Positions 1 to 64,000 of a stretch of 64,000 nucleotides of DNA are shown here, in pieces; the first letter of the stretch is position 1; each line of letters opens with the position of its first letter. The position numbers and the translations under genes are program-made. The notes under the pieces were generated by a model. That model searched no databases and was not told the origin of the DNA. It was given only the letters and a program-made list of their open reading frames with translations. Where the stretch lies: positions 1,906,001 to 1,970,000 of the forward strand of contig NC_011027.1 of NCBI RefSeq assembly GCF_000020505.1, given 5' to 3'. This DNA is from Chlorobaculum parvum NCIB 8327 (lineage in GTDB: Bacteria; Bacteroidota; Chlorobiia; Chlorobiales; Chlorobiaceae).

Positions 1-210
1 TTAAAAAAAACTCGCTGCATTTGGTAACGGCAACTCGAAAAGATCAACCCTGCGCGCCCACCGCCCTTGTCGCCAGCTGTAAAAAGAAATAAGAACAGAA
101 AATAACGTCTCTGGAGGCGAACATGATAAACTTTTTGGTTTCCCCGATGGTTTTACTTTTAATTACTTATAAAGCCGTAACTTATCTTGCATCATCCGAA
201 CAACCTGCCG

Positions 211-2175
211 ATGCGGCCGAACAAAAAAAACGATAAGGCTTCAAAAGAACGGCCCGACAACCGTTTCATGCCGCCGGACAAGAGCCGGGACACTGACGAA
301 CGCTTTGCTGTAAAAGAGGGCGGTGAAGGCGGATTCCCGAAGTTCATCCTTTTGCTGATGCTGGCGCTGCTGGGCATTTTTGTGTTCCAACGCTTTTTCT
401 CGCAGGATGTCGCCCCGGAAGTCACGTACAATGAGTACCGTACGCTCCTGCAGGAACAGGCGCTGCTGGAAGCTACAGTCAAAACCGGCCCCGACCGCTC
501 CGCCCTGCTGACCGGCAAGCTCAAGACGAAACGCACTCTCCATCTGATCAATAACACGACCATCAGTGCCGACCGGTTCATGGTTCGCATTCCTGAATTT
601 GACCGCTCGCAGGCTGATAGCCTCAGTGACAGCGGCGTGCAGGTCAAAATCGTCCAGAGCACCGACGAGTTTTCCAATCTGCTCTTGCTCTTTTTGCCGT
701 GGGTGCTGTTCGGTGTGATTTACTTTGTCATTTTCAGGCGCATGTCGGCGCAGAATGGCGCGTCGAAAAACATCTTCAGCTTCGGCAAGAGCCGCGCCAA
801 GCTCATCAGCGAGTTCGATGTCAAGGTGACCTTCAAGGATGTGGCCGGGGTAAACGAAGCGGTCGAAGAGCTACAGGAGACCGTCGAGTTTCTGATGAAT
901 CCCGAGAAGTTCGAGAAAATAGGCGGCAAGATACCGAAAGGCGTGCTGCTGCTCGGCCCTCCCGGAACCGGCAAAACGTTGCTTGCCAAGGCGATCGCCG
1001 GAGAAGCCAAGGTCCCGTTTTTCTCGATTTCGGGCGCTGATTTCGTGGAGATGTTCGTCGGCGTCGGCGCGGCCCGTGTGCGCGATCTGTTCGAGACCGC
1101 CAAAAAGAATTCGCCCTGCATCGTCTTCATCGATGAGATCGACGCGGTTGGCAGAAGCCGCGGCGCTGGCCTCGGCGGCGGGCACGACGAGCGCGAGCAG
1201 ACGCTGAACCAGTTGCTGGTCGAGATGGACGGCTTCACCGCCAGGGACAACGTGATCCTGATTGCTGCGACCAACCGCCCGGATGTGCTCGACAGTGCGC
1301 TGTTGCGACCCGGCAGGTTCGACCGGCAGATCACCATCGACAAGCCCGACATTCGCGGACGCAAAGCAATTCTGGAAATTCACACAAGGAAAACGCCGCT
1401 CGACAGTTCGGTCGATCTGGAGACGATTGCCAAGAGCACCCCGGGTTTCTCGGGAGCCGATCTGGCCAATCTGGTCAATGAAGCGGCCTTGCTCGCATCG
1501 CGATACAACCAGACCGAAATCACCGCCGACAATTTCGAAGAGGCGCGCGACAAGGTTTTGATGGGCCCCGAACGCCGGAGCATGTACATCTCCGAGGAGC
1601 AGAAAAAGCTGACCGCCTATCATGAGGCGGGCCATGTGATCGTCTCGAAATTCACCAGCGGTTCGGATCCGATCCACAAAGTGACCATCATACCGCGCGG
1701 CCGAAGCCTCGGCCAGACCGCCTACCTCCCGCTTGAAGACCGCTTCACGCAGAACAAGGAGTACCTGATGGCGATGATCACCTATGCACTCGGCGGACGT
1801 GCAGCAGAGGAGCTGGTGTTCAACGAAATCAGTAACGGTGCGGCCAACGATATTGAAAAGGCGACCGAAATCGCCAGAAAGATGGTGCGCAACTGGGGCA
1901 TGAGTGACAAGCTCGGCCCGATCAATTACGGAAACGGCCACAAAGAGGTCTTTCTCGGCAAAGACTACTCCCACGTCAGGGAGTACAGCGAACAGACCGC
2001 GCTTCAGATCGATGAGGAGGTTCACCAGATCATTACCGGCTGCATGGATAATGCCCGTGACATTCTGACAAGGCACCGTCCGATTCTGAACAAGATGGCT
2101 GAATTGCTGATAGAGAAAGAGTCGCTGGACGCATCGGAAATCGATGCCATCATCGATGCCGGAGCTCCGGCCTGA
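211..2175 (+). CDS. ftsH: ATP-dependent zinc metalloprotease FtsH
   Basis: Membrane-anchored AAA+ protease that unfolds and degrades membrane and short-lived cytosolic proteins. Seen: a charged N-terminus, a membrane segment near residues 44-62, a periplasmic part, a second membrane segment near 155-175, the Walker A GPPGTGKT at about 249-256, Walker [11 protein letters not shown], the arginine-finger region and the zinc motif HEAGH at about 471-475. The length (654 residues) is normal. The ATG at 211 is preferred because it begins just before the charged tail; an in-frame TTG at 187 would add eight residues, and neither has a strong ribosome binding site. Bases 1-210 hold no gene I can support. 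The next gene starts 46 bases downstream, so co-transcription is possible. Confidence 0.96.
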
Positions 2176-2221
2176 ACGGCCCAGCCGGAAACATCAACAA
2201 CGTTTTAACACCGGATTCACC

Positions 2222-2584
2222 ATGCAACTGATCATGCTGTTCATCATTGGCCTCGCTGCCGGATTGCTCTCGGGCATGTTCGGCGTTGGGGGCGGCGTGA
2301 TCATTGTACCGGCACTGGTGTTCTTTTTCGGTATGAACCAGCAGGCAGCGAACGGCACCTCGCTCATCGCGCTGCTCTTGCCGGTCGGGCTGCTCGGCGT
2401 TCTGGAATATTACCGGTCAGGCAACATTGCGATGCAGAACATCTGGTTCGGCCTGACCATTGCATTCGGCCTCTTTGCCGGAGCCTTTTTCGGAGCACAT
2501 TTGGCCATCGAGGTCTCAAGCGAGTTACTGCGGCGGATGTTCGCTGTTTTTCTTGTCTTCGTAGCCATCCGCCTTTGGCTTTAA
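2222..2584 (+). CDS. half-length TauE/SafE-family permease
   Basis: A 120-residue, very hydrophobic protein with about four membrane segments. Its start carries the TauE/SafE (DUF81) signature, a glycine-rich LLSGMFGVGGGVIIVPAL stretch at about residues 13-30. The family usually has about 250 residues made of two such repeats; only one repeat is present here and the frame ends cleanly, so the protein may act as a homodimer or be a naturally short version. The ATG at 2222 is chosen because the signature begins shortly after it; a longer frame overlapping ftsH adds an implausible hydrophilic leader. The family moves sulfite, sulfoacetate or other sulfonates/anions; the substrate here is unknown. 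Confidence 0.8.
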   Translation: MQLIMLFIIGLAAGLLSGMFGVGGGVIIVPALVFFFGMNQQAANGTSLIALLLPVGLLGVLEYYRSGNIAMQNIWFGLTIAFGLFAGAFFGAHLAIEVSSELLRRMFAVFLVFVAIRLWL

Positions 2585-2626
2585 TCTGTACAGTACCTGC
2601 AATCTATAACCAAAGCATACACTACC

Positions 2627-2929
2627 ATGGGACAGACTACCACCAAAGCCGACCTGGTGAACGTGATCGCCCAGCGGACAGGTCTGACAAAGCATGAAAC
2701 GGAATCGGTCGTCGATTGCCTGTTCGAAAGCATCATCGACTCACTCAAAGCTGGCAAACGAATCGAAATCCGGGGGTTCGGATCGTTTAACATCCGCTAC
2801 AAGAACCTGCGGCAGGCCCGAAACCCCAGAACCGGTGAAAAAGTCACCGTAGGGCCGAAGAACGTTCCGACCTTCAAAATCTCCAAAGAGTTCAAACACG
2901 CCGTAAGCGAGAGCCTGAAAGCCGAGTAG
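2627..2929 (+). CDS. hup: HU/IHF-family DNA-binding protein
   Basis: A 100-residue histone-like nucleoid protein. Seen: the N-terminal helical pair (TKADLVNVIAQRTGLTK), the family motif IEIRGFGSFNIRYK near residues 46-59 and the DNA-arm proline motif in RNPRTGEKVTV near 65-75. It is expected to dimerise and bend DNA. HU and IHF subunits cannot be separated safely by eye; the sequence looks like the generic HU/IHF-beta type of Chlorobi and Bacteroidetes. It starts 42 bases after the TauE-like gene and is followed by a hairpin that separates it from the convergent antiporter gene. Confidence 0.93.
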   Translation: MGQTTTKADLVNVIAQRTGLTKHETESVVDCLFESIIDSLKAGKRIEIRGFGSFNIRYKNLRQARNPRTGEKVTVGPKNVPTFKISKEFKHAVSESLKAE

Positions 2930-2964
2930 AAAGCTGTCTTGCTGCCGTCAGACAGAAGTACAAT

Positions 2965-2998
2965 CCGGTCATTCCGTTGTGTTGTGCAGAATGACCGG
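2965..2998. terminator. hairpin between convergent hup and nhaD
   Basis: A perfect 10-bp stem, CCGGTCATTC (2965-2974) with GAATGACCGG (2989-2998), encloses a 14-base loop. It lies between two convergent genes. There is no clear T-run on either side, so it is a probable but not textbook terminator. Confidence 0.55.
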
Positions 2999-3016
2999 TC
3001 AGGTGAAAAGAATTGG

Positions 3017-4483
3017 CTACCGGTTGAACAGGAAAAACCAGATGCCTGCAAACACCGGCAGGAGAACCGGAACCGAGTAGCGGAAGATATAGTCCACAAA
3101 AGAGGGGACGTCGGCTTCGGCCTGCTCGGCGATATTTTTCACCATGAAGTTCGGCGCATTACCGATGTAGGTCAGCGCACCGAAAAAGACCGATGCAATC
3201 GAAATGGCCATCAGGTAAACCGTTGACGAAACATCACCCGGCACCAGTGAGTCCATGCCGTATGCAAATCGAGCCACATCTGCCGTCACACCGGAATCGA
3301 GTCCGAACTTGCCAAGAGATCCGGCCAGAAAATTGAGGTACGTCGGCGCGTTATCGAGTACGCCTGACAGAATGCCGGTTGCCCAGTAGAAGCGCGAAAC
3401 ACTGAATCCGGCAGCGTGCTCCTGCGCGTAGGAGCCGATCAGCTGAAGTGCCGGAATCATGGTTGCGAAAATACCGATAAACAGGAACCCCACCTCCTTG
3501 ATTGGCTCGAAGTTGAATTCATTGCCCGCAAGCGCCTCTTTATCCGAAGTTTTATAAGCCACCACAGCGATAACGGCCATAATCAGCTCCCGGATGCCGA
3601 AAGGCAGGCCGAACAGCTCCTGAAGGCTCGGGAAACCGTGAATCACGGCAGGGTCGAGAAAAACCGAACCGATCAGCAGCACGAGATAGATGAAATTCTT
3701 CGAACCACGCAGCTCGATCAGGCGACCTCCCGAGGGCGAAGCTTCAGCTGAGGGTTCCCCCTTTTTGCCGGACACGAAATCAAGCGCCATCAGAATCACG
3801 CAAAGCGCTACCACTGTGACAAGCCAGGGCAGCCAGACATGGCTGAGCACCCAGAAAAAGGGCACCCCTCGAAGAAAGCCGAGAAAGAGCGGAGGATCGC
3901 CGATAGGCGTAAGCCCACCTCCGATATTGCTGACGATAAAGATGAAAAAGACGACGTGAAACGCCTTGAGCCGCCCCTCGTTGATTCTCAGGTAGGGGCG
4001 AATCAGCAACATCGACGCCCCGGTCGTGCCAACCATATTGGCCAGAATCGCACCGAAAAACAGCAACGCGCCGTTCACAAGCGGTGAACCCCGGCGTCCG
4101 ATCTTTATCAGAATACCACCCGCGACCACAAACAGGGCGGAAATAAGTGAGATAAAGGAGAGGTACTCTTCGAGGGTGTTAACGAGCAGATGGGGACCAT
4201 GCGCCATACGAAATCCGTACCAGAGCGCCACAACGCTGCCCAGTGCAATGGAAATCCGCTTGTAGTTATGCTCCCAGAATCTGGAGTAGAACAGCGGACC
4301 GGTAGCGATCATCAGCAACAGCAAGACGAACGGCACGGCCAGCCAGACCGGCGGCAGTGAGGCGTGTCCGCCTCCACCAGCCGCCGTGCTGCACAAAGCA
4401 ACAGCTGGATCGATTGTCAGGAAACTCACAAGCAGCGCAACAACTGCCGCGCCGCGCCCAGTCAGGCCGGGTCGATCCTTCAT
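3017..4483 (-). CDS. nhaD: NhaD-type sodium/proton antiporter
   Basis: A 488-residue inner-membrane protein of the ion transporter superfamily (NhaD / citrate-transporter fold), expected to exchange Na+ for H+ and support ion and pH balance. Seen: an N-terminal signal-like hydrophobic stretch, about 12 further membrane segments and the conserved motifs ILANMVGTTGASMLLIRP (about residues 150-167) and GGGLTPIGDPPLFLGFLRG (about 190-208), typical of NhaD. The C-terminal half repeats the pattern with a DNAPTYLNFL motif. The length fits the family. It is transcribed towards hup; apt lies 25 bases upstream on the same strand, so the two may share a transcript. Confidence 0.88.
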   Translation of the reverse strand: MKDRPGLTGRGAAVVALLVSFLTIDPAVALCSTAAGGGGHASLPPVWLAVPFVLLLLMIATGPLFYSRFWEHNYKRISIALGSVVALWYGFRMAHGPHLLVNTLEEYLSFISLISALFVVAGGILIKIGRRGSPLVNGALLFFGAILANMVGTTGASMLLIRPYLRINEGRLKAFHVVFFIFIVSNIGGGLTPIGDPPLFLGFLRGVPFFWVLSHVWLPWLVTVVALCVILMALDFVSGKKGEPSAEASPSGGRLIELRGSKNFIYLVLLIGSVFLDPAVIHGFPSLQELFGLPFGIRELIMAVIAVVAYKTSDKEALAGNEFNFEPIKEVGFLFIGIFATMIPALQLIGSYAQEHAAGFSVSRFYWATGILSGVLDNAPTYLNFLAGSLGKFGLDSGVTADVARFAYGMDSLVPGDVSSTVYLMAISIASVFFGALTYIGNAPNFMVKNIAEQAEADVPSFVDYIFRYSVPVLLPVFAGIWFFLFNR

Positions 4484-4508
4484 AGCTGCGTTTTAATAGG
4501 GCGTTTCG

Positions 4509-5042
4509 TTAATCCCCTTCGAATTCAGTCAACGAGAAGATATTGTAGCCTTTGTCGCGGATTTTCTTTTCACCACCAACGTCGGGCAGATTGACGATGA
4601 AGCCCATGCTGGCGACCACGCCGCCCAGCTTCTCAACCAGCGCAGCAGCAGCCAGAGCCGTTCCGCCCGTAGCCAGGAGGTCATCGACCAGCAGCACGCG
4701 CTGCCCCTTCACCAGAGAGTCGGTATGCATTTCGATTTTGTCGCTGCCGTACTCGAGATCGTATTCGAGCTGCACCACGTCAGCCGGCAGCTTACCCGGC
4801 TTCCTGACCGGAACAAACCCCTTGCCAAGCGTATAGGAAAGCGCGCCACCAATAATGAACCCCCTGGCCTCGATACCTACGATCACATCGAAATCGATAC
4901 CGTTGGACAGATAGTGCTGGGTCATATTGTCAATAACGAGACGAAAACCAACCGGATCCTTGATCAGGGTGGTGATGTCACGGAACATGATTCCTTTCTT
5001 CGGATAATCGGGAACGGTACGAATCCTGGATTTGATGGGCAT
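4509..5042 (-). CDS. apt: adenine phosphoribosyltransferase
   Basis: A 177-residue cytosolic purine-salvage enzyme that makes AMP and pyrophosphate from adenine and PRPP. Seen: the N-terminal IRTVPDYPKKGIMFRDIT motif characteristic of Apt, the adenine-site GIEARGFIIGGAL region at about 59-71 and the PRPP-binding loop VLLVDDLLATGGTA at about 121-134. The length is the family norm. It precedes nhaD on the same strand. Confidence 0.97.
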   Translation of the reverse strand: MPIKSRIRTVPDYPKKGIMFRDITTLIKDPVGFRLVIDNMTQHYLSNGIDFDVIVGIEARGFIIGGALSYTLGKGFVPVRKPGKLPADVVQLEYDLEYGSDKIEMHTDSLVKGQRVLLVDDLLATGGTALAAAALVEKLGGVVASMGFIVNLPDVGGEKKIRDKGYNIFSLTEFEGD

Positions 5043-5136
5043 AGCGATAGAGGTTTGTCGGAATTGTTAAATACTGCCAAAACAAAGGATTCCTGACACT
5101 CTGAATCACAAAAAAAGCGGCCAGGAAACGAAAAAT

Positions 5137-6507
5137 TTAAAATACGAGTCTGCCCTGTAAAAGCAAACCCTCACCCACTCCCTCAATGACAACCTCACGC
5201 TCAACACCTTTCATCGACTCACCACCTGCGGCGTCATCGATCGCGACCTGCACCCGGAGGTAGTTCTCGCTGTAGCCGCTCCAGAGCATCTTTCCATCTG
5301 CATCGGCACCCCCCTCTTCGAACAACACTCTGACTTGACGACCGATGAACGAGCTGGCGAATCGCCGTTCAAGCTGCTGACCGAGTTGCGCAAGGCGTGT
5401 TGCCCTGCGAGAAGCCTCTGCGCTGACGACACGACTTACCCGCTTCTCGGCAATCTCCCGGGAAAGCCTGGTGCCCGGACGTACCGAACAACTGAAAACA
5501 TGTAGATATGCGACAGGCAGCTCCTCGATGAAACGATACATCGTCTCAAAATCCTGCTCGCTCTCGCCGGGATACCCGACCATCACATCCGCGCCGATAG
5601 CGCACCCCCGGATCGAGGAGACGGCACGCAACAGGCGCTCACGATACAGCGCTGTATCGTACTGCCGCCCCATCGCCTTGAGCACCTTGTCCGAGCCACT
5701 CTGCAACGGCAGATGAAAATGGGGCATAATTTTGGTCGAACCTGCAACCAGCTCAATAAGCTCATCATCGAGAAACTGCGGCTCGATCGAACTGATGCGG
5801 ATTCGGCTCACATCAAGCTCTTCCAGATGCCGGAGCAGATCGGTAAATCCATGCTGCCCGTCGTGATAATCGGCAATATTAATGCCGGTCAGAACGATTT
5901 CCCGATAGCCCGCCTCGGCGATAGCAGCAGCCCGCTCCATCACCGTAGCCAGCGGTACGGAACGGGAACGCCCCCTGGCCAGAGGAATCGCACAATACGC
6001 ACATCCGAAACTGCAACCATCCTGAATCTTCAGAAAAGCTCTGGTTCTGCCCTTCTCCGGCTGACGAATCAGCGAACTGGCTACATGAGCTGCGGATGAG
6101 GCCTCGACAGGAGAAACCCTGACCCGAACGTTGCGCTCTTTTCGGTCCGGTTCCTCCAGATAATGCGAACGATCAAACTTTTCGGCCATACCCAACACCA
6201 GCGATACCCCATCGATTTGCGCAATGTGCTCCGGGGCAAGTTGCGCATAACATCCGGCCACTACCACTTTTGCATTCGGATGCTTTTTGATTGCTTTCCG
6301 AATCTGCTGCCTTGATTTCCGTTCCGCTTCACCGGTAACCGCACAGGTATGAATAAGAATGATATCAGCACCATCGCGAATGTCGTGAAATTGCCAACCC
6401 TCGGCAACCAGCATATCAACGATCGATGCTGTTTCAGCATAATTGACTTTGCAACCAAGAGTTACAGCAGCAACGCTTTTCTGTTTCACAGAGCTTGAGT
6501 TATTCAT
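5137..6507 (-). CDS. mtaB: tRNA ms2t6A37 methylthiotransferase MtaB
   Basis: A 456-residue radical-SAM methylthiotransferase that adds a methylthio group to t6A at position 37 of tRNA. Seen: the N-terminal UPF0004 domain with conserved cysteines (TLGCKVNYAE, HTCAVTGEAE, VAGCYAQL) binding one Fe-S cluster, then the radical-SAM motif CSFGCAYC at about residues 165-172 and a C-terminal TRAM-like region. The NYAE variant and overall layout match MtaB (YqeV) better than MiaB or RimO. A 12-base palindrome lies just upstream of its start. The 291 bases upstream are AT-rich and shared with a divergent gene. Confidence 0.93.
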   Translation of the reverse strand: MNNSSSVKQKSVAAVTLGCKVNYAETASIVDMLVAEGWQFHDIRDGADIILIHTCAVTGEAERKSRQQIRKAIKKHPNAKVVVAGCYAQLAPEHIAQIDGVSLVLGMAEKFDRSHYLEEPDRKERNVRVRVSPVEASSAAHVASSLIRQPEKGRTRAFLKIQDGCSFGCAYCAIPLARGRSRSVPLATVMERAAAIAEAGYREIVLTGINIADYHDGQHGFTDLLRHLEELDVSRIRISSIEPQFLDDELIELVAGSTKIMPHFHLPLQSGSDKVLKAMGRQYDTALYRERLLRAVSSIRGCAIGADVMVGYPGESEQDFETMYRFIEELPVAYLHVFSCSVRPGTRLSREIAEKRVSRVVSAEASRRATRLAQLGQQLERRFASSFIGRQVRVLFEEGGADADGKMLWSGYSENYLRVQVAIDDAAGGESMKGVEREVVIEGVGEGLLLQGRLVF

Positions 6508-6521
6508 CTATGCAATGGAAT

Positions 6522-6533
6522 GTTTCATGAAAC
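6522..6533. promoter_or_regulatory. palindrome upstream of mtaB
   Basis: The perfect 12-base palindrome GTTTCATGAAAC begins 15 bases upstream of the mtaB start codon, within the AT-rich divergent region 6508-6798. It could be a regulator site; no matching regulator is known here. Confidence 0.25.
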
Positions 6534-6798
6534 AAAATGAAAATAGAACCCGAGGAGTAAAATTTACGGTATATTGAAACCTATATTTCTTGCTTTCAAA
6601 ACAAAGCGTCAGAAAAAACAGAACAAGACGAATTAGCATACCTCCAGATTACACCAAACACACAAAATGATTTCACGAGATAAATATTTCTTTTTTCGAT
6701 TGCAATATTAAACACAACGACAGTATATTTAAAACGTGCTCAGATAATACCAAAAACCTGATGACTCGAAAAAACAGCAAACAGAAAACATTAGTACC

Positions 6799-7245
6799 AT
6801 GAAAACAGAATCACCAGACAAGTTTGATCTTTACATTGCGAATGTCGATGAATTCAAGGCGCTGAACAGGGAAAAAAACGAACTCAAAGAAAAAATTGCT
6901 GAGATGAGGCGTCAGTTCGAAGAAACAATTCAGCCCTTCGAAGACGAACTGAATACGATCATCAAAAAGCTCGAAAACAACCTCTCGAAAATAGAAGGTA
7001 CGGCTGCTCCGAAAACCACCGGAACCGCCAAATTCGGGCGCGGAAAACTCGGCATTGCAATCAAAAACCTCCTTCAGGCAAATCCGGACAAGGCATTCAA
7101 GCCTCGTGAAATCGCTGCCGCATTGCAGACCAAAGGCACCGCAGTCAGCCTCTGGTTCAACAAGTATGGCAGCCAGGATCCTGAAATCGAGCGTATTCCC
7201 GTAGGCGAAGGCGGCAAACGCTTCCTTTATCAGATCAAACGCTGA
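6799..7245 (+). CDS. coiled-coil protein with winged-helix-like C-terminus
   Basis: I do not recognise a named family. The 148 residues fall in two parts: residues 15-70 are highly charged and predicted coiled coil (MRRQFEETIQPFEDELN and similar), followed by a T/G/A linker and a basic, globular C-terminal half (about 85-148) containing a helix-turn-helix-like stretch FKPREIAAALQTKGTAVSLW and ending in a beta-wing-like KRFLYQIKR. This suggests a dimeric nucleic-acid-binding protein (inference). It is a single-gene unit with an AT-rich 290-base upstream region and a strong hairpin downstream. Its composition matches the host, so recent transfer is not indicated. Confidence 0.75.
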   Translation: MKTESPDKFDLYIANVDEFKALNREKNELKEKIAEMRRQFEETIQPFEDELNTIIKKLENNLSKIEGTAAPKTTGTAKFGRGKLGIAIKNLLQANPDKAFKPREIAAALQTKGTAVSLWFNKYGSQDPEIERIPVGEGGKRFLYQIKR

Positions 7246-7292
7246 TCTTCCCGTTCAAGGCGCGAGAACAGAACTCCTCCTTACCTATCCAG

Positions 7293-7327
7293 AAACAAGG
7301 CCGTCAATGAAAAAGACGGCCTTGTTT
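7293..7327. terminator. bidirectional terminator hairpin
   Basis: A perfect 13-bp stem, AAACAAGGCCGTC (7293-7305) and GACGGCCTTGTTT (7315-7327), with a 9-base A-rich loop. It sits between the convergent coiled-coil protein gene and rodA, and can serve both strands. Confidence 0.85.
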
Positions 7328-7354
7328 CGTTATAGTAAGCCCCTGCATAACGAT

Positions 7355-8656
7355 TCAATAACCGATATTCCTCCGGTTTTTTGCGAAATTCATAGCGATA
7401 CCAACCATCATCATATTCGCAACAAGAGAGGATCCTCCATAGGAAATAAACGGCAAAGGTACGCCAATAACCGGCATAACCCCTATCGTCATGCCGATGT
7501 TAATCACCACATGAGTCATCAGCAATGAAGCATAGCCGACAAGCATCAGTTCGACAAACCGGTTTTTGATTGCTTTCACCATCCAGACCATGCGCAAAAC
7601 AAGGGTCAGAAAAAACAGAAGAAGCAATGTCGAGCCAACAAGCCCCAGCTCTTCGGCAACAACACAAAAAATGAAATCAGTCCACTGGGCAGGTATGTAC
7701 CGAAGCTGAGTCTGCGTGCCCTGAAGAAACCCTTTGCCGAACAATCCGCCGGAAGCGATCGCTATCTTTGCCTGAAGTGCATTATAGCCTGCGCCCTGCG
7801 GATCAGCAGACGGGTCGAGAAAAATCTGTATCCTCTTGATCTGATGTGGCTTGAGAATCATACTCGTAAACTTCCAGGTCAACAAGCCGCTCAACATACC
7901 CCCGCCGACAACGATCAACTGATGAAAAGAGAAACGCTTTCCAACCACGATCAACAACAGTATGGAAACGGCGGCAAGTATAAAAAGAATGGTCAGGTTG
8001 AAAAAACCGGATAGCATCAGCGCAACCGGGACAACAGCCACCACGATATAATAGAGGTTAAACCCGGCAAGCACAATCATCGGAATAATAAACGAAAGGC
8101 AGGTCAGCGCCGTGCCGGTATCGGGCTGAAGCAACACCAGTCCGGCAGGCACAAGCGCGATAGCAAGCACTTTCGCCAAATCAGACTTATTGCTGATATC
8201 GGTCTGGTCATCGGAAAGAAACCTCGCCATGGCGATGATGGTTATCATCTTGGTCAACTCGGAGGGCTGGAAGCTGAACATACCGAACCGCACCCAACTG
8301 GTCGCTCCGGCAACCTTTCGCCCGAAAACCAGCACGGCAACCAACAGAATGATTCCGAGAGCGTAAATCAGGTAGGCATTGTCTTTGATGATACGGTAAT
8401 CGATATACGAGAAGGCCGCAACAACGGCATAGCCGGCAATAGCCCACGTCAACTGCCGATAAAAAAGGGTGACCGATTCGGCCGTTCCGTTCGTAGCGCT
8501 GAAAACAGCCATCAGACCCATGATGACCAGGCCGGTCATGGGAAGCAACAGCCACAATTGATCGAGATTGTTATTCTTTTCCATCAGGTATCGATGAAGA
8601 GGAGGTAAATCATGGTTATCTTGGGAATATAAATTCTTCCCCGCCGGAACAACCAT
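7355..8656 (-). CDS. rodA: rod-shape peptidoglycan polymerase RodA
   Basis: SEDS-family integral membrane glycosyltransferase that polymerises lipid II during cell elongation. Seen: about 10 membrane segments, the SEDS motif [25 protein letters not shown] region with the QPSE signature, [10 protein letters not shown], and the C-terminal [14 protein letters not shown] motif. The PDTGTA aspartate is the expected catalytic residue of SEDS proteins. Chlorobi have separate FtsW and RodA; the short loops and absence of a division-cluster context favour RodA, but FtsW is not excluded. The start is uncertain: the ATG at 8656 gives 433 residues, an in-frame ATG at 8584 gives 409 and begins MEKNNN just before the first membrane segment. 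Divergent from era. Confidence 0.9.
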
Positions 8657-8702
8657 CAGGAAAGTTTCGGCAAAAAAATATCACAGAACGGGAGCAACAT
8701 CA

Positions 8703-9620
8703 GTGCAGCCACCACCATTCTCCTGCGGCCATGCAACGTTCGTCGGCGCACCGAATGCCGGAAAATCGACCCTGCTGAATCGCCTGCTGGATCACAAGCT
8801 ATCGATTGTCACCCCAAAACCGCAAACTACAAGAAAAAAAATCACCGGAATCTACCACGACGACCGGAGCCAGATCATCATTCTCGACACGCCCGGCATC
8901 ATGGACCCGAAGCAAAGCCTGCACGAATCGATGCTGGAAATCACCCGGCGGTCACTGCGTGACACGGATGTCATCGTGGCCCTTATCCCCTTACAGAAAG
9001 GAGAGGAGCCATTCGACAGAGCGTTTGCCGACGAGCTGATCGAGCAATGGGTGCGTCCGGCGGACAAACCCTTCGTGATCGCCTTGAACAAGGCCGATCT
9101 TGTTCCAGAAGAGACCGTCCACCAAGTGCAGAACGAAATCATGGAGCGCTACCACCCCATAGCCGTCCCGGCTTTGTCAGCGCTCACCGGCAGCAACATA
9201 CAGGAGCTGATCGACCTGCTCAGGCCGCTACTCCCGCTTGACGAGCCGATCTGGCCGGACGACATCCTGAGCACCGAACCCGAACGGTTCTTTGTCGGCG
9301 AAATCATCCGCGAAAAAATCTTTCTGCAGTTCGGCCGTGAAATCCCCTACTCGACCGAAGTGGTTATCGACGAGTTCAAAGAGCAACATGAAAACGACCC
9401 GAGTAAAAAGGATCTGATCCGCTGCTCCATTATCGTCGAACGCAACAGCCAGAAGCAGATCATCATCGGTCAGAAAGGTGCGGCCATCAAAAAACTCGGC
9501 CAGGCGGCCCGCAAAGAGATCGAAGAGCTGCTCGACCGTCCCGTCTTCCTTGAGATCTTTGTCAAGATCCGTCCCGACTGGCGAAAGAAAAAGAACCTGC
9601 TCAAAAGCTACGGCTACTGA
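8703..9620 (+). CDS. era: ribosome-assembly GTPase Era
   Basis: A 305-residue GTPase that binds 16S rRNA near its 3' end and helps mature the 30S subunit. Seen: G1 GAPNAGKST at residues 15-23, G3 DTPG near 62-65, G4 NKAD near 125-128 and the C-terminal KH domain (about 205-290) with the [11 protein letters not shown] GxxG loop. The start is GTG at 8703, since the G1 motif follows closely. Single-gene unit, divergent from rodA and ending at a strong terminator. Confidence 0.96.
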
Positions 9621-9668
9621 AACAAAGTAGCGGAGAACGAAGAGATAACACCCTTTTTTGCTATAAAC

Positions 9669-9703
9669 GGAAAAACCCCTTCACAAAAGGAAGGGGTTTT
9701 TCC
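9669..9703. terminator. bidirectional terminator between era and rpsA
   Basis: Perfect 14-bp stem GGAAAAACCCCTTC (9669-9682) / GAAGGGGTTTTTCC (9690-9703) with a 7-base loop. The A-run and T-run in the stem let it work for both era (+) and rpsA (-). Confidence 0.9.
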
Positions 9704-9732
9704 AGCTATGGCTGTAACAAACGTAGGGAAAA

Positions 9733-11484
9733 TCAGCGGCCTTTCGGCTGCGGCTCCAGCTCGGCGCTGGCAGCGTCGATCTCTTTCTTTTCGTTCGGAT
9801 GCGCCTGGAGATAAGCCTCGATCTCCTCTTTGCTCTTGTCTTTGAAATACTCAAGAGCCGAGAGAATGATGCGCTTGTTCTCCTTGTCGAATTCAATGAC
9901 GCGGAGCGGCAGTTCATCGCCAACCTTGAAGGAGGAGTGAATGTCTTTCACGCCGCCCTGCAAGAGGTGCGACACCGGCACGAAGCCATCGACTTCGCCG
10001 GGGAGAAGCACGATAACGCCCTTCTCGATGATCTGCGAAATAGCACCGGTGCATTCAGCGCCGACGGCATACTTCTGCTCGAACTCACCCCACGGATCGT
10101 TGTTGATCTGCTTGTGGCCGAGAGCGATGCGACGTGCGTTGACGTCGAATTTGAGCACCTTGACCTCAAGCTCCTGGCCCTTCTTGACCAGCTCGCTGGG
10201 GTGGCGGATCTTCTTGGTCCACGACAGGTCGGAGATGTGCACCAGACCGTCGACACCGGGCTCCAGCTCAACGAACACACCGAAATCAGTGATGTTGCTG
10301 ACCGTACCCTTGTGCAGCGAACCCTCGATATATTTTTCGGACAGAGCGATCCACGGATCTTCCATGACGCGCTTCATCGAGAGCGACAGCTTGGTGTGCT
10401 CCTTGTCGATGTTGAGGATCACGACCTCGACATCCTGATTGAGCGACACGAACTGGCTCGGGTGCTTGATATGCTGCGTCCAGCTCATCTCGGAAATGTG
10501 AACCAGACCCTCGATGCCCTTCTCGATCTCGACAAAAGCGCCGTAATCGGTGATGGAAACAACGCGGCCCGTTGCCTTGATGCCAACCGGATATTTGATT
10601 TCGATGTTTTCCCACGGATGGGCTTCGAGCTGCTTCATGCCGAGAGAGACACGCTTGGTGTTCTCGTCGAAGCCAACGACCACAACCTTGATCGGCTGGT
10701 CGAGCTCGACCACCTCGGAAGGATGGTTGATCCTGCCCCAGGTGATGTCGGTGATGTGAACAAGACCGTCCAGACCGCCGAGATCGACGAAGATACCGAA
10801 GTCGGTAATGTTCTTGACGGTGCCTTCGAGAACCATGCCGACCTTGATGTTGGCAAGCATCTCCTCACGCTTGGCCGCATACTCCTCTTCGAGGATGACC
10901 TTGTGGCTGACGACGATGTTCTGGGTGACCGGGTTGATCTTGACGACCCTGAAGTCCATGGTCTTGCCGACCAGGGCATCGAAGTCGCGAACCGGCTTGA
11001 CGTCAATCTGCGAACCGGGCAAGAAGGCCTCGACACCCGACAGAGAGACCGTCATGCCGCCCTTGACGCGGTTGATGATCTTGCCGTTGATGATGGTATC
11101 GTTCTCGATTGAATCGTAAATCTTGTCCCAGATGCGAAGCACATCGGCTTTCCTTTTGGAAAGGATAAGCTGACCCATCTTGTCTTCGAGGTTTTCGAGG
11201 TACACTTCAACCTCGTCACCTTCCTTGATTTCGTCCTCATCACGGAACTCGAGAAGCGAAACGATGCCTTCAGACTTGAAGCCAACGTCGATGGTGACAT
11301 CTTTGTTGGAAATCGAAACGATTCTACCTTTGACGATTTCCTCTTCACTGATCTCCGAAAGGGTGCTCGTGTAGAGCGACTCCATCTGCTCAAGCTCGGC
11401 TGGTTCGTAGTGAGCGAAGATCTTGACTTTTTTTCTGCCCGGCACTTTCGGCTTCGGCGTTTCCAGCGTTGTTGTTTCTGACAT
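9733..11484 (-). CDS. rpsA: 30S ribosomal protein S1
   Basis: A 583-residue mRNA-binding ribosomal protein. Six S1-type OB-fold repeats follow one another from about residue 47 to 545; repeats 3-5 are the most canonical (for example [18 protein letters not shown] and [19 protein letters not shown]), repeats 1, 2 and 6 are divergent, as usual. The tail is charged. A good purine-rich ribosome binding site (GAGAGGAAGG) lies a few bases upstream of the ATG at 11484. cmk lies 120 bases upstream on the same strand, the classical cmk-rpsA arrangement. Confidence 0.97.
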
Positions 11485-11604
11485 TAATGTTTTCCTTCCT
11501 CTCTGATGATTTGCCGTCAGCCGCGAGAGATTTCGGCTGCCGGTTTTTATGGTTATGAGTTATGACACGAAAGAACACTGTTCACATTCAAAGGCAACAG
11601 GCCA

Positions 11605-12315
11605 TCACAGGCTCTGCTGCTCCACAATTTTATTGACCAGATCGTACACGACGTTGACCTGTTCGTCGATGGTCATGTTCGAAGTATCGAGCAGAACCGC
11701 ATCGGGATGACGTTTGAGCGGCGCGTGGGTGCGCTGCTCATCATCGCGATCGCGCTGCTTGATCTCTTCTTCAAGCTCATCGACAGAGGGAACTGCCGCG
11801 CCGCCAGCCTTGAGCAGAAGCTCGGCATGACGCCGTTTGGCGCGCTCCGCCGGATCGGCGATAAGAAAAATTTTCAGCTCAGCGTCGGGGAAAATGACGG
11901 TGCCAATGTCGCGTCCGTCCATGACGATGCCGCGTTTCCGGCCCATCTCCTGCTGAAGCTCGCGGAGTTTGTCACGAACCGGCTTGAGAGAGCTGATGAA
12001 ACTGACCTCACGGCTGACCCGGTTCTCCCTGATCGCTTCGGAGACATCCTCGCCGTCAAGCAAAACCCGTTCGCCCTGGAAGCCGATCGTGATCGTCCGG
12101 AGCAGTTCGGCAATGCGAGTCTCATCTTTCCGAATCTCGTCGAGCAACCCCTCGCGAATCACCTTGAGGGTGACCGAGCGGTACATGGCTCCGGTATCGA
12201 TGTAGGTGTATCCGAGCCTTCCCGCAAGAATTTTGGCGGTCGTGCTTTTACCGGATGCTGCCGGGCCGTCTATGGCGACGATGATCGGTTTCTTTTCGAT
12301 AGGACTTCTCCTCAT
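11605..12315 (-). CDS. cmk: cytidylate kinase
   Basis: A 236-residue (d)CMP kinase. Seen: the P-loop [10 protein letters not shown] at about residues 16-25, the YIDTGAMYR nucleotide-monophosphate-binding segment at about 37-45 and the [12 protein letters not shown] motif at about 133-144, all diagnostic of Cmk. The length is normal. It precedes rpsA in the same direction, a pairing widely conserved in bacteria. Confidence 0.97.
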
Positions 12316-12443
12316 TCAACACATTTTGACTGAGCCTGTAATTGTAAAAAATTTATTTGCTTTTTCCAAACAGATTGATTACATGTTAAAACCGTCATTA
12401 ACTGCGGTTCCTTTCGTTATTCGTCAATCAACACGCTCCGCCC

Positions 12444-13535
12444 ATGTCACTTCGCTGCGGCATTGTCGGTCTGCCCAATGTCGGCAAATCGACGCTGTTC
12501 AATGCCATTACGGCCAAACAGGCCGAAGCCGCCAACTACCCATTCTGCACCATCGAACCCAACGTCGGCACCGTGCTGGTACCCGACAAGCGCCTCGGTG
12601 AACTGGCCAGCGTCGTCAAGACGCCGGTGATCGTTCCGGCGGTGCTCGAAATCGTCGATATTGCCGGTCTGGTCAAGGGGGCCAGCAAGGGCGAAGGACT
12701 CGGCAACCAGTTCCTGTCGCACATCCGCGAAGTCGATGCGATCATCCACGTGGTGCGCTGTTTCGAGGATTCGGACATCGTGCACGTCGAAGGCAAAATC
12801 GATCCGGTGGACGACATCGCCACCATCGAAACCGAGCTGATGCTGGCCGATCTGGACAGCATGGAGAAACGCATGGACAAGCTGCGCAAGAACGCCCGCA
12901 AGGAGAAAGAGCTGCTGCCGCTGGTCGATCTGGCTGAAAAGATCATCGCCGGACTCGGCGACGGCGTTCCGGTGCGCCGCATCACAGAGACTGACGAGGA
13001 GCGCGAGCAGGCCCGCCAGTTTTTCCTTTTGACCTCCAAGCCGATTCTCTATGCGGCAAACGTCGCCGAAAACGACCTGCCGGAGGGCAACGACTATTCA
13101 GCGAAGGTGGCCGAAATCGCGGCAGCCAACGGCGCGAACATGCTGGTCATCAGCGCAAAGGCGGAAGCCGACATAGCCGAGCTTCCCGAAGAGGAGCGCC
13201 CGGAGTTCCTCGAAAGCCTCGGCCTTGAGATGTCGGGCCTCGACCGCCTCATCCGCGAAGCCTACGACCTGCTTGGCCTGCACAACTACTTCACGGCGGG
13301 CGTCAAGGAGGTTCACGCATGGACGATCCGCAAGGGCGCTGCTGCTCCGGAAGCTGCCGCAGCCATCCACACTGATTTCGAGAAGGGCTTCATCAGGGCG
13401 GAAGTGATCGCGTACGATGACCTGATTTCTCTCGGCTCTGAGCAGAAGGCAAAAGAGGCCGGCAAAATGCGCTCCGAAGGCAAGGAGTATATCGTGAAAG
13501 ACGGGGACGTCATCGTCTTCAGGTTCAACGTGTAA
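12444..13535 (+). CDS. ychF: ribosome-associated ATPase YchF
   Basis: A 363-residue Obg-family protein with ATPase rather than GTPase preference. Seen: G1 GLPNVGKST at residues 8-16, the G3 region [21 protein letters not shown] at about 69-88, the NVAEND segment standing in for the usual G4 (NKxD) motif as is typical of YchF, and the C-terminal TGS domain ending [15 protein letters not shown]. The length and ends match the family. murI follows after 6 bases, so the two are co-transcribed. Confidence 0.96.
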
Positions 13536-13541
13536 GCAGCC

Positions 13542-14360
13542 ATGTCGCAGCACAAGCTCTCATCCTGCAGCCCGATCGGCATTTTCGACTCGGGCATCGG
13601 CGGCCTGACCGTGCTCAAGGCCGTGCAGGCTGCGCTGCCTTCCGAGCGGCTGCTCTATTTCGGCGACACGGCGCGCGTACCGTATGGCACAAAGTCGCAG
13701 GTGACGATCCGCAAGTACGCCCGCGAGGACACCGAGCTCTTGATGAAACACCAGCCGAAGCTCATCATCGTGGCCTGCAACACCGTCTCGGCGCTGGCGC
13801 TCGATGTGGTCGAACAGACCGCTGGCGACATTCTGGTCATCGGCGTGCTGAAGGCTGGGGCGGAGCTTGCCGCGCACCGGACGAAATCGGGGCGCATCGG
13901 CGTCATCGGTACCCAGGCCACCATCGGCTCGAACGCTTACTCCTGCGCCATCCGCGAGGAGAACGACGCGCTTGAAGTCACTCCGAAAGCTTGTCCTCTG
14001 TTCGTGCCGCTCGCCGAAGAGGGCTTCATCGACCACCCCGCCACCCGGCTTGTCGCTGAAGAGTACCTCTCGGCTTTCACCGGCAAAGAGATCGACACGC
14101 TCGTGCTTGGCTGCACCCACTACCCGATTCTCCGCAAGGTCATCGAAAGCATCGCCGGGCCACAGATCACCATCATCGACTCCGCCGAAGCGGTCGCCAG
14201 CAAAGCAAAAGAGCTCCTCTCGAAGCACGGCCTGCTGAATCAAAGCTCCGCAACAACGCTGCCCCACCTCATGGTCAGCGACCTCCCCCAGAAATTCCGC
14301 GAGCTCTACCGCCTCTTCATGGGCACCGAACTCCCCGACGTCGAACTGGTCGGAATGTAG
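13542..14360 (+). CDS. murI: glutamate racemase
   Basis: A 272-residue cofactor-independent racemase that supplies D-glutamate for peptidoglycan. Seen: [13 protein letters not shown] near residues 14-26, the first catalytic cysteine in [11 protein letters not shown] (about 77-87) and the second in LGCTHYPIL (about 187-195). The start lies 6 bases after ychF. The gene ends at the edge of a repeat-rich non-coding block. Confidence 0.96.
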
Positions 14361-14364
14361 GGGC

Positions 14365-14563
14365 AATTGATAATGCATAATTGATAATTTTAGGGGGCAA
14401 TCCCGACTTGTCGGAATGCCCTGTCCCGAAAATCCGCGATGCGCTGTTAATTCGTAGGGACAGTTCACGAACTGCCCCTACGAAATCCCACGACGCTCCA
14501 AAAATCCATCGTCCTTCAACTTCCCCTCTCCCATTATCAACTATCAATTGTCAATTATCAACT
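14365..14563. repeat. MITE-like symmetrical repeat element
   Basis: A non-coding block of about 200 bp between murI and ispH. It is bounded by imperfect inverted repeats of 25 bases (14365-14389 and 14539-14563; about 20 of 25 positions match, both rich in AATTGATA). Its centre is a near-perfect palindrome, TTCGTAGGGACAGTTC (14451-14466) and GAACTGCCCCTACGAA (14469-14484), one mismatch. The centres of the outer repeats and of the inner palindrome coincide within 4 bases. No coding potential is seen. This is the layout of a miniature inverted-repeat element or folded dispersed repeat. The remaining 14564-14648 shows nothing else I can name. Confidence 0.6.
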
Positions 14564-14659
14564 CCTCCCCACCTCATTATCTTTCCCATTTTAATTGTAT
14601 CTTTTCCGGCAAAATCTGAACCTTGAAAGGCGACGGCCTTACCATTCCGGAGAAGTCCA

Positions 14660-15658
14660 GTGAAAATAAATCTTGACAGAACATCATCCGGCTTCTGCAT
14701 CGGCGTGCAGGGCACGATTCATGTTGCCGAAGAGAAGCTCAACCAGTCGGGCGAGCTGTACTGCCTCGGCGATGTGGTGCACAACGAGGTGGAGGTCAAG
14801 CGGCTCGAAGCGCTCGGCATGGAGACCATCGACATTCCGGCGTTTGAAGAACTGCGCGACGCCGAGGTGCTGATCCGCGCCCACGGCGAACCGCCTTCGA
14901 CCTACGAAACCGCACGCCGCAACAACCTCGCAATCACCGACACGACCTGCCCGGTGGTAGCGAAGTTGCAGAAAACCGCCAAAATGCTGCACCAGCTCGG
15001 CTATCAGGTCATCATCTACGGCAAAAAAATTCACCCGGAGGTGATCGGCATCAACGGCCAGTGCAACGACGAAGGCGTCGTCATCAAACACCCCGACCTG
15101 TCCGATGAGGCGGAAATCGCGCCGCTCGACCTGGGCCGCAAGACCGCGTTGATCTCCCAGACCACGATGGATGTACCCGGCTTTTACGAGCTGAAGAAAA
15201 ACCTCGAAAAGCTTTTCGCCGAACACGGTCACCGCAATCCTGGCACGAAGAGCGGCGAGTGGATGGCCGTGCGCGACATCGATATCACCTCCGAAAAAAC
15301 CGGCGGTCGCGCCATGCCGGAGCTTGTCTATAAGGACACCATCTGCCGGCAGGTTTCGAGCCGCAACGGTAAGCTGCGCGATTTCGCGCTCGCGAACGAC
15401 TGCATCGTCTTTGCGGCGGGTCGCAAAAGCTCGAACGGACAGGTGCTCTACTCGATCTGCAAAGACGCCAATCCGCACAGCTACTTCATCGAGGATGTCG
15501 ATGAAATCCAGCCGGAGTGGTTCGTCGGCGAAAACGGCAAGCCGGTCGAGAGCGTGGGCATCTGCGGCGCGACCTCGACCCCCATGTGGCTGCTCGAAAA
15601 GGTGGCCAACTACATCGGCAAAACCTTCGGCGATGACTCCGGCAACCCGGACGCATGA
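14660..15658 (+). CDS. ispH: 4-hydroxy-3-methylbut-2-enyl diphosphate reductase
   Basis: A 332-residue Fe-S enzyme that makes IPP and DMAPP in the last step of the methylerythritol phosphate pathway. Seen: the conserved cysteine motifs SGFCIGVQG (about residues 10-18), [10 protein letters not shown] (about 95-104) and the late [12 protein letters not shown] (about 300-311) plus HPEVIGING. The start is GTG at 14660, preceded by a GGAGAAG ribosome binding site; an ATG alternative would cut into the first Fe-S ligand region. Chlorobi rely on this pathway for chlorophyll, carotenoid and quinone side chains. Confidence 0.95.
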
Positions 15659-15683
15659 ACGCAACCATGAAATGATACCGACC

Positions 15684-17660
15684 ATGAAACCTGTCAACCT
15701 CATTATCGATGGCCGCAGCGTGCAGGCGGCTCCGGGACAGACCATCCTCGAAGCGGCTCGCGAAAACGGCATCCGCATCCCGACGCTCTGCTTCCACAAA
15801 GAGATCGAAGCGACCGGCTCGTGCTGGATCTGCATCGTGGAACTGAAAGGCAAGAACCGCTTCATCCCGTCGTGCAGCACGAAGGTAAGCGAAGGGATGG
15901 TGGTCGAAACGCGCAACGCCGAGCTTGACGCGATGCGCCGCCAGAGCCTCGAACGGCTGCTGGCCCAGCACTGCGGCGACTGTCTCGCGCCGTGCGAACT
16001 CGCCTGCCCGGCAGGTTGCGACATTCCCGGATTCGTCTCGGCCATCGCCAAAGGCAACGACCGCGAAGCGCTCGAAATCATTCGCCGCACGATCCCGCTG
16101 CCTGGCATTCTCGGGCGCGTCTGCCCCGCCCCGTGCGAAGAGGCGTGCCGCCGCCACGGCGTTGACGAGCCGGTCTCGATCTGCGCCCTCAAACGCTTCG
16201 CCGCCGACCAGGAGATGACGGAAGGCTCGGAACTGCCGGAGCGCGAACCGGCCTCCGGCAAGCGCGTGGCCATCGTCGGCGCGGGTCCAGCGGGCCTGAC
16301 CGCCGCGTGGTTCCTGCTGCTCGGCGGGCATGAGGTGACGATTTTGGATGCGAACGAAAAAGCGGGTGGCATGATGCGCTACGGCATCCCGAAATTCCGC
16401 CTGCCCGAAGCGGTGATCGACGCCGATGTCGAGCCGCTCGTGAAGATGGGAGCGACCTTCCGCTTCTCGACCATGTTCGGCAAGGACGCTGGACTGGCCG
16501 GATTGCAGAAAGAGCATGACGCCGTACTGCTCACCATCGGCGCAAGCCAGGCCTCGAAGCTCGGCATTCCGGGCGAAGAGCTTGACGGCGTGCAGAGCGG
16601 CATCGATTTCCTCGCCGACGTTGCGGACGGAACCGCCACCGCGCCCGGCAAGTCGGTGATCGTCATCGGCGGCGGCAACACGGCCATCGACGCGGCACGC
16701 ACCGCCCTGCGCCTCGGCGCGGAAGCGGTGACGATTCTCTACCGTCGCGGACGCGAGGAGATGCCCGCCAACCGTCTTGAAATCGAGGAAGCGATTGCCG
16801 AAGGAGTCGAGCTTCGCCTGCTCGCCGCGCCGGTCGCGATTGAAAAAGGAGCAGATGGACTCGTCGTCACGGCGGTCGAAATGCAACTCGGCGAGCCGGA
16901 CGCAAGTGGCCGCCGCCGTCCGGTTCCGGTCGCGGGGTCGGAGTTCACGCTCCAGGCCGACACGGTCATCTCAGCCACCGGCCAGCAGGTTGACCTTCCG
17001 ACAGAAGCCGCATCGGGCATCGGCACCGAGCGCAACGGCACGATCAAAGTCAATGGTGGATCGATGCTTACCGAAGCAGCGGGTGTCTTCGCGGCGGGCG
17101 ACTGCGTCAGCGGCCCCGATCTGGCTATCGAAGCCGTCCGGCAGGGCCGACTGGCCGCAGAGGCGATCGACCGCTTCCTGAACGGCGGCGATCCGGCAGC
17201 GACAGGAACGGCAATGTTCAACTCAACCTACGGAGCGCGAGACAAGGCCCCGCACCAGTTCTACGACCGGGCGAGACCTGCGGCGCGTATTGCCGTGCCG
17301 GAGCTGGAGGCGGAGTCGAGACGCCGGAGCTTCGAGGAGGCGGTAACAGGATACGACCCGGAACAGGCGCGAGAGGAGGCCAAACGCTGCCTGCGCTGTC
17401 GCTGTCAGGCGGTTGACGATTGCCGCCTGCGCAATCTGGCCACGGCATTCGGCGTGACCACTCCGGTAGTCGAAGAGACCCACGAGTACTTCAGCATCGA
17501 CAGGTCGGGCAACATACGGTTCGAGCGGGAAAAGTGCGTTGATTGCGGCGTCTGCATCCGCACGATGGAGTCGATTTCAGGAGACGTGGCAACCATTCAG
17601 GAAGAGCTGGTCGAGCACTGCCCGACCGGAGCCATCAGCGGGCGCGGACGCTCACGCTGA
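15684..17660 (+). CDS. GltD-like NAD(P)/FAD oxidoreductase with NuoG-type Fe-S N-terminus
   Basis: A 658-residue flavin and multi-cluster iron-sulfur protein. Domains in order: a 2Fe-2S ferredoxin-like domain with C36, C47, C50 and C64 (NuoG/hydrogenase-type spacing); a cysteine-dense stretch, H96 to C112 and C147-C155 (GRVCPAPCEEAC), like GltD; an FAD fold with GAGPAG at about 199-204; an NAD(P)-binding fold with GGGNTAIDAA near 329; and a C-terminal ferredoxin-like segment with CVDCGVC (about 618) and HCPTGAI. It is not glutamate synthase beta proper because of the extra domains. It probably shuttles electrons between NAD(P)H and ferredoxin or an unknown partner. Start at the ATG beginning MKPVNL; a second ATG 12 bases earlier is possible. 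It follows ispH by 25 bases, so it could share its transcript. Confidence 0.85.
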   Translation: MKPVNLIIDGRSVQAAPGQTILEAARENGIRIPTLCFHKEIEATGSCWICIVELKGKNRFIPSCSTKVSEGMVVETRNAELDAMRRQSLERLLAQHCGDCLAPCELACPAGCDIPGFVSAIAKGNDREALEIIRRTIPLPGILGRVCPAPCEEACRRHGVDEPVSICALKRFAADQEMTEGSELPEREPASGKRVAIVGAGPAGLTAAWFLLLGGHEVTILDANEKAGGMMRYGIPKFRLPEAVIDADVEPLVKMGATFRFSTMFGKDAGLAGLQKEHDAVLLTIGASQASKLGIPGEELDGVQSGIDFLADVADGTATAPGKSVIVIGGGNTAIDAARTALRLGAEAVTILYRRGREEMPANRLEIEEAIAEGVELRLLAAPVAIEKGADGLVVTAVEMQLGEPDASGRRRPVPVAGSEFTLQADTVISATGQQVDLPTEAASGIGTERNGTIKVNGGSMLTEAAGVFAAGDCVSGPDLAIEAVRQGRLAAEAIDRFLNGGDPAATGTAMFNSTYGARDKAPHQFYDRARPAARIAVPELEAESRRRSFEEAVTGYDPEQAREEAKRCLRCRCQAVDDCRLRNLATAFGVTTPVVEETHEYFSIDRSGNIRFEREKCVDCGVCIRTMESISGDVATIQEELVEHCPTGAISGRGRSR

Positions 17661-17683
17661 CCTCACAGACTTTTGCAGCTTAT

Positions 17684-17977
17684 TCACTCGCCGTTTTGCG
17701 GGCTTTCGTCTTGCTTGAACAGCCAGTCGAAAGCCCTCATTGCGCCTCCCCTCTGGTCAACAGCTTCTTTGACCGACTCCCCTGCCCGGCGAGCTTTTTC
17801 AGCAGGATCGCCACCATTCCAGCTTACCCAGGCAACATAAAGAATGCCAAGTGCAACCAGCACAAGCAAAACGCGCAACATCCGCTTGGCAAACCACAGC
17901 ACAATCATCAGCGAAATGATTACTGCAATGCCGAGCACCACCGGATGAGCGGTCAGGTAATTGATAATGTCAATCAT
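17684..17977 (-). CDS. small membrane protein of unknown function
   Basis: A 97-residue protein with two adjacent membrane segments (about residues 10-28 and 33-53), followed by a charged soluble tail with EKARRAGESVKEAVDQRGG. I recognise no family. It lies 12 bases downstream of lpxB on the same strand and so is probably co-transcribed with it; this makes an envelope location likely, with no evidence for a specific role. Convergent with the oxidoreductase gene. Confidence 0.65.
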   Translation of the reverse strand: MIDIINYLTAHPVVLGIAVIISLMIVLWFAKRMLRVLLVLVALGILYVAWVSWNGGDPAEKARRAGESVKEAVDQRGGAMRAFDWLFKQDESPQNGE

Positions 17978-17989
17978 AGTTCACCTCGT

Positions 17990-19156
17990 TCAAAGATATT
18001 CAAGCAGTACGGCGGCCACATGACGTGAGGGTGAATCCGAAGAGAGCCGCGCACGTGCCTCCTGAAGCTCGCGCCTCATCGCCGAGGCAACCGGTTCGTT
18101 GCAGAGAATATCAAGAGCCTTTCGGCTGATATTTTCAGCGTTTGCCTCGTGCTGAATCAGCTCCGGCACCGCCTGCTTTTCCGACAGCAATCCGCACGAA
18201 ACGATATTGGCCAGCGCGATATTGTTAAGCTTGACCAGCCGCTTGCCGATAAAGTAGTTCAGCGGAGAGGTCTTGTAGAGCACCACCATCGGCACCGCAA
18301 AGCAGAGCGATTCAAGCGTTGCCGTACCGGAGGTCACCAGCTCCAGATCGCTGTACTGCATCACCTCGTACGATGTGCAGTCGAACGGTTCGACGCCTGC
18401 ATCGCGGATGTGCCGTTCGTAGAGAGCAGGATCGATATGCGACGACTTGCCGAGCAGAAACACGGTCTTGGCCTTTTCCTGAATCAGCTTCGCCGCACCG
18501 AGCATCTCCGGAAAAATCTTCTCGATCTCCTGACGGCGGCTGCCCGGCAGCAGCCCGATGATGCGGGCGTCGGGATCGATGCCCATCTTTTCCAGAAACT
18601 GCGGCTTTGGCGGAAACTCCATCTCAGCCAGCTCCTCGACCACCGGATTGCCGACGAACTCCGCCTCGATGCCATGGCGGCGGAAGAACTCCACCTCAAA
18701 GTTGAAAATTACCAGCAGCCTATCGACGTACGCGCGAATCTTTTCAACCCGCCGCTCTTTCCACGCCCAAACCTGCGGGGAGATGTAGTAAATCACAGGA
18801 ATACCCTGCTTTTTCAAAAAGGCTGCCAGGTGCAGGTTCATACCGGGATAGTCCACCAGCAAAGCCGCATCGGGCTTTTCGCGCACGATCGCCGCTTTGA
18901 GCTCACGGATAACCTTGCGCAGAAATGGCGCCTGTTTGAGCACCTCCACGAAGCCCATGATGCTCATCTCGTCGGTGGTGTAGAGCAGCTCAGCGCCAAG
19001 CTCGGCAAGCTTGCGACCACCCACCCCGAAAACCTTCGTATCGGGAGCCTGCTCGAGCAGCATTCGGACAGGCCCGGCAGCGTGCAGATCGCCGGAAACC
19101 TCTCCGGCAAGAACGAACAGGGTCTTGCCGCACGTCGGCTGCTGAAATTGCATCAT
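17990..19156 (-). CDS. lpxB: lipid-A-disaccharide synthase
   Basis: A 388-residue peripheral membrane glycosyltransferase (family GT19) joining UDP-diacylglucosamine and lipid X to form the lipid A disaccharide. Seen: LFVLAGEVSGDLHAA near the start, SIMGFVEVL, ISPQVWAWKERRVEKI at about 124-139, LLPGSRRQEIEKIFP at about 203-217 and SGTATLESLCFAVPMVV at about 305-321, all LpxB hallmarks. Starts are ATG at 19156 or 19153. Its presence shows a lipopolysaccharide-bearing outer membrane. Confidence 0.96.
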   Translation of the reverse strand: MMQFQQPTCGKTLFVLAGEVSGDLHAAGPVRMLLEQAPDTKVFGVGGRKLAELGAELLYTTDEMSIMGFVEVLKQAPFLRKVIRELKAAIVREKPDAALLVDYPGMNLHLAAFLKKQGIPVIYYISPQVWAWKERRVEKIRAYVDRLLVIFNFEVEFFRRHGIEAEFVGNPVVEELAEMEFPPKPQFLEKMGIDPDARIIGLLPGSRRQEIEKIFPEMLGAAKLIQEKAKTVFLLGKSSHIDPALYERHIRDAGVEPFDCTSYEVMQYSDLELVTSGTATLESLCFAVPMVVLYKTSPLNYFIGKRLVKLNNIALANIVSCGLLSEKQAVPELIQHEANAENISRKALDILCNEPVASAMRRELQEARARLSSDSPSRHVAAVLLEYL

Positions 19157-19267
19157 CAAACAGGAAAGCGTATTTTACAAAACAAGTTACCTCACCGGCA
19201 GAGGAGTGGTGAATGCACGTGACGAAGCGCCGGCCAGTCAAAACAATTATATCAAATCCATAACAGA

Positions 19268-20650
19268 ATGCAAGTCAAATTCGGAACCGACGGTTGGCGG
19301 GCAATTATAGCCAAAGAATACACTTACGACAATCTCAAACTGGCGGCCCTCGCTTCCGGCGCCTACTTCCTCTCGCACCCAGACAAGTCAAATGGCGTTT
19401 GCGTCGGGTACGATACCCGCTTCATGTCGAAAGAGTTTGCACAATACACTGCCGAAGTGCTCTCGTCGATGGGCCTGAAGGTCTTTCTGGCCGACAGCTT
19501 CGTTTCAACTCCAGCCGTGTCGCTCTACACGAGGGACAAGCGACTTGCCGGCGGCGTCATGATCACCGCATCGCACAACCCGCCACAATACAACGGCTTC
19601 AAGATCAAGGCATCGTTCGGCGGTCCGGCCAATCCGGAGGTTATCGACCAGATCGAACAGAACCTGCTCACGGTTGACCCGCAGGCGGATGTAACCCCTG
19701 CACCGAATCTGATCGCCATGACTGACATCAAGTCGTACTACGTCAGCTATCTCAAATCGAAACTCGACCTGAAAATCATCCGGAACTCAGGCCTTAAAAT
19801 CGCCCATAACGGCATGTTTGGCGCCGGTCAGGATATGATCACCCGGCTGCTCGACGAGTCGATGGTCAACTGTTACCACTGTTCGATCAACCCCGGCTTC
19901 AACGGCATCAATCCCGAGCCGATTCCGAAGTACATCGGTGACTTCGTGGAGTTTTTCAAGGAGGTCGAAACCGACGTAGCCATCGTCAATGACGGCGATG
20001 CCGACCGCGTGGGCATGCTCGATGAGAAGGGCGAATTCGTCGATTCTCACAAACTATTCGCCATCATCCTGAAATATCTGGTCGAGCAAAAGGGCCAGCG
20101 CGGTGAGGTGGCCAAAACCTTCGCCCTGACCGATGTTATCGACAAACTCTGCCAGAAGCACGACCTGAAGATGCACCTGCTGCCGGTCGGCTTCAAGCAT
20201 GTCAGCCGCCTCATGACCACCAACGACATCCTTATCGGCGGCGAAGAGTCGGGCGGCATTGGCATCACCTCCTTCCTGCCCGAGCGCGACGGCGTATACA
20301 TCGGCCTATTGATTCTCGAAATCATGGCGCTCCGCCAGAAAACACTCACCGGCCTGGTCGAAGAGCTGTATGATGAATTCGGATTTTTCAGCTACAACCG
20401 TCTGGACCTGCATGTGGCTGAAGAGAAGAAAAACGCCATCATCTCCGCAGCAACTGGAGGCAAACTGAAAAGCATCGCTGGATACGCGGTAACGGGCTTC
20501 AATGATCTGGACGGCTACAAATACCATTTCGAAGGCGGATGGCTGCTGATCAGACCGTCGGGCACCGAACCGATCCTCAGAATCTATTGTGAAGCCGACT
20601 CCACCGAAAAAGTGGAAAAAGTGCTCGCGTTCGCATCAAAACTCTCTTAA
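19268..20650 (+). CDS. phosphoglucomutase/phosphomannomutase family protein
   Basis: A 460-residue alpha-D-phosphohexomutase. Seen: FGTDGWRAII at the start, the phosphoserine loop TASHNPPQYNG at about residues 98-108, the metal-binding DGDADRVG at about 238-245, the sugar-binding GGEESGG at about 322-328 and the phosphate-binding RPSGTEPILRIY near the C-terminus. The residues do not let me choose between glucose and mannose phosphates; the FGTDGWR start is typical of a phosphoglucomutase-like clade. Divergent from lpxB with a 111-base gap. A second mutase, glmM, lies at 40.2 kb. Confidence 0.9.
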   Translation: MQVKFGTDGWRAIIAKEYTYDNLKLAALASGAYFLSHPDKSNGVCVGYDTRFMSKEFAQYTAEVLSSMGLKVFLADSFVSTPAVSLYTRDKRLAGGVMITASHNPPQYNGFKIKASFGGPANPEVIDQIEQNLLTVDPQADVTPAPNLIAMTDIKSYYVSYLKSKLDLKIIRNSGLKIAHNGMFGAGQDMITRLLDESMVNCYHCSINPGFNGINPEPIPKYIGDFVEFFKEVETDVAIVNDGDADRVGMLDEKGEFVDSHKLFAIILKYLVEQKGQRGEVAKTFALTDVIDKLCQKHDLKMHLLPVGFKHVSRLMTTNDILIGGEESGGIGITSFLPERDGVYIGLLILEIMALRQKTLTGLVEELYDEFGFFSYNRLDLHVAEEKKNAIISAATGGKLKSIAGYAVTGFNDLDGYKYHFEGGWLLIRPSGTEPILRIYCEADSTEKVEKVLAFASKLS

Positions 20651-20719
20651 AAGGCGCAAGAGCAGCGAGAGTTTAACGTCATATAAAAACGTCAGGTTTG
20701 TTTCGTACATTTGACAACA

Positions 20720-20756
20720 CGCTGAGGCATCCGATGATTTTACGGATGCTTCAGCG
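20720..20756 (+). promoter_or_regulatory. hairpin just before the ECF sigma gene
   Basis: A 14-bp stem with one mismatch, CGCTGAGGCATCCG (20720-20733) / CGGATGCTTCAGCG (20743-20756), ends 8 bases before the sigma-factor start. A TTGACA hexamer sits at 20711-20716. No T-run follows, so it could be a stop for the upstream mutase gene, an RNA structure covering the start of the sigma gene, or an operator. Confidence 0.4.
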
Positions 20757-20764
20757 CCAGGCCG

Positions 20765-21379
20765 GTGGCAGCTCCATCGACCTCAAAGCAATTTTCGAGG
20801 CGCATTAACAGTTATCACTTGGAGCAGACGGCCAACACATCCCGGGAACGCTTTTTCAGCGATCTTGTCGCCGAACATCAGGAGATGGTCATCAATACCT
20901 GTTACCGGTTCGTCTTCAATCGGGAAGATGCCGAAGATCTGGCTCAGGAAGTCTTTATCGAAGTTAACCGCTCGCTTGACAAGTTTCGGGAAGAGTCGAA
21001 ACTATCCACCTGGATTTACCGAATTGCCGTTACCAAATCGCTCGATCACCTTCGCCGCCAGAAGCGCAAAAAGCGTTTCAGTTCGCTGAAACGAATTATC
21101 GGCATCGATGATCCGGCCGAATCGCTTCCAGCTCCCGGCAGTGACAATCCCGCCGATGTGCTCGTCGGCAATGAACGGGCCGACAAGCTCCGGAATGCGC
21201 TCGATTCGCTTCCGGATAATCAGAAAACGGCGTTCCTCCTGAGCAAGTATGACGGCTACGGCAATCAGGAGATCGCCGACATTCTCCAGACTACCGTACC
21301 GGCAGTGGAATCACTGATTCACCGGGCGAAAAAAAATCTTCAGACCCGCCTGGAAAAGGAATTCCGGTCGGAACAATAA
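20765..21379 (+). CDS. ECF-family RNA polymerase sigma factor
   Basis: A 204-residue sigma-70 family factor of the extracytoplasmic type. Seen: region 2 at about residues 35-95 ([16 protein letters not shown], then [19 protein letters not shown]) and region 4 at about 140-195 ([14 protein letters not shown], a helix-turn-helix [19 protein letters not shown] and HRAKKNLQ). No region 3. The start is GTG at 20765; the real start could lie further in because the first 20 residues are not conserved. The next three genes on the strand encode membrane or periplasmic proteins, which suggests an envelope-stress module. Confidence 0.92.
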
Positions 21380-21476
21380 CGGACACGTCCTGCGGCGGGA
21401 AACAGAAGCAAGAGAAAGCATACAAGATTTTGCAAACGTTGACGTCGAATAGCATGAAATGAAACGGAGCAGAACC

Positions 21477-21827
21477 ATGAACAGAAAAGAACAAATCGAA
21501 GCGGAAGTCTCGAAGACGCTGGAACTGCTGGACAGGATTCCGCAGGTGGAGGCAAGCGCCCGATTCAGAGCGCAGCTGATGCAGCGCATTGATTCAATGG
21601 AGCCTGCAAGCCGTGGCGGCATAACGGCAAACGCCGCATTCAGCCCGAAAGTGGCTTTTCTGACCCTGCTGCTCATGCTGAATATCGCATCGGGCATGCT
21701 CCTGTTCATGAACGAAGCACCTCAGCCTGCCACAAGCAGTTCGAGTACTCTTGCAGACAGCTTCAGCGAAGACTATGGAAGCCCGGCGCTCTCCTATTAC
21801 GACGACCAATCGGCACTAGGCCGCTGA
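21477..21827 (+). CDS. small single-pass membrane protein, possible anti-sigma factor
   Basis: A 116-residue protein: a charged cytosolic N-terminal half rich in Glu and Arg (about residues 1-55), one membrane segment (about 62-80, LTLLLMLNIASGMLLFM) and a Ser/Tyr/Asp-rich outer tail. This cytosol-membrane-periplasm layout and its place straight after an ECF sigma gene suggest an anti-sigma factor, but no zinc-binding HxxxCxxC motif is present and I recognise no family. The ATG at 21477 is chosen over 21459 because GGAG lies at the right distance upstream. Confidence 0.7.
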   Translation: MNRKEQIEAEVSKTLELLDRIPQVEASARFRAQLMQRIDSMEPASRGGITANAAFSPKVAFLTLLLMLNIASGMLLFMNEAPQPATSSSSTLADSFSEDYGSPALSYYDDQSALGR

Positions 21828-21931
21828 ACGAACAGGAAAAGGCGATCAGGAATAGTAGCGGAAGACGTTCTCCAGTCATCTCCTGAAAGCCTTTTCTGAG
21901 ACGATGTTTTCTAATTTTTTTATGGACACCG

Positions 21932-22483
21932 ATGGATTTTCTCTCTTCAAAGCGCTTCATCACCACCTCGCTGGTTATCCTTGTCATCCTGAACCTTACC
22001 TTGATGGGGGTCATCTGGTGGCAGAATTTCGTCTCCAGCAGCTATCAGACTGTTGAGGTCACCCGTTATTACAGCGGCGGCAGGTCGCCCCGCGTCGAGC
22101 TCAACCTCACCGAACAGCAGAAAACCGAGTTCATGAAGCTCCGGCAGGAGCATTTCCGCAAAACCATGCCGGCCGTCCGCAAAATCGTGGAGCTGAAAAA
22201 GGCGCTGATTTCCGAGTCGGTCAAGCCAACGCCTGACAAACAGAAGCTTGCAGCTCTTGCCGACAGCATTGGGCAGCGCCAGGCCTGGATTGAAAACAAT
22301 CTGGCAAACCATTTCCATGAACTGGCTGAACTCTGCACCCCGTCACAGCGCGATTCGCTGGAAAAAATGCTCGGCAACATCTACCATCTACGGTACCAGA
22401 AAATGTCTTCATGGCGACAGAGACATTCTCATGACGATCCTCGGGAAATGAAGCCATTTGGCCCACCGCCACAAAACCCTTAA
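21932..22483 (+). CDS. Spy/CpxP-like periplasmic heavy-metal-sensor family protein
   Basis: A 183-residue protein with an N-terminal membrane anchor (about residues 9-29) and an all-helical periplasmic domain. The stretch LNLTEQQKTEFMKLRQEHF (about 66-84) and the later CTPSQRDSLEKML (about 143-155) form two LTxxQ-like motifs, the mark of the Spy/CpxP/ZraP/CnrR superfamily of periplasmic chaperones and metal sensors. Tail rich in His and Pro (RQRHSHDD). In CnrR-type systems such a protein holds an ECF sigma/anti-sigma pair in check, which fits its position here (inference). Confidence 0.8.
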   Translation: MDFLSSKRFITTSLVILVILNLTLMGVIWWQNFVSSSYQTVEVTRYYSGGRSPRVELNLTEQQKTEFMKLRQEHFRKTMPAVRKIVELKKALISESVKPTPDKQKLAALADSIGQRQAWIENNLANHFHELAELCTPSQRDSLEKMLGNIYHLRYQKMSSWRQRHSHDDPREMKPFGPPPQNP

Positions 22484-22503
22484 CGCAGCAACCGGACACC
22501 ATC

Positions 22504-23340
22504 ATGACCAGCAAAGCTTTTAAATGGAGAGCCTTTGTCAGCGTAAGCCTCACGCTCAGCTTCATTGTCATGACGCTCTCGGGTATCATACTCTACCTTT
22601 CGCCTCCCGGCCGGGTAGCGAACTGGACTGACTGGAACATTCTCGGCCTGACCAAAAAAGGGTGGGAAAATCAGCATGTGGTTTTCGCCGCGGCTTTCAT
22701 CATCCTGTCGATTTTTCATCTTTTTGTGCTCAACTGGAAGGCCTTCTTTACCTACCTGAAAAGTAAGGCAAGCAAGGGATTGAGCCACCCGGCGGAGCTT
22801 GCAGCCTCGCTGATGCTCTTCGTGCTGTTCGGCGTCGGAACTCTCTGGCATTGGCCGCCATTCGAGCAGCTCATCGCGTTTGGCGACAAGCTTTCAGCTT
22901 CCTGGGAATACAAATCCGGAGGCCCGCCGGTGCCCCATGCCGAAACGATGCCGCTTGACGAACTTGCCGCCCTGCCGCAGGTCGGCACACCGGCAGAGCA
23001 GATGGTCGAAAAGCTCCGTAACGCTGGTTTGAAGGTGCAAAGCACCAGCCAGACGCTGCAAGAGATTGCCGAGAACAACGGCATGGAGGTGCAGAAACTG
23101 TACGGAATCATCATGGAAGGCAAGCCGTCAGGAGGACTCCCCGGAAGCGGATGGGGCCGAAAAACCCTCAGCGAAGCAGCCGAAACCATCGGCGTCACAC
23201 CGCTGGCGCTGCAACAGGCACTGAAGCAGCAGGGCATCGAAGCCTCATCGGAGGAAACCATCCGTGATATCGCCACCAGCAACGGCATCGAGCCGTCGGA
23301 ACTGGTCGACAGAATTGGCCGGATGGCAGAAAAACGGTAA
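22504..23340 (+). CDS. DUF4405-like membrane protein with C-terminal helical repeats
   Basis: A 278-residue protein. The first half has four membrane segments (about residues 10-32, 57-77, 97-115 and a short one) with histidines H58, H72 and H116 placed as in cytochrome-b-like DUF4405 domains; haem binding is possible but not shown. The second half contains four short helix-turn-helix-like repeats at about 149-176, 184-206, 221-243 and 252-274 (TLQEIAENNGMEVQKLYGII, TLSEAAETIGVTPLALQQAL, TIRDIATSNGIEPSELVDRI). It starts 20 bases after the Spy-like gene and closes the sigma-factor module. Confidence 0.8.
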   Translation: MTSKAFKWRAFVSVSLTLSFIVMTLSGIILYLSPPGRVANWTDWNILGLTKKGWENQHVVFAAAFIILSIFHLFVLNWKAFFTYLKSKASKGLSHPAELAASLMLFVLFGVGTLWHWPPFEQLIAFGDKLSASWEYKSGGPPVPHAETMPLDELAALPQVGTPAEQMVEKLRNAGLKVQSTSQTLQEIAENNGMEVQKLYGIIMEGKPSGGLPGSGWGRKTLSEAAETIGVTPLALQQALKQQGIEASSEETIRDIATSNGIEPSELVDRIGRMAEKR

Positions 23341-23352
23341 CAGCAAGCGCGC

Positions 23353-24168
23353 TCAACGCCGGGGACGGCAGAGCGCGCCATACAGCTCCGGTCGCCGGTC
23401 GGCGAAGATATCATTGAACTCATTGAAGCTCTTGTCGCGGCAGATTCGGGGATCGATCTCCGACACCATCACCCGATCACCATCCGCTTCGGCAAGCGCA
23501 ACCGCTTCTCCCCACGGATCATAGACCGCTGAACACCCCTTGAACAGCAACGTCTCCTCACCTCTCGTTTCAGTACCACAACGGTTCGCCACAGCTACGT
23601 AGACCTTGTTCTCGATGGCACGGGCAGGCATCACCTTTCTCCAGGCATCGGTCACCAGATTCGACGGGCAGGCGATCAGGTCGGCCCCATCAAGCGCCAG
23701 CACGCGGCTCACTTCGGGAAAGCGCCAGTCGTAGCAGAGCATGATGCCGATGGAGAGATCGAGCCGCTCGTCGCGAATAACCGGAAAGCCGGTATCGCCG
23801 GGTTCGAACACGAACCGCTCCTTGTAAAACAGATGCGACTTGCGATAGATGAGCGGCGCTGAACCATCGGGACGAAAAACAAACACCGAATTGTAGAAGC
23901 GATCACCCGCATTTTCAGCTATGCCCGCCACAATAATTGCCCGCTTTTCAGCCGCAAGCCTGCTGAAAAAGCTACTGGCCCGGCCATCCGGCGCTTCGGC
24001 ATAAGGCACAAGCTGCTCCCGGGACACAAAGAAATAGCCGCTGGTGCACAGCTCGGGCAGCACAACCACATCAGCCTGTATCGGCTCAAGTAATCTGCCG
24101 ATCGCTTCGAGATTCGCCTCGGGCTCGCCGAGCCGGGGCGTGAACTGAACCGTAGCCAGACGAATCAT
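23353..24168 (-). CDS. carbon-nitrogen hydrolase (nitrilase superfamily)
   Basis: A 271-residue amidase or nitrilase-fold enzyme. The catalytic triad is visible: E39 in [12 protein letters not shown]110 in [11 protein letters not shown] and C145 in [12 protein letters not shown]. These match amidase-type branches (aliphatic amidase/carbamoylputrescine/omega-amidase-like) and not true nitrilases; the substrate is unknown. Its ATG overlaps the stop of the flippase gene upstream (ATGA), so the two are translationally linked. Convergent with the DUF4405 gene with only 12 bases between. Confidence 0.9.
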
Positions 24169-25706
24169 GAGCGGCCACCTCCGGATGAACCAAATCTTGC
24201 CCGCACCATCCGGGCGACAGACATGGCCTCGCTCCTGAAAATCAGAACGCCGAGGCCAAGATAGCAGAGCACGATGAACAGCTTCACCACGAGCGCCAAA
24301 GAGCCCGGAAAGCCGAAACCTTCAAGCCAGAGCAAGACATCACCCTGATACCCGGCAAACAGTAGTCCCGCGCCAAGCAGCAGGGCAAGGCGGCCCCAGT
24401 CATAGCGCACGGGATAGACCCGGAGAGAATAGTAGATCATGAAAAGGCTCATCACCATCGTACCAGCAAGGATAGCGATAGCCGCGCCATCCATGCCGCT
24501 CACCGGAATCAGGAGCCAGCAGGAAACGGTTGTCACCGCCGCACCGGCGAAGGTCACGATGGGCAGATATTTGGTATTGCCCGTAATCAGCAGTCCGGCG
24601 GAGAGGTTGGTCGAAATCATATCGAACACGTAGCTGAAAAAAATCCAGGGCAGAATCGACAGGCCGATCCAGTAATTCGGAGGCAGGAGATACAACCGAC
24701 CACCGTAGTGGTAGTGGACGATGTCGGGCACGAACACCGTGGCCGCGACGGCCAGCACAATCGAAGCGATCACCGATAAATTGAGCACCTGGCGGAACAG
24801 GCGCTTCGCCTCGGGGTCGTCAGCATGTTGCAGGAAAAAGGGCTGCCAGGCGAACCGGAACACCTGAACCACAAGCTGCAGCACAACCCCGAACGCCGCA
24901 ACGCGCCCGTAAATACCCACCACATCCTCCGCCTGAAAGCCATGGCCATAGAGCCGCGTTACGTCTGACTGCGGAATGCGGACAAGCAGGTTGCGGTCGA
25001 TCAGATGAATGAGCAGGCCGGCAATACCCGTCGGAACGTAGGGTAAGCCGATACGCAGCATCTCCTTGAGAATACCCGATGAAAACACCGGCTTCAGGCT
25101 CCGCAGTACCGGCAGAAGCATCAGCAAACTAACCGCCGAACCGAACGCCTGCGCAATGAACACGCCGTGCAACCCCGCATTAAGCGACAGAATCAGCACG
25201 AACGCGCTGGCCACCACCGCCACAACCCCGACGATGCGCGCCAAGGCGAACTGCACGGCCTTGCGCTTCAAGCGCAGCTCGGCAAACGGCACCACAAGCA
25301 TCGTATCAATCCAGAGGATCAGCGCCGCGTAACGCACGAAAATCCCATCGCGCGCAGCAAGCCCGAGCATCGTGGCGATCGGCCCAGCAAACAGCGCAAT
25401 CAGGAGCGCGAACACCGTCGAGGTGACCAGCAGGCTCACCAGAGCTGTCGAAAAATAGCGCCGCTCGTCCTCGTTACGCTTGATCGCGTCGGAAGCGACT
25501 TTCAGGTACGAGGTTTCGAGACCATACGCGAAAATGACGTTCGCCAAGGCGATGTTCGCGTAGATCACCGCCTGGATGCCATTATCGAAGGTGGAGAGCT
25601 TGTTGGCGTAAAGCGGAACGAGAATGTAGTTCAGACTGCGAGCCAGAATAGTGCTCGACCCGTAAATGACCGTGTCCTTGGCAAGAAGCTTGAGCTTGGA
25701 GAACAT
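24165..25706 (-). CDS. polysaccharide/lipid flippase (MATE/MVF-like, Wzx type)
   Basis: A 513-residue integral membrane protein with about 14 hydrophobic segments and the N-terminal pattern [20 protein letters not shown] typical of oligosaccharide flippases. The family carries lipid-linked sugar units across the inner membrane for O-antigen, capsule or exopolysaccharide. No sugar-transferase genes are adjacent, so the substrate is open. It shares a 4-base overlap with the downstream hydrolase gene and lies 24 bases after a small membrane protein gene on the same strand. Confidence 0.87.
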
Positions 25707-25730
25707 CCGTTGAGGGTCCCGAAAAGTGGA

Positions 25731-26081
25731 TCAGTCGTTCTTCTGGGTTTGAGGCCCGGTCGAACCGTTGGTGGCGGCAGCCTGCTCTTTCTGCTTCTTG
25801 ACAGCATCCATATCGACCTGGAACTTGCCGTCTTTCTGGACAACGGGAATCTTGGAGATCACCTCACGCAGATGCTTCTGCGCTTCGGCCTGCTGCTGTT
25901 TGAGATCTTCAAGTTCTTTTCCGGACAGACCGACCGGATTGTCCTTGTCGATCAGACCATCCTTGAACGTCTCGATCTGGAGATTCTGCTCCTCCTTCAT
26001 ATGATTGACGAAGCGGGCGAGAAAATAGACCAGCATAAAAAAGACAGACAATGCAAAACCGAGAAGAAGAATCCAGCTCAT
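25731..26081 (-). CDS. small membrane-anchored coiled-coil protein of unknown function
   Basis: A 116-residue protein with one N-terminal membrane segment (about residues 4-25), then a charged, probably coiled-coil region (LSGKELEDLKQQQAEAQKHL) and a low-complexity Ala/Gln/Thr tail. I recognise no family. It precedes the flippase gene on the same strand with a 24-base gap, so it may belong to the same envelope operon. Bases 26082-26330 upstream hold only the divergent promoter area and a short hairpin near 26172. Confidence 0.65.
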   Translation of the reverse strand: MSWILLLGFALSVFFMLVYFLARFVNHMKEEQNLQIETFKDGLIDKDNPVGLSGKELEDLKQQQAEAQKHLREVISKIPVVQKDGKFQVDMDAVKKQKEQAAATNGSTGPQTQKND

Positions 26082-26330
26082 AATGAGAACAGCTTGTAAT
26101 TAGCGACAGGTTATGGTTGGTATGAACATCGAAAAGCGCACCGCATCGTCAATCGGAGAACCGATTCTGCAGTGAACACCCCGGCGTGTTCATCCGGTGT
26201 TTGAAAATAACATGAATTTTCCTGATAATGAATCTTTCAATTTCGAGCGTCCTCAAAAAGGCGTTTCTCAACAGTGTTCTGAGCCCGGCAGCAGCCAGCC
26301 CATTGCACCGCCGAACCCAACACGAGCATC

Positions 26331-27302
26331 ATGAGTGAACCAAGGTCAACGGTACAGGAAGGAAAAACGATTCTTCTGCAGGAGGCTGAAGCCCTACGCG
26401 CAATGAGCGAGCGGCTTGACGAAAGCTTTGCAAAAGCGGTCGACCTGATGCTTGAGAGCAAGGGCAAAATCATCATTTCGGGCATGGGCAAATCGGGCAT
26501 CATCGGCCAGAAGATCGCCGCCACGCTCTCTTCCACCGGTACGACGGCAGTGTTCATGCACCCCGCTGAAGCGGCCCACGGCGACCTCGGCGTGGTCTGT
26601 GAAGGCGACACGATCATCTGCCTCTCCAAAAGCGGCATGACCGAAGAGCTGAACTTCATCATCCCGGCGCTCAGGGAACGCAATGCCACCATCATCGCCT
26701 TCACCGGCAACACCCGCTCGTACCTGGCCATGAACGCCCACGTTGTGCTCGACACCGGCGTCGAACAGGAAGCCTGCCCGTACGACCTCGCGCCGACCAC
26801 CTCGACCACCGCCATGCTCGCAATGGGCGACGCGCTGGCGATCTGCTTGATGAAAAAGAAGAACTTCACCGACCTGGAGTTCGCCCTCACCCATCCCAAG
26901 GGTTCACTCGGAAAGCAATTGACCATGCGGGTCGGCGACGTCATGGCCACCGGAGACGCACTCCCGTTAGTTTCGGAGGATGCGACGGTCTCAGACCTCA
27001 TCCTCGAAATCACCTCCAAACGCTACGGCGTCAGCGGCGTAGTGGATGCGGAGGGAAAGCTGATCGGTATCTTCACCGACGGCGACCTGCGGCGTCTGGT
27101 GCAGACCGGCGAATCGTTCCTCGACAAGACAGCGGCGGAAGTCATGACCCCCAACCCGAAAACCGTCTCAGCCGAATTAATGGCCAAAAAGTGCCTTGAA
27201 CTCCTCGAAACCTGGCGAATCACCCAACTCATGGTCTGCGATGAAGAGCAACGCCCGGTGGGAATCGTGCACATCCACGATCTGGTGACGCTGGGGTTGT
27301 AA
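26331..27302 (+). CDS. kdsD: arabinose-5-phosphate isomerase (KdsD/KpsF)
   Basis: A 323-residue enzyme converting ribulose 5-phosphate to arabinose 5-phosphate, the first step towards the KDO sugar of lipopolysaccharide. Seen: an N-terminal SIS domain (GKIIISGMGKSGIIGQKIAATL at about residues 43-64, then HPAEAAHGDLGVV and CLSKSGMTEE) and two C-terminal CBS domains (about 205-320, with DVMATGDALPLV and VMTPNPKTVS). The length and order match KdsD/KpsF/GutQ. Works with lpxB and the other lipopolysaccharide genes in the window. Confidence 0.95.
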   Translation: MSEPRSTVQEGKTILLQEAEALRAMSERLDESFAKAVDLMLESKGKIIISGMGKSGIIGQKIAATLSSTGTTAVFMHPAEAAHGDLGVVCEGDTIICLSKSGMTEELNFIIPALRERNATIIAFTGNTRSYLAMNAHVVLDTGVEQEACPYDLAPTTSTTAMLAMGDALAICLMKKKNFTDLEFALTHPKGSLGKQLTMRVGDVMATGDALPLVSEDATVSDLILEITSKRYGVSGVVDAEGKLIGIFTDGDLRRLVQTGESFLDKTAAEVMTPNPKTVSAELMAKKCLELLETWRITQLMVCDEEQRPVGIVHIHDLVTLGL

Positions 27303-27471
27303 GGGGAAGAAGTGGAACGGAAAAGGACAGCAAGCTTACTATCATACTCCCCGTCTGCCCTTGCAATACTTGGCGTCCAATTTGCCTGTGTTGCAACGAA
27401 ACAACATTTTAGTCGATCGAGAAAACCTCACCACATAAAGCCCTCTCAGCAAGAACAACTTTGAAGCTCTG

Positions 27472-28221
27472 TTAAAGCTCTGCTGCACGCGCACTTGAAA
27501 TCACCTCGACTTCAAACCTCTCTGAAATTTTCTTGATATTGTCCGGAAAAAACACAGATGAACAACCGGCATTTTGGCCACGATCATCTGTACAAAAAAG
27601 ATGAATCCCCATGGAGTAACATGCTGCTATGGAATCGCCATCTGACCACTCTGCAATAGCTTTTATAAATGCGTTACGTTTATTTTCTGGAATTTGTAAC
27701 GTTCCATCAGACAAACCGAACTCTTGTTTAAAACGACTGTATTTTGATTGCCCTCCTCCCATTTTTTCTATAAATTTTACACACTCACTGAACAGTTCGG
27801 CACGCCGCCAAAATCCACCATTTTCATCAAACTGCACGTACATATCTTTCGGAATTTCGTTTGTCCTTACTGTTCCAAATCGATTCATATGTATAACCTT
27901 AAAACCTAATCTCTGTGCGAGAGCAAGTTTGGAAATTAATACTTCTGGCAAACCAGGATGCAGTTCATTGTTTGGCGAAATACTAAATTCTGTACATACT
28001 CTATTATCAACAGACTGTGTATCTTTAAACTCGAACTTCGGCTTGTATGTTTTAAAAAAACCTGCTCGATGCATTTTTGGGATCTGCTCAAGTGAAATGG
28101 CCGCCTCACAAATAAACGGAACAAGCAAATTTCCTCGAATCTTCATATTTATCGTTCGATACGGCTCTGCCTCCGAATCGACTACCTTTTCCCAAACGTT
28201 TGAATCAAAAACGATTTTCAT
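27472..28221 (-). CDS. PIN-like nuclease domain protein, AT-rich
   Basis: A 249-residue protein of no named family that I can recognise. Seen: MKIVFDSNVWEKVV at the start, with D6 placed like the first PIN-domain aspartate; an acidic helix around E39/E45; and late acidic motifs DGDSIAA and LFCTDDRGQNAG placed like the second and third metal-binding acids. That supports a metal-dependent ribonuclease fold (inference), larger than a usual VapC toxin of about 130 residues. Base composition is clearly AT-rich: 27721-27780 has 19 G/C of 60, while 26521-26580 in kdsD has 40 of 60, which suggests recent transfer. A wrecked nucleotidyltransferase gene lies directly upstream. Confidence 0.7.
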   Translation of the reverse strand: MKIVFDSNVWEKVVDSEAEPYRTINMKIRGNLLVPFICEAAISLEQIPKMHRAGFFKTYKPKFEFKDTQSVDNRVCTEFSISPNNELHPGLPEVLISKLALAQRLGFKVIHMNRFGTVRTNEIPKDMYVQFDENGGFWRRAELFSECVKFIEKMGGGQSKYSRFKQEFGLSDGTLQIPENKRNAFIKAIAEWSDGDSIAACYSMGIHLFCTDDRGQNAGCSSVFFPDNIKKISERFEVEVISSARAAEL

Positions 28222-28270
28222 AAACTTCCCTAAAAATTATTTTTGCAATAAATTATCTGGCCGTTTTTTT

Positions 28271-28502
28271 TCATATACTAACTCCTTCTGATACATATTC
28301 GGCATCTCTTTCTATTCGTTTTTTCAAATAGGAACTCATTTTTCCCTTTTACACACAATATCGACAGGGCTTCTTCAATTGCCTTTCTAAATCCGCTTTA
28401 ATATGAGAAAAAAAGCCCGAGAACACCGATCCCGTACTTTTCTGAATTTTCCTATTTATATAGCTTTATACGCTCAAGAATTTCTGAACGGTTCATGGTC
28501 AT
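28271..28502 (-). pseudogene. degraded MNT-type nucleotidyltransferase gene
   Basis: Reading the minus strand from the ATG at 28502 (ribosome binding site GGAGA just before it) gives MTMNRSEILERIKLYK, a TAG stop, then in the same frame ENSEKYGIGVLGLFFSY and a TAA. This matches the start of minimal nucleotidyltransferases, where the last part would read GLFGSYARG. In another frame follow KADLERQLKKP and, after a further break, GKMSSYLKKRIERDAEYV, which matches the end of the same family. The catalytic GS...DxD centre has been deleted. So the gene is a fossil with a stop, frameshifts and an internal deletion. Its TGA overlaps a new ATG, as in MNT/HEPN pairs, but the partner is gone. Confidence 0.65.
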
Positions 28503-28641
28503 TTCTCCATTTTCTCAAGTTTTAAACTCATTATCCTTGAAATCAAAACCTTCTTTCATTCGTCTTCAACATCAACCTCAATATAGATACTCCATCAGCA
28601 AATAGCACAATACAGGCGCTCCAACAAGTCTCCCCCAACGC

Positions 28642-28681
28642 AAAAAAGGCTGCCCCGGTGTTACTCCGAAGCAGCCTTTTT
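28642..28681 (-). terminator. rho-independent terminator downstream of sucD
   Basis: On the minus strand AAAAAGGCTGC (28681-28671) pairs with GCAGCC (28653-28648) and is followed by six T. The stem lies 26 bases beyond the sucD stop and marks the right edge of the AT-rich islet. Bases 28503-28641 show nothing else I can support. Confidence 0.85.
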
Positions 28682-28706
28682 CTGCGTAAATCTTCTTGCC
28701 CTACTT

Positions 28707-29609
28707 TCAGGCTTTTCCAAGCGCTTTGAGCATGGCTTGGCCGATGTCGGCGGGGTTTTCGACCACCTTGATTCCTGCGGCTTCCATTGCCTTGATCTTC
28801 TCTTCGGCGGTACCTTTGCCGCCTGAAACGATCGCGCCTGCATGGCCCATGCGGCGTCCGGGAGGAGCGGTACGGCCTGCGATGAAGCCGACGACCGGTT
28901 TCTTGAAATATTTCTTGATGTACTCGGCGGCCTCTTCTTCAGCGCTGCCACCAATTTCACCGATCATAATGAGACCTTCGGTGTCGTCATCCTTGGCGAA
29001 CATCTTGACCGCGTCGATGAAGCGGGTGCCAATGATCGGGTCACCGCCGATGCCGATACAGGTGGACTGTCCGAGACCTACCTCGGTAAGCTGGTGCACC
29101 GCTTCGTAGGTCAGGGTGCCACTGCGCGACACGACGCCGATGGAGCCTTTCTTGTGGATGAAGCCCGGCATGATGCCGACTTTGGCTTCGCCGGGGGTGA
29201 TAACGCCGGGGCAGTTCGGGCCAACCAGCACCGCGCCCTTCTCCTGCACGAAGCTGTAGGCTTTCATCATGTCGTTAACCGGAATGCCTTCGGTGATGCA
29301 GATGATCACCTTAAGGCCAGCGTCGGCAGCCTCCATGATGGCGTCTGCAGCAAATGCGGCAGGCACGAAGATGACCGTGGCGTTGGCTTCGGCCTTCTCG
29401 ACAGCTTCACGGACGGTGTCGAACACCGGAACCGGACGGCAGAATTGGTCTTTCTCGTTGCCGTTATAGAGAATACCGCCCTTGCCGGGAGTGACGCCTG
29501 CCACAACGTTGGTGCCGTATTCGAGAATCTGCGAGGTGTGGAAGGTACCCTCGCCGCCGGTAATTCCCTGCACGACCAGACGGGTATCTTTATTGACCAG
29601 TACGCTCAT
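28707..29609 (-). CDS. sucD: succinyl-CoA synthetase, alpha subunit
   Basis: A 300-residue subunit that carries the phosphohistidine and the CoA site; in green sulfur bacteria it would run in the reductive (carbon-fixing) TCA cycle. Seen: the N-terminal CoA-binding fold ([14 protein letters not shown], near residues 14-27, then GVTPGKGG), [16 protein letters not shown] at about 123-138 and the active-site segment [19 protein letters not shown] with the histidine near residue 248. The usual partner sucC is not beside it. It ends at a good terminator; gatA lies upstream on the same strand with 36 bases between. Confidence 0.96.
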
Positions 29610-29645
29610 AAGCTCATAATCGTTTGTGGTGTTATAAAATAGCCG

Positions 29646-31091
29646 TCAGTTCGACGGAGCTGTCTGGCAGAGTGCCTGGAGATTGCGTGCAATCCCGAGC
29701 ATCTTGCCCTCTTCGAAAAAGTTACAGATGAGATGAACGCCTACCGGCAGACCGAGGCTGTCGAATCCGACCGGCACGCTGACCGCCGGCATGCCGACGA
29801 TGCTGGCCGGGACGGTGAAGACGTCGGCCAGGTACATTTCAAGCGGATTGTCCATCTTGTCGCCGATACCGAACGGCGGGAAGGGCGAGGTCGGTCCGGC
29901 GATGACATCGACCTTCTCGAACGCCTCGCGGTACTTTTCCTGGAAGACCCGACGCACCTGCTGTGCTTTTTTGTAGTAGGTATCGTAATAACCCGCTGAC
30001 AGCACGTAGGTGCCCAGCATAATGCGGCGCTTGACCTCCGCGCCGAACCCTTCGGTGCGCGAGTTGACGTACATGCTTGACAGATCGGGCGAGTCCGGCG
30101 AACGGTAGCCGTAACGCGCGCCGTCGAACCGGGCGAGGTTCGAGGAGGCCTCGGCAGTCACGAGAATGTAGTAGGCCGCAATAGCGTAATCGCTTTCGGG
30201 AAGCTCGATCTCGACCAGCTCAGCACCGGCATCCTCGAGCTTCTTCAGCCCTGCCTTGACCACTCCGGCCACATCGGCGTTGAGGTTCTCCGGGAAAAAG
30301 GCCGAGGGCACACCGACGCGCAGGCCTTCGAGGGAGACGTGATCCATCGTGGACTCGTAATCGGGCACCTCGTGGTGCGACGAGGTTGCGTCGCGATCGT
30401 CCTGCCCGGCAATGACGCCGAGCACGAGCGCCGCATCGTCGCAGTTGGCGGCAAGCACGCCGATCTGATCGAACGACGAAGCAAAGGCCACAAGCCCGTA
30501 ACGCGAAATGCGGCCATAGGTCGGCTTGAGCCCCACGACGTTGCAGAAACCACCCGGCTGGCGAACCGAACCGCCGGTATCCGAACCGAGCGCCACCATG
30601 CAGAGATCGTTGGCAACGGCTGCCGCAGAACCACCGGAGCTGCCGCCAGGCACGCGGGTTTTGTCGAAGGGATTAGGCACCGGGCCAATGGCAGAGTTCT
30701 CGTTAGAACTGCCCATCGCGAACTCGTCCATGTTGGTGCGACCGACGAAAATGGCATCCTCGGCAACCATCCGCTCGATGGCGGTGGCGTCGTAAACGCT
30801 CTCGTAACCGTCGAGAATCTTCGAAGCGCAGCTCAGCGGCGCGCCCTTCATGGAGATGTTGTCCTTGATGGCAATCGGCATACCAAACAGCACGCCGGGC
30901 TCCTCCCCCCGCTCAAGCTTGGCATCTAGTTCACGCGCACGTTCGAGCGCCGCTTCATGAAACACCGCGGTAAAAATATTATCGTCCTTTTTGGAATCGA
31001 TACGCTGTAAATATTCAGAAATAACCTGCTCGCAGGTCAGCTCACGGGAGAGCAGCTTGGACCTGAGGTCCTCATATCGGCGAAACTGCAC
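29646..31091 (-). CDS. gatA: Asp/Glu-tRNA amidotransferase subunit A
   Basis: A 481-residue amidase-signature subunit of GatCAB, which converts mischarged Glu-tRNA(Gln) and/or Asp-tRNA(Asn) to the correct amide form. The Ser-cisSer-Lys triad is visible: Lys in [14 protein letters not shown] (about residue 74), cis-Ser in [13 protein letters not shown] (about 149) and the nucleophile Ser in [20 protein letters not shown] region (about 173). The start is GTG at 31091. gatB and gatC are not in the window. Divergent from uppS across a 253-base gap (31092-31344). Confidence 0.95.
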
Positions 31092-31212
31092 GTCTATTCA
31101 GGCTGGATTAGATTGAAGATCGTTCATCTGCATGATACGGCGGGACTAACAACCCCTGCGTCAACGAAGGCGCTGCAGGCCGGAAGAGCACGGAGCTCTG
31201 CCGCCATGAAGT

Positions 31213-31241
31213 TTGTATAATAATAAATTACTGTCTATAAT
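31213..31241 (+). promoter_or_regulatory. possible promoter for uppS-bamA
   Basis: TTGTAT (31213-31218), a 17-base spacer and a perfect TATAAT (31236-31241) about 100 bases before uppS. The first hexamer is weak (3 of 6). The rest of 31092-31344 is AT-rich with no other structure I can name. Confidence 0.3.
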
Positions 31242-31344
31242 TCAATTTCATGGATATTGCGGGTACAGTCACCTATGAACGGTTCAGATTGGAAAGCTCA
31301 ACTTCCGAACAAAAGCGTTAACCTCTCGTTTTTCATCTAGTTAC

Positions 31345-32151
31345 ATGCCCCAGTGGTTCAAATCAACGATCGATCCTGAAGACGCCCTGCTGCAGGATGA
31401 GCTGAAATCTACATGCGTATTTCCACGGCACATCGGGATCATCATGGATGGAAACGGCCGGTGGGCCAAACAGAAAGGCAAGTCGCGCATCGAAGGACAT
31501 ATCGCTGGCGTTGATTCGGTTCAGGATATCGTCGAAGCATGCTCCCAGCTCGGCATCAGTGCCCTGACGCTTTTCACTTTTTCTATCGAAAACTGGCGGA
31601 GGCCGAAACCTGAAATTTCAGCCCTGATGAAGCTGCTGATCAAGGTGCTCAAAAAAGAGACCCCCCAGCTTTGCGAAAATAATATCAGGCTCGAGGTCAT
31701 TGGCGATTTGAATCTGGTCAGCAGCACCGTACGGAAAACGCTCGAAGAAACGATAGAGCAGACCAGAAACAACCATGAGCTGACCCTGACCATCGCCTTG
31801 AGCTACAGCGGCAAGTGGGACATCACCAACGCCTGCCGCACCATTGCCGAACAGGTGGCGAACGGAACGATCGCCCCCGAGCAGATCGACGAAAACCTTT
31901 TTGCCGCGAACTTGTCAACGGCTTCGCTCCCGGATCCGGAGCTTCTGATCCGAACCAGCGGAGAGTTCCGCATCAGCAATTTCATGCTTTGGCAAATCGC
32001 CTATTCTGAAATCTTTTTCACGGAGACGTACTGGCCCGATTTCCGACGCGACAAGCTCTACGACGCACTCCGGGAGTATCAGAACCGGGAAAGGCGCTTT
32101 GGCCAGACAAGCGAACAACTCAAAGCCGAAACCTTGAGAAAACAGGCCTAA
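31345..32151 (+). CDS. uppS: isoprenyl transferase (undecaprenyl diphosphate synthase)
   Basis: A 268-residue cis-prenyltransferase that builds the C55 lipid carrier for cell-wall and lipopolysaccharide sugars. Seen: the diphosphate-binding HIGIIMDGNGRWAKQKG at about residues 30-46, TLFTFSIENWRRP at about 73-85 and the C-terminal PDPELLIRTSGEFRISNFMLWQ region at about 195-216 with ETYWPDF. The length is normal. bamA starts 24 bases downstream, so envelope-precursor and outer-membrane assembly genes share a transcript. Confidence 0.96.
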   Translation: MPQWFKSTIDPEDALLQDELKSTCVFPRHIGIIMDGNGRWAKQKGKSRIEGHIAGVDSVQDIVEACSQLGISALTLFTFSIENWRRPKPEISALMKLLIKVLKKETPQLCENNIRLEVIGDLNLVSSTVRKTLEETIEQTRNNHELTLTIALSYSGKWDITNACRTIAEQVANGTIAPEQIDENLFAANLSTASLPDPELLIRTSGEFRISNFMLWQIAYSEIFFTETYWPDFRRDKLYDALREYQNRERRFGQTSEQLKAETLRKQA

Positions 32152-32175
32152 CTCACCGAATCATTCAGGTTTTTC

Positions 32176-34698
32176 ATGAATACAACACCCTTTTCGCCAG
32201 ACAAGCTCTCAGCACTTCTGATTGGCCTGGCACTGCTTAACGGTCCGATATCGACCGCTTATGCGAAAACCGCAGCAACAAACGCTTCCCCGGCCTCCGA
32301 AGCTGCTACCGGCACTCCGGCCTCTTCGCAATCCGCGAAGCTGCGTACAGTGACCGTCCGTCAGATTTCGTTCAGCGGGCTGCAAACCATCAAGGAGTCG
32401 GAACTGCTCAAAAGCCTGCCCATCAAGGCCGGAGAACAGATCACCATTCCAGGGCAGCAGATTCCCGGCTTGCTGCAGTACCTCTGGAATCTCCAGTACT
32501 TCAGCAACATCGAAATCGGGCAAACCGAGCTTGGTGGCGACAACATCGGGCTGACCTTCAGAGTCACCGAATTTCCGATTCTGGAAAGCATCGAGTTCCA
32601 GGGCAACGACAAATACAAGGACAAGGAGCTGCTCAAAACCACGGGCCTTGTCGTCGGTCGCAGAATAAGCCAGCAGGAGCTGCTCAACGCGTCCAACAAG
32701 ATTGAAAAACAGTACGCAGCCAAAGGCTACCTGACCGCCGGTGTAGAGTACCGCGTGGAAAACACCGGAGACAACCGGGCCAAGGCAATCTTTACCGTCC
32801 ACGAAGGCTCGAAAGTGGTAATCGAAAAAATACGGTTCCACGGCAACAAAGCCTTCAAGGAGGGAAAACTCCGCGATGTGCTCAAGGAGACCTCACAAAA
32901 CTCCTGGTGGAGAAAAATCTTCGGTCAGCCGAAGCTCGACAAAGACAAGTTTGAAGAAGACAAGAACCTGCTGGTCGATTTCTATCGTAACAACGGCTAC
33001 CGCGATGCGCGCATCGTCAAGGACACCCTCACCTATACCAAGGATAACAAAGGGGTCAACATCGATATTTACGTCGAAGAGGGGCCGAAGTATCAGATCG
33101 GCAGCATCACCTGGATCGGCAACACCAAGGATTTTGCAACAACCGGTATCCTTGACGAGACATTCGGCATTAAGCAGGGTGACCTGTACAGCGCCAAAAA
33201 GATCAACGAGCGCCTGAACTTCTCCCAGGATCATTCGGATATCGCCTCGCTCTACCTGGACAGAGGCTATCTCTCGTTCAGGGCCCGGCTTGAAGAACAG
33301 GTCGTGCAACCAAATACGGTCAATCTGGTCATCACGCTGACCGAGGGCGATCCGTTCACCCTGAACCTCATCAATGTCAAGGGTAATACCAAAACGAAGG
33401 ATCACGTCATTCGCCGCGAGCTTTACACGGTACCTGGCGATACCTTCAGCCGAAAGAAAGTGGTGAGAAGCATCAGGGAGCTTTCGATGCTGAACTACTT
33501 CGACCCCGAAACCCTGACGCCAGACATTGACCCGAATCAGCGCGACAACACGGTCGATGTAACCTACAACATCACCGAACGCCAGACCGATACCTTCAAT
33601 GCGGCCGTCGGTTACAGCGCGTCGAGCGGTGGCACGGGCTCTCTCGGCTTAACGTTCAATAACTTCTCGCTCGGCGACATCTTCAACCCTTCGGCATACC
33701 GGCCGCTGCCTCACGGCGATGGTCAGAAGCTTTCGATGCAATGGCAGTTCGGCACCAACAACTACCGGACGCTCTCCCTTTCGGTCAGCGATCCCTGGGC
33801 CTTCGGTACCCATACCTCTGTAGGGCTCAGCGCATTCAAAACCAAGCAGACCTATGACCTGAACAGCAGCAACGAAGTCACCGATAACAAAACCATCAAG
33901 CAGTATGGTGCAAACCTCTCCATCGGGCGCAGACTGACCTGGCCGGATGACTATTTCACCATCAGCTGGCGTATTGGTTACCTGCACACGGAAGGCGGCT
34001 TCGTGAGCTTCCTGAACGAAACCAACGTGCCCGAAACGGCCGAGGAGTATTCGATCACCCAAACCATCACCCGCAACAGCGTCGATAACCCGATCTATCC
34101 CAGGCACGGCAGTAAGAATACCTTCACTGCCCAGCTGGCCGGTGGATTCCTGCCTGGCACGATCGACTTCTACAAACTGATCGGAACAACAAGCTGGTAC
34201 CTGCCGGTATCGAAGGATCTGGTTCTGAATCTTTCGGCGCAACAAGGCTATCTGGACACCTTCAGCGACAAGGACTATATTCCTTACACCAGCTATTTCT
34301 ACATGGGTGGAAGCGGCATGTCCTCGCTGCCAACCGTACCTCTTCGAGGCTACCCCGACCAGTCCCTCGGCGGACTGTTCTCGGGTGAAGACAACCTGTA
34401 CGGCGGTAAGGTCTATACCAAAATCACCACTGAGCTGCGCTATCCGCTCACCCTGAGCCCATCGGCAAGCATCTATGGCCTGGTCTTCTTTGAAGCTGGC
34501 AATCTATGGGCCGACTCCGGTTCGGTGGATCTGACCGATCTGAAAAAATCGGCCGGTATCGGACTGCGGCTGTACCTGCCGATTATCGGCCAGGTCGGTA
34601 TTGATTACGGCTATGGATTCGACTCCGCGCCTTCCGAGCCCGACAAAAATTCGCAGGGCTGGAACTTCACCTTCACCTTCGGACAACCGAACAACTGA
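32176..34698 (+). CDS. bamA: outer-membrane protein assembly factor BamA
   Basis: An 840-residue outer-membrane insertase. Seen: an N-terminal signal peptide (hydrophobic LSALLIGLALLNG then AYAKTA), an Ala/Ser/Thr linker, five POTRA-type repeats (about residues 56-450, such as VRQISFSGLQTI, SIEFQGNDKYKDKEL, KIRFHGNKAF, SITWIGNTKDF, LINVKGNTKTKDHVIRREL) and the 16-strand barrel, with the conserved VPLRGYPDQSLGG loop near 719. The C-terminus runs NFTFTFGQPNN, so the usual terminal aromatic residue is followed by five further residues. It ends at a strong terminator. Confidence 0.95.
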   Translation: MNTTPFSPDKLSALLIGLALLNGPISTAYAKTAATNASPASEAATGTPASSQSAKLRTVTVRQISFSGLQTIKESELLKSLPIKAGEQITIPGQQIPGLLQYLWNLQYFSNIEIGQTELGGDNIGLTFRVTEFPILESIEFQGNDKYKDKELLKTTGLVVGRRISQQELLNASNKIEKQYAAKGYLTAGVEYRVENTGDNRAKAIFTVHEGSKVVIEKIRFHGNKAFKEGKLRDVLKETSQNSWWRKIFGQPKLDKDKFEEDKNLLVDFYRNNGYRDARIVKDTLTYTKDNKGVNIDIYVEEGPKYQIGSITWIGNTKDFATTGILDETFGIKQGDLYSAKKINERLNFSQDHSDIASLYLDRGYLSFRARLEEQVVQPNTVNLVITLTEGDPFTLNLINVKGNTKTKDHVIRRELYTVPGDTFSRKKVVRSIRELSMLNYFDPETLTPDIDPNQRDNTVDVTYNITERQTDTFNAAVGYSASSGGTGSLGLTFNNFSLGDIFNPSAYRPLPHGDGQKLSMQWQFGTNNYRTLSLSVSDPWAFGTHTSVGLSAFKTKQTYDLNSSNEVTDNKTIKQYGANLSIGRRLTWPDDYFTISWRIGYLHTEGGFVSFLNETNVPETAEEYSITQTITRNSVDNPIYPRHGSKNTFTAQLAGGFLPGTIDFYKLIGTTSWYLPVSKDLVLNLSAQQGYLDTFSDKDYIPYTSYFYMGGSGMSSLPTVPLRGYPDQSLGGLFSGEDNLYGGKVYTKITTELRYPLTLSPSASIYGLVFFEAGNLWADSGSVDLTDLKKSAGIGLRLYLPIIGQVGIDYGYGFDSAPSEPDKNSQGWNFTFTFGQPNN

Positions 34699-34720
34699 GT
34701 TTTCGACCAGCCGAAACAAC

Positions 34721-34747
34721 AAAGGGTGACCATTTGGTCACCCTTTT
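34721..34747. terminator. bidirectional terminator after bamA
   Basis: Perfect 11-bp stem AAAGGGTGACC (34721-34731) / GGTCACCCTTT (34736-34746) with a 4-base loop and T-rich flank, between bamA (+) and the convergent nuclease gene. Confidence 0.88.
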
Positions 34748-34771
34748 CATTTTCTCACCGATCATCGATTA

Positions 34772-35383
34772 TCACTCCTCTTCATCATCCGGCTCTTTCA
34801 GGCGCGACAACTCGTCGCGGATACGGGCAGCCTCCTCATAATCTTCGCGATCGATAGCCTCTTCGAGCTTTTTCTGCAAATCAGCCTCTGGAGAAGCTGC
34901 GGGCTGCAACTCCTCCTCAGCGGGCTTGTCGGAAAGTTCTTCTGACACAGCGGCTTCTTCCCCCTCCTTCGGCTGCTCCTCAACGATTCCGGCCTCGTTC
35001 ATGATCTCTTCGGAAACATAGATTGGCGCATTGAAACGCACAGCAATGGCAATGGCGTCACTCGGACGAGCATCGATTTCATGCACGACCCCACCCATTT
35101 CGCAGATAACCTTCGCATAAAAGGTCTCGTTGTGCAACTCATCGATAAACACCTCATTGACATGAAGATCGAAAGCATCGGCGACATGCTTGAACAGATC
35201 ATGCGTGAAGGGACGAGGCGGCTTGATATTCTCAAGCTTGAGCGCTATGGCCTGCGCCTCAAACCCGCCAATGATGATCGGCAACTTGCGTTTGCCTTCA
35301 ACTTCATAGAGAATAAGGGCATAGGCACCGTTGGTATGGGGACTGGTCGAAAGACCGAGAATATCAACCTGAAGTTTGTGCAT
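34772..35383 (-). CDS. bifunctional nuclease (BFN/DUF151) with C-terminal UVR motif
   Basis: A 203-residue protein. Residues 1-135 form the BFN domain (DUF151), with IIIGGFEAQAIALKLE at about 37-52, RPFTHDLFKHVA and the family motif IDARPSDAIAIAVRFNAPIYV near 103-123. Then comes an acidic linker and, at about 168-195, a UVR-type helical hairpin (LEEAIDREDYEEAARIRDEL) as found in UvrB/UvrC contacts. Members are reported to have DNase and RNase activity; the role in this lineage is unclear. The BFN-UVR fusion is typical of Bacteroidetes/Chlorobi. Confidence 0.9.
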   Translation of the reverse strand: MHKLQVDILGLSTSPHTNGAYALILYEVEGKRKLPIIIGGFEAQAIALKLENIKPPRPFTHDLFKHVADAFDLHVNEVFIDELHNETFYAKVICEMGGVVHEIDARPSDAIAIAVRFNAPIYVSEEIMNEAGIVEEQPKEGEEAAVSEELSDKPAEEELQPAASPEADLQKKLEEAIDREDYEEAARIRDELSRLKEPDDEEE

Positions 35384-35537
35384 GATTCGGGAACAATTTT
35401 CGTTTTGGGGGGCACATTATTGCCCTGCCAGTACTTAACAGTAAAGTACCGTTAAACATTTCTTGTTCAAAGGTGATGTGTGCAATCCTCAATCCGGGAA
35501 TGGCGCGGAGTGAGCGATACGGTTCGCGAGCGGCAAC

Positions 35538-35564
35538 AAAAAAGCCGCTTGATGCGGCTTTTTG
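35538..35564 (-). terminator. terminator for the tRNA unit
   Basis: On the minus strand AAAAAGCCGC, loop ATCAA, GCGGCTTTTTT: a 10-bp stem ending in a T-run, 13 bases after the 3' end of tRNA-Leu. Confidence 0.88.
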
Positions 35565-35576
35565 TCTGCGTGAATG

Positions 35577-35658
35577 TGCCCGAGAGGAGATTCGAACTCC
35601 TACACCTCGCGGCGCTACCCCCTCAAGATAGTGTGTCTACCAATTCCACCACTCGGGC
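35577..35658 (-). tRNA. tRNA-Leu (anticodon GAG)
   Basis: The minus strand folds as a class II tRNA: acceptor GCCCGAG/CTCGGGC, D-arm with GGTAGACAC, anticodon stem CTATC/GGTAG around loop TTGAGGG (anticodon GAG, reads CUU/CUC), a long variable arm and T-loop TTCGAAT. Discriminator A; the CCA end is not encoded. Confidence 0.95.
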
Positions 35659-35695
35659 ATTCATTGCTATGTAAGGAAACAGTTACTGCTCCCAG

Positions 35696-35768
35696 TGAGA
35701 ATAGAAGGACTCGAACCTTCGACCCACTGCTTAAAAGGCAGTTGCTCTACCAACTGAGCTATATTCTC
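35696..35768 (-). tRNA. tRNA-Lys (anticodon TTT)
   Basis: The minus strand gives acceptor GAGAATA/TATTCTC, D-arm AGCTCAGTTGGTAGAGC, anticodon stem CTGCC/GGCAG with loop TTTTAA (anticodon TTT) and T-arm with GGTTCGAGTCC. CCA is not encoded. It lies between the mini ribosomal gene and tRNA-Leu, all on the same strand. Confidence 0.96.
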
Positions 35769-35794
35769 AACCAAGATCCAGCCACGATACGGGC

Positions 35795-35902
35795 TTACTT
35801 GTTCTGGTAACGCAAACGCTTCTTGTGCCTGTTCTTACGGCGCATCTTCTTGCGTTTGTGTACGGCCATTTTATGGCGTTTTCTTTTTTTTCCGCAGGGC
35901 AT
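35795..35902 (-). CDS. 35-residue mS38/COX24-like ribosomal protein
   Basis: A very short, extremely basic protein, starting MPCGKKRKRHKMAVHKRKK and ending RHKKRLRYQNK. This is the pattern of the Bacteroidetes/Chlorobi proteins annotated AURKAIP1/COX24-domain, relatives of mitochondrial small-subunit protein mS38 and of actinobacterial bS22 (recognised from the sequence pattern). More than half of the residues are Lys, Arg or His. It is expected to sit in the 30S subunit. The gene is directly upstream of tRNA-Lys and tRNA-Leu, 27 bases away, suggesting one transcript for all three. Confidence 0.85.
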   Translation of the reverse strand: MPCGKKRKRHKMAVHKRKKMRRKNRHKKRLRYQNK

Positions 35903-36067
35903 GAATATTTCTATCTACTCTCTGTTTTAGAAGGCAAGTAATATAGGGCTCCGACCGATTTCTTCCAAACAAAAAAAATGTCTAGAGCCATTTTTGCTGG
36001 TCGGCAGCGCTAAGCTTACAGTACCGGCCAATCCGACTAGCTAGAAGGATTGAGCAGCAACATCGGA

Positions 36068-37357
36068 TTAGGCGTTCATGTACTTGAAGAACTCCTTGTT
36101 GTCCTTGGTCTCGACGATCTTTTCGCGCATGAACTCCATGCACTCGATCGGGTTCTTGTCGGCCAGGTACTTTCTGAGCAGCCAGGTGCGTGAAAGTTCT
36201 TGCTGGCTGAACAGCAGCTCCTCCTTGCGAGTACCCGAGCGGAGAATGTCGATCGCCGGGAAGACCCTGCGTTCCGACAAGCGCCTGTCGAGCACAAGCT
36301 CCATGTTGCCGGTACCTTTGAACTCTTCGAAGATGACGTCATCCATGCGCGAGCCGGTATCGACAAGCGCCGTGGCGATGATGGTAAGGCTGCCGCCCTC
36401 TTCGATGTTTCGAGCCGCACCGAAGAAGCGCTTCGGCTTGGTCAACGCGTTGGCGTCGATACCACCGGAGAGAATCTTGCCGGAGTGAGGAATGATGGTG
36501 TTGTGCGCACGCGCAAGCCTGGTGATGGAGTCGAGCAGAATCACCACATCGCGCCCCACCTCGACCATTCTCTTCGCCTTTTCGAGTACCATGTCGGCCA
36601 CCTGCACGTGGCGTTCCGGATCCTCGTCGAAGGTCGAGCTGACCACCTCGGCCGGCACGCTGCGGGCCATATCGGTTACCTCTTCAGGCCGCTCATCGAT
36701 GAGCAACACGATCAGAAAAACCTCGGGATGGTTCTTGATGATGGCGTTGGCAACCATCTGCAACAGAATCGTCTTACCGGTCTTCGGCTGCGCCACGATC
36801 AATCCGCGCTGTCCTTTACCGATCGGGGTAAAAATATCCATGATCCGCCCGCAGTACTCGTTCTGACGGGTTTCAAGCTTGAGTCGCTCGTTCGGGAACA
36901 GCGGCGTCAGATTCTCGAAATATGGACGCTCCCTTGTGACCTCCGGATCCTTGCCGTTGATGGTGTTGATTTTGAGCAGCGCAAAGAAGCGCTCGCCCTC
37001 TTTCGGCGCCCTGACCTGCCCCGACACCGTATCGCCGGTGCGCATGTTGAAGCGCTTGATCTGGGAAGGCGAAACGTAAATATCGTCAGGAGAGGAGAGG
37101 TAGTTGTAGTTCGAGGAGCGCAGAAAACCGTAGCCTTCGGGAATGACCTGCAAAACACCGGTATTGACCATCACCTGTCCGTTCTCGGAATCAGCATTCC
37201 TCTGGGACTGCGCCTCGATGATCTTGTAAATCAGCTCCTCTTTGCGGAAACCGGCGGTAGTAACACCGAGCTCTTTGGCAATAGCATTCAGTTCGTAAAC
37301 CTTTTTCTTCTGGAGTGCATTGATGTCCAGGCCTTTTGATACCGAATTGTTCGACAT
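36068..37357 (-). CDS. rho: transcription termination factor Rho
   Basis: A 429-residue hexameric RNA helicase. Seen: an N-terminal Rho-N helical region ([22 protein letters not shown]), the RNA-binding cold-shock-like domain with [22 protein letters not shown] (about residues 68-89), Walker A in [13 protein letters not shown] near 188, the [10 protein letters not shown] segment and the Q/R-loop GGSLTI. The ATG at 37357 is preferred over a TTG 18 bases upstream. Bases 37358-37651 contain no gene; they form a long leader between rho and folC. Confidence 0.97.
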
Positions 37358-37640
37358 TATAGATTTAATCAACACTTAATGGTTAAGTATGCAGTAAGAG
37401 CACTGCGTCATGCGTAATCGCTGTGGAGAAGAAACGGGATCGTTGTCGATAACCGCCTGCAGTGGTGAGTAGCACCGTGGATTCTAAAGAGACCGACATG
37501 GAAAACGGAAAAGAAGCCGTATGGGGAAGATGGTCTGTGATGAAAAGGGTATTTCCCAGGCGAACTGCCAGCGTCAGGCTGCGCCCTGAACAACGAATTG
37601 GAGAGTTCTGAAAGCAAAACCAATATACGATTTTTTAAAA
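37358..37640 (-). promoter_or_regulatory. rho upstream region / possible long leader
   Basis: About 280 bases between folC and rho with no supported gene. A short weak open frame inside (37408-37623) has no family likeness. The far end (about 37620-37650) is A/T-rich and could carry the promoter, which would leave a leader of more than 200 bases. rho is autoregulated through its leader in other bacteria; I saw no certain terminator or peptide here. Confidence 0.35.
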
Positions 37641-37651
37641 AAACTCACTAT

Positions 37652-38953
37652 TCATGCTGAACCGCTCTTGCCCGAACGAAAAATGAAACGCTCCATTCCA
37701 GCCACCTCACCGGCAAGATAGAATGAACCGGTCACAAGAATGAGATCGTCGCCGTCGGCATGACTGAAAAGCAGATCAATACCTTCGGCAGCATCTCCAC
37801 ACTCCTCGACCCGTCCGATGCCGGCATCCCGGCACACTTCGGCAAGTTCGGCCTCCGGAAAGCTCCGTGTAGAGGGCAGCGGCACGGCAACCACCTCATC
37901 GGCGATGGAAGCAAGCTGCCGCGCAATCCCGGCAGCATCCTTGTCAGCAGCGACACCCAGCAGTACCCGCAATGAGCGGAACGAACCACGCACCTCCCGG
38001 AGCGCCTCGACGGTTCGGGACATACCGTCAGGATTGTGCGACACATCGAGCATCACCTTGGGCGAACCCGGAAGCATTTCAAGGCGCGCCCGGTACCCGG
38101 TGCCGCGCAAATCGGCAAGCCCCGTTTCAATATGGCTCCACCCGATACCTGCCGAACGGGCGGCCATCACGGCAAGCGTAACGTTCGAGGCGTGGAAAGA
38201 GCCGGTAAGCTGCGCCGAGATGCGATGCGCTCCATCCCCGGCAAGTGTGATCTCCAGATCGAGCCTGCCAGGCTGAACAGCAACCGTTTCGCAACTAGCC
38301 TCCGAGACATGATGCAACTCTGCCTGTTGCCGCCCGGCGGCCTGCCGGATCGGCGCAAGCGCCTCCTCGTCCGCAACGGCGGTGAAGACGCGCGAACCCG
38401 GCTTGATGATCGCGGCCTTCTCAGCGGCGATCGCACCAAGACTGTCGCCAAGCCACTCGGTGTGCTCCAAGCCGATACTCGGAATGATAACAATATCCGC
38501 CTTAACGGCGTTGGTCGCGTCGAGCCGTCCGCCCATACCGGTTTCGATCACCGAAGCATCGACCCCCTCGTCGGCGAAGTACGCAAACGCCATCGCGGTG
38601 GTCACCTCGAAAAAGGTCGCGCCCAGCTCGACGATAGCCGACTCAAGCTTCGAGCAGTATTCGGCTACACGCGCTTGCGAAATCGGCACGCCATCAATGC
38701 GAATGCGCTCGGTGAAGTCGATCAGGTGCGGCGAGGTGAACAGCCCGGCCTTGCGGCCCGACGCCCTGAAAATCGACGCCATGCACGAAGCAACCGTGCC
38801 CTTGCCATTGGTTCCGGCAAGATGCACCACCGTACCGAGCCGCCGTTCGGGATGGCCGAGCACATCGAGCAGTGCCTCGATACGTTCGAGGCCAGGCTTA
38901 ATGCCGAATCGATGAAGGGGAAAGAGAAAATCGAGCGCTTGCCGGTAGTCCAC
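37652..38953 (-). CDS. folC: folylpolyglutamate/dihydrofolate synthase
   Basis: A 433-residue Mur-ligase-like enzyme that adds glutamate to (dihydro)folate. Seen: FGIKPGLERIEALLDVLGHPE near the start, the P-loop VVHLAGTNGKGTVASC near residues 42-57, FTSPHLIDFTERIRIDG and the C-terminal domain DVSHNPDGMSRTVEAL near 302. The start is taken as GTG at 38953 (MDYRQALDF), which has GAGGG in front and leaves 7 bases after ruvA; a longer frame from 38986 would overlap ruvA by 26 bases. Confidence 0.93.
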   Translation of the reverse strand: MDYRQALDFLFPLHRFGIKPGLERIEALLDVLGHPERRLGTVVHLAGTNGKGTVASCMASIFRASGRKAGLFTSPHLIDFTERIRIDGVPISQARVAEYCSKLESAIVELGATFFEVTTAMAFAYFADEGVDASVIETGMGGRLDATNAVKADIVIIPSIGLEHTEWLGDSLGAIAAEKAAIIKPGSRVFTAVADEEALAPIRQAAGRQQAELHHVSEASCETVAVQPGRLDLEITLAGDGAHRISAQLTGSFHASNVTLAVMAARSAGIGWSHIETGLADLRGTGYRARLEMLPGSPKVMLDVSHNPDGMSRTVEALREVRGSFRSLRVLLGVAADKDAAGIARQLASIADEVVAVPLPSTRSFPEAELAEVCRDAGIGRVEECGDAAEGIDLLFSHADGDDLILVTGSFYLAGEVAGMERFIFRSGKSGSA

Positions 38954-38960
38954 GATGCCC

Positions 38961-39575
38961 TCAGAGATTGTTGTGCATGGCCGCAAGCGACGTCCTGACG
39001 AGCTCCTCGACCGAAAGTCCGGGAGTCGTCTCGAGAACTTTGGAGACCGCTTTCTGCGCGGAAGCTTTCGGGAAACCGAGTGTGGTAAGCGCAGCCACGG
39101 CGTCGTCGATCAACTGTGTCGCAGAAAGCACAGCGCTTGGAGCACCTGCCTTTGCGGACGACGTGGGCTGGATTTTGAGAATCTTGTCGCGAAGTTCGAG
39201 AATGATGCGCGCGGCGGTTTTCCGCCCCACACCGCTGATACCGAACAAGGTTTCCGGACGATTCGAGACGATGGCCTCCTGAATCTCCCCCACGCTCAGG
39301 CCCGACAGCACGGCGATCGCCAGCTTCGGCCCGACGCCGCTGATGGAGAGCAGCAGCCGGAAAAGCTGAAGCTCCTCCTCATCGAGAAAACCAAAAAGCT
39401 GCTGAAGATCCTCGCGGACATGGTAGTGCGTGTAGAGAAACACCGGGCTGCCCGGAACCGGCAGGCGGCTGCTCGTCCCCGAAGAGATATGCAGGCGATA
39501 CCCGATGCCGGATACCTCGACAACCGCCTCCTCACGGGAGGCCGTCACCAGCTCACCTCTTAAAAATGCAAACAT
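38961..39575 (-). CDS. ruvA: Holliday junction helicase subunit RuvA
   Basis: A 204-residue junction-binding protein. Seen: the N-terminal OB fold (FAFLRGELV, then GIGYRLHISS), two helix-hairpin-helix motifs (LLSISGVGPKLAIAVLSGL near residues 71-89 and LFGISGVGRKTAARIILELRD near 108-128) and a C-terminal domain III after a flexible Ala/Ser linker (ALTTLGFPKASAQKAV). The ATG at 39575 begins MFAFLRG, the family start. ruvB and ruvC are not adjacent. folC follows almost at once. Confidence 0.95.
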   Translation of the reverse strand: MFAFLRGELVTASREEAVVEVSGIGYRLHISSGTSSRLPVPGSPVFLYTHYHVREDLQQLFGFLDEEELQLFRLLLSISGVGPKLAIAVLSGLSVGEIQEAIVSNRPETLFGISGVGRKTAARIILELRDKILKIQPTSSAKAGAPSAVLSATQLIDDAVAALTTLGFPKASAQKAVSKVLETTPGLSVEELVRTSLAAMHNNL

Positions 39576-39707
39576 GTCGGATGAAATGGACGATACCCGG
39601 CCTGCAGTTCGCAAGCGTCGTCAAAGACAGGGCGAACATCACAAACCGGGCATACTGAAAAAGAAGCGTTTCATGCGCCACCGGTCGCGGCGGCACGTAA
39701 CGATTGG

Positions 39708-39983
39708 TCAGGCCTGCGGCGTGTAGCTGTTGAGCATCTTGGTCAGCTGAGCCTTTTTGCGCGATGCCTTGTTGGCATGGATGTAGCGCTTGACGCCAAG
39801 GCGATCCAGCTTCTGCACTGCCGCACGGTATGCCGACTCGACTTCGCTCTTCGCTGCATTGGCATCGATCAGTTTCTGCATGTTCTTCAAAAGGCCCTTG
39901 AGTTCTTTCTTACGGGCACGGTTCCTTTCATTCCTGCGCGCTGCCTGTCTGAGTCGTTTTTCGGCTGATTTGTGTAAAGGCAT
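39708..39983 (-). CDS. rpsT: 30S ribosomal protein S20
   Basis: A 91-residue, highly basic helical protein of the 30S subunit. Seen: [22 protein letters not shown] at the start (the S20 pattern), [17 protein letters not shown] and the C-terminal [19 protein letters not shown]. Single-gene unit, with 120-odd bases to ruvA and a divergent glmM promoter region upstream. Confidence 0.97.
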
Positions 39984-40195
39984 AACCTTGTGCTGTTAAT
40001 GTCTTGTAAAGTCTGTTAGAATCTCCTGCGCATTTCGCGCAATAAAAAGGCTTGTAATATACGACAACAGCGCAATAAATAAAAAAACATTGACAGAAAA
40101 TCTTGTTCATCCTGACCGCTTTGCACCCCGGCTTCGGTGGATTTTACTATATTCCCGCAACACGACGGCATTCGAACATTCCAACCTCTGCCTCC

Positions 40196-41611
40196 ATGAG
40201 CCTGATGATCAGCGTCTCCGGCATCCGCGGCGTTGTCGGCGCAAGCCTCACTCCGGAAACTCTCACCGACTTCACGATGGCCTTCGCCACCTGGGTCAGC
40301 CGCCGCAAAGCGTTGCAGAACCCGGCATCGGACGCGAAACCCAAAATCGTCATCGGCAGAGACAGCCGACCGACTGGCGGCATCATCACCCAGCTCGTTT
40401 CGAGCACGCTCAACCTCTGTGGCTGCGACGTGATCGATGTCGGCATGACCACCACGCCGACGGTCGAACTCGCCACGGCGGGCGAAGAGGCCGACGGCGG
40501 GCTGATCGTCACCGCATCGCACAACCCGGTCGAGTGGAACGCGCTGAAAATGCTCGACGAAAAGGGCGAGTTCCTGACCGCCAGCGACGTCGAGGAACTG
40601 CTCGTCATTCTGAATGAGAAAAACAAAGAATCCGCCCGCTGGGACGGTCTCGGCTCCATGATAGCGAACGGCTCGTGGGATAAAAAACATATCGACCGGA
40701 TTCTGAAGCTCGACTGCATCGACCGCGACCTGATTTCGAGCATGAAGTTCCGAGTGCTGGTGGACGCGGTCGAGGGCGCAGGCTCGTTTATCGTGCCGGA
40801 ACTGTGCCGCCAGCTCGGCATCGCGGAGGTCAAGACGCTCGCCTGCCTCGGCACCGGCATCTTTCCGCGCAACCCCGAACCGGTCGAAGAGAACCTCCGC
40901 GAAACGATGGACATCCTCTCGAAAGAGAGTTGCGATCTGGGTATCATCGTCGATCCCGACGCCGACCGGCTGGCGCTGATCTGCGAGGACGGCATGCTCT
41001 TCGGCGAGGAATACACGCTGGTGGCCTGCGCGGACTTCTACCTCAAGCACCACAACGGGCCGGTGGTCAATAATCTTTCGAGCAGCCGCGCTTTGCAGGA
41101 CATCGCCGAAAAGCACGAAGTCGAGTGCTACAGCGCGAAGGTCGGCGAAGCCAACGTGACCGAGGTGATGAAGGGCTGCAACGCGGTGATCGGCGGTGAA
41201 GGCAACGGCGGGGTGATCCTGCCGGAGCTGCACTACGGCCGCGACGCACTTGCGGGCATCGCGCTCTTCATCCAGGCTTTCGCCGAGTGGAAAGCAGTGA
41301 CCGACGGCACGCTCTCGGAGTTCCGGAAGACCTTCCCGAATTACGTAATGTCAAAGCAGAAGGTCAAGCTCGACGGCATGACCAAAGAGTCACTCGCCGC
41401 GCTGTTCGACGCCATCGCGGCGCGCCATCCGGAGGCATCGATCAACCGGCTCGACGGCATCAAACTCGACTTCCCGGAAGGCTGGGTACACCTGCGCCCC
41501 TCCAACACCGAGCCGATCGTGCGCATCTACACCGAAGCCGCGACCAAAGCCGAGGCCGACGCGCTGGCCGCGAGGTTCATCGATGAAATCAACCAATCGA
41601 CCATCGCCTGA
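40196..41611 (+). CDS. glmM: phosphoglucosamine mutase-type phosphohexomutase
   Basis: A 471-residue alpha-D-phosphohexomutase, most like GlmM, which makes glucosamine 1-phosphate for peptidoglycan and lipopolysaccharide. Seen: [16 protein letters not shown] at the start, the phosphoserine loop [14 protein letters not shown] at about 101-114, metal site DPDADRLAL at about 253-261, sugar site GGEGNGGVI near 332 and the phosphate loop [15 protein letters not shown]. The ATG at 40196 is used because the family begins there; upstream in-frame residues lack conservation. The ABC exporter gene starts 5 bases later. A GlmU-type partner is encoded at 49.9 kb. Confidence 0.9.
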
Positions 41612-41616
41612 ACGAT

Positions 41617-43449
41617 ATGCGCGGCACGGCAAACACAGCATCGGGATTCCGCACGCAGCAGGACGAAACTCTTGGCAAACGCAAGAAAGGGTCGGTCGAT
41701 CGCTATATCATCAAGCGGATGCTCGGCTACATCAAGCCCTTCAAGGGGCTGGTGGCCGCATCGGTGCTGCTGACGGCGGGCGGCGCGATTCTGACGCCAC
41801 TGCGCCCGTGGCTGACCCGCATCGCCATCGACGACCACATCACCAAGGGTGATCTGCACGGCCTCGGCGTCATCAGCATGATCCTGCTCGCAGTCATCGT
41901 GCTCGACGGCTTCAAGCAGTACGCAGCGACCTGGTTCACCCAGCTGCTCGGCCAGAAAGCTGTGTACGCCATCCGGCTCGACATCTTCCGCCACCTCCAG
42001 CGGTTGCCGATCCGCTACTTCGACCGCAACCCGGTCGGGCGCATCATCACCCGCACGACCAACGACGTCGAGTCGCTCAACGAGATGCTCTCCAGCGGCC
42101 TGATCACCATCATCGGCGACATCCTGCAACTGCTGCTCATCGTGGTGATGATGTTCCTGAGCGACTGGCGGCTGACGCTCGTGGTGCTCAGCATCCTGCC
42201 GGTCATGATCTACTCGACCATGGCGTTCAAGAACCGCGTACGCCAAGCGTTTACCGACGTGCGGACGCATCTGGCGCGGCTCAACTCCTTTTTCCAGGAG
42301 CACATCACCGGCATGAAGGTGGTGCAGCTCTTCGCGCGTGAAGAGGCAGAATTTGCCAAACACTCCGCAATCAACGCCGACCACCGCGACGCCAACATCC
42401 GGAGCGTGCACTACTTTTCGATCTACTTCCCGCTGATCGAGTTCCTCAGCTCGCTGGCGGCAGGTCTGGTGGTGTGGTTCAGCGCTTCGTGGGTGCTGAA
42501 AGGAAGCCTGTCGGTCGGTGTGGTGGTCTCGTTCGTGCAGTACATCTGGCTCTTCTTCCGCCCGTTGCAGCATTTGTCGGACCGCTTCAACATCATGCAG
42601 ACGGCCATCACCAGCTCCGACCGCATCATCAAATTGCTCGAAGAGCCGCTGGAACCCGAACCGGAGGAGGAGAACAGGAGCGTCATCGACGGTTTCCATG
42701 ACAGCATCGTTTTCGACAAGGTGTGGTTCGCCTACAACGAAAATCACTGGGTGCTGCAAGACATTTCGCTTGAAATCAAGGCGGGCGAAACCGTGGCCAT
42801 CGTCGGCGCGACCGGCAGCGGCAAGACCACGCTCACCAACATTCTGTCGCGATTCTACCCGTACGAAAAGGGATCGGTAACAATCGACGGCATCGAGCTG
42901 AGCCGGATTCCCGGGGCTCAGCTGCGCAGGTTGGTCGGTGTGGTGATGCAGGACGTGGTTCTGTTTGCGGGGACAATTCGCGAGAACCTCAGCTTCGGCG
43001 ACCCGTCGATTTCGGATGAAAAGATTCGTGAGGCAGCGCGAACCGTCGGCGCGAACCGGTTCATAGAAAAACTGCCCGGCGGCTACGACTACCGCATCCG
43101 CGAAAACGGCTCGGGACTGTCGGCGGGCCAGAAGCAGCTCCTCGCCTTCGTGCGGGCACTGCTCTACAACCCGGACATCCTCGTGCTCGACGAAGCCACC
43201 AGCTCGGTCGACACCGAAACCGAGACGCTCATCGAACAGGCCACAGACCGGCTCATGCAGCACCGGACATCGATCATCATCGCCCACCGGCTCTCGACCA
43301 TCCAGCACGCCGACCGGATCGTGGTGCTGCACAAAGGCACCATCCGCGAAACCGGCACCCACCAAGAACTCCTTGCCCAGCGAGGGCTATACTACAAGCT
43401 CTACCTGCTCCAGCACCCGGAACGCGGAAGAATGGAAGGCGCGGCGTGA
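41617..43449 (+). CDS. ABC exporter, fused membrane and ATPase domains (MsbA-like)
   Basis: A 610-residue half-transporter working as a dimer. Residues about 45-345 hold six membrane segments with the intracellular loop YFDRNPVGRIITRTTNDV; the ATPase follows with Walker A GATGSGKTT near 391-399, Q-loop VMQDVVLFAGT, signature LSAGQKQLL (Ala in place of the second Gly) near 497, Walker B ILVLDEATSSVD and the switch histidine in IIAHRLST. Lipid A or lipid export is possible, but the family also exports drugs and peptides. Co-transcribed with glmM. A weak hairpin follows. Confidence 0.88.
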   Translation: MRGTANTASGFRTQQDETLGKRKKGSVDRYIIKRMLGYIKPFKGLVAASVLLTAGGAILTPLRPWLTRIAIDDHITKGDLHGLGVISMILLAVIVLDGFKQYAATWFTQLLGQKAVYAIRLDIFRHLQRLPIRYFDRNPVGRIITRTTNDVESLNEMLSSGLITIIGDILQLLLIVVMMFLSDWRLTLVVLSILPVMIYSTMAFKNRVRQAFTDVRTHLARLNSFFQEHITGMKVVQLFAREEAEFAKHSAINADHRDANIRSVHYFSIYFPLIEFLSSLAAGLVVWFSASWVLKGSLSVGVVVSFVQYIWLFFRPLQHLSDRFNIMQTAITSSDRIIKLLEEPLEPEPEEENRSVIDGFHDSIVFDKVWFAYNENHWVLQDISLEIKAGETVAIVGATGSGKTTLTNILSRFYPYEKGSVTIDGIELSRIPGAQLRRLVGVVMQDVVLFAGTIRENLSFGDPSISDEKIREAARTVGANRFIEKLPGGYDYRIRENGSGLSAGQKQLLAFVRALLYNPDILVLDEATSSVDTETETLIEQATDRLMQHRTSIIIAHRLSTIQHADRIVVLHKGTIRETGTHQELLAQRGLYYKLYLLQHPERGRMEGAA

Positions 43450-43459
43450 GAGTTTAAAG

Positions 43460-43482
43460 AATAGGTCGTATAAGACCTATTT
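43460..43482. terminator. short hairpin between convergent ABC genes
   Basis: Perfect 8-bp stem AATAGGTC (43460-43467) / GACCTATT (43474-43481) with a 6-base loop, in the gap between the exporter and the convergent permease. Weak stem, short T-run. Confidence 0.5.
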
Positions 43483-43529
43483 CCCCAACCCCCGCAGCAA
43501 GGCAAAACCACGACGCCACACCCGAAGCA

Positions 43530-44798
43530 TCAAAGATTGCTCTCTCGCAGAATCTTCACCGGTTCAAGCTTTGCAGCCTTGATCGAAGGAAGAGCGGCGG
43601 CGATGGTGCTGATGAGTACCGTCACCACGATGACGAAGAAAAAGTACCACGGATTCCACGACATGCTGAAGCCGCTTTTGGTGAGCGGCCCCTGCGAGCT
43701 CTGAATGTGCAGACTGGCCAGAAAACCGATGGAGCCGGTAGCCAGTACGCCCCCCGCCAGCGCTCCCCCGAGGCCGACGAGAAACCCTTCGAAAACGAAC
43801 AGCCCGATCATCTGGAGCGACGAAAAGCCGAATGAGCGCATAATGGCAATGTCGCGACTCTTCTCGAACACGGTGGTTACGAGGATATTGGCCACACCGA
43901 AGCCTGACACTATACCGACGAAGCCTACCAGTGAAAGCACAATAACGCCAATGCGCCGGAACAGCGCCAGCACGCTGGCGTTCTCCTCCTGCCAGGTCAG
44001 GCAGCGGTAACCGGTCATGCGTTCGAGATCGCTGGCCACAGGCGCATTGGCGAAGGGGTCGCGCACCTTGAACGAGATGCCGGTGACCTTGTTCGGTGGA
44101 AGCCCTTCGATGATCTGACCAAGCTTGAGCGAAGAGAGAATCGTGTTGTCCGCAGCGTTCACACCGGTGAAAAAGATTCCGGCCACCTTGCATTGGCGGC
44201 TCGTGCCGTCAGGCGAAATGATGGTGAGCTGATCGTCGAGCTCGACGCCGAGATCGTTGGCCACCGTGCTGCCGACCAGCAAGGCGTCGGGCGTCTTTTT
44301 GAACTGCACCAGATCGCCGGAGGTGAGGCTGCGACCAATGCGGCTGATACGGTCTTCGCGGTCGATGTTCACCCCTTTGAGCAGTACCGGCTGATTGCGG
44401 TTGCCCTTGACAGCCATGATCTGAGACTCGACGAAGGGCGAGGCGGCGACAATCTTTCCGGAGAAGGCTGGCGAAGCAGCGATTTCGAGAATCCGCCCGT
44501 AGTTGCGCACCTCCTCGGGTTCGTCGCGTCCGATATTGTCTTCAACGAAAGCAACCTTCGACGAAGGATCGCCGTCGAACAGATTGGTGGGAATCGGATC
44601 GATCTTTTCGCCCTTGAGGCTGATATGCGGCGCGACGTCGATGATCGTTTCGGTAAACGAATCGAGCAGCCCCCTGGTCAGCGAGATGGTGGTAATCAGT
44701 ACGGTCGTGCTGACCGAAACAGCGAGCATGGTGGTCAGGGTCTGGCGTTTGCGCCCCAAAATGTGCCGTATGGCGATATCGAACAGGGTTCTGAACAT
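43530..44798 (-). CDS. LolC/LolE/MacB-type ABC permease
   Basis: A 422-residue inner-membrane permease. Seen: a first membrane segment near residues 17-40 after MFRTLFDIAIRHILGRKRQ, a large periplasmic domain (about 45-260, MacB_PCD-like) and three C-terminal membrane segments of the FtsX domain (about 280-410) with IGVIVLSLVGFVGIVSGF and LEPVKILRES at the end. Such permeases release lipoproteins to LolA or form tripartite pumps; the ATPase partner is not adjacent. The ATG at 44798 is preferred over an upstream frame start at 44816. Divergent from fni. Confidence 0.85.
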   Translation of the reverse strand: MFRTLFDIAIRHILGRKRQTLTTMLAVSVSTTVLITTISLTRGLLDSFTETIIDVAPHISLKGEKIDPIPTNLFDGDPSSKVAFVEDNIGRDEPEEVRNYGRILEIAASPAFSGKIVAASPFVESQIMAVKGNRNQPVLLKGVNIDREDRISRIGRSLTSGDLVQFKKTPDALLVGSTVANDLGVELDDQLTIISPDGTSRQCKVAGIFFTGVNAADNTILSSLKLGQIIEGLPPNKVTGISFKVRDPFANAPVASDLERMTGYRCLTWQEENASVLALFRRIGVIVLSLVGFVGIVSGFGVANILVTTVFEKSRDIAIMRSFGFSSLQMIGLFVFEGFLVGLGGALAGGVLATGSIGFLASLHIQSSQGPLTKSGFSMSWNPWYFFFVIVVTVLISTIAAALPSIKAAKLEPVKILRESNL

Positions 44799-44909
44799 GG
44801 AGCGGATGCCGTACAAGCCCGAAAAAAGTTATGGGATATTTGCCATAAGTTATACTTTAAAGAACATCTCTGAAAATCGTTCAAACCCGGAGAGCATCGC
44901 CATCCGACC

Positions 44910-45983
44910 ATGCAAGAGACAAGCGCAACCATAACCGCCGAACGCAAGCACAGCCACGTCGATGTCTGCCTCAACCGGCCAGTCTGTTTCGACGGGCAGG
45001 ATACCGGTCTGGATGCCTGGCGATTTGAGCACAACGCCGCGCCGGAGATCGATTTCGCGGAGATCGACCTGACCGCCGAATTCCTTGGCCACGCCATCGG
45101 TATGCCGCTCATGATCTCTTCGATGACCGGCGGTTACGGCGACGCGCTTGCGCTGAACCGTACACTGGCCGAAGCCGCCGAACGCTTCCGCATCCCGCTC
45201 GGTGTCGGCAGCATGCGCCAGGCGCTTGAAGGCAACTCGCACCGCGAAAGCTTTTCGATCGTGCGCTCGTCGGCCCCGTCAGTACCGATCTTCGCCAACA
45301 TCGGCGCGCCGGAAGTGGCCGCCGGCCTGAGCCGGGAGCAGCTCTCCACGCTCGTCGAGCTGATCGAGGCTGACGGCCTGATCGTGCATCTCAATCCGGC
45401 GCAAGAGCTATTCCAGCCGGAAGGCAGCACCAATTTCAGAGGATTTCTCGACCGCTTGCACGACATCACCGCAACCATCAACGTTCCGGTGATCGCCAAG
45501 GAGGTGGGCTGCGGCATCTCGGCACCATTGGCCAGTAAGCTCGCCGACGCGGGCGTCAAGGCCATCGACGTGGCTGGCGCTGGAGGCATCAGCTGGCAGA
45601 AGGTCGAAGAGTGCCGCTACCTCGACCGCTTTGGCAATGAAGAGCGCTTCAGCCCTTCGGCGCTCGACGAGTTCCTCAACTGGGGCATCCCGACCGCCGA
45701 GTGCCTGACCGGCATAGCCGCGCTGAAGGAGAAGAGTCCGGAGTACGGCTCGCTCGCCGTCATCTCGTCGGGCGGCATCCGCAATGGACTCGATGTCGCC
45801 AAATCGATCGCGCTCGGCGCGGACATCGCAGCATCCGCTCAGCACCTGCTCAAGGCCCTGCGTGCCGGAACGCTCGAAGAGACGATCCGCACCTGGGCAA
45901 ACGATCTCCGGGCAGCCATGTTCCTGACCGGTTCGGCCACCACGGCACAGCTTAAACACGCACCAATCTACCGTAAACCCTGA
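44910..45983 (+). CDS. fni: type 2 isopentenyl-diphosphate delta-isomerase
   Basis: A 357-residue FMN-dependent isomerase converting IPP and DMAPP into each other. Seen: [10 protein letters not shown] at the start, [16 protein letters not shown] near residues 68-83, [11 protein letters not shown] near 98-108, [13 protein letters not shown] near 153-165 and the FMN-binding [14 protein letters not shown] near 219-232 with [16 protein letters not shown]. The length fits. The stop codon lies within a duplicated ribosome binding site for the next gene, the prenyl synthase. Confidence 0.96.
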
Positions 45984-46001
45984 CTACAGGAGACTACAGG
46001 A
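45982..46001 (+). repeat. tandem duplicated ribosome binding site
   Basis: The 10-mer GACTACAGGA occurs twice in a row and is followed by G, so AGGAG appears twice before the ATG at 46005. The first copy overlaps the fni stop codon. Confidence 0.8.
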
Positions 46002-46004
46002 GTT

Positions 46005-47003
46005 ATGTCTTCACCAATCACCCAAGCACAGGTTGAAACCAGATACCAGCAATACCACGCCAAAATCAACGAGGCCCTTGCTGCATGTTTCCCGAAACAG
46101 AGCCCGGAAACCCTCTACGCCCCGGCGCGGTACATCCTCGAAGGAAAAGGCAAGCGAATCCGCCCGTTCCTGACCCTGCTGGCATCTGAAGCGGTCAGCG
46201 GCTCTTCGGAGAACGCCCTTGGCGTAGCCCTCGGCATCGAGGTGCTGCACAACTTCACCCTGATGCACGACGACATCATGGATGCTGCCGACCTTCGTCA
46301 CGGCCGTCCGACCGTGCACAAGCAGTGGGATGTCAACGCGGCCATTCTCTCAGGCGACATGATGATCGCCTACGCTTACGAACTGGCGCTCAAGGCGATC
46401 AGTTCGCGCCACGCCGAGATGATTCACATCTTCAACGATGCCAACATCACCATCTGTGAAGGTCAGGCGCTCGACATGGAGCTTGAACAGCGTAAGGATG
46501 TCACCATCGCCGACTACCTCGACATGATCTCCAAAAAGACCGGACGCCTGATCTCGGCTGCGCTTGAAGCGGGTGGCGTGGCCGGCAACGGCACACCGGA
46601 GCAGATCGCGGCGCTGGTCACGTTCGGCGAAAAGATCGGACGCGCCTTCCAGATTCAGGACGACTACCTCGACATCATGGCCGGTGACGGCAAGTCGGGC
46701 AAGGTACCGGGCGGTGACGTCATCAACGGCAAAAAGACCTGGCTGCTGCTCCGTTCGCTCGAACTAGCCGAAGGCGCTGACCGCGAACTGCTGCAATCGA
46801 TCTTCGACAACAACGGCACCTCGCCGGAGAACGTCCCTGCGGTCAAGGCGATTTTCGAACAATGCGGCGTACTGGAAGAAACCAGAGCGAAGATCAACGA
46901 GGATACCGAGGCAGCCCTCGACGCGCTCGAAAGCCTGCCCTTCGAGGAGGGCCGCGGCTATCTGAGAGGCTTTGCCAACATCCTCATGAAGCGCGATTTC
47001 TGA
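46005..47003 (+). CDS. polyprenyl (geranylgeranyl/farnesyl) diphosphate synthase
   Basis: A 332-residue trans-prenyltransferase. Seen: GKGKRIRPFLTLLA near residues 47-60, the first Asp-rich motif MHDDIMDAADLRHGRPT near 87-103 and the second QIQDDYLDIMAGDGKSGKVPG near 216-236 preceded by GRAFQ. The residues upstream of the first motif (LHNFTLMHDD) allow a medium or longer product, so GGPP is plausible for chlorophyll and carotenoid chains, FPP or octaprenyl not excluded. Its start codon has two tandem ribosome binding sites. Co-transcribed with fni. Confidence 0.9.
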   Translation: MSSPITQAQVETRYQQYHAKINEALAACFPKQSPETLYAPARYILEGKGKRIRPFLTLLASEAVSGSSENALGVALGIEVLHNFTLMHDDIMDAADLRHGRPTVHKQWDVNAAILSGDMMIAYAYELALKAISSRHAEMIHIFNDANITICEGQALDMELEQRKDVTIADYLDMISKKTGRLISAALEAGGVAGNGTPEQIAALVTFGEKIGRAFQIQDDYLDIMAGDGKSGKVPGGDVINGKKTWLLLRSLELAEGADRELLQSIFDNNGTSPENVPAVKAIFEQCGVLEETRAKINEDTEAALDALESLPFEEGRGYLRGFANILMKRDF

Positions 47004-47010
47004 ATTCTGT

Positions 47011-47033
47011 CCGGGGGGAACCCCTCCCCCCGG
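47011..47033. terminator. GC-rich hairpin after the prenyl synthase
   Basis: Stem CCGGGGGG (47011-47018) / CCCCCCGG (47026-47033), 7-base loop, 28 bases ahead of dprA. No T-run, so it may only weaken read-through. Confidence 0.45.
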
Positions 47034-47061
47034 CACCTCTTCAATTCCCCTGCCCCCGACC

Positions 47062-48225
47062 ATGACAACCACCCCTGAATCGAACGAAACGCTCGTCCGG
47101 ATCCTCATGCTCTCGAAATTGCCCGGCATCGGCCCGGCGCGCGCACGCACCATGATTGCCACTTTCGGCTCCGGCAGCACGCTGCTGGAAGCGGACGCTG
47201 AGGCTCTCATCCAGATACCAGGAATCGGCAAAACGCTCGCTCGCCAGACTGCCGAAAACCTCGCAAGCCCGGCGTGGCGGAACAAAGCGAAGCTGGCCGC
47301 CGAGGAGCAGATCGAACGCGCTGGACGGCTGAATACCACCATCGTCACCATGCTTGATCCGGCCTACCCGACCCTGCTCAAGGAAATTTACGACCCGCCG
47401 CTCGCGCTCTTCGTCCGGGGCAATGTAAAGGCGCTGGCCACACCGTCGCTTGCCGTGGTCGGCACCCGCAAGGCGACGTCATACGGTAAACAGGCCACCG
47501 AACACCTTTGCCGCGATCTTGTCAGCATGGGGTTAACCATCACCAGTGGAATGGCTTACGGCATCGACATGACCGCGCATCACACCGCCGTGCAGCATGG
47601 CGGCGTAACCATCGCCGTGCTAGGCTGCGGCGTCGATACAATCTACACCGATCCGGCAGGCCGGCTCTGGCCGCGCATCCTTGAGAGCGGCGGCGCGATT
47701 GTGGCTGAGGACTGGCTCGGTACCGAACCCGTTCCCGGTAATTTCCCGAGAAGGAACCGCCTGATCGCCGGCATGACCCTCGGCACGCTGGTGGTCGAAT
47801 CGGATATCAAGGGCGGATCGATGATCACCGCCTCCAGCGCCCTTGAGCAGAACCGCGAAGTGTTCGCCGTGCCGGGCAGCATCTTTGCCAAAGTTTCGCG
47901 AGGCCCGAACAGCCTGATTCAACGCTCGCAGGCCAAAGCGGCGCTCTCTGCCGATGACATTCTCTCCGAACTGCCACCAGCAGCCTTCTTGCCAACGGCC
48001 GGCCGCCAAGATGTTGATAAGCCTTCACTGCCCGCTCTGACCCCGGAAGAATCGCGCATTATCGAAGCTATCGAAAAGGAAGCAATCCACATCGACCTCA
48101 TCGCCGAAAAAACCGGCATCCCCATCGAACAGCTGCTGGTGCATCTGTTCGAACTTGAAATGAACCGGATCGTCCTTCAGGAACCGGGCCAACTGTTCAG
48201 CATCCGGCCACCCGAAAGACGCTGA
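47062..48225 (+). CDS. dprA: DNA-processing protein DprA
   Basis: A 387-residue protein that loads RecA on incoming single-stranded DNA during natural transformation. Seen: an N-terminal helix-hairpin-helix region (SKLPGIGPARARTMIATFG and QIPGIGKTLARQ), the Rossmann-like core with VVGTRKATSYGKQ near residues 133-145, SGMAYGIDMTAHHTA, the FPRRNRLIAGMTLGTLVVES motif and a C-terminal winged-helix domain (about 320-387). Green sulfur bacteria are known to be transformable, which fits. No other competence gene is adjacent. Confidence 0.95.
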   Translation: MTTTPESNETLVRILMLSKLPGIGPARARTMIATFGSGSTLLEADAEALIQIPGIGKTLARQTAENLASPAWRNKAKLAAEEQIERAGRLNTTIVTMLDPAYPTLLKEIYDPPLALFVRGNVKALATPSLAVVGTRKATSYGKQATEHLCRDLVSMGLTITSGMAYGIDMTAHHTAVQHGGVTIAVLGCGVDTIYTDPAGRLWPRILESGGAIVAEDWLGTEPVPGNFPRRNRLIAGMTLGTLVVESDIKGGSMITASSALEQNREVFAVPGSIFAKVSRGPNSLIQRSQAKAALSADDILSELPPAAFLPTAGRQDVDKPSLPALTPEESRIIEAIEKEAIHIDLIAEKTGIPIEQLLVHLFELEMNRIVLQEPGQLFSIRPPERR

Positions 48226-48376
48226 ACACTGCTTTGAAAAACCAGTGAACGACCCCGCCTATTTATCTCACAGGCAATAGCTTTTTATCACCGGATTGCT
48301 TACTTTTGTTGGTGTTGTTCCGATGAGTTGACCAGAACAAGACTCGCTGTTTTTATGTAACCCAAACAACCCGACA

Positions 48377-48916
48377 ATGTCAGATTTCAAAGGAATCAAA
48401 GTCATTTCCAGACTTCTCTTTATGGCCCTTCTTCTGGGCACTTTCTTCACGAGCCGCCCGGCTTTCGCTGCCGCAGATGGCGCGCAGAAAATCGGTGTAG
48501 TCGATTATGGAAGAATTTTCCAGATGATGCCCGAAACCAAAGCTGCCGAAAAGAGCATGCAGACCGCCAAAGCGCAGACCAGCCAGGAACTCGGCAAAAT
48601 GCAGGCCTCTCTGCAAACCGCTGTTCAGACCTATCTGCAGCAGAAACAGAAAACCGGCAAATCCGATCCGGCACAGGAACGCGCACTTCAGGGACGTGAA
48701 GAGAACCTGAGGAAAGTCGCTGCTCAAAAATCGCAGGCGCTCGCCCAGCAGGAACAAAGCCTGATTCTGCCTATCCGCCAGAAAATCGATGCCACGGTGG
48801 CCGCAATCGCCAAAAAGGAAGGCTACAGCATGATTTTCGACAAGAACGTGCGCGTGTATGGCGATGCCCAGTCGGACATCACCTACAAGGTGCTCGATCA
48901 GTTGAAGATCAAGTAA
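48377..48916 (+). CDS. OmpH/Skp-family periplasmic chaperone
   Basis: A 179-residue secreted helical protein. Seen: an N-terminal signal peptide with a hydrophobic core (LLFMALLLGTFFTSRPAFA, cleavage after AFA), the family start KIGVVDYGRIFQMMPE, a long Gln/Lys-rich coiled coil (about 55-130) and a closing beta segment GYSMIFDKNVRVY. Skp carries outer-membrane proteins to BamA; here the gene lies 14 kb from bamA and next to an lptC-like gene. Bases 48226-48376 upstream show nothing I can name. Confidence 0.9.
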   Translation: MSDFKGIKVISRLLFMALLLGTFFTSRPAFAAADGAQKIGVVDYGRIFQMMPETKAAEKSMQTAKAQTSQELGKMQASLQTAVQTYLQQKQKTGKSDPAQERALQGREENLRKVAAQKSQALAQQEQSLILPIRQKIDATVAAIAKKEGYSMIFDKNVRVYGDAQSDITYKVLDQLKIK

Positions 48917-48934
48917 CCCTCTTCTGAAAGTCCC

Positions 48935-49483
48935 TTGTATTCTCGACGGACAACGCTATTCTTTCTGGCTATACTGTTCAGTACCGTAACCGGTTGCGGC
49001 GCTCAAGTCGACGAGCGCCGCAGTGCGGATCCGGTTGTGTCCTCACAAGAGCAACCCGCCCAGGAGAGCTGGGACATCACCATTGTCATCTCCGATTCCG
49101 GTCACAGAAAAACACTCATCAAAGCCGGCCACGCGGCTGAGTACCACAAAGGTGACAAAAAGGAAATTCATGTCGATGGCGGAATCAGCATTCGGACTGT
49201 CAACCCGAACGGCTCGACGACCACCATCACGGCAGGACGCGGAATCGTGCACAATAATCAGGACATCGAAGCATTTGACGATGTCGTCATCCGTTCCGAT
49301 GACGGGACGGTGCTGCGTACCGAATACATCACACGCTCCGCAAGCGACCACATGATCCGGACAGACAAATACGTAACCATCACCAGCCCCTCCCGAACCA
49401 TCCGGGGCTATGGCTTTGAAAGCGACGACGCCATGAAACGGTACAGAATTTTCCACGCCAGCGGTGAGGCCTTATCACAATAA
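48935..49483 (+). CDS. lptC: LptC-like lipoprotein (lipopolysaccharide export)
   Basis: A 182-residue protein with a lipoprotein signal: [13 protein letters not shown], with the lipobox cysteine near residue 21. The rest is beta-rich, with repeats such as [20 protein letters not shown] and [21 protein letters not shown] that match the OstA/LptC jelly-roll pattern. It is expected to pass lipopolysaccharide across the periplasm. Start is TTG at 48935, just 18 bases after the Skp-like gene; panD follows closely. LptC is favoured over LptA because of the N-terminal membrane/lipid anchor and length, but this is not certain. Confidence 0.75.
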
Positions 49484-49508
49484 TCATCATGACCATAGTT
49501 GCATCAGT

Positions 49509-49895
49509 ATGAAAGTACACATGCTCAAATCGAAGATCCACAATGCCATTGTTACCAGTGGAGACCTCGAATACGAGGGCAGCATCACCATCGACAAGGA
49601 GTTGCTTGAAATTGCCGATATGATGGCCAATGAGAAGGTGCTTGTGGTCAACAACAATAATGGCGAGCGCTTCGAGACCTACATCATCGAAGGTACCCGT
49701 GGCTTGCGGGAAATCCAGTTGAACGGCGCTGCTGCGCGCTGCGCGCTGCCGGGAGACGAAATCATCATCATGGCTTTTGCGGAGATGGAGCCCGAGGAGG
49801 CACGCAACTGGCAACCGATGATCGTGATCGTTGACCGGATGAACAACCCGAAACGCCGTCACCGTGTCGGCAAAGACAATGAATATCTCGGCTGA
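49509..49895 (+). CDS. panD: aspartate 1-decarboxylase
   Basis: A 128-residue pyruvoyl enzyme that makes beta-alanine for pantothenate and CoA. Seen: [21 protein letters not shown] near the start, with the Gly-Ser self-cleavage site in YEGSITID at about residues 22-29 (the serine becomes the pyruvoyl group), [13 protein letters not shown] and [16 protein letters not shown]. The ATG at 49509 fits the family; earlier in-frame codons overlap the preceding gene and are not conserved. Confidence 0.96.
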
Positions 49896-49928
49896 GAATC
49901 ATTTCAAATCCGGACAAATACCCCTTTT

Positions 49929-50672
49929 ATGAGTTTGGCAATCGTCATCATGGCAGCCGGTAAAGGCACAAGAATGAAGTCCGACCTGCCCAAAGTGCTG
50001 CACCAGGCCAACGGTAGACCGGTCGTCGAGTATGTCATCGAAAAATCGCAAGCGCTCGAACCTGAAATGATCGTACTGATCACCGGTCACCAGTCGGAGA
50101 AGGTACGCCAAGCCACGAGCAAATTTGACGTTCGTTACGCCTTGCAGGAGCCGCAGCACGGCACCGGCCATGCGGTCATGCAGGCTGAACCATTGCTGAA
50201 GGAGTTTGACGGAGAGATCATCATTCTGTCGGGTGACGCCCCGCTCTTCACCACCGCCACGCTGAAAGAGCTAGTGGCGTTCCATCGCGCGAACAGGGCC
50301 GTCGCCACTGTGCTGACTGCCAAGATTGACGACCCGACCGGCTACGGACGAGTCATCCGGAGCGGCGACGGCGAGGAGGTGCTACGAATCGTCGAACAGA
50401 AAGATGCCAGCGACGAAGAGAAAGCGGTCAACGAAATCAATTCTGGCGTCTATGTCTTCAACGCTACCGAGCTGTTTGATGCGTTGCACAGCATCACCAA
50501 TGAAAACGCTCAGCAGGAGTACTACCTGACCGACGTGTTCGGTATCTGCTTTGGCAAAGGCCTGAAAGTGTGCGCTTTCAAAGTTGCTGACCCCAACGAA
50601 ATCCGCGGCATCAACACCCCCGAACAGCTCAGGGAAGCCGAAACGCTCCTGCTGAGCGGCAACTACGTGTAA
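49929..50672 (+). CDS. glmU: UDP-GlcNAc pyrophosphorylase domain protein, GlmU N-terminal half only
   Basis: A 247-residue nucleotidyltransferase. Seen: MAAGKGTRMKSDLPKVLHQ at about residues 10-28, QEPQHGTGHAVMQAEPLL near 74-91, LSGDAPLFTTATL near 100-112 and EINSGVYVF near 170-178, the hallmarks of the GlmU uridylyltransferase domain. The frame ends with no left-handed beta-helix acetyltransferase domain, which is normally another 200 residues. So it can make UDP-GlcNAc from GlcNAc-1-phosphate, while acetylation must come from elsewhere. No trace of a frameshifted second half is visible downstream, where a terminator follows at once. Confidence 0.87.
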   Translation: MSLAIVIMAAGKGTRMKSDLPKVLHQANGRPVVEYVIEKSQALEPEMIVLITGHQSEKVRQATSKFDVRYALQEPQHGTGHAVMQAEPLLKEFDGEIIILSGDAPLFTTATLKELVAFHRANRAVATVLTAKIDDPTGYGRVIRSGDGEEVLRIVEQKDASDEEKAVNEINSGVYVFNATELFDALHSITNENAQQEYYLTDVFGICFGKGLKVCAFKVADPNEIRGINTPEQLREAETLLLSGNYV

Positions 50673-50682
50673 AAGACGAAGA

Positions 50683-50714
50683 GGCCGGAAGTTGCTGACA
50701 AAACTTCCGGCCCC
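50683..50714. terminator. bidirectional terminator
   Basis: Perfect 11-bp stem GGCCGGAAGTT (50683-50693) / AACTTCCGGCC (50702-50712), 8-base loop, between the convergent glmU-like gene and phosphofructokinase gene. Confidence 0.8.
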
Positions 50715-50743
50715 CTGATCACTGCATCCGCTCCAACCGTTTC

Positions 50744-51916
50744 TCAATAAAGAAACATCGGCTTGCCCATAACACTCCTCATCTTCGGGCGGTAGTAGCG
50801 CAGATCGTAAAGTTCGCTGATATCGACCTGCTTGGTGCTGGACGACACCTCTTCGAGCGGCACGGCTGTATAGACGCCTTTCTGAAGCGCCACCATAACG
50901 CCGAATCTCTGTCCGGCAATCAGCTCCACGGCAAGCTGGGCGAAATTGAAGCCCACCATCAGATCGAGCGCGTCGGGAATACCGGAGCGCATCAGATAGC
51001 CGAGCGGCTGGCAGATCACGTCCTGCCCGGTCAGCATGGAGATGGTTTCGCGAGTCAGTTGCCCGATGCTGGCGGTTTCATCTCCATCGCCATCGTAGCG
51101 GCGTCCGCAATATTCGATCATCTTGCTGCCGACCATCCTGGCCCCCTCGCTGATGGTGAGCATGGCATACCGACTTGGGTTGGCGGCCTTGTCTTCAATG
51201 AGATAGTCGGCGAGGGTTTCCGGGTCAAAGGGAACCTCCGGAATAAGCGCGCGGTCAACACCGGCCAGGTAGGAGCTGATCAGGCAGGTCTCGCCCGTGC
51301 TGCGGCCGAACAGCTCAACTATCGTGATACGCTCATGCGAGCCGGAGCTGGTACGAAGCTGGTGAATATACTGCACGCTTCTGGTGACCGCCGTGCCGAA
51401 TCCGACGCAGTAGTCGGTGCCATAGACATCGTTGTCCATCGTCTTGGGCACAGCAATAACCTTGACCCCCTTGCGTGACAGATGCTCGGCATAGCCGATG
51501 GTATCGTCGCCGCCGATAACGATAAGCACATCGAGACCAAGCGTATCGATGGTTCCGAGTACATGATCGGTCAGGTCGAAGTTTCCGGAATGGCGGAGAC
51601 CAGAGCCCATCAACTCCGGTGAATTTCGCAGGAAGGGGGGAATCTCTTTCTTTTTGAGGTTGCCGGGATGGATCCGGCTGGTATGGAGCAGCGTGCCGCC
51701 AGTGCGGTCGATTCTCCGAACAGTCTGCGCATCGAGACCAACGATATGCTCCTCGCGGCTCGACGGATCGGAGGCATCGAAAGCCAGCAGGCCATTCCAG
51801 CCCCGGCGGATTCCGGTAACCCGGTACCCCCTCTCGGCGCTGATCGTCACGATCGTCTTGATGCACGCATTGATGCCGGGCGCATCACCCCCTCCGGTCA
51901 GAATGCCGATATGCAT
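50744..51916 (-). CDS. 6-phosphofructokinase, residues of the pyrophosphate-dependent type
   Basis: A 390-residue phosphofructokinase. Seen: the ATG start [16 protein letters not shown], substrate-loop [14 protein letters not shown] at residues 135-139 and PKTMDND at 157-163, and the sugar-phosphate-binding ELFGRSTG. In ATP-dependent enzymes the second site reads GGDGS and the third PGTIDND; Asp138 and Lys158 here are the residues that favour pyrophosphate, so I call the phosphoryl donor as PPi (inference). A longer frame starting at 52033 adds an improbable basic leader. Neighbour: a VOC protein gene upstream. Confidence 0.9.
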
Positions 51917-51938
51917 GAAGAGCCGGGTTGAAAGGTTA

Positions 51939-52436
51939 TTACTTGCGCGAACGTCTCGGCTTTTTGGGCTCGGCGCCCACAGCCTCTTTTTTGCGCGTAT
52001 CGGCGGCAATCTGGCTGGAGGTACGGGTATCAAGCGTCTCCGGCTCCGAATGCAATCCGTCGCTTCTCATGGAATAGAATTCGATCAGGTTGCCGTCGGG
52101 ATCCATCACGAAAAAGGCAAGCCCCTCCCGGCGGTGCGCCGGACGAGTGACCAGATGAACACCGCGGTCTTCGAGATAGACCGCAGCTTCCCGAACCTCG
52201 GCATCAGAGGCCAGCCGGAAGCCGAAGTGATCCACACGGATGTCTCTGGCGTCGGCTGTGCCCGGCGTTTCAGCCTTGACCAGCACGAAAAGATCGGAGT
52301 TGAGCCGCAGGTAGGTAATATTGGCCCCGGCCCGGTGATCTACCCGGAAGCCGAGAATGCCAACGTAGAACTCTTCGGATAAACGCACATCGTTGACCCG
52401 AAGAGTAATCTGGTTAATCCCCGTCAGTTTCATCAT
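51939..52436 (-). CDS. VOC-superfamily (glyoxalase-like) protein
   Basis: A 165-residue protein whose first 115 residues form a VOC fold: [19 protein letters not shown] at the start, DHFGFRLA in the middle and a metal-binding segment [14 protein letters not shown]. The following 45 residues are basic and disordered ([11 protein letters not shown]), which is unusual for the family. Substrate unknown. Its start (ATG at 52436, or 52433) overlaps the end of rpoZ by 23 bases, so it is translated from the same transcript as yicC-gmk-rpoZ. Confidence 0.82.
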
Positions 52437-52767
52437 CGTTCTCTGATTCTGCGGCCTTGGTTTCGACCGGTTTTTCGAGAATATAATCGTACTGGTGATC
52501 GAAGTACTGCGCGACAGCCTGCTGTGAGGGCTTCTCACGGCACTCGAACTCGACGCTGATAGCGATCTGCTCCGGGAACACCTTTTCGGACTCGGACTCC
52601 GAGGTGGGATTCCGGATCATCTCCTTGTAAGGAAGAAGGCGTTCTTCAAGTTCAGACCGCTCAGCCTCGTGAATCTCCCTGGCTCGTTTCGAAATGGCCA
52701 CGACGGTTTCATACAGGTTTTCATGCGTACTTCTGAGCTTGTTCAGATCTACAGGTTTGACCGACAT
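52414..52767 (-). CDS. rpoZ: RNA polymerase omega subunit (RpoZ-like)
   Basis: A 117-residue protein that, after MSVKPVDLNKLRS, has NLYETVVAISKRAREIHEA at about residues 17-35, the omega-subunit signature (N-Y-E-x3-A-x-RA). The rest is a charged, lineage-specific extension ending in ENDDETDGD. The gene lies 12 bases downstream of gmk, the classical gmk-rpoZ pair, which supports the call although the sequence is divergent. Confidence 0.85.
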   Translation of the reverse strand: MSVKPVDLNKLRSTHENLYETVVAISKRAREIHEAERSELEERLLPYKEMIRNPTSESESEKVFPEQIAISVEFECREKPSQQAVAQYFDHQYDYILEKPVETKAAESENDDETDGD

Positions 52768-52779
52768 TGCAATAGAGCG

Positions 52780-53373
52780 TTATGATTGTGGAAGAAACTG
52801 GGCGATCTTCGAAGCGACAAGATCGACAGTGCGCTCGAGATCGTCATTGACCACGACAAAATCGAACTGATCAGCACAGGCAAGTTCCATCTCCGCCCGT
52901 TCGAGCCGCATGGCCAGAGCCTCTGGCGCCTCGCTTTTGCGTGACTGCAACCGCTGTGCAAGTACCTCCATGCTCGGAGGTTTGAGGAAAACGAGCAGCG
53001 CCCACTCTCCGAAAATTTTCTTGAGGTTCAGAGCCCCCTTCACATCGAGATCGAACAGAAGATTCCGGCCTGCGTCAACCGCCTCCCGGGTCTTGCCGAG
53101 CAGCGTTCCGTAGTAATTGCCGAAAAAGAACTCGTGCTCGATAAAACCGCCCTCTTCGATGAGTTGCTCGAAACGTTCGCGGGTCAGAAAATGATAATCG
53201 ACCCCGTCCTCTTCGCCGGCCCTCATGGCACGGGTGGTAGCTGAAACCGAAAACTCCAGGCAGCCGAGACGCTCCATCACCAGCTTCGCCACGGTGGACT
53301 TGCCGGTGCCTGAAGGCGCTGAAAAGACAATCAGCCGGCCCTGTCTGGAATCTTGCTGGTCACTCATTGGCAT
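52780..53373 (-). CDS. gmk: guanylate kinase
   Basis: A 197-residue GMP kinase. Seen: the P-loop VFSAPSGTGKSTVAKLV near residues 15-31, SVSATTRAMRAGEEDGVDYHFL (about 40-61), the GMP-binding FIEHEFFFGNYYGT region and VVVNDDLERTV. The start may be the ATG at 53373, whose A is the last base of the yicC stop TGA, or a second ATG at 53367. Part of yicC-gmk-rpoZ-VOC. Confidence 0.96.
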   Translation of the reverse strand: MPMSDQQDSRQGRLIVFSAPSGTGKSTVAKLVMERLGCLEFSVSATTRAMRAGEEDGVDYHFLTRERFEQLIEEGGFIEHEFFFGNYYGTLLGKTREAVDAGRNLLFDLDVKGALNLKKIFGEWALLVFLKPPSMEVLAQRLQSRKSEAPEALAMRLERAEMELACADQFDFVVVNDDLERTVDLVASKIAQFLPQS

Positions 53374-54263
53374 CACTCGATGTTCTGCAGCTGCTCCCGA
53401 ACTTTTTCAAGCTCCTCCTTGATGTGCACCACCTTTTGGGAGATGTCGGCATTCTGGGATTTTGATGCGATAGTATTGGCCTCGCGAAGCTGCTCCTGCA
53501 ACAGGAAGTTGAGCTTGCGGCCAGAACCGCTCGACATGTTGTTCAACTCCTCGATGAAGAACTTGTTGTGGCTGTTGAACCTGGTGCACTCCTCGGTAAT
53601 ATCGAGCTTGTCGGCAGCCATGACGATCTCCATTTCGAGCCGATCCCTGCTGTACTCAACATCCCTGCCGGCAATAGCGATGATCTTGGAAGAGAGACGC
53701 TTGCGAATGGTTTCGAGGTTATCGGCAGCGATCACCTGAATTTCGGCAAGCGTGCGATCGATCTCGGCGATTCTCACCGTGAAGTCACCGGCAAGCTCCT
53801 CGCCCTCTTTGCGGCGCATCTCCTTGAGCTTCTCGACAGCTTCGACAACGGCCGACTGGGCGATTTGCCAGATCTCATCGGGCCGGTCGAGAATGGTGTT
53901 GTCGGATTCAAAAATTTCCGAAAAACGGAGGATATGATCAAGCGTCACCGGAGACTCGACACCGGCCTCCTGCCGGACGGTTTCAAGCAGGGCTTTGTAG
54001 CCCCTGACCTTTGCAGCATTGACCGTGACCGGTAGCTGCTCATCCTGTTCGTCGAGCTGGAGCTGGACGAACGCCGATATTTTTCCGCGCTGGAAATTAC
54101 CACGGATCAGCTCCCTGACTTCGAGTTCGCGAGCAAGAAGCTGCCTTGGAAGCTTGACACCGATTTCAGCAAAACGATTGTTAACCGAGCGAAGTTCAAC
54201 AAGCACTTTCATGCCTTTTTCCGCGCGCTCGGCACTGCCATAGCCGGTCATGCTTTCCAACAT
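53373..54263 (-). CDS. YicC-family endoribonuclease
   Basis: A 296-residue protein of the YicC/YloC family, shown in other bacteria to be an RNA endonuclease. Seen: the family start SMTGYGSAERAEKG, LRSVNNRFAEIGVKLPRQL near residues 26-44, a central helical region and the conserved end TEECTRFNSHNKFFIEELNNMSSGSGRKLNFLLQEQLREANTIASKS (read in blocks near 222-268). It opens the yicC-gmk-rpoZ operon, an order found in many bacteria. Confidence 0.93.
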   Translation of the reverse strand: MLESMTGYGSAERAEKGMKVLVELRSVNNRFAEIGVKLPRQLLARELEVRELIRGNFQRGKISAFVQLQLDEQDEQLPVTVNAAKVRGYKALLETVRQEAGVESPVTLDHILRFSEIFESDNTILDRPDEIWQIAQSAVVEAVEKLKEMRRKEGEELAGDFTVRIAEIDRTLAEIQVIAADNLETIRKRLSSKIIAIAGRDVEYSRDRLEMEIVMAADKLDITEECTRFNSHNKFFIEELNNMSSGSGRKLNFLLQEQLREANTIASKSQNADISQKVVHIKEELEKVREQLQNIE

Positions 54264-54292
54264 ATGCAGATCCAGTTACATTCTTGAAAATA

Positions 54293-54316
54293 CCTGCGGA
54301 ACCTGGGTTCCGCAGG
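54293..54316 (-). terminator. terminator of rpsO
   Basis: On the minus strand the 10-bp stem CCTGCGGAAC / GTTCCGCAGG (54316-54293) with a 4-base loop is followed by TATTTTC. It lies 28 bases beyond the rpsO stop and ahead of yicC. Confidence 0.8.
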
Positions 54317-54343
54317 CGTCGGGTATGGGGATTTCGCTCCTGC

Positions 54344-54613
54344 TTATTTACGCAGATCGAGATCGGCAAGCACCTTGCGGTAGCGCTCGATATCGACTTT
54401 CTTGAGGTAGTTCAGCACGCGTTTGCGCTTGCCGACCAGCATCAACAGTCCGCGGCGTGAGTGCTTGTCTTTGGGATGCTGCTGAAGGTGACCGGTCAGA
54501 TCGGCGATCCTGCGGCTGAACAGGGCAACCTGAACTTCCGCTTTTCCGGTATCCGTCGCAGAATCACCAAACTTCGTAATAATCTCGGTTTTGTGTTCTT
54601 TTGCCAGACCCAT
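54344..54613 (-). CDS. rpsO: 30S ribosomal protein S15
   Basis: An 89-residue 16S-rRNA-binding protein. Seen: GDTG-like SATDTGKAEVQVALFS near residues 20-34, HLQQHPKDKHSRRGLLMLVGKRKRVLNYL near 41-69 and the ending LADLDLRK. The length is exactly the family norm. It closes the rimP-nusA-infB-rbfA-truB-ribF-rpsO gene order but has its own terminator. Confidence 0.97.
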   Translation of the reverse strand: MGLAKEHKTEIITKFGDSATDTGKAEVQVALFSRRIADLTGHLQQHPKDKHSRRGLLMLVGKRKRVLNYLKKVDIERYRKVLADLDLRK

Positions 54614-54668
54614 GGTAGTAATAACTAGTTGTGAAATAAAAACAAAAAATACGGCCTGAAATATAACA

Positions 54669-55634
54669 TTATTTCAGATATAATTCTGCCTTTTTTTGAT
54701 CGGCCAGCAGCTGCGCCTTGAGCTCGTCGATCGAGTCGAAGCATTGCTCAGGCCTGATAAAATCGAGCAGCTGCAAAACCAGTACAGCTCCATACAGCTC
54801 GCCTGAGAAGCCGACAATGTGCGCTTCGACAGTCACCGCCCCGTGCTCCTCAACGGTCGGACGACGGCCAATGTTCATCATGACCGGCCAGTCGCGGCCA
54901 TCGATCGTGACCCTGGCCGCATAAACGCCGTGGGCCGGAAGATGCTTGCAGCGGTCAGACAGTTCGAGATTGGCTGTCGGAAAACCGATCTGCCGACCGA
55001 GCTTTTTGCCATTGACAACTTCCCCGCTGATGGTGTAGGGCGTTCCAAGGCAGACGTTTGCTTCGCGGATGCGACCCTCAGCAAGCAGGTGTCGTATTCT
55101 GGTACTTGAAACCGGCGAACCATCGACAATGATTTCGCCGACCACCTCGACCCTGAAGCCGTGCTCTTCGCCGAGCTGACGCAGGGTTTTTCCGCTGCCA
55201 CTCCGGTCGCTGCCGAACCCGTGGTCGTAGCCAACGGTCACCTGCCGCGCGCCGAGCATCTTCACCAGTACATCACGGATGAAATCGGCTGAACTTTTCC
55301 GGGAGAATTCCCGGTCAAAGCGTATGACGAACAACAGATCAACCTGCATGGTTCTGAAGTGCGCGACCTTCTCGTCAAAGGTAGTCAGGAGTTGCACCTG
55401 ACAATCAGAACTACTTTCAAGCACGAGCCTCGGATGCGGATCAAAGGTCACCACTACGCTTCTCAGACCATCCTGCCGCGCCTTGTCGATCATGGTGCCG
55501 ATGATTTTGCGATGACCGACATGAAGCCCGTCGAACGAGCCGACGGTAACTGCTGAAGGCTCCGGCTTCAGGGAAACCACCTGGCCGGTTTCAGCATCAT
55601 GAACCTCTTCGCCCTGTAAAATAACGACGCGCAT
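54669..55634 (-). CDS. ribF: bifunctional riboflavin kinase/FAD synthetase
   Basis: A 321-residue enzyme making FMN and then FAD. Seen: the adenylyltransferase half with TVGSFDGLHVGHRKIIGTM near residues 30-48 and VGYDHGFGSDRSG near 126; the flavokinase half with CLGTPYTISGEVVNGKKLGRQIGFPTANLEL (read in blocks near 190-222) and HGVYAARV. The ATG at 55634 gives the family start. truB ends 4 bases upstream, so the pair is co-translated. Confidence 0.95.
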   Translation of the reverse strand: MRVVILQGEEVHDAETGQVVSLKPEPSAVTVGSFDGLHVGHRKIIGTMIDKARQDGLRSVVVTFDPHPRLVLESSSDCQVQLLTTFDEKVAHFRTMQVDLLFVIRFDREFSRKSSADFIRDVLVKMLGARQVTVGYDHGFGSDRSGSGKTLRQLGEEHGFRVEVVGEIIVDGSPVSSTRIRHLLAEGRIREANVCLGTPYTISGEVVNGKKLGRQIGFPTANLELSDRCKHLPAHGVYAARVTIDGRDWPVMMNIGRRPTVEEHGAVTVEAHIVGFSGELYGAVLVLQLLDFIRPEQCFDSIDELKAQLLADQKKAELYLK

Positions 55635-55638
55635 AGTG

Positions 55639-56361
55639 TTACTCTTCGATAGCCGAAGCGGCACGGGCTATTTCGTCAACGATGGCATCGACGCTCATCG
55701 CCTCCGAAAGGTTGTACTGGCCGATCGAAACCCGTTTGAGAGCTGAAAGGTATCCGCCAACGCCGAGCAGCTCCCCAAGCTCATGGGCAATCACCCGGAT
55801 ATAGGCGCCCTTGGAAACTGTGATTGAAAAATGAACGAAGGGCAACTCGATACCGGTGATCTCGAAACGGTGAATTTCGATACGGCGCGCTTTGCGCTCC
55901 TTGACCTCATGACCTTGCCGCGCCAGCTCATAGAGCCGCTTGCCGTTGTGCCAGACCGCCGAGTGCATCGGTGGCTGCTGCAACCGTTCGCCGACCATCG
56001 ATGCGGCCGCTTCGCGGATAGTCTGTTCGTCAAGCGCAGAAACATCGCGGATATCGTACTCCTCGCTCTCCGTGTCGTGGCTGGCTGTTTTTGCGCCAAG
56101 CCTGATGGTGCCTTCGTAACCCTTGTCCAGAATTTCCAGCGATGAGATCGTCTTGGTCTTGCGCCCTGTGGCGAGAATCAACAGGCCGGTTGCTTTGGGG
56201 TCGAGCGTTCCGCAGTGGCCGACTTTTCGCTTGGCGCCGTTGCGTTTGTACGCACCGCGGATTTTGGCCACGACGTCGAACGACGTCCAGTCCAGCGGTT
56301 TGTCAACCAGCAGGTAATCGCCCTCTTCACTCAGAACGGGCATAGGGGTTTGAGGCGTCAT
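55639..56361 (-). CDS. truB: tRNA pseudouridine-55 synthase TruB
   Basis: A 240-residue enzyme forming pseudouridine 55 in the T-loop. Seen: [19 protein letters not shown] at about residues 12-30, the catalytic Asp in [18 protein letters not shown] at about 41-58 and [21 protein letters not shown] near 124-144. The C-terminal PUA-like domain is short. It lies 30 bases downstream of rbfA. Confidence 0.96.
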
Positions 56362-56391
56362 GACGAGCGTACTCCGAAACAGATAGGGCGG

Positions 56392-56754
56392 TTACAGCTG
56401 CTCTTCCGCCGGGCCGCGCCTGACCGACTTGAGCAGCTCCTCGATCCGGTTAGCCTGCTCGAACAAGCGGTCTTCGTAGAACTCCAGCTCCGGAATTCGC
56501 CTGAACTGGTTCCGGATTTTCGACGAAAGAATCTTGCGAAGCGCCTTGGTTTCGGTGTGCAGGAACTCCATCAGTTCGGCCCGCTGGGCTTCGGAGCCGA
56601 TGATCGACACATACACTCTGGCAATGCCCAGATCGGCCGTGACCTTCACTTCGGTCACGGTCGCCAGAGGGCCACTACGGGGCAGCTCCTTCTCGAAAAT
56701 AGCGCTCAACTCCCGCTGCAACAGCGAGGCGACTTTTTCAGTTCGTATCGACAT
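56392..56754 (-). CDS. rbfA: 30S ribosome-binding factor RbfA
   Basis: A 120-residue KH-like protein needed for 16S rRNA processing and cold-time 30S maturation. Seen: RTEKVASLLQRELSAIFEKEL at the start (the RbfA pattern), VTEVKVTADLGIARVYVS near 37-54 and RKILSSKIRNQFRRIPELEF near 78-97. The ATG at 56754 begins MSIRTEKV, a plausible family start; upstream codons overlap the end region of infB. Sits between infB and truB as usual. Confidence 0.94.
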   Translation of the reverse strand: MSIRTEKVASLLQRELSAIFEKELPRSGPLATVTEVKVTADLGIARVYVSIIGSEAQRAELMEFLHTETKALRKILSSKIRNQFRRIPELEFYEDRLFEQANRIEELLKSVRRGPAEEQL

Positions 56755-56773
56755 CAGGACTTCCTTTCCTTGC

Positions 56774-59593
56774 TCAGAGTTTGCGTTTCTTTTCGACAAT
56801 TTTGTAAGCCTCGACCACGTCGCCGACCTTGATATCGTCGTAGCCTTTCAGGCTCAGACCGCACTCGTAACCGCTGTCGACCTCTTTGACGTCGTCCTTG
56901 AAGCGCTTGAGCGAGTCGAGCTGGCCTTCGTAAATCTGCACGCCGTCGCGCAGGAGCCGGACGTTGGCATCGCGCGGCACCTTGCCGTCGAGCACATACG
57001 CGCCACCGACATTACCCACCTTCGGCACGCGGAAGACCTGGCGGATCTCGATCGAACCGAGGCTCTCTTCGTGCAGTTCAGGCGACAACATGCCTTCGAG
57101 CGCTTTCTCCACATCTTCGAGCACGTGGTAGATAACGCTGTAGAAACGCACATCGAGATCCTCTTTCTCGGCAAGCCGCTTGGCGTTGACGTTCGGGCGG
57201 ACACGGAAGCCGATGATGATCGCGTCCGAAGCGGCGGCGAGCAGCACGTCGGTTTCGGTGATCTGACCGACGCCCTGGTGAATGAGCTGCACCTTGACCT
57301 CTTCGTTGTGAATCTTCATGAGGCCGTCGGCAAGCGCCTGGATCGAGCCGTCGGTATCGGCCTTGATGATGACGCTGAGTTCCTTCTTGAGTCCCTCCTT
57401 GATCTGGCGGGCGATGCTGTCGAGCTTGACGCGGGTGCTGCGGCGGAACTCGTGCTCGCGCTTGATGATCTGGCGCTTCTGGGCCAGGTCGCGGGCATCG
57501 CGGTCGGACTCCATGACGGTCAGCACATCACCGGACTGCGGCATATCCTCGAAGCCGAGCACGCGCACTGGCGTGGAGGGCCCAGCCTCATCAGTGCGCT
57601 TGCCGCGCTCGTCCATAAGCGCGCGCACCTTGCCCATCGAATTACCGGCCACGAACGGATCGCCAACCTTCAGGAAGCCACGCTGCACCAGCACGGTCGA
57701 AACCACGCCCTTGCCCTTGTCGAGCTCGGACTCGACGATGATGCCGCTGGCCATGATGTCCCTCGAATAGTTGCCTTTCAGCTCGCGGACTTCAGCCTCG
57801 GTAAGCACTTTTTCCATCAGCTCGCTGATGCCGATGCCCTTCTTGGCCGAAATCTCCTGGCACTGGTACTCGCCGCCCCAGTCCTCGACCAGCACGCCGG
57901 CTTCGGAAAGCTGGGTCTTGATCTTGTCGACGTTGGCCTCGGGCTTGTCGATCTTGTTGAGCGCCACGACAATCGGCACGCCGGCCGCTTTGGAGTGGTT
58001 GATTGCCTCGATGGTCTGGGGCATGACGCTGTCGTCTGCCGCCACAACGAGGATAACGATGTCGGTCACCTGCGCACCGCGGGCACGCATGGCCGTGAAG
58101 GCTTCGTGACCCGGCGTATCGAGGAAGGTGATCTGGCGATCGCCCTCGACGGTCACCTCGTAGGCGCCGATGTGCTGGGTAATACCACCCGACTCACCAG
58201 CAACAACGTTGCTTCGGCGAATGTAGTCGAGCAGCGAAGTCTTACCGTGGTCGACGTGACCCATGATGGTCACAACCGGCGGACGGGTCTTCATATCCTC
58301 GGGATTGTCAACCTGCTCTTCGGTCGTGGTGGCCTCGACTTCGGTCGTGAACTCGATATCGAACCCAAACTCCATCGCAATCAGCTCGATGGTCTCTTTG
58401 TCGAGACGCTGGTTGATGGTAACGAATTTGCCAAGCGTGAAGCACTTCTGGATAATATCCTTGGCGGTCAGGCCCATCAGTTCCGCAAGCTCGTGCGGCG
58501 AAGCATACTCGGTAACCTTGATGAGGCTCTTTTCGGCCTCGCGCATCGCTTCGGCTTCCTCCAGCTCACGTTCACGCTCCATGCGGCGCATCTTGCGGAA
58601 CTTCTGGCGGGAACCGGACGAACCGCTGTCATCCATGCCGCTGATCGTGCTTTTGATATTCTTCGAGATGACTTTGTCGTCAACCTCGACCTTCTTTTTC
58701 TTCTTGCCCTTCTTTTTCTTGCCACTGGCATCCTCGCCACCGGTCGTGGACTCGCCCTCTCCAGCAGCTTTGGCAACCTTTTTCCGGCCGGCTTCGCCAC
58801 CCTCCGAAGAGCCGGACGTCGCGCCTTCAAACTCGTCCTTGAGCTCTGCGGCATTCTCCTTGAAGCTCTTCTTGCGCGATTTCTTCTTGCGATCGGAGCC
58901 GCTCGACACGTCGATGGTACCAAGCACCGTCAGGCCACCGATCTTCTGCGGAGCTTCGTAGGTCTTCATCGAATCGGGCAGTGTCTGCACCAGAGTCTGG
59001 GAGGCTTCGGCAGACTCCTCGGCGCCTGGTTCCTGTTGCGACTGGGCTTCCGGCTGAGCCTCGACCGCGGTTTCGGCAGCTTTTTCAGGCTGCTCGACCG
59101 GCTTGGCTTCGGCTTCCGGCGCCTTGGTTGCGACAACCTCTTCTTTGGGCGATTCCGGCTGGGGCGTCTCGGCAATCACAGGCTGTTCAGCAGGGGCAGC
59201 AGGAGAAACCGCAGGCTCATGCCTGGCTGGAATCTCCACAAAAGGCTCTTTAACAGGTTCGGGCGTATGCGCGGCCGGGGCGGGCGAAGGCGCGCTGCTC
59301 AGGCTTTCCTTGAGCTGCTGCTCCTTTTCATAGGCCTTCCGCGACTGCTCTTCGAGCCTGGTAAGGCGCTTTTTCTTTTCAGCCCTGATCTTGCGGGTCT
59401 CATCAACCAGCTTCTTCTCCTGGCTGAAATTGCCGAAAATCATGTCGCGCATTTCCTCACCAACCATTGATGAGGTGGATGCGACCTTCCCCCCTTCCTG
59501 CTTGACAAACTGCAGAACTTCCCGTGGGCTGACCTGCAGCTCCCTGGCGATATCACTGATACGGAACCTACTCTGCTTTTCCTCGATGGCCAT
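56774..59593 (-). CDS. infB: translation initiation factor IF-2
   Basis: A 939-residue initiation GTPase. The N-terminus has an IF2-N-like motif (RISDIARELQVSPREVLQFV) followed by a long low-complexity region rich in Pro, Ala, Glu and Lys (about residues 60-330). Then comes a second IF2-N-like block, the G domain with VTIMGHVDHGKTSLLDYI near 444, LDTPGHEAFTAMRARG and NKID, and the C-terminal domains ending VEAYKIVEKKRKL. The length and shape are typical of the long IF-2 form. Directly between nusA and rbfA. Confidence 0.97.
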   Translation of the reverse strand: MAIEEKQSRFRISDIARELQVSPREVLQFVKQEGGKVASTSSMVGEEMRDMIFGNFSQEKKLVDETRKIRAEKKKRLTRLEEQSRKAYEKEQQLKESLSSAPSPAPAAHTPEPVKEPFVEIPARHEPAVSPAAPAEQPVIAETPQPESPKEEVVATKAPEAEAKPVEQPEKAAETAVEAQPEAQSQQEPGAEESAEASQTLVQTLPDSMKTYEAPQKIGGLTVLGTIDVSSGSDRKKKSRKKSFKENAAELKDEFEGATSGSSEGGEAGRKKVAKAAGEGESTTGGEDASGKKKKGKKKKKVEVDDKVISKNIKSTISGMDDSGSSGSRQKFRKMRRMERERELEEAEAMREAEKSLIKVTEYASPHELAELMGLTAKDIIQKCFTLGKFVTINQRLDKETIELIAMEFGFDIEFTTEVEATTTEEQVDNPEDMKTRPPVVTIMGHVDHGKTSLLDYIRRSNVVAGESGGITQHIGAYEVTVEGDRQITFLDTPGHEAFTAMRARGAQVTDIVILVVAADDSVMPQTIEAINHSKAAGVPIVVALNKIDKPEANVDKIKTQLSEAGVLVEDWGGEYQCQEISAKKGIGISELMEKVLTEAEVRELKGNYSRDIMASGIIVESELDKGKGVVSTVLVQRGFLKVGDPFVAGNSMGKVRALMDERGKRTDEAGPSTPVRVLGFEDMPQSGDVLTVMESDRDARDLAQKRQIIKREHEFRRSTRVKLDSIARQIKEGLKKELSVIIKADTDGSIQALADGLMKIHNEEVKVQLIHQGVGQITETDVLLAAASDAIIIGFRVRPNVNAKRLAEKEDLDVRFYSVIYHVLEDVEKALEGMLSPELHEESLGSIEIRQVFRVPKVGNVGGAYVLDGKVPRDANVRLLRDGVQIYEGQLDSLKRFKDDVKEVDSGYECGLSLKGYDDIKVGDVVEAYKIVEKKRKL

Positions 59594-59678
59594 TGACTCC
59601 TCCTGGATAATTATCCTCTTGCCGGAATTCCTTCACACTCGCCGCCCCGACGCCTGCCCGGAAATCCTGTACTAATTC

Positions 59679-61244
59679 TCAGTTTGTTTCTTCGTCCCGA
59701 ATCTCTTCCGGATCGATCCCGTCGCCCATGAGCGACCGTTCGTGGCTGTCATCGAGAAGCGCCTTGAGGTCTTCATCGTTGAACTGCTCCCTGACGGTAC
59801 GGTAAATGGTCTCGGCGATCTTCTTCCAGTAGCGCTTTTCGTCGTCGGTGATCCGGCGCTCTCTCGGCTTGACCGGCTTGCGAGTCTTGTTGAAGACGAA
59901 CAGCTCTTCGCTCTTCTGCGTACCAAGCAACGCCTCCTCGATCTTTTCGACGCCGCCTTTCAGAATCTTCTTGGCCGTATCAAGACCGCCGTCGAGCAAC
60001 TGGTAAATCATGTCGTCGCCGAACTCTTCGCGGAATTCGATGATGTCGATGTCGTTCGGATCTTCGAGCGATTTATCGATCACGTCGCGATAGACGTCGA
60101 TTTCATAGCCGGTAAGCTTTTCGGCCAGATGGATGTTGTTGCCGTTCTTGCCGATAGCGTATTTGATCTGGTCGGGCTTGAGCATGACGCGCGCCTTACG
60201 GGTCTTCATGTCGGCGTGCACGGTCATCGGATCGATCTTGGCCGGCTGCAGCGCACGGGCGATGAACACCTGCGGCTCGTCGGTGTAGTAGATGACGTCG
60301 ATGTTCTCGTTGTTCAGCTCCTTGACGATGCTCTGAATGCGCTTGCCGCGGTAGCCGACCGTGGCGCCAACCGGATCGATGCGCGAGCTGGTCGATTCCA
60401 CCGCAACCTTGGCGCGTTCGCCCGGCACGCGGGCGATGCCCTTGATGACGATCAAACCATCGAGAATCTCCGGAACCTCGCTTTCGAAGAGCTTGTAGAG
60501 AAAACGGTCATCAACGCGCGAGACGATCACCTTCATGCCGCCATCCGGCTTTTCACGCTCCTCGACGGTGCCGTCATCGTTGCGCACCTTGACCCTCTCA
60601 CGCTCGATGCGTTTGACGTAGAGCTTCATGTGCGGCGTGCGGCGCGGATTGTCCTTCTTCATCATCTCCGACTTCGGCAGCACCAGCTCCACGCGATGAT
60701 CCTTGGAGGTGTTGTAGGTAAAAATCACCTCGTTCGAACGCACCTGATACACCTCGCCGGCAACCACTTCACCGACCTTCTCAAGGCAGTCTTCGTACAC
60801 GGCCATGCGCTCCAGATCGCGAACCTTTTTCTGCACCGATTGCTTGATGATCTGTATCGATTTGCGGGTCAGAAAGTCGTCGAGCTTGATCGGTCCTTCC
60901 TCGTAATAATCACCCAGCTCAAGCGAATCGTCGATCTGGCGAACTTCGTCGAGACCGATTTCGATAGTGGGAAGATCGACCTCTTCGACGATTTTTTTCA
61001 GGATATAGACCTCGAAATCGCCGCGTTCGGGATTGATGAAGATGTTGGCTTCAACTTCCGGATCGTAATCTTTCCTGAGCTGCTTCTGGATGATCTCCTT
61101 GAGCAGGTCGGCAATATCCATCTTGACCGCGGCGCTTTCGGAGCGTTTGTCCAGAAAGACCTTCGACTGCTCGATTTCTCCGAAAGCGCTGGCAATCTGC
61201 GCCTTCTGATCATGAGTTTCACCCTTAACCTGCTTTCGTGCCAT
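59679..61244 (-). CDS. nusA: transcription factor NusA
   Basis: A 521-residue elongation/termination factor. Seen: the NusA N-domain (about residues 25-130), an S1 domain (about 135-200, with GEVVAGEVYQVRSNEVIF), two KH domains (about 225-345, ending KPDQIKYAIGKNGNNIHLAEKLTGYEIDVY in blocks) and a C-terminal extension of about 130 residues rich in charged residues. The S1-KH layout is diagnostic. It lies between rimP and infB; all three probably share one promoter. Confidence 0.95.
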   Translation of the reverse strand: MARKQVKGETHDQKAQIASAFGEIEQSKVFLDKRSESAAVKMDIADLLKEIIQKQLRKDYDPEVEANIFINPERGDFEVYILKKIVEEVDLPTIEIGLDEVRQIDDSLELGDYYEEGPIKLDDFLTRKSIQIIKQSVQKKVRDLERMAVYEDCLEKVGEVVAGEVYQVRSNEVIFTYNTSKDHRVELVLPKSEMMKKDNPRRTPHMKLYVKRIERERVKVRNDDGTVEEREKPDGGMKVIVSRVDDRFLYKLFESEVPEILDGLIVIKGIARVPGERAKVAVESTSSRIDPVGATVGYRGKRIQSIVKELNNENIDVIYYTDEPQVFIARALQPAKIDPMTVHADMKTRKARVMLKPDQIKYAIGKNGNNIHLAEKLTGYEIDVYRDVIDKSLEDPNDIDIIEFREEFGDDMIYQLLDGGLDTAKKILKGGVEKIEEALLGTQKSEELFVFNKTRKPVKPRERRITDDEKRYWKKIAETIYRTVREQFNDEDLKALLDDSHERSLMGDGIDPEEIRDEETN

Positions 61245-61307
61245 CGCTGTGTGATCTTGTTTTATAAATAGTCTGCGACTCGTTCCGGCTCGTACCGGTT
61301 TTGACCA

Positions 61308-61820
61308 TTACCATTCAGTCTGAACGACCGCCTTGACGACGTCGGCAAGACGCAACGTCAACGGCTCCCGTCCGCTTGTTTTCTTTTTCTTTCCTTTCAC
61401 GACCGGCTCAATCGTAATCGACGGCTCCTCGCCTTCGAGGGAAGCCTCGGTGAGCTTGCCTTCGATCTCTTTACGCTCTCCTTCGGAATCGAGATAGACG
61501 ACCTTCATCTTCCGTCCCAGATGCCGGAGATACTGACGCGAAACCCTGATGGGCTCGCCGATACCAGGAGACGAAACCATAAGCTCGAAATCACCGGCAG
61601 CCAGCATGAGGTTCTCTTCGCAGGCTTCAAGGCGTGCCCTGATGGTTCGGCTCAACTTTGCGCACTGGTCGATGCTTACGCCCTTGTCGGCCTCGATGGT
61701 CAACTCGATGATTCTGCCACCACCGCGCACATCGGCCTCGACAAGGTAAATATCGCTTCCTGTCGCCACCGCAACTTCGGCAATCGATTCGTCGATCGCC
61801 CGCCGTATCATCTCGTCCAT
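61308..61820 (-). CDS. rimP: ribosome maturation factor RimP
   Basis: A 170-residue 30S assembly factor. Seen: IDESIAEVAVATGSDIYLVEADVRGGG near the start, ELTIEADKGVSIDQCAKLSRTIRARLE (read in blocks near 40-66) and DFELMVSSPGIGEPIRVSRQY near 78-98, the RimP signature. The ATG at 61820 is chosen because a rho-independent terminator lies just upstream at 61845-61868; a longer open frame running through that terminator is not real. First gene of the nusA operon. Confidence 0.92.
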   Translation of the reverse strand: MDEMIRRAIDESIAEVAVATGSDIYLVEADVRGGGRIIELTIEADKGVSIDQCAKLSRTIRARLEACEENLMLAAGDFELMVSSPGIGEPIRVSRQYLRHLGRKMKVVYLDSEGERKEIEGKLTEASLEGEEPSITIEPVVKGKKKKTSGREPLTLRLADVVKAVVQTEW

Positions 61821-61844
61821 ACGTTCGCTCAAGTTACCTAAAAC

Positions 61845-61868
61845 AAAAAAGTGGGGATCCCCCACTTT
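61845..61868 (-). terminator. terminator upstream of rimP
   Basis: On the minus strand AAAGTGGGG (61868-61860) pairs with CCCCACTTT (61856-61848) across a 3-base loop, and is followed by TTTGTTTT. It ends transcription from the small membrane protein/hisS side before the rimP operon. Confidence 0.88.
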
Positions 61869-61967
61869 CAAAAACCGATCTTGAAAAAATCCAGTGCTCC
61901 GGTCAGCGGACAATGTACAAAAAAACCAAACACAAGCCAAACAGCCCACAGGGCAATCGGCGGCGAT

Positions 61968-62165
61968 TCACTCCTTTTGCTTGATCTGGCTGTCAATCAC
62001 CTCGTACTCCGCCTCTTCAACCTGCGTCCGACGGCTGGAGGAGTTAAACGATGATGACCCGCCGGAACGATCGCCCCTGGAAACGGTGAAGGTAAGGCGC
62101 ACGAGGCGACTCACAAAGCGCACCGCCAGCCACAAAGCAATGAGAAGAAGAATGAATTTCAACAT
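61968..62165 (-). CDS. small single-pass membrane protein
   Basis: A 65-residue protein starting MLKFILLLIALWLAV, with one membrane segment (about residues 3-20), a basic juxtamembrane stretch (RFVSRLVR) and a Ser/Gly-rich tail ending EEAEYEVIDSQ. It resembles short Bacteroidetes/Chlorobi proteins of the DUF4834 kind, but the match is weak. A longer upstream frame to 62222 lacks hydrophobic continuity. Followed by the rimP-side terminator. Confidence 0.6.
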   Translation of the reverse strand: MLKFILLLIALWLAVRFVSRLVRLTFTVSRGDRSGGSSSFNSSSRRTQVEEAEYEVIDSQIKQKE

Positions 62166-62292
62166 GATCGACACTCCGGAAACAACGGGCGGATTCTGGA
62201 GAACTTCCGCCGGAAACGACAACAGTCTGGATGGTTATGTTAACGAACGGGAAAAGCTTCTCCAAATCAATAAACCAGTCAGGATCAGCAGA

Positions 62293-62547
62293 TCAGGAGA
62301 GCGATGACCGGCCTTCGAGCAGTTCGGCGAGCCGGTCGGGGTCAATGCGGTGTTTAAAGGCCTCCCGGCCATTGATCAGGATGACGGGTATATCGAGACC
62401 ATAACGCTCCAGGAGCTCGAAATCGCCGGAAATATCCTTTTTCTCGATCTCGAACGGTGTACGCTGACGAGCCTCTTCGAGCACTGCCATCGCTTTGTCG
62501 CAGAGGCAGCAGGTCGGCTTGCCATAGATGGTAACCACCGGCCTCAT
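62293..62547 (-). CDS. glutaredoxin-like thiol-disulfide protein
   Basis: An 84-residue protein with the thioredoxin-fold pattern of the DUF836/glutaredoxin-like family: [21 protein letters not shown], with a CCLC redox motif at about residues 13-16, [21 protein letters not shown] and the cis-proline in DIPVILING. The family forms a redox partner for unknown targets. Its ATG overlaps the hisS stop (ATGA), so the two are translationally coupled. Confidence 0.87.
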
Positions 62548-63836
62548 GGCCGGGCCGACTCCTGCGAGACCGCTTCGTGCAGCACTTCGATGATGGCATC
62601 GAGGTCGAGCGAGGTCTGCTCGGAGGTTTCGAGATTCTTGAGCGCGTAGTGGCCCGACTCCATTTCGCTCTGTCCGATGAAGAGCGCATAGGCCGCGCCC
62701 ATGCGGTTGGCGTCGCGCATCTGCGCTTTCATGCTCCTTCCTGCCAGATCGATCTCGGTCTTCAGCCCCGATTTGCGCAAGCGGAAGGCAACCTGCATGG
62801 CGTGGTCGGTCAGCTCTTTCTGCTGCACCACTACATAGACCAGCGGCCCGTGCGGATTGAGCGTGGCGAACAGCCCCTGCTTTTCCATGGCGATCATGAG
62901 TCGCTCCATGCCGACCGCAAAGCCGACGGCGGGCAGATCGTTCGACGCGCCAAGCTCGCGGGCCAGACCGTCGTAGCGGCCGCCGCCGCCGATGGCGTCC
63001 TGAGCGCCAAGTTCGGAGCTGGTCACCTCGAAGGCTGCATGGCAGTAATAATCAAGTCCGCGCACCAGCAGATGATCAACGTCATAGGCAATTTGGCGGT
63101 CGTCGAGGTAAGAAAGCACTTTTTCGAAATCAGCCACCGACTCCGGCTTGAGCGAAGCGTACAGCCTCGGTGCTCCAGCGATCATCTCCTGCAGCGCCGG
63201 GTTTTTGGAGTCGAGAATCCGCAGCGGATTCTTTTCGAGCCGCTCCTTCGATGGTTCGTCGAGGTCGTTCTGGTAGGGCATGAAATAGTCACGCAGCGCT
63301 TCGCGGTAGCGGGCGCGGTCGTCGAGGTCGCCGAGCGAGTTGATGCGGAGCCGCAAGCCGTGCAAGCCAAGCGACGAGAAAACCTGCATCATGAAGGTCA
63401 GCACCTCAGCCACCGCCGCCGGGTTGGAAACCCCGAGCAGCTCCGCACCGAACTGCGTAAACTGGCGCTGGCGTCCGGCCTGCGGGCGCTCCTTGCGGAA
63501 CAGATCGCTGATATAGTAAAGTTTGCTCACCGGCGACTGCGAGAGCAGATTCTTCTGCAGGCAAGCGCGCATCACCCCGGCGGTCATCTCGGGCCGAAGC
63601 GTCAGAGAGCGTCCATTGGGGTCGGGCTGAAAGGTGAACATCTCCTTGCCGACGATGTCGGTGGTCGCGCCGATACCGCGCTGGAACAGCTCGGTGTATT
63701 CGAACACCGGCGTGCGCACCTCGCTGAACCCGTACAGTTCGGCCACCGAGCGGATCACCCCCTCGACATAGTGCCACCGTGCGATCTCATCCGGAAAAAT
63801 GTCCCGCGTACCCTTGACTGCCTGCAACTGCGCCAT
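62544..63836 (-). CDS. hisS: histidyl-tRNA synthetase
   Basis: A 430-residue class II synthetase charging tRNA-His. Seen: motif 1 region [15 protein letters not shown] near the start, motif 2 with [29 protein letters not shown] (in blocks near 107-135), the histidine-A loop [15 protein letters not shown] near 252-266, [14 protein letters not shown] and motif 3 [15 protein letters not shown]. The C-terminal anticodon domain follows (about 320-425). The length is normal. Confidence 0.97.
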
Positions 63837-63856
63837 AACTCTTTTTATCTCAACAA

Positions 63857-64000
63857 TTAAATCTGAGGTAGATCCTTTTCCTCCGCCCTGAACAGGTCGA
63901 GCACTTCACTCGGGCTCTTGGCTTCGATGATCCGGCGACGCACCTCGTCCTTGCCGGCGAGCCTGGTGATGCGCCCCAGCAGCTTGAGATGCTCAGCAAG
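63857..64000 (-). CDS. C-terminal end of a PTS EIIA-like (PtsN-type) protein, cut by the window edge
   Basis: The last 47 codons of a gene that continues beyond the window. The readable part is [20 protein letters not shown], then [17 protein letters not shown], matching the C-terminus of nitrogen-type PTS IIA proteins (HLxxLARLxxLL...L..A.S.EEV). The phosphorylated histidine would lie outside the window. It ends 20 bases upstream of hisS on the same strand. Confidence 0.7.

Follow-up and report, generated by a model that had tools for sequence, protein, structure and literature searches.

An orphan StnC-type iron-sulphur flavoprotein, predicted to oxidise NADPH, is encoded directly behind ispH in most Chlorobiaceae

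The closest described relatives of the protein considered here are StnC of Sporomusa ovata (8oh5) and the NADPH subunits of NfnABC transhydrogenases (9bov, 9n5u). According to the accessible text on StnABC, electrons pass from FAD through clusters C7, C6, C5, C4 and C3 to StnB, and the branch formed by C1, C2 and an inactive FdhF-like domain is a remnant, non-functional for electron transfer and needed for assembly (PMC10482914). Recombinant StnC by itself catalyses NADPH oxidation with methyl viologen at 58 U/mg, and two motifs, HxxxCxxxCxxxCP and CxxCxCxxxxC, are named for StnC and NsoC in the accessible sections of the same source (PMC7483475); the second motif is quoted in that paper's wording, the sequences analysed here having five residues before the last cysteine. 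In NfnB and DsrL-2, specificity for NADP(H) is marked by a YRR motif, as stated in the available part of PMC7596348. Our literature searches, whose coverage left out most subscription papers, returned neither a description of a StnC that lacks its complex nor any work on the present protein, and a term search of the accessible text of the Bfu paper (PMC9304861) gave no mention of Chlorobi. By these searches, a StnC that stands alone appears to be new, whereas its family, its fold and the StnC type itself were known already.

The window is the whole stretch of DNA that was analysed, 64,000 nucleotides of Chlorobaculum parvum NCIB 8327 (NC_011027.1, positions 1,906,001 to 1,970,000), taken from a genome of a single contig of 2,289,249 bases. 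Its positions 15684 to 17660 on the plus strand were confirmed as an open reading frame of 658 residues, whose start at ATG 15684 is shared by relatives, unlike a second in-frame ATG at 15672, which most close relatives lack. The frame is not a chance one, since it matches the family profile PRK12814, is present in 78 of 86 Chlorobiaceae genomes (60 of 65 among the high-quality ones) and evolves with a dN/dS of 0.10-0.26 in nine species pairs. The upstream order is glutamate racemase (murI), then ispH, the latter identified by NF002187 (370 bits, cut-off 276); lpxB lies downstream in convergent orientation. The ispH stop codon ends at 15658, leaving the gap of 25 bases given in the first-pass annotation. 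The features are as follows.

14660-15658, plus strand: ispH, first gene of the two-gene unit (NF002187 match; orthologue directly upstream in 43/43 loci)
15684-17660, plus strand: orphan StnC-type Fe-S flavoprotein, predicted to oxidise NADPH, 658 residues, NCBIfam PRK12814 (family profile, phmmer, tree, fold)
15687-15917, plus strand: NuoG-like [2Fe-2S] domain (Fer2_4), ligands C36, C47, C50 and C64, equivalent to cluster C4 of StnC (Pfam, alignment)
15963-16223, plus strand: GltD-type domain for two [4Fe-4S] clusters (Fer4_20), containing the StnC motif H96xxxC100xxxC104xxxC108P, C147, C151, C155 and K170 (Pfam, alignment)
16191-16193, plus strand: codon of Lys170, which corresponds to K170 of StnC; the NfnB-, DsrL- and GltD-type paralogues in the same genome have Glu here (alignment)
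16263-17147, plus strand: Rossmann folds for FAD and NADP(H) (Pyr_redox_2), R239 included (Pfam, alignment, fold)
16740-16748, plus strand: YRR, residues 353-355, NADP(H)-specificity motif (sequence motif)
17388-17423, plus strand: CxxCxCx5C motif, C569/C572/C574/C580, putative cluster C5 of StnC (motif, alignment)
17517-17642, plus strand: C-terminal ferredoxin-like domain with a single cluster, C618/C621/C624...C646, putative cluster C3 (alignment)

The Pfam domains (Fer2_4 at residues 2-78, Fer4_20 at 94-180, Pyr_redox_2 at 194-488) and the cysteine motifs, in which the C-terminal CxxCxxC...CP (C618, C621, C624, C646) follows CxxCxCx5C (C569-C580), agree with the earlier description of a NuoG-like 2Fe-2S domain, GltD-type Fe-S and FAD/NAD(P) folds and a ferredoxin-like C-terminus joined in one chain.

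The protein belongs to NCBIfam PRK12814 (NF009454), an equivalog that it matches with 1175.1 bits over residues 1-655 against a cut-off of 916; two other Chlorobiaceae proteins score 1109.7 and 1121.7, and five relatives outside Chlorobiaceae fall below the cut-off with 432-727 bits. The family is therefore already known, and it carries the database name "glutamate synthase small subunit". Taken at its word, this description, together with the GltD fold of the core, would make the protein the small subunit of glutamate synthase. The name does not fit, because a true GltD adjoins GltB in the same genome: this protein (L004) reaches 684 bits on TIGR01317 (cut-off 447.7) beside the glutamate synthase large subunit, against only 236.7 for the protein studied. 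The presence of gltBD in the genome already makes such a role unlikely, and we regard it as scarcely credible. A misleading name is thereby corrected for a gene that 78 of the 86 Chlorobiaceae genomes carry.

The relation to other GltD-fold and NuoG families, which had been proposed as a check, was examined with their profiles. Membership of the NfnB/GltA type was rejected (TIGR01316, 359.9 against a cut-off of 471.75), position 170 being Lys and not Glu and the neighbour being ispH and not NfnA. The DsrL subfamily PRK12771 was narrowly missed (502.3, cut-off 516), the genome's own member (L003) scoring 708.6, and the NuoG profile TIGR01973 gave 73.3 bits over residues 7-100 only (cut-off 470.05). 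Paralogues of the NfnB/SudA, GltD and DsrL kinds are each present in the genome. They share with the protein a GltD core holding two Fe-S clusters, FAD and a nicotinamide fold, but they have Glu in place of K170 and lack the N-terminal [2Fe-2S] domain; K170, H96 and this domain thus set the protein apart from the three. It sorts instead with StnC.

In phmmer searches, only StnC-type chains match it nearly end to end (9bov at 2.6e-167, 8oh5 at 1e-158), and 9n5u matches at 1.6e-148 in two stretches. The AlphaFold model (mean pLDDT 86, pTM 0.84, weakest at residues 38-45 and 595-601) aligns with 8oh5 over residues 1-651 (Z 42.0, 591 residues, 3.5 A) and with 9bov over residues 1-645 (Z 43.3), whereas NfnB, GltD of glutamate synthase and dihydropyrimidine dehydrogenase cover about residues 98-540 only. 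The similarity to StnC and the NfnABC subunits includes the N-terminal NuoG-like [2Fe-2S] domain with its four cysteines, a fold of almost the whole length, both StnC/NsoC cysteine motifs (HxxxCxxxCxxxCP and CxxCxC), K170, R239 and YRR. The differences lie at the C-terminus, where the sequence stops after one of the two ferredoxin clusters, and the FdhF-like domain and the side-branch clusters are absent; by comparison, the relative L087 has a Molybdopterin domain at residues 756-1162. A tree was built by a quick method from 75 sequences cut at 900 residues, with 18 chosen Chlorobiaceae rows and without L004. It omits 10 of the 61 loci L086-L146 that are fragments or lack a usable frame (L116, L125, L129, L132, L134, L135, L136, L139, L144 and L145); its two outgroup rows fell apart, long branches were flagged, and the placement of L123 is unsure. 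In this tree the 18 Chlorobiaceae rows form one clade and group with L086, L137 and L140 (SH-aLRT 99, the branching order not being settled). These three, of which L137 and L140 belong to Planctomycetota, likewise have short frames with no room for an FdhF-like domain, but a NuoF-type gene adjoins them, fused to NuoE in L137 and L140. Sequence, ligands, tree and predicted fold together indicate that the protein is of the StnC kind, a NADPH subunit as in Stn/NfnABC transhydrogenases that lacks one ferredoxin cluster and the FdhF-like domain. As a separate observation, the Stn complex has an unusually compact relative in L137 and L140, where a short StnC-like protein is encoded directly downstream of the fused NuoE-NuoF.

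The conservation of the ligands is consistent with this kinship. H96, K170, the [2Fe-2S] cysteines and C569/572/574/580 are identical in 38/38 aligned proteins, C104 is cysteine in 35 and R239 is arginine in 37 of the 38, and the counterpart of K170 is Glu in the three paralogues of the genome. Judged by homology and counting, the cysteines would allow one [2Fe-2S] and four [4Fe-4S] clusters, which is the StnC number minus C1 and C2 and accords with the multi-cluster flavoprotein announced in the first-pass annotation. His96 probably takes the place of a cysteine ligand, since it is invariant while Cys97 varies among Chlorobiaceae. In the C-terminal domain the first ferredoxin motif has kept its first three cysteines but not its fourth, the second motif lacks three, and the last Cys-Pro remains, which amounts to the loss of one cluster from a two-cluster ferredoxin. 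Both of the other tails inspected, those of L086 and L140, show this loss too, which agrees with the tree. Separately, Cys112 (window 16017-16019) occurs in 12/12 Chlorobiaceae rows and 0/26 others; it lies near the cysteines that belong to the FAD-proximal cluster and could alter the ligation of that cluster. The YRR motif suggests NADP(H) as the nicotinamide, and the protein can be read with good confidence as a NADPH-oxidising module.

In StnC-type systems the partner subunits are encoded nearby, whereas no gene of the StnA or StnB type exceeds the cut-off in this genome. Among 58 public loci outside Chlorobiaceae, 53 of which reach the N-terminal domain, tblastn with the L087 subunits located, within the fetched DNA, a NuoF-like gene for 50/53 and a NuoE-like gene for 45/53. 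In 48 of these 50 the NuoF-like gene was scored by rule as directly upstream; in L111 it lies 0.9 kb off, and in L114, probably mis-scored through a second match, a complete NuoF frame stands just upstream. As for the three loci without NuoF, L106 and L110 begin where their contigs end, and the 1.7 kb available upstream in L123 contains none. The 668-residue StnC-like gene of L123 (1714-3717), on a 5-kb contig, is flanked by frames that by eye resemble a sensor kinase and gpsA, and may be a second orphan. Complex1_51K (PF01512, the NuoF/StnB type) was found in 0/21 Chlorobaculum genomes including that of the window, some of them incomplete. It occurs in 11/86 Chlorobiaceae genomes, all of the other genus and each time as a 441-residue frame; the single locus checked (L047), where RnfB-like and RnfD domains were also checked, encodes RnfC by Pfam. 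PF01257 (the NuoE/StnA type) gave no match above the cut-off in 12 genomes and five weak ones below it, that of the window genome being a small 2Fe-2S ferredoxin-like protein (L157). The Chlorobiaceae gene is an orphan module, cut off from the bifurcating partner subunits. The NADPH module of a bifurcating complex thus exists apart, with the electron-transfer path of StnABC kept and its remnant branch lost. As the rest of the electron-splitting enzyme is missing, the electrons must be taken up by a different partner, perhaps IspH.

One such partner might be complex I, which in green sulphur bacteria has no NuoF; the protein would then be its missing input module and pass NADPH electrons through the NuoG-like N-terminus. 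The NuoG-like [2Fe-2S] domain with the adjoining His-ligated cluster region would suit this role, as would a genome with NuoD and without NuoF, but NuoD is kept in 8/8 genomes where the gene was not found, the other NuoG domains are missing and no nuo neighbour of the gene was seen, which leaves the proposal very improbable. We propose instead, with a probability of roughly 0.6, that the protein is a StnC-type NADPH module, freed from its complex, that serves a one-electron acceptor, most likely IspH. NADPH would give a hydride to FAD in the GltD-like core, and single electrons would travel through two [4Fe-4S] clusters, the K170-ligated one first and the His96-ligated one second, then through the CxxCxC cluster and the N-terminal [2Fe-2S] cluster, and finally through the C-terminal [4Fe-4S] cluster. 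They would exit to the acceptor on the side that StnB occupies in StnABC, and the most likely single client, IspH, could be reached directly or through a small ferredoxin. In E. coli, NADPH suffices for IspH by way of flavodoxin reductase and flavodoxin. IspH as the client remains a tentative assignment, a little short of even odds; marginally less weight still falls on the fuller version, in which a dedicated NADPH-driven IspH reductase was placed once behind ispH in the ancestor of most Chlorobiaceae, IspH adapting through an RDxDxT loop and residue 14.

The gene pair itself is well conserved. Of the 78 gene-bearing genomes, 43 loci were examined, and ispH stands directly upstream on the same strand in every one, at a gap of -4 to 63 bases (median 25) with an ATGA overlap in nine; the pairing recurs in 20/20 public Chlorobi-like loci, which partly overlap the 43, so that the absence in other Chlorobi considered by the first-pass annotation was not observed. 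Outside these 20, ispH is absent from the fetched DNA of 59 public loci, including L144, a Chlorobiaceae fragment. In a phylum sample of 148 genomes, 32 match at E 1e-100, namely 27 Chlorobiaceae and five of other families; two of the five lie in frames of more than 1250 residues and three match only from about residue 91 onward. Part of the linkage with ispH represents general synteny, because murI is also conserved upstream of ispH (40/43 loci), at gaps (-4 to 318, median 114, in 45 loci of which five lack the gene) wider than that between ispH and the gene. Five high-quality Chlorobiaceae genomes have ispH without the gene, four having been searched at E 1e-20 and G165 at 1e-100 and through its ispH locus. 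In all five, murI and ispH are still together, and lpxB comes next in four. The pair thus forms a real gene unit, although ispH can also occur by itself; IspH does not depend on the gene, other donors being at hand. G152, G199 and G200 (81-88% complete), also without the gene, were excluded from the loss count; an assembly gap is the probable cause, as ispH is missing there too. On the ispH tree, in which 16/47 inner branches are well supported, the state of the gene changes once, consistent with either a single insertion or a single early loss. A substitution of the gene by Rnf was considered: the RnfC-type Complex1_51K gene is found in 4/5 high-quality gene-less genomes against 6/60 gene-bearing ones (Fisher p 0.0014, confounded by kinship). 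This association was set aside, because the single state change leaves one independent pair on the tree, and it is ascribed to common descent until shown otherwise.

IspH itself differs with the presence of the gene. Relative to the aligned sequences, which we take to be those of Aquifex and E. coli IspH, the Chlorobaculum enzyme is longer by an extra stretch that lies between residues 177 and 221 and precedes DTIC, which presumably holds the third cluster cysteine. Within it, an RDxDxT loop occupies residues 205-210, with R205, D206, D208 and T210 identical in 43/43 gene-bearing species. The loop is present in 20/20 public loci, 0/5 gene-less genomes and 0/6 genomes from other families of the order; the gene-less five have gaps or mostly other letters at these positions and never the whole motif, and most of the extra stretch is missing in the six. 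Residue 14, next to Cys13, is Ile in the 43 gene-bearing and 20 public loci and Phe in the five gene-less and six other-family genomes. Columns tracking the gene, defined as those where 95% or more of the gene-bearing sequences share one residue that no sequence without the gene has, number 4/168 in ispH, 0/62 in murI (C-terminal part) and 0/140 in lpxB (4/168 against 0/202, Fisher p 0.04, the columns not being independent). The loop was noticed after the fact, among five gene-less genomes and one tree split, and because of this single split it is only suggestive. Together with Ile14, it makes IspH likelier as the partner. The gene had the higher dN in 8/9 close pairs, which was counted against the main proposal. 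The coupling to ispH first guessed from the spacing is thus strengthened by the conserved tight pair and the loop that tracks the gene, and weakened by the persistence of IspH without the gene; it is an inferred coupling.

The protein might alternatively act as a second ferredoxin/NADP(H) oxidoreductase, keeping NADPH and a ferredoxin in balance, in reverse or for the general pool, with ispH a mere neighbour. The photosystem of green sulphur bacteria reduces ferredoxin, a cytoplasmic ferredoxin:NAD+ oxidoreductase outside the rnf operon is reported in two species in the accessible part of a review (PMC11269200), and one ancestral insertion could explain the ispH neighbourhood as an inherited one. 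Against this, the genome already has a ferredoxin-NADP reductase (L006, a fragment of which matches 3ab1 at 1.3e-109) and an NfnB-like gene next to an NfnA-like (PRK06222) one (L002, G000:C1:496865-501115), a pair that likely encodes an NfnAB transhydrogenase. The spacing to ispH stays within -4 to 63 bases in 43/43 loci, yet lpxB was not found downstream in 11 of the 43, four with short DNA and seven with a full 1.5 kb flank; in L019 (longer DNA L073) an lpxB-sized frame is displaced further on, past an 884-residue frame. The tracking of the gene by the IspH loop also speaks against a pool function, which we consider unlikely, but the most serious competitor of the IspH client.

The first-pass annotation had also offered ferredoxin-dependent steps of the reverse TCA cycle as a destination. 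NADPH alone cannot push low-potential ferredoxin far enough, as judged from the potentials. Such a supply is unlikely, because the bifurcating subunits of the StnABC type are absent and the potential of NADPH is too high; the NADP(H)-type YRR motif and the presence of NfnAB-like and ferredoxin-NADP reductase genes point the same way. Should IspH prove to be the client, the source of its electrons in green sulphur bacteria would become directly testable, with a named loop, and isoprenoid synthesis could run on NADPH, for instance in the dark, when the photosystem does not reduce ferredoxin. Between the gene and lpxB, the minus strand of the window (17684-17977) carries a 97-residue frame without an NCBIfam match, membrane-like by eye, which has 29-71% identity in relatives.

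Follow-up and report, generated by a model that had tools for sequence, protein, structure and literature searches.

The window analysed here is a stretch of 64,000 nucleotides (1906001–1970000) from the single-contig genome of Chlorobaculum parvum NCIB 8327 (2,289,249 bases). Within it, sucD (28707–29609, minus strand) and the gene for a KpsF/GutQ-type sugar phosphate isomerase, here named kdsD (26331–27302, plus strand), flank a gap (27303–28706) that is AT-rich, with a G+C content of 36–44% against 55–62% in the flanking genes. Read away from sucD along the minus strand, the gap holds a conserved, single-copy non-coding stretch (28559–28620), what is almost certainly a dead gene for a minimal nucleotidyltransferase (MNT) antitoxin, mntA (28289–28496), the surviving 5′ end of its partner hepT (28276–28296), and an intact open reading frame (ORF) for a PIN-like protein of 249 amino acids (27472–28221). 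The first two genes are the remains of a decayed MntA/HepT pair.

MntA/HepT (HEPN-MNT, type VII) toxin-antitoxin systems were characterised as SO_3165/SO_3166 of Shewanella oneidensis (PMC4621449, PMC7641770). In the best-studied class the toxin HepT acts as an RNase, whose RX4HXY motif is modified by MntA through transfer of AMP to the tyrosine (PMC7641770).

Homology and lesions of the mntA fossil

On the minus strand, the interval 28271–28502 reads LERIKLYK-stop-ENSEKYGIGVLGLFFSY in one frame and GKMSSYLKKRIERDAEYV in another. The original prediction, made from the letters alone, took these pieces as the fossil of an MNT antitoxin-type gene in a decaying pair, and all the strings that it quoted are present. 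A DNA search with 28222–28660 against 21 congeneric genomes found matches of 82% identity over 130 bp (E 1.9e-28) and 81% over 113 bp (E 2e-22) in genome G002 (G-numbers denote the genomes of relatives), beside the same sucD. When the intact MNT protein of G012 was used as a query against the whole 2.29-Mb window genome, the only matches were the two fossil pieces, at 28392–28496 (E 1.5e-6) and 28292–28408 (E 2.5e-6). The frameshift-tolerant match to a nucleotidyltransferase for which the prediction had proposed a search is thus present, and the comparison with the same locus in other Chlorobaculum genomes, also proposed, yielded intact mntA orthologues in G002 and G012. The Pfam NTP_transf_2 profile found nothing in the window genome, as expected from a broken gene. 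A chance likeness in non-coding, AT-rich DNA can be dismissed with near certainty: the DNA matches lie at the syntenic place, the pieces are collinear with the intact gene, gene order is preserved, and orthologous intact genes exist.

Lesions were called by alignment to the two intact relatives, G002 and G012. The start codon, placed by homology, lies at 28496. The surviving 5′ part (28411–28496) carries a premature TAG at 28452–28454 and ends at a deletion junction (28410/28411), where a net 83 nucleotides, not a multiple of three, are missing. The 3′ part (28289–28410) differs from both intact relatives by a one-base insertion and a one-base deletion, and the native stop position (28289–28291) is now a sense codon. 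With a stop, frameshifts and the deletion, the window mntA has no open reading frame, and a functional product from the fossil is now impossible.

The deletion spans from just after GLF to VHIK and removes both GSY and SDxD, so that the GSX10DXD motif is gone and the claim that the catalytic centre had been deleted between the two pieces holds. The proposal that GLFFSY was once GLFGSYARG does not: its ‘SY’ is an out-of-frame reading of TCATAT, which encodes His-Ile in the VHIK segment on the far side of the deletion, and GSY has therefore been lost too. The 26 substitutions on the window branch are spread over codon positions 1, 2 and 3 as 6, 10 and 10, small counts, whereas the intact genes of G002 and G012 differ from each other at 16, 10 and 34 positions, the normal third-position excess. 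The even spread points to neutral drift of mntA.

What survives of hepT is an ATG and six codons, MYQKELV (28276–28296, minus strand), against MYDKELV in both G002 and G012, with 87.5% identity over 24 nucleotides and a local E value of 4e-4. The overlap with the 3′ end of mntA is that of the canonical junction. In the 11 relatives with a canonical hepT start, the ATG always lies 8 nucleotides before the end of the mntA stop codon; this offset maps to 28289–28296 in the window, where the hepT ATG has been kept and the mntA stop lost. The TGA/ATG overlap that the prediction had read as the MNT-HEPN junction does exist, as an ATGA at 28271–28274 on the minus strand, but it lies 22 bases too far downstream to be that junction. 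Likewise, the statement that no HEPN gene follows is right in that no intact hepT stands beside the window mntA, and overlooks the 21 nucleotides of its 5′ end that are left. No surviving HepT was found in the window genome, and a search for further pieces of hepT, downstream of both the fossil and the PIN-like ORF, gave nothing convincing beyond the first seven codons. The segment 28222–28270 was considered as a middle part of hepT and left uncounted, its local E value of about 0.2 not being significant. The lesions of mntA together with a hepT cut to seven codons bear out the view of a toxin-antitoxin pair in decay.

Intact and part-broken pairs in the Chlorobiales

At the same site by sucD, G002 has an intact mntA encoding 96 amino acids (NTP_transf_2, 58.4 bits), and G012 has an intact mntA (54.1 bits) followed by a hepT of 123 amino acids (HepT-like, PF01934, 59.5 bits) at an offset of −8. 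Both MntA proteins contain GSX10DXD and score above the PF01909 cut-off, and the G012 pair carries GSYARDAANEESDID and RDIITHHY, which correspond to GSX10DXD and RX4HXY. The intact relatives thus resemble known MntA/HepT systems in having the antitoxin first, overlapping genes, the domains PF01909 and PF01934, GSX10DXD in MntA and RX4HXY in HepT. Unlike those systems, the window copy is a pseudogene from which GSX10DXD has been deleted and in which hepT is down to seven codons. The intact Chlorobaculum proteins also do not reach the NCBIfam equivalog cut-offs of 60 bits, at 49.1 and 50.0 for MntA of G002 and G012 and 30.8 for HepT, which marks them as a divergent branch of the MNT family. The G012 MntA matches PADLOC PDC-S09, a candidate single-gene defence family, over its full length (E 5e-27), whereas the window copy is broken; most candidates of the PDC type still await experimental proof (PMC12988326). 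That the fossil is an ordinary pseudogene of a known toxin-antitoxin family is well supported.

We surveyed 98 Chlorobiales genomes, including that of the window, for pairs of this subfamily. Ten loci hold an intact pair. At five (G002, G034, G083, G065 and G001) mntA is intact and hepT clearly broken, and in G029 and G037 mntA is intact and the start of hepT frameshifted, with the proviso that some of the hepT lesions were read from draft or metagenome assemblies, where they may be errors of sequencing. The hepT of G002 is interrupted by a stop and a frameshift shortly ahead of HXY, that of G034 (L016) by a stop inside the RX4HXY motif, and that of G065 (L028) has an internal deletion with both ends kept. 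Both genes are broken in the window genome and in G066, and none of the 98 genomes showed a broken mntA with an intact hepT next to it.

If loci are taken as independent and both genes as equally breakable, the one-sided chance of the toxin being the broken gene is about 0.03 for five of five loci and about 0.008 for seven of seven, figures that lose weight through common descent of loci, errors in assemblies and the fact that hepT is the longer gene. Left out of this count were G054, G064, G069 and G084, where mntA is followed by a different short ORF.

The MNT genes of these four genomes (G064, L017, 1501–1785 onwards; G054, L018; G069, L021; G084, L029) are intact, and the short ORF (MYEEYQAIEEFMEDCMDLIDLWEAKF...) sits at the usual overlap in place of HepT; it has no Pfam match.

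Loss of the toxin first and the antitoxin second is the order predicted by the killing logic of such pairs, and the survey lends support to the idea that the antitoxin cannot be lost before the toxin. Judged by these relatives, hepT was probably lost before mntA in the window lineage as well. In the literature searched we found no description of either this fossil or MntA/HepT pairs that decay toxin first.

The variable sucD-kdsD site and the PIN-like gene

Across the genus, the sucD-kdsD gap is an island whose toxin-antitoxin and defence genes vary from species to species. It measures 80–300 bases in about half of the congeners and 1.3–3.5 kb in others (L070–L089). Its contents include a ParE toxin, a caspase-domain protein and an ISL3 transposase in G001, SEFIR defence proteins in G007 and G014, a Phd antitoxin in G004 and G007, a TIR-effector-like protein in G020, DUF4160/DUF2442 pairs in G002, G004 and G020, and MntA/HepT in G002 and G012. 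The non-coding stretch at 28559–28620 (minus strand) forms a left border that six genomes with a filled island have in common: 40–60 bases of it are common to the six filled sites, after the sucD terminator and before unrelated genes, and it may be a promoter. The interval 28552–28620 was also considered as the fossil of a DUF4160 gene and rejected, since it corresponds to the non-coding stretch that precedes that gene in relatives.

The PIN-like ORF (27472–28221, minus strand) is preceded by an AGGGAAG-type ribosome-binding site and begins 50 bases past 28271 and 54 bases past the last recognisable hepT codon. It is not homologous to HepT. An ORF does therefore follow after 50 bases, as had been noted, whereas its assignment to the PIN family is based on conserved residues, with no profile match. 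These residues (D5, N7, E38, E190, D193 and D212) suggest a PIN-type, metal-dependent nuclease. Like PIN/VapC-type RNases, the protein has a DxN start, a conserved Glu and a C-terminal E-W-x-D-G ... C-T/S-x-D pattern; unlike them, it is 249 amino acids long with a long middle part, has no partner antitoxin gene and matches no PIN model. Searches of Pfam and NCBIfam (E up to 1), PADLOC and the PDB gave no match. An AlphaFold2 model built from an alignment of only three sequences had a pLDDT of 37, too low to be usable. The closest relatives are two Poribacteria proteins (42% identity), followed by hypothetical proteins on Bradyrhizobium and Acetobacter plasmids (23–28%); none was found in the 97 other Chlorobiales genomes or among phages and viruses.

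How this gene relates to the fossil bears on the two remaining alternatives. The fossil could still be alive as a short protein or RNA, for instance through a 16-codon ORF in its 5′ part or as a transcript serving the PIN-like gene as leader or antitoxin RNA. In favour, an intact ORF with a plausible ribosome-binding site follows it immediately on the same strand. Against this, its substitutions are even over codon positions, its 5′ part lacks any enzyme motif, and a structural RNA was rejected on the absence of an Rfam match and an ordinary folding energy (z −0.24), all of which makes a live fossil very improbable.

More plausible, and still a tentative reading that we would not favour, is a direct replacement, in which the PIN-like gene came in by the recombination that removed hepT and now serves as an RNase toxin or defence gene on the promoter of the old pair. 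Position and strand are compatible with it, the ORF following 54 bases after the last hepT codon, and the absence of the gene from the 97 other Chlorobiales genomes marks it as a recent arrival. The occurrence of relatives in Poribacteria and on mobile plasmids also agrees, as do six invariant residues suited to a PIN-type nuclease. However, membership of the PIN family has no database match behind it, and the lack of any hepT trace downstream of the ORF fits one event or two. A still more specific version, which we regard as doubtful, would make the gap a small, anchored acquisition spot, in which toxin-antitoxin and defence cassettes are gained and lost behind a conserved start region of 60 bp, and would have the promoter of the dying pair captured by a PIN-like nuclease from a family not yet described. 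The fossil would then be what a toxin swap left behind.

Decay of the pair

The history that we prefer is one of decay. A mobile MntA-HepT pair once stood between sucD and kdsD in an ancestor of this Chlorobaculum. By analogy with the characterised class, it would have acted by AMP transfer to an RNase: in the intact pair, MntA would AMPylate the tyrosine of RX4HXY and so hold HepT, a HEPN RNase, inactive. All of hepT except its initial seven codons was lost, probably first; the loss would have freed the cell of the toxin, made mntA dispensable and left it to neutral drift. mntA gained its stop, small indels and the 83-nucleotide net deletion of the catalytic centre, and lost its own stop codon. 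The unrelated PIN-like gene directly downstream probably reached the variable site separately, and its transcription may begin in the old start region.

The fossil completes a datable series of stepwise decay at one site, from the intact pair (G012) through a broken toxin beside an intact antitoxin (G002) to a locus where both genes are dead (the window genome), and draws attention to a short, changeable region, flanked by two housekeeping genes, in which such modules turn over.
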